The position numbers and the translations under genes are program-made. Below, in pieces: positions 1 through 10,026 of a stretch of DNA of 10,026 bases. The notes under the pieces were generated by a model. It saw only the letters and a list, made by a program, of their open reading frames with translations. It made no database searches and had not been told where the DNA came from. This stretch comes from Candidatus Rokuibacteriota bacterium. Lineage in GTDB: Bacteria > Methylomirabilota > Methylomirabilia > Rokubacteriales > JACPHL01. How positions within the stretch are numbered: position 1 is the first letter of the stretch; each line of letters begins with the position of its first letter. The stretch covers positions 1-10,026 of the forward strand of contig JACPHL010000327.1 in the NCBI GenBank assembly GCA_016188625.1, in the 5' to 3' direction.

Positions 1-2
1 GG

Positions 3-191
3 GAGCGCATCTCGGGGGAGGCGGCCGACATCGGGATCATGCTTTTCCTGTTCTGTGACCGCATCGGCCTCGATCTGTACGAGGCCATGAGGGCCAAGAT
101 CGAGGTGAATCGCCGTCACTACCCCACCCACCGCTCGCGCGGCCTGGCCGAGCGCCCGGACGAGTCGAGGAAGGGGCCGGCTTCGGAGTAG
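3..191 (+). CDS. MazG-like nucleotide pyrophosphohydrolase, C-terminal part (5' end outside window)
   Basis: The reading frame enters from the left edge and ends at TAG 189-191, giving the last 62 residues of a protein. The fragment has the family's second metal-binding pair (ExxD, Glu6 and Asp9 of the fragment, in EAADIG), then a hydrophobic helix, an acidic helix and the KIEVNRRHYP tail. This matches the C-terminus of MazG-like / dCTP-pyrophosphatase-type all-alpha NTP pyrophosphohydrolases, whose KxxxNxxRYP-type ending is distinctive. These small cytosolic enzymes hydrolyse non-canonical or excess (d)NTPs to the monophosphate and pyrophosphate using Mg2+. The first half of the metal site (ExxE) lies upstream of the window, so catalytic competence cannot be judged. 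The gene is followed by a promoter-bearing spacer, so it probably belongs to an earlier transcription unit. The family call is fairly secure; the nucleotide preferred is unknown. Confidence 0.75.
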   Translation, partial: ERISGEAADIGIMLFLFCDRIGLDLYEAMRAKIEVNRRHYPTHRSRGLAERPDESRKGPASE

Positions 192-214
192 GCCCCCCCA
201 TCTCCCGGGACGCG

Positions 215-243
215 TTGAAGGGCGACGGCGAACGTGGGATAAT
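215..243 (+). promoter_or_regulatory. Predicted sigma70-type promoter (TTGAAG, 17-bp spacer, GATAAT)
   Basis: TTGAAG at 215-220 (4 of 6 consensus bases) and GATAAT at 238-243 (5 of 6) are separated by exactly 17 bp. They stand in the only AT-richer patch between the MazG-like gene and the 103-residue gene. Transcription would start near 250 and drive the YdjC-ROK-dehydrogenase unit. A second GATAAT lies 13 bp downstream (251-256) because the -10 region is duplicated, but no -35-like hexamer sits at the right distance for it. The box positions are seen directly; promoter function is inferred. Confidence 0.5.
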
Positions 244-256
244 AACGTGGGATAAT
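231..256 (+). repeat. Perfect 13-bp tandem duplication (2 copies)
   Basis: The unit AACGTGGGATAAT occurs twice head to tail with no mismatch (231-243 and 244-256). Each copy ends with a -10-like GATAAT. The duplication lies in the non-coding leader of the downstream operon. It may be a slippage product, or two half-sites for a regulator spaced a little more than one helical turn apart. Confidence 0.9.
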
Positions 257-277
257 GTTGTGATCAAGGAGGACGGA

Positions 278-307
278 ATGCTCTTAAAGGGAGGCCGAGA
301 TGGCTGA
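278..307 (+). CDS. Possible 9-residue leader peptide overlapping the next start
   Basis: ATG at 278 is preceded by a near-perfect Shine-Dalgarno AAGGAGG (266-272) at 5-nt spacing. It opens a 9-codon ORF (MLLKGGRDG) that stops with TGA at 305-307, past the ATG at 300 of the 103-residue gene and in a different frame. The ORF also runs across that gene's own ribosome binding site (AAGGGAGG, 287-294). Ribosomes finishing the mini-ORF would stop 3 nt past the next start codon, a layout compatible with translational coupling. The peptide has no run of one amino acid, so classical attenuation is not suggested. Its length allows no homology argument; translation is inferred only from the strong ribosome binding site. 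Confidence 0.3.
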   Translation: MLLKGGRDG

Positions 308-611
308 GATCACCCTGAACGCGGTCTTCTCGACGGTCCCGTCGGGTGAGGCCGAGGAGCTGAAGAAGGTCCTCCTCGAGGCGATCGAGCAGGTCGCGCA
401 GGAGGAGGGGAGCTTCAAGGCGGCCAGGGTCGTCTTCACCGAATCCGACGAGCGCTGCGTCCTGACCGCGGAGCTGGACGGGGTCCGGAGGGAGCCCAAC
501 CCCCTCCAGCTCGAGCTGGAGCTCCTGGACGACGCCAAGACCGGCGCCGGGGCCCGCGCCCAGCTCAAGGAGGAGATCCGCGCCTACTTCCGCAGGGTCC
601 AGGGGCGGTGA
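300..611 (+). CDS. Hypothetical protein, 103 residues
   Basis: I do not recognise this family. The ATG at 300 is the only possible early start, because TAA at 285-287 closes the frame upstream; it has a good Shine-Dalgarno AAGGGAGG at 5-nt spacing. The protein has no signal peptide, no membrane segment and no metal-binding motif, and only one Cys (in DERCVL). By eye it has a short N-terminal strand, a long acidic helix (about residues 15-36), two strands (about 41-60, ARVVFTES and CVLTAELDG), an acidic Leu-rich stretch (about 68-75) and a basic amphipathic C-terminal helix (about 85-100). This suggests a small soluble alpha/beta domain, perhaps a subunit or adaptor. It appears to be the first gene of the unit that continues into the YdjC-type deacetylase. 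Codon use matches the neighbours, so it is likely a genuine gene. Confidence 0.7.
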   Translation: MAEITLNAVFSTVPSGEAEELKKVLLEAIEQVAQEEGSFKAARVVFTESDERCVLTAELDGVRREPNPLQLELELLDDAKTGAGARAQLKEEIRAYFRRVQGR

Positions 612-688
612 GCGACAGGATCCTCGGCCTCTGGAAGGCGCCCGCCGGGCTCGAGGCTGCGGGGCTCGAGGGGCGGCGCCCGAGCTGA
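608..688 (+). CDS. Possible 26-residue ORF between the hypothetical gene and the deacetylase
   Basis: GTG at 608 overlaps the TGA of the preceding gene in a GTGA arrangement, the same coupling style used between the kinase and dehydrogenase genes. The frame reads MSDRILGLWK... and ends at TGA 686-688, seven bases before the deacetylase GTG at 696. It contains a 15-bp imperfect tandem repeat (GGGCTCGAGG at 647-656 and 662-671) that encodes AGLEA followed by AGLEG. AGGGG at 601-605 is too close to the GTG to be a good ribosome binding site. It could be a tiny coupled peptide, the remnant of a longer gene, or plain spacer. Confidence 0.2.
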   Translation: MSDRILGLWKAPAGLEAAGLEGRRPS

Positions 689-695
689 GGCCCGC

Positions 696-1454
696 GTGCG
701 CGCCCTCATCGTCAACGCCGATGACTGGAGCCTCACCGGCGGGGTGAGCCGCGGGATCCTGGAGGCCCACCGCCGGGGCGTCGTCACCAGCACCACGGCC
801 CTGGTGAACCTCCCCGTGGACGAGGCCCTGCTCTCCGAGATCCTGGCGACGCCGACCCTCGGGGTCGGCCTCCACCTCAACCTCACCTGGGGCCGCCCCC
901 TCTCGCCGCCCGAGGCCGTCCCCTCCCTGGTGGATGACGAAGGACGCTTTCGGCGCGACCCCGAGGCGGTGGCCGCCCGGGCCAAGCCCATCGAGGCCCG
1001 GCAGGAGCTGGAGGCCCAGATCGAGACCTTCGCCGCCCTGTTCGGCCGCCGCCCCACCCACCTCGACAGCCACCACCACCTCCACCGCTACCCCCCGCTG
1101 GACGAGCTGGTCCTCGACCTCGCCCTGGCCACCGGGCTCCCCCTGCGCAGCCAGGACCCCGGCTTCCGCGCCCGGCTCCGCGAGCGGAGGCTGCCGACCC
1201 CGGACCACTTCCTCGGCGACGTCGGGGCGGAGCCGTACTGGACCCTCTCCCGGCTCCTCGACACCCTCGCGGTGCTCGAGGAAGGGGTGACCGAGCTGAT
1301 GTGCCACCCCGGGCACTACGACGAGGCCCTGGCCGGGAGCCGCTACGGCCGTCAGCGCGAGGCGGAGCTGGCGTCGCTCGTCAACCCCGAGGTCCGGGCC
1401 ACCGTCGAGCGGCTCGGCATCCGGCTCCTCCACTTCGGCGCCCTGAGGCCCTAG
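696..1454 (+). CDS. YdjC/ChbG-family carbohydrate deacetylase
   Basis: This 252-residue protein carries the full set of YdjC-family motifs: NADD at residues 7-10, GLHLNLT with His60, HLDSHHHLH at 122-130, and CHPGHYD at 203-209. In this family an Asp of the NADD motif together with two His (here His60 and one of the 126-128 cluster) binds the catalytic divalent metal. The characterised member ChbG removes an N-acetyl group from chitooligosaccharides such as chitobiose-6-phosphate; other members act on different acylated sugars or are uncharacterised. The length is normal, and there is no signal peptide, so it is cytosolic. GTG at 696 is chosen because GAGG (687-690) lies 5 nt upstream and the NADD motif must be near the N-terminus. 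A ROK kinase gene follows after 19 bp, supporting a role in processing an acylated sugar. The family is certain; the substrate is not. Confidence 0.9.
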   Translation: MRALIVNADDWSLTGGVSRGILEAHRRGVVTSTTALVNLPVDEALLSEILATPTLGVGLHLNLTWGRPLSPPEAVPSLVDDEGRFRRDPEAVAARAKPIEARQELEAQIETFAALFGRRPTHLDSHHHLHRYPPLDELVLDLALATGLPLRSQDPGFRARLRERRLPTPDHFLGDVGAEPYWTLSRLLDTLAVLEEGVTELMCHPGHYDEALAGSRYGRQREAELASLVNPEVRATVERLGIRLLHFGALRP

Positions 1455-1473
1455 GGAGCTCGGGAGCGGGCGG

Positions 1474-2463
1474 GTGCACGACGACGCGGCGATCCTCAGC
1501 GTGGACATCGGGGGGACGACGACCGCCGCCGGCCTCGTGACCCCGGAGGGGCTGATCCTCTCCTGCGAGACCGCGCCGACGCTGGGCCGAGGGCGCGGCC
1601 GGGTGCTGGAAGGGATCCTCGCCCTCCTCGTCGCGACGCGCGCGGACGCCGTCCGACGCGGGGTGCGCCTGCGCGGGGTCGGGGTCGGGGTCCCCGGGGC
1701 CGTGGACGCGACGACGGGCCAGATCGGCCGGGACATCCAGAACCTCCCCGAGCTGGCCGGCTGCCCGCTCGGGGCACGGGTGACGGAGGCCCTCGACCTG
1801 CCCGCGGTGGTGGACAACGACGTCAACGCCCTGACCCTCGGCGAGAGCTACTACGGGGCGGCGCGGGGCGCGCGGCACTTCGCCCTCCTCGCCCTCGGGA
1901 CCGGCGTGGGCGGCGGTCTCTACCTGAACGGCGAGCTGGTCCGGGGGGTGTCGGGGTACGGCGGCGAGCTCGGTCACATCCCCGTGGACCTGAACGGCCG
2001 CGCCTGCTTCTGCGGCGGCCGGGGCTGCCTGAAGGCGTACGTCTCCGGGCCCGACATCGCCGCGCAAGCCCGGGAGGCCCTCGCCGAGGCCGAGGGCTCC
2101 GCGCTCCTCGCCCTGGCGGGCTCGCCCGAGGCCCTGACCGCCCGGCACGTCTTCGAGGCGGCGGGGGCCGGGGATCCGCTGGCGCTGGACGTGGTGGAGC
2201 GGGTCTGCCAGGCGCTCGGGGCGGGGCTGGCCGCGATCCTGAACGGCTTCAACCCGGAGCTGATCGTCCTCACGGGCGGGGTGGCCGAGTCGCTCGAGGC
2301 GTTCATGGACGCCGTGCTGCGCTGGACCCGGGCCTACGCCTTCGACGGGGCGTACCGCGCGGCCCGGATCGCCTGCGTCGCGATCGGGAAGTCGGCGTCG
2401 ATCCGCGGGGCGGCCGCCCTCTACCTCTACGAGGAGGCGCGCCGGGGAGGGGCGCGGGGGTGA
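1474..2463 (+). CDS. ROK-family sugar kinase (glucokinase / N-acetylhexosamine kinase type)
   Basis: This 329-residue protein has the ROK architecture. The phosphate-1 loop DIGGTTT is at residues 11-17, the catalytic Asp116 lies in VDNDVN, and ALGTGVGGGL marks the second ATP lobe. GGELGH contains Glu165 and His168, and the zinc-binding signature is CFCGGRGC (Cys178, Cys180, Cys185, with His168 as fourth ligand). ROK kinases phosphorylate glucose, N-acetylglucosamine, N-acetylmannosamine, allose or fructose with ATP in the cytosol; transcriptional repressors of the family carry an N-terminal helix-turn-helix, which is absent here. One residue is odd: the zinc motif normally continues as GCLE, and that Glu contacts the sugar, but here it is Lys187 (codon AAG). 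The GTG start at 1474 has GGGAG 7 nt upstream. The gene ends in a 4-bp GTGA overlap with the next gene. The family is certain; the substrate and full activity are open because of Lys187. Confidence 0.9.
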   Translation: MHDDAAILSVDIGGTTTAAGLVTPEGLILSCETAPTLGRGRGRVLEGILALLVATRADAVRRGVRLRGVGVGVPGAVDATTGQIGRDIQNLPELAGCPLGARVTEALDLPAVVDNDVNALTLGESYYGAARGARHFALLALGTGVGGGLYLNGELVRGVSGYGGELGHIPVDLNGRACFCGGRGCLKAYVSGPDIAAQAREALAEAEGSALLALAGSPEALTARHVFEAAGAGDPLALDVVERVCQALGAGLAAILNGFNPELIVLTGGVAESLEAFMDAVLRWTRAYAFDGAYRAARIACVAIGKSASIRGAAALYLYEEARRGGARG

Positions 2464-3509
2464 AGGCGATCACCCTGCACGGGGTCGCGGACGTCCGGGT
2501 CCAGGAGCACGCCGACCCCCGGATCCAGGAGCCGACCGACGCCCTCGTCCGGATCACCACGAGCGCCATCTGTGGCTCGGACCTCCACTACTACCACGGG
2601 CGCTTCCCGAACGTCGAGCCCGGGATCGTCCTGGGCCACGAGTTCGTCGGCGAGGTCGTGGAGGTCGGCGCCGAGGTGCGGGGCTTCCGGCCCGGGGACC
2701 GCGTGGTCGCCCCGTTCTCGATCTCCTGCGGCCGGTGCGAGGCCTGCAAGGAGCGCCTCCCCGCCCAGTGCCAGACCACGAACCGCGCGGTCTTCGGCGG
2801 CCGCTTCGGGCGGCAGTACCCCGGCGCCCAGGCTTCGTTCATCCGCGTCCCCTTCGCCGACTTCATGTTCGAGCGGGTCCCGGCCGGGATGCCCGACGAG
2901 CAGGCGATCTTCCTCGGCGACATCCTCGCGACCGGCTACTTCTGCGCGGAGAACGGCGGGATCCGGCCCGGGGATCAGGTGGCGGTCGTGGGGTGCGGCC
3001 CGGTAGGGCTCCTGGCCATCCAGTCGGCCCAGCTCTTCGGCCCGGCCCGCGTCTTCGCCGTGGACCGGGTGGAGTACCGGCTCGCCCTGGCCGAGGCGTT
3101 CGGGGCGGTTCCGGTGGACGCCTCGCGGGCCGACCCGGTCGCGGCCATCCGCGCCGAGACCGGCGGCCGCGGGGTCCCCGTCGCCATGGAGTGCGTCGGC
3201 CATGCCTCGGCGCTCGAGACCGCGCTCGGGCTGGTCAAGGCGGGCGGGACCGTCTCGGTGGTCGGGGTCTACGCCGAGGCCGCGTTTCCGTTCCCCATCA
3301 GCCAGGCCTTCTTCGGCGACCTCACCTTCAAGATCGGGATCTGTAACGCCCGGAACTACATCACCCGGCTCCTCCCGCTGGTCCAGGCCGGCCGGCTCGC
3401 GCCCACGCGGATCGTCAGCCACGTCATGGGGCTCGCCGAGGGGCCGCGGGGCTACCGGATCTTCGACCGGAAGGAGGAGCGGGCGATCAAGGTCCTCCTG
3501 AAGCCATGA
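2460..3509 (+). CDS. Zinc-dependent medium-chain alcohol/polyol dehydrogenase (Tdh / formaldehyde dehydrogenase-like)
   Basis: This 349-residue protein is a typical two-domain medium-chain dehydrogenase. The catalytic zinc site is Cys38 (ICGSD), His60-Glu61 (GHEF) and probably Asp154 in GDILATG, the pattern of glutathione-independent formaldehyde dehydrogenases and related enzymes. The structural zinc site is complete: Cys90, Cys93, Cys96 and Cys104. The Rossmann fold has GCGPVG at 178-183, and the second strand ends in Asp202, which favours NAD+ over NADP+. These cytosolic enzymes reversibly oxidise an alcohol, polyol or threonine-type substrate to an aldehyde or ketone. The GTG start overlaps the stop of the ROK kinase (GTGA, 2460-2463) and the stop overlaps the next ATG (ATGA, 3506-3509), so the three genes are very likely translated together. 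That places it in a sugar-derivative pathway, but its substrate cannot be named from sequence alone. Confidence 0.88.
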   Translation: MKAITLHGVADVRVQEHADPRIQEPTDALVRITTSAICGSDLHYYHGRFPNVEPGIVLGHEFVGEVVEVGAEVRGFRPGDRVVAPFSISCGRCEACKERLPAQCQTTNRAVFGGRFGRQYPGAQASFIRVPFADFMFERVPAGMPDEQAIFLGDILATGYFCAENGGIRPGDQVAVVGCGPVGLLAIQSAQLFGPARVFAVDRVEYRLALAEAFGAVPVDASRADPVAAIRAETGGRGVPVAMECVGHASALETALGLVKAGGTVSVVGVYAEAAFPFPISQAFFGDLTFKIGICNARNYITRLLPLVQAGRLAPTRIVSHVMGLAEGPRGYRIFDRKEERAIKVLLKP

Positions 3510-6370
3510 CCGAGCTCGAGCACGAGCTGCGGAAGGTCGTCGAGGGGGAGGTGCGCTTCGACCGGATGACGCGCCTCCTCTACGCCACCGACGCCTCCAT
3601 CTACCAGATCGAGCCGATCGGGGTCGTCTTCCCGCGGCACGCCGGCGACGTCCAGGCCGTCCTCGAGGTGGCGAACCGGGCCGGGGTCCCGATCCTCCCC
3701 CGCGGCGCGGGGACGAGCCTGGCGGGACAGACGGTCGGCCACGCCATCGTGCTGGACTTCTCGCGGCACATGAGCCGGGTCCTCGAGGTGAACCCGGAGG
3801 CGGGGTGGGCGCGGGTCCAGCCGGGGGTCGTGCAGGATGAGCTGAACGCCCACCTGCGCCCCATGGGGCTCCTCTTCGGCCCCGACACCGCCACCTCGAA
3901 CCGGGCCACCCTCGGCGGGATGATCGGGAACAACTCCGCCGGCTCCCACTCCATCGCCTACGGGAAGACCATCGACCACGTCCTCGAGCTCGATGTCCTC
4001 CTCTCGGACGGGACCCCGGCGGTCTTCCGGCCCCTCGCCCCGGGCGAGCTCGAGGCCAAACAGGCCGGCAACGGGCTCGAGGCGCGGATCTACGGCGAGG
4101 TCGCGCGCATCGTCCGGGAGCAGCGGGAGGAGGTCCTGGCGCGCTACCCCAAGCTCATGCGCCGGGTCTCCGGGTACAACCTGGACGAGTTCGTCAGGGA
4201 CCGGCCCTTCAACCTCGCCAAGCTGGTCGTCGGCTCGGAGGGGACCCTGGCCGCTGTCGTCGAGGCCAGGGTGCGCGTGGTCCCGCGCCCGCCCGCGACC
4301 TCGCTGGCGGTGGTCCACTTCCACGAGCTCCAGGAGGCCCTGGCGGCCTCCCCCCTGATCCTGGAGACCCGCCCCTACGCCCTCGAGATGGTGGACAAGC
4401 TGATCCTGGATCTGGCCAAGGGCTCCCTCGAGCACGCGGCCCGGCGCGCCCGCTTCGTCCAGGGCGACCCGGGCGCGATCCTCCTGGTCGAGTACGCGGG
4501 GGAGGGCGAGGCCGAGGCCCGGGCCCAGGCCGAGGCCCTCGAGGCCCGGACCCGCGCCGGGGGGATCGGCTACGCCACCGTCGTCGCCCTGGACCCCGAG
4601 GCCCAGCAGAACATCTGGAAGGTCCGGAAGGCGGGCCAGGGGCTCCTCATCGGGATGAAGGGGGAGCGGAAGCCGATCGCCTTCGTCGAGGACACCGCGG
4701 TCGCCCCCGAGCAGCTCCCGGAGTTCGTCCGCCGCTTCAAGGCCACCGTGGAGCGGTACGGGACGACGGCCGGCTACTACGGCCACTGTTCGGTCGGCTG
4801 CCTGCACATCCGCCCGCTCATGAACCTCAAGCGCGCGGAGGAGGTGGCCAGGATGCGGGCCATGGCCGAGGAGATCGTCGAGCTGGTCATGGAGTTCGGC
4901 GGGGCCCTCTCCGGCGAGCACGGCGACGGGCTGGCGCGCGGGCAGTGGAACGAGCGGCTCTTCGGCCCGCGCCTCTACCAGGCCTTCCGCGCGATCAAGG
5001 CGGCCTTCGACCCCAAGGGGCTCATGAACCCCGGGAAGATCGTGGACTCCCCGCCCATGACCGAGAACCTCCGCTACGGGCCGACCTACCGGACCTGGGA
5101 GCCGTCCACGCTGCTCGACTTCTCGGGGCAGGGGGGGGTCGCCGCGGCGGTGGAGATGTGCAACGGCGTCGGGGCCTGCCGGAAGCGCCTCGACGGGGCG
5201 ATGTGCCCCTCCTACATGGCCACGGGGGACGAGGAGCACTCGACCCGCGGCCGGGCCAACGCGCTCCGGGCGGTCCTCTCGGGGGCGCTTCCCAGGGAGG
5301 AGTTCACCGGTCGGCGGCTCCACGAGGTCCTCGACCTCTGCCTGGAGTGCAAGGCGTGCAAGGCCGAGTGCCCGGCCAACGTGGACATGGCCAAGCTCAA
5401 GTACGAGTTCCTGGCCCACTACCACGCGGCCCACGGCCTCCCCCTCCGCAACCGGCTCTTCGGCAGGATCGAGACGCTGAACCGGCTGGGCTCGCGGTTG
5501 GCCCCGCTCTCGAACTGGATCGCCGGCTCCGCCCCGAGCCGCTGGCTGCTGGAGCGGTTCGCGGGGATCGACCGGCGCCGGCCGCTCCCGCCCTTCGCCC
5601 GCCAGCCGTTCACGGCCTGGTTCCGCCGCCACGCCCCGTCGGGCGACGGCCGGCGGGGGCGCGTCGCCCTCTTCCACGACACCTTCGTGACCTACAACGC
5701 CCCGGCCATCGGGATCGCCGCGACCCGCTTCCTCGAGGCGGCCGGCTATCAGGTGGTCCTGCCCGACAAGCGCTGCTGCGGCCGGCCGCTGATCTCCAAG
5801 GGGATGCTCGGCGAGGCCAGGGCCCATGCGGCCTGGAATGTGGCCCGCCTCCTCCCCCTGGTCCAGGAGGGGGTCCCGGTGGTGGGGCTCGAGCCCTCCT
5901 GCCTCCTCACCCTCCGCGACGAGTACGTGGACCTCCTCCGCTCCCCCGAGGCGAAGGCGGTGGCCGAGGCGAGCGTCCTCTTCGAGGAGTTCCTCCGTCG
6001 GGAGGCCGAGGCCTGGAAGGGGCTCACCTTCGCCCCGGGCCCCGGGCGGGTCCTCCTCCACGGGCACTGCCACCAGAAGGCCCTCGCCGGGACCGCCGCC
6101 ACGGTCGCGGCCCTCCGCCGCGCCGGCTACGAGGTCGGGGAGGTGGACGCCGGCTGCTGCGGGATGGCGGGGGCCTTCGGGTTCGAGCGGGAGCACTACG
6201 ACCTCTCGCTCGCCATCGCCGCCCGCCGGCTCGTCCCCGCGCTCCGGGCCGCGGGGGAGGGCGTGGAGGTCTGCGCCCCGGGGGTCTCCTGCCGCCAGCA
6301 GATCGAGCACACCACGGGCCGGCGCGCCAGGCACCCGGCCGAGCTGCTCTGGGCCGCCCTCCGGGCCTGA
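3506..6370 (+). CDS. FAD-linked 2-hydroxyacid dehydrogenase fused to 4Fe-4S and CCG domains (YdiJ / GlcD-GlcF type)
   Basis: This 954-residue fusion has, in order, a PCMH-type FAD-binding domain (about 35-215, with PRGAGTSLAGQT and GNNSAGSHS), a FAD-oxidase C-terminal domain (about 235-515), a dicluster ferredoxin domain (Cys552, Cys558, Cys567; then Cys612, Cys615, Cys618, Cys622) and a two-part cysteine-rich CCG domain (Cys757-Cys758-Gly and Cys884-Cys885-Gly, with PSC and GHCHQKAL motifs between them). His427, His434 and His472 (in SGEHGDG) match the metal-ligand and substrate positions of D-2-hydroxyacid dehydrogenases. Homologues oxidise D-lactate, D-2-hydroxyglutarate or glycolate and pass electrons through the Fe-S centres to the quinone pool. 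No signal peptide or membrane helix is seen, so it should be cytosolic or peripherally attached. Its ATG overlaps the dehydrogenase stop (ATGA). E. coli YdiJ is of similar size and layout. The architecture is secure; the substrate is inferred only as a D-2-hydroxyacid. Confidence 0.92.
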   Translation: MTELEHELRKVVEGEVRFDRMTRLLYATDASIYQIEPIGVVFPRHAGDVQAVLEVANRAGVPILPRGAGTSLAGQTVGHAIVLDFSRHMSRVLEVNPEAGWARVQPGVVQDELNAHLRPMGLLFGPDTATSNRATLGGMIGNNSAGSHSIAYGKTIDHVLELDVLLSDGTPAVFRPLAPGELEAKQAGNGLEARIYGEVARIVREQREEVLARYPKLMRRVSGYNLDEFVRDRPFNLAKLVVGSEGTLAAVVEARVRVVPRPPATSLAVVHFHELQEALAASPLILETRPYALEMVDKLILDLAKGSLEHAARRARFVQGDPGAILLVEYAGEGEAEARAQAEALEARTRAGGIGYATVVALDPEAQQNIWKVRKAGQGLLIGMKGERKPIAFVEDTAVAPEQLPEFVRRFKATVERYGTTAGYYGHCSVGCLHIRPLMNLKRAEEVARMRAMAEEIVELVMEFGGALSGEHGDGLARGQWNERLFGPRLYQAFRAIKAAFDPKGLMNPGKIVDSPPMTENLRYGPTYRTWEPSTLLDFSGQGGVAAAVEMCNGVGACRKRLDGAMCPSYMATGDEEHSTRGRANALRAVLSGALPREEFTGRRLHEVLDLCLECKACKAECPANVDMAKLKYEFLAHYHAAHGLPLRNRLFGRIETLNRLGSRLAPLSNWIAGSAPSRWLLERFAGIDRRRPLPPFARQPFTAWFRRHAPSGDGRRGRVALFHDTFVTYNAPAIGIAATRFLEAAGYQVVLPDKRCCGRPLISKGMLGEARAHAAWNVARLLPLVQEGVPVVGLEPSCLLTLRDEYVDLLRSPEAKAVAEASVLFEEFLRREAEAWKGLTFAPGPGRVLLHGHCHQKALAGTAATVAALRRAGYEVGEVDAGCCGMAGAFGFEREHYDLSLAIAARRLVPALRAAGEGVEVCAPGVSCRQQIEHTTGRRARHPAELLWAALRA

Positions 6371-6395
6371 GCCCGATCCGCGGCCCGAACCCGGC

Positions 6396-6424
6396 TTGAC
6401 AGCCGCTCGCCCCCGAGTGAGACT
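6396..6424 (+). promoter_or_regulatory. Possible promoter ahead of the transporter operon
   Basis: A perfect TTGACA lies at 6396-6401, 25 bp after the stop of the FAD/Fe-S gene. At a 17-bp spacing the -10 hexamer would be GAGACT (6419-6424), which matches the consensus at only 3 of 6 positions, though it keeps A at the second and T at the last. A weak GTGA-N8-TCAC dyad (6417-6432) overlaps it and might be an operator. The 159-bp gap itself suggests that a new transcription unit begins here, in contrast to the overlapping genes before it. Confidence 0.35.
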
Positions 6425-6454
6425 GCGGTCACACCCCCCTCCGAGGGACCTGAG

Positions 6455-6526
6455 ATGGCGGACACGATCGGGACTGGAGATCGGTCGGAAACCCCAAAGA
6501 GGCAGCAGGAGTCGGGGCCTCCTTAG
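6455..6526 (+). CDS. Possible 23-residue leader ORF in frame with the permease gene
   Basis: ATG at 6455 has a fair Shine-Dalgarno (GAGGGA, 6443-6448) at 6-nt spacing. It opens a hydrophilic 23-residue ORF (MADTIGTGDRSETPKRQQES...) ending at TAG 6524-6526, three bases before the permease ATG at 6530 and in the same frame. The permease ATG lacks a well-placed ribosome binding site of its own; AGGAG at 6507-6511 is 18 nt away. The leader could therefore feed ribosomes to the permease by termination-reinitiation. Alternatively the TAG is a mutation or sequencing error and the two form one N-terminally longer permease. TauC-type proteins are about 275 residues, so the 282-residue form is already full length, which favours a separate leader or chance. 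Confidence 0.3.
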   Translation: MADTIGTGDRSETPKRQQESGPP

Positions 6527-6529
6527 GCG

Positions 6530-7378
6530 ATGGTGGTGAGCGTCCCACCGACGCGGGCCGCTGCGCGCGCGGCCCCCAAGCCCGCCGGGCACCGGCGGCC
6601 TGGGCTTGCGGGGCTGCGCCCGGAGCCGTTCCTCACGGCCCTGACCCTGATCTCCGTCTTCCTGGTCTGGTACGCGATCGCCCGCTTCCGAGTGGTCTCG
6701 GAGCTCTTCGTCCCCCACCCGGCCTCGGTCTGGCAGGCCTTCCTCGACATCCTCACCGAGGGGTATCGGGGCGGCACCCTCCTCCACCACCTGTTCGACA
6801 GCCTCTACCGCGTGGTGGTGGGCTTCCTCCTGGCGGTCGCGACCGCGGTGCCCCTCGGGCTGGCGATCGGCTACTCGTCCAAGGTCCAGGCGATCTTCGA
6901 TCCCATCATCGAGTTCTATCGCCCGCTCCCGCCCCTGGCCTACTACACGCTCCTGGTCATCTGGCTCGGGATCGAGAACGAATCGAAGATCGCGCTCCTC
7001 TACCTGGCGGCCTTCCCGCCGCTCTCGGTGAGCGCCATGGCCGGCGTCAGGGGGGTGACCGCGGAGCGGATCCAGGGGGCCCAGTCTCTGGGGGCCAGCC
7101 GCTGGCAGGTCTTCCGCTACGTCGTGTTCCCCTCCTGCCTGCCGGATATCTTCACCGGCATGCGGGTCAGCGTCGGGTTCACGTATACCACCCTGGTGGC
7201 CGCCGAGATGGTGGCCGCCACCTCAGGGATCGGGTGGATGGTCCTGGACGCCTCCAAGTTCCTCCGCTCCGATGTGATCTTCATGGGGAACATCGTGATG
7301 GGCCTCACCGGGCTCGGGCTGGACCGGCTCATCCGGGTGGCGGAAAGGCGGGTGGTGCCATGGAAGGGGAAGGCGTAG
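6530..7378 (+). CDS. TauC/SsuC-type ABC transporter permease
   Basis: This 282-residue integral membrane protein of the BPD_transp_1 family starts with a 35-residue Pro/Ala/Arg-rich cytoplasmic tail. About six hydrophobic segments follow, the first near residues 38-56 and the second near 93-115. The ATPase-contacting EAA loop is recognisable at about 175-205 (AERIQGAQSLGAS...). DPIIEFYRPLPPLAYY and the C-terminal RRVVPWKGKA resemble E. coli TauC as I remember it. It would form the inner-membrane channel, probably as a homodimer, for the binding protein and ATPase encoded at 8052 and 9088. Substrates of this subfamily include taurine, alkanesulfonates, nitrate-type anions, pyrimidine precursors and guanidine-like compounds, so the fold alone does not decide. 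It precedes the DUF1989 gene by 11 bp. Confidence 0.88.
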   Translation: MVVSVPPTRAAARAAPKPAGHRRPGLAGLRPEPFLTALTLISVFLVWYAIARFRVVSELFVPHPASVWQAFLDILTEGYRGGTLLHHLFDSLYRVVVGFLLAVATAVPLGLAIGYSSKVQAIFDPIIEFYRPLPPLAYYTLLVIWLGIENESKIALLYLAAFPPLSVSAMAGVRGVTAERIQGAQSLGASRWQVFRYVVFPSCLPDIFTGMRVSVGFTYTTLVAAEMVAATSGIGWMVLDASKFLRSDVIFMGNIVMGLTGLGLDRLIRVAERRVVPWKGKA

Positions 7379-7389
7379 GAGCTGGCGCG

Positions 7390-7977
7390 ATGGAAGAGAT
7401 CCTGGTTCGGGGCCGAACCGGGCACGCCTTCGTCCTGGCCCGAGGGGAACGGTTCAAGGTCGTGGACGTCCAGGGCAAACAGGTGAGCGACCTGGTGGCG
7501 TTTCTGCGGGACGATCCGACCGAGCGGTTCTCGCCGGGCAACACGCGGAAGCTCAACGGGAGACTCAAGATCTCCCGCGGGGGCATCCTCTACTCGACGA
7601 AGTGCCGTCCGCTCCTTCGGATCACGGAGGACACGGTGGGGGAGCACGACCTTCTGTTCTCCTCCTGCAGCGCGTACGACTACCGGGTCCGCTTCGGCCT
7701 CACCGCGCCCCACGCGAGCTGTCTCGGCATCCTGGCCGGGGTGCTGGCGCCCTACGGGGTGTCCGAGCCGATGATCCCCGACCCCTTCAACATCTTCCAG
7801 CACACGGAGGTCACGCCGGAGTGGGGGCTCGTCACGCGCGAGCCGCTCTCAAAGCCCGGCGATTTCATCGAGCTTCAGGCGGAGGCAGACTGCCTGGTCG
7901 CGCTGACCGCCTGCCCCCAGGATCGGAACCCTTGCAACGGCTGGACCATCACCGACATCAAGGTCATCCTGGGGTGA
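7390..7977 (+). CDS. DUF1989 (urea carboxylase-associated) family protein
   Basis: The 195-residue product fits DUF1989. It has VVDVQGKQVSDLVAF (24-38), PLLRITEDTVGEHD (74-87), SCSAYD (92-97), a PDPFNIFQH segment (131-138) and the family's hallmark GDFIELQAEADCLVAL...ACPQD..PCNG (157-184). His86, Cys93 and Cys175 are the likely metal ligands by motif position. Known members include the UAAP1/UAAP2 pair next to urea or guanidine carboxylase, shown in some bacteria to act as carboxyguanidine deiminase (CgdAB); many stand-alone members have no known reaction. This one is single and resembles the stand-alone type more than UAAP2 in its ACPQD motif. The start at 7390 is preferred over the in-frame ATG at 7360 because AGGAG (7377-7381) sits 8 nt before it and it avoids overlap with the permease. 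It lies between permease and binding-protein genes, so it probably acts on, or in response to, the imported compound. Confidence 0.85.
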   Translation: MEEILVRGRTGHAFVLARGERFKVVDVQGKQVSDLVAFLRDDPTERFSPGNTRKLNGRLKISRGGILYSTKCRPLLRITEDTVGEHDLLFSSCSAYDYRVRFGLTAPHASCLGILAGVLAPYGVSEPMIPDPFNIFQHTEVTPEWGLVTREPLSKPGDFIELQAEADCLVALTACPQDRNPCNGWTITDIKVILG

Positions 7978-8051
7978 GGGAGAAGGGAGGTGGGCACGGC
8001 GGGAGGGGAGAAGGAACCGAACCTCGAAACGATCCAACGGAGGGAGCCCTT

Positions 8052-9068
8052 ATGGGGAAGGCACGGTGGCTCATCGGGACAGTGGTATTTCTTGTCGCTG
8101 GCGCAGTGCTGGCCTCCGGCCTCTGGGCCCAGGCCAAACCCGACAAGGTGATCATCGGCTATCAGGTGATCCCGAACAACGAGATCATCGCCAAGGCCCT
8201 GGGCTGGCACGAGAAGGAGCTGGGGGTCAAGATCGACTGGAAGCAGTTCGATTCGGGGCGCGACGTCAACACGGCCATGGCGGCCGGGAGCATCGACATC
8301 GCCCTGGTGGGCTCGAGCCCCGCGGCTGCGGGCCTCTCGGCGGGGGTCCCCTACGAGGTCATCTGGCTCTACGACGTGATCGGCGACAACGAGGCCCTGG
8401 TGGCCAAGAAGGGGAGGGGGATCAAGGCGGTGAAGGACCTGGTGGGCAAGAAGGTGGCGGCCCCCTTCGGCTCTACCACCCACTACCACCTCCTGGTGGC
8501 CTTCAAGGTCTTCGGTGTGGACCCCAAGAAGGCCACCATCCTGGACATGCAGCCCCCTGACATGCTGGCCGCCTGGCAGCGGGGGGATCTCGACGCCGGG
8601 TTCGTCTGGGAGCCGACCCTCATCAAGATGGTGGAATCGGAGGGCGAGGTCATCCTCTCGAGCCGGGCCCTGGCCGAGAAGGGGTTCCTGACGGCGGACG
8701 TGGCGGTCGTGCGGAAGGGCTTCGCGCAGAAGTACCCGGACCTGGTCGTCAAGTACCTCCGGACCCTGTCCCGCGCCGTGGACCTCTACCGGAAGGACCC
8801 GCAGGAGGCCGCGAAGGCGGTGGCCAAGGAGTTTAACATCCCGGCGGCCGAGGCCGACCGCCAGATGAAGACCCTGGTCATGCTCAACGGCAAGGAGCAG
8901 CTTTCGGACAAGTACCTGGGGACCTCGGCCAAGCGGGGAGCCCTTGCCAAGGCGCTCAAGGACACGGCGGATTTCCTGGCAGAGCAGAAGACCATCCGCA
9001 CGGCGGCGACCCTGGCCGCCGTCGAGAAGGCCGTCAACCCCTCCTATCTCGAAAAGGCCATGAAGTAG
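8052..9068 (+). CDS. TauA-like periplasmic substrate-binding protein of an ABC transporter
   Basis: The 338-residue product begins with a Sec signal peptide (basic MGKARW, hydrophobic core about 7-24, predicted cleavage after the WAQA segment near residue 28). No lipobox Cys is present, so the mature protein should be soluble in the periplasm. The mature part has the type-2 periplasmic-binding fold of the NMT1/TauA group, with FDSG (66-69), GSSP (87-90), FGSTTHY (139-145), QPPDMLAAWQRGDLD (167-181) and FVWEP (184-188). These closely follow the E. coli taurine-binding protein TauA as recalled. The ATG at 8052 is supported by GGAGG at 8-nt spacing and by the signal peptide. A 74-bp purine-rich spacer separates it from the DUF1989 gene. 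Taurine or another small sulfonate is the default ligand, but the DUF1989 neighbour makes a guanidinium- or urea-type ligand possible. Confidence 0.9.
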   Translation: MGKARWLIGTVVFLVAGAVLASGLWAQAKPDKVIIGYQVIPNNEIIAKALGWHEKELGVKIDWKQFDSGRDVNTAMAAGSIDIALVGSSPAAAGLSAGVPYEVIWLYDVIGDNEALVAKKGRGIKAVKDLVGKKVAAPFGSTTHYHLLVAFKVFGVDPKKATILDMQPPDMLAAWQRGDLDAGFVWEPTLIKMVESEGEVILSSRALAEKGFLTADVAVVRKGFAQKYPDLVVKYLRTLSRAVDLYRKDPQEAAKAVAKEFNIPAAEADRQMKTLVMLNGKEQLSDKYLGTSAKRGALAKALKDTADFLAEQKTIRTAATLAAVEKAVNPSYLEKAMK

Positions 9069-9087
9069 GCGGGGAGCGGGGAAGACC

Positions 9088-9867
9088 GTGGGCCGGTCCA
9101 TCCTGGAGATCGACGAGGTGATGATGGAGTACCCCTCCAGTGATGGACCGGTCACGGCCCTGGAGCGGGTGAGCCTGGCGATCGGGGAGGGGGACTTCGT
9201 CTGCCTGGTCGGCCCCTCCGGGTGCGGCAAGACCACGCTGCTCCGGATCATCGCGGGCTTCGTCCTCCCCACGGCCGGCCAGGTCCGCCTCGATGGCGAA
9301 CCCATCCTCGGGCCGGACTACCAGCGCGGGGTCGTCTTCCAGCATCCGGCCCTCTATCCCTGGCTGACCGTCCAGGCGAACGTGGAGTTCGGTCCCAAGA
9401 TGCGGGGCCTGCCCTCGGCCAGGCGCCGGGAGCTGGCGGAGCACCACCTCCGCATGGTGCGGCTCTGGGACTTTCGCACGAAGACACCCTATGAGCTTTC
9501 GGGGGGGATGCAGCAGCGGGTCGCGATCGCCCGGGTCCTGGCCAACGACCCCCGGATCCTCCTCATGGACGAGCCCTTCGGGGCCCTGGACGCCCTGACG
9601 CGGGAGCACCTCCAGGAGGAGCTCCTGAAGATCTGGAAGGCCACCGGCAAGACCGTCTTCTTCATCACCCACAGCGTGGAAGAGGCCTGCTACCTGGCCA
9701 CCACCATCTTCGTCATGTCCGCCCGCCCCGGCCGGATCCTGGCGAGCATCGAGGCGCCCTTCAGCCGGCAGGCGGCCACCCAGGACAGCCGGGCCGTCAA
9801 GTCGAGCCCGGAGTTCGTGGCCTTGCGCGAGCAGGTGTTGCGCTATATCTGGGAGACCGAGAGCTGA
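9088..9867 (+). CDS. ABC transporter ATPase, TauB/SsuB/NrtD type
   Basis: This 259-residue cytosolic ATPase has every nucleotide-binding motif intact: Walker A GPSGCGKTT (42-50), Q-loop Gln85 in VFQHPALYPW, signature LSGGMQQR (137-144), Walker B ILLMDEP (157-163) with D-loop FGALD (164-168), and the switch His195 in ITHSVEEA. The FQ...LYPWLTV and THSVEEA wording is typical of the nitrate/sulfonate/taurine importer ATPases. As a dimer it would drive the TauC-like permease encoded at 6530. The GTG start at 9088 follows the binding-protein stop by 19 bp and has only a modest ribosome binding site in GGGGAGCGGGGAA. It is the last gene of the unit in this window. Function as an importer ATPase is secure; the substrate follows that of the system. 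Confidence 0.93.
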   Translation: MGRSILEIDEVMMEYPSSDGPVTALERVSLAIGEGDFVCLVGPSGCGKTTLLRIIAGFVLPTAGQVRLDGEPILGPDYQRGVVFQHPALYPWLTVQANVEFGPKMRGLPSARRRELAEHHLRMVRLWDFRTKTPYELSGGMQQRVAIARVLANDPRILLMDEPFGALDALTREHLQEELLKIWKATGKTVFFITHSVEEACYLATTIFVMSARPGRILASIEAPFSRQAATQDSRAVKSSPEFVALREQVLRYIWETES

Positions 9868-10026
9868 GCGACGCCTGACCGCCTTCCCCCGACGTGGGCC
9901 GGCCGCGGTCCCGGAGTTCATGACGGGTCACCCCATCACGAGCCCATCGACGACGCCATCCTGGCCTGACCGTTCCGTTGACGCCGAGGTCTGCTATCGG
10001 CGCAACCTACGATGAACACAGTACAA
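9868..10026. other. Short non-coding tail after the ATPase gene
   Basis: These 159 bases hold no convincing gene. GGCCGGCC (9897-9904) is a plain 8-bp palindrome without a T-tract, so no intrinsic terminator can be claimed. An ATG at 10012 opens a frame that runs off the window after five codons and lacks a clear ribosome binding site; it could be the start of the next gene, but nothing supports that yet. Confidence 0.5.

Follow-up and report, generated by a model that had tools for sequence, protein, structure and literature searches.

DUF1989 is a widespread metalloprotein family for which only two functions, carboxyguanidine deiminase and TMAO demethylase (Tdm), are described in the literature searched. 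In TMAO demethylase, zinc is held by the three cysteines C263, C279 and C343, while H276 and D346 are proposed iron ligands and D198 has been studied by mutation (PMC12560246). In Pantoea and Rhizobium, guanidine operons combine an importer, CgdA, CgdB and a carboxylase, and the presence of DUF1989 genes in importer operons suggests that the family performs further reactions on small nitrogen compounds. In the E. coli taurine-binding protein TauA, the ligand is contacted by Q30, G61, G79, E106, T132 and D205 (PMC6906117). This well-studied pocket provides a narrow and testable guess at the ligand, namely a taurine-like compound, for the DUF1989-bearing operon described here.

The window, that is, the whole stretch of DNA analysed, is a complete contig of 10,026 bases from the draft genome (G000, 84% complete) of an uncultured member of the Rokubacteriales, which belongs to the same class as Rokubacteria CSP1-6 (draft genome G071). 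It carries a four-gene operon on one strand in the order permease, DUF1989 protein, binding protein and ATPase, separated by gaps of 11, 74 and 19 bp (Table 1). This arrangement, as well as the pairing of a Tau-type importer with a single DUF1989 gene, had been read from the sequence in the original prediction and is confirmed by open reading frames and by matches to Pfam and NCBIfam models. The best NCBIfam model for the permease is PRK10160 TauC (259.6 bits, cut-off 342), and the ATPase gene is the last readable gene of the contig. The same gene order recurs in CSP1-6 with 82-90% protein identity and is therefore not a product of chance or misassembly. A D-2-hydroxyglutarate dehydrogenase-like gene ends 159 bp upstream of the permease gene; it probably lies outside the importer system, because relatives do not have it next to their importer genes (no tblastn match there in L041, L087, L088, L089 or L159). 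The entire upstream group of YdjC, ROK, dehydrogenase and D-2-hydroxyglutarate dehydrogenase-like genes was rejected as part of the system on the same grounds.

Table 1. Genes of the importer operon and the gene preceding it, with model matches.
Feature	Coordinates	Strand	Model match
D-2-hydroxyglutarate dehydrogenase-like FAD/FeS protein	3506..6370	+	NF049975, 666 bits, below cut-off
TauC-like ABC permease, first operon gene	6530..7378	+	PF00528 (BPD_transp_1), 76.6 bits
DUF1989 metalloprotein, 195 aa	7390..7977	+	PF09347, 164 bits, cut-off 27
TauA-like periplasmic binding protein, signal-peptide-like N-terminus	8052..9068	+	TIGR01729, 261 bits, cut-off 304
TauB-like ATPase	9088..9867	+	PF00005, 116 bits; PRK11248 TauB, 291 bits, cut-off 357

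The DUF1989 protein carries D34, C93, H108, C111, C175 and D178 at the positions of D198, C263, H276, C279, C343 and D346 of TMAO demethylase, which suggests a metalloenzyme with a three-cysteine zinc site and an adjoining His/Asp pair. Its AlphaFold2 model (pLDDT 96.9) finds its best PDB match in another DUF1989 protein, 3siy (TM 0.95). The resulting signature, DCHCCD, is not of the CgdB type: in CgdB and its relatives from Rokubacteria the histidine is mostly replaced by T, S, L, M or P and the last aspartate by I, T, V or L, and CgdA has lost most of the metal-site residues. In a tree of 92 rows, the window protein and its CSP1-6 ortholog form a fully supported pair outside the CgdA/CgdB clade (support 96/90), the nearest relatives of this pair being unresolved in that tree. 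The score against the CgdA/CgdB-type model TIGR03424 is 118 bits, with a cut-off of 285. The original prediction had advised inspecting the genes outside the window for a second copy; two further DUF1989 genes reside on other contigs of the window genome, but neither is CgdA-like. In CSP1-6 the operon copy is the sole DUF1989 gene of the genome.

The binding protein resembles E. coli TauA (6ssy; phmmer 1e-51), which is also the best Foldseek match of its structural model (E 4e-26), a model of moderate confidence (pLDDT 72) that supports the fold only and not the pocket geometry. All six taurine-contacting residues (Q30, G61, G79, E106, T132 and D205) are identical, and identity at pocket positions reaches 12/13 against 112/314 overall (36%; hypergeometric P 3e-5). 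Q30 and D205 are likewise found in TauA of Paracoccus yeei and S. meliloti, both from annotated taurine operons, whereas TauA-like proteins of other operons (G004, Variovorax) have F/Y30 and N205, a change in two of the six contacts. The Paracoccus taurine operon also contains Xsc. The binding protein of guanidine operons differs from TauA at most pocket positions, and the window protein scores 38 bits against the model of that type (cut-off 334). Because the TauA pocket residues are conserved, the ligand is reasonably likely to be taurine-like.

The explanation tentatively favoured here, a proposal as to ligand, cellular location, catalysis and reaction type, combines an importer for a taurine-like aminosulfonate with a metalloenzyme, optional to the operon, that may act on a C-N bond in the substrate after import or in a compound derived from it. 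The TauC/TauA/TauB importer would take up a small zwitterionic aminosulfonate, with taurine or a close analogue the most likely candidate, and the DUF1989 metalloprotein, probably cytoplasmic, would then cleave a C-N bond of that compound or of a derivative. The DUF1989 protein would thus be an enzyme acting after uptake rather than a component of transport. Given the ligand, it is fairly probable that the DUF1989 protein acts on it or on a derivative. A more specific version, in which the DUF1989 protein is a new type of enzyme that cleaves a C-N bond of taurine, or of an N-substituted form of it (for example taurocyamine or N-methyltaurine), after import by the adjacent transporter, seems rather improbable; if true, it would give taurine nitrogen a route that needs none of TauD, TauXY, Tpa and Xsc.

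The optional character of the DUF1989 gene emerges from a survey of 95 genomes of the class, which made up the whole phylum in the data searched. The binding protein has close orthologs in G081 (91%), CSP1-6 (87%), G073 (85%) and G036 (about 65%), and the permease has orthologs with 84-88% identity in CSP1-6, G073 and G036, with a truncated one (81%) at a contig end in G089. The G081 contig begins within the binding-protein gene, and the G036 frame is broken once, possibly through an assembly error. The junction between permease and binding protein is readable in four genomes: the DUF1989 gene is present in two (G000 and CSP1-6) and absent from the other two (G073 and G036), which keep the permease, binding-protein and ATPase block. 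CSP1-6 and G073 belong to the same genus, so near-identical importers with and without the DUF1989 gene provide a natural comparison. The G073 junction reads GCCGTCAAGGTG-TCTCTGAATGA, compared with the DUF1989 gene end GACGTCAAGGTGATCTCTGAGTGA in CSP1-6, and matches the final ~21-23 nt of that gene, which lead directly into the spacer found behind it in CSP1-6. In a comparison pool that contained CSP1-6 and G073 themselves, the score of this scar was equalled by just 2 of 17,266 23-mers ending in TGA (related loci). G036 retains a 19-base stretch with 18 matches to the 5' region of the window DUF1989 gene, in the same phase relative to an ATG and encoding the peptide VVDVQG (P about 0.001-0.004).

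The G073 remnant reads as a clear deletion scar, and that of G036, which is weaker, as a probable deletion remnant. Since the relatives without the gene retain its remnants, the gene appears to have been deleted there, at least once and probably twice, and is probably an ancestral but dispensable member of the operon. The original prediction had described the DUF1989 gene as inserted into an importer operon, a description that is not borne out, and recent insertion was rejected on the basis of both remnants. Its absence from the operon of close relatives, which the original prediction had named as refuting its reading, was found in two relatives and marks the gene as optional; it does not show irrelevance, because the gene is under purifying selection where retained, as indicated by a dN/dS of 0.15 between the window and CSP1-6 orthologs (0.12-0.16 for the transporter genes). 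Moreover, two families have kept it in the same place, flanked by the permease and binding-protein genes. A single scan of genome contigs, intended to extend the search for this operon beyond the phylum, found it in CSP1-6 only, and none of the four plasmid-borne TauA homologs inspected had a DUF1989 gene annotated next to it.

The pathway context was examined in draft genomes of 75-93% completeness, for which each gene absence is provisional. TauD has no match in G000, CSP1-6 or G073, and neither Xsc nor SsuD was found over the model cut-off in five genomes that include these three; classical sulfonate use was rejected on this basis, and the taurine reading consequently does not account for a route of sulfur or carbon use. 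The fused urea/guanidine carboxylase (TIGR02712) was likewise not found over cut-off in eight genomes including the same three, its matches being carboxylase domain pieces only. The absence of TauD and of a carboxylase noted in the original prediction is thereby extended to the whole G000 and CSP1-6 genomes. The substrate idea of that prediction, a small nitrogen compound, was followed up as a reading in which guanidine, urea or a carboxyguanidine-like compound is imported and the DUF1989 protein acts on it as a deiminase; this reading draws on the fact that CgdA and CgdB are DUF1989 proteins paired with a Tau/Ssu-family importer in guanidine operons. It is now considered very unlikely and was rejected: the window protein falls outside the Cgd clade and has a different metal signature, a CgdA partner and allophanate hydrolase are lacking in reach of it, a guanidine riboswitch is missing from the window, G000 and CSP1-6 have no carboxylase over cut-off, and the binding protein, for which comparison with the guanidine type had been advised, has the TauA contacts instead.

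Neighbouring genes in relatives bear on a further possibility, according to which the ligand is a non-sulfonate zwitterion (beta-alanine, GABA, betaine or a carnitine-like acid) destined for acyl-CoA catabolism, with the DUF1989 protein removing the amine part. In relatives, the genes around the importer relate to acyl-CoA compounds and tricarboxylate transport rather than to sulfonates: in G073 a TctCBA tricarboxylate-transporter set follows the block, and ahead of it lie genes for a thiolase, a 3-hydroxyacyl-CoA dehydrogenase and an ADP-forming CoA ligase-like protein, while in G089 an AMP-binding CoA ligase gene overlaps the permease gene. These neighbours, together with the empty searches for sulfonate-cleaving genes in G000, CSP1-6 and G073, leave room for a non-sulfonate ligand, but they vary among genomes and none is kept in G000 or G036, and the sulfonate-contacting Q30 is retained along with all other taurine contacts; this alternative is accordingly regarded as doubtful. 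TctCBA was also rejected as a core of the system, as G000 and G036 have no ortholog. Somewhat less probable still is that the DUF1989 gene is a bystander that serves housekeeping or detoxification independently of the importer, happens to be co-transcribed with it and disappears wherever it is not required. Its disappearance from one or two of four operons in which the transporter genes remain, and the occurrence of DUF1989 genes in many unrelated neighbourhoods within the class, would fit such a role, yet the position held across two families, the low dN/dS and the presence of DUF1989 genes in several different importer operons argue against it.

Several known systems resemble the operon in part. 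All three subunits are shared with E. coli TauABC at about 36-48% identity, with the taurine contacts conserved, and the importer is also common to the Paracoccus and Sinorhizobium tau operons. The window differs in its gene order, in which C comes first, followed by DUF1989, A and B, and in the lack of TauD, TauXY or Xsc adjoining the importer, and all its Tau subunits score under the NCBIfam equivalog cut-offs (261/304, 291/357 and 260/342 bits). The CgdAB operon (UAAP1/UAAP2) likewise combines DUF1989 genes with a Tau/Nit-family (Tau/Ssu-like) importer; unlike it, the window has a single DUF1989 gene outside that clade, H/D metal-site residues and a different binding protein, and neither a carboxylase nor an allophanate hydrolase nor a riboswitch lies within reach. 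With the DUF1989 domain of TMAO demethylase, the window protein shares six identical residues (D, C, H, C, C and D) and is alignable over the whole domain (86 bits); however, it is a stand-alone protein of 195 aa, with neither a GCV_T domain nor an N-terminal DUF1989-like domain. The structural-genomics entries 3oru/3siy (TM1040_0329) and 3di4 (SPO0365) belong to the same family and have the same fold (TM 0.95 and 0.89, respectively), at 30-31% identity.

Other importer operons with DUF1989 genes include amino-acid importer operons on Palleronia and Klebsiella plasmids and a consecutive set in G064 that comprises DUF1989, a binding protein, a permease, an ATPase and a DAO-family oxidoreductase. 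Their number suggests that DUF1989 genes are linked to the import of small nitrogen compounds; a table of ABC genes in the vicinity of DUF1989 genes in general is not taken as evidence of enrichment. A DUF1989 gene beside an importer is thus a recurring theme, of which the operon described here is a variant that combines a taurine-type importer, a single DUF1989 gene and a TMAO-demethylase-like metal site.

DUF1989 genes, which encode metalloproteins of the PF09347 family, recur beside importer genes and are also found in other settings (see the table). Among the importer gene runs, the one on the Klebsiella pneumoniae plasmid lies close to IS elements, and the plasmid that carries it is conjugative. 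At L057, one of the two loci with a racemase-like neighbor, a carbamate kinase gene at a distance of 2-3 kb suggests that this neighborhood serves the breakdown of a ureide or hydantoin.

Within the window, the gene run upstream of the importer looks like a catabolic operon for a sugar derivative. The frameshifted TauA-like gene of L089 belongs to an importer operon lacking DUF1989 (relative G036), and its frameshift may reflect either gene decay or an assembly error.

Features of the window and of compared loci (L, locus; G, genome; C, contig; G000, genome of the window)
Feature	Location	Remark
YdjC deacetylase-like, ROK kinase, zinc alcohol dehydrogenase, D-2-hydroxyglutarate-dehydrogenase-like protein	window 696-6370	overlapping or close-packed
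Second G000 DUF1989 gene, then immediately two methionine-synthase (MetE C-terminal)-like genes	L039 6901-9683 (G000:C64)	
TauA-like gene split by frameshift	L089 4724-5672 (G036:C71)	
Five successive ureohydrolase-family (agmatinase/arginase-like) genes adjoining a DUF1989 gene	L055 8209-13366 (G093:C23)	ureohydrolase genes all on one strand
DUF1989 and hydantoin/Asp-Glu racemase-like neighbor	L057 2702-8238 (G041:C114); L095 6107-7422	likeness judged by eye
DUF1989 (DCNCCG type), NMT1-like binding protein, Tau-like permease, ATPase, DAO-family FAD oxidoreductase	L129 2054-6657 (G064:C120)	successive, one strand
Amino-acid importer, M20 hydrolase, DUF1989, cupin	L064 (K. pneumoniae plasmid) 3649-9212	successive
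DUF1989 pair DCDCCG/DCHCCD	L103, L108, L111, L114, L117-L120, L122, L123, L127, L128	

In about a dozen genomes, Rokubacteriales contigs recurrently carry two unlike DUF1989 genes side by side, with the metal-site signatures DCDCCG and DCHCCD; at L122, the pair adjoins a branched-chain-amino-acid-type importer. Both genes fall outside the clade of CgdA/CgdB, the paired DUF1989 proteins of carboxyguanidine deiminase, and may therefore constitute a further heteromeric DUF1989 pair.
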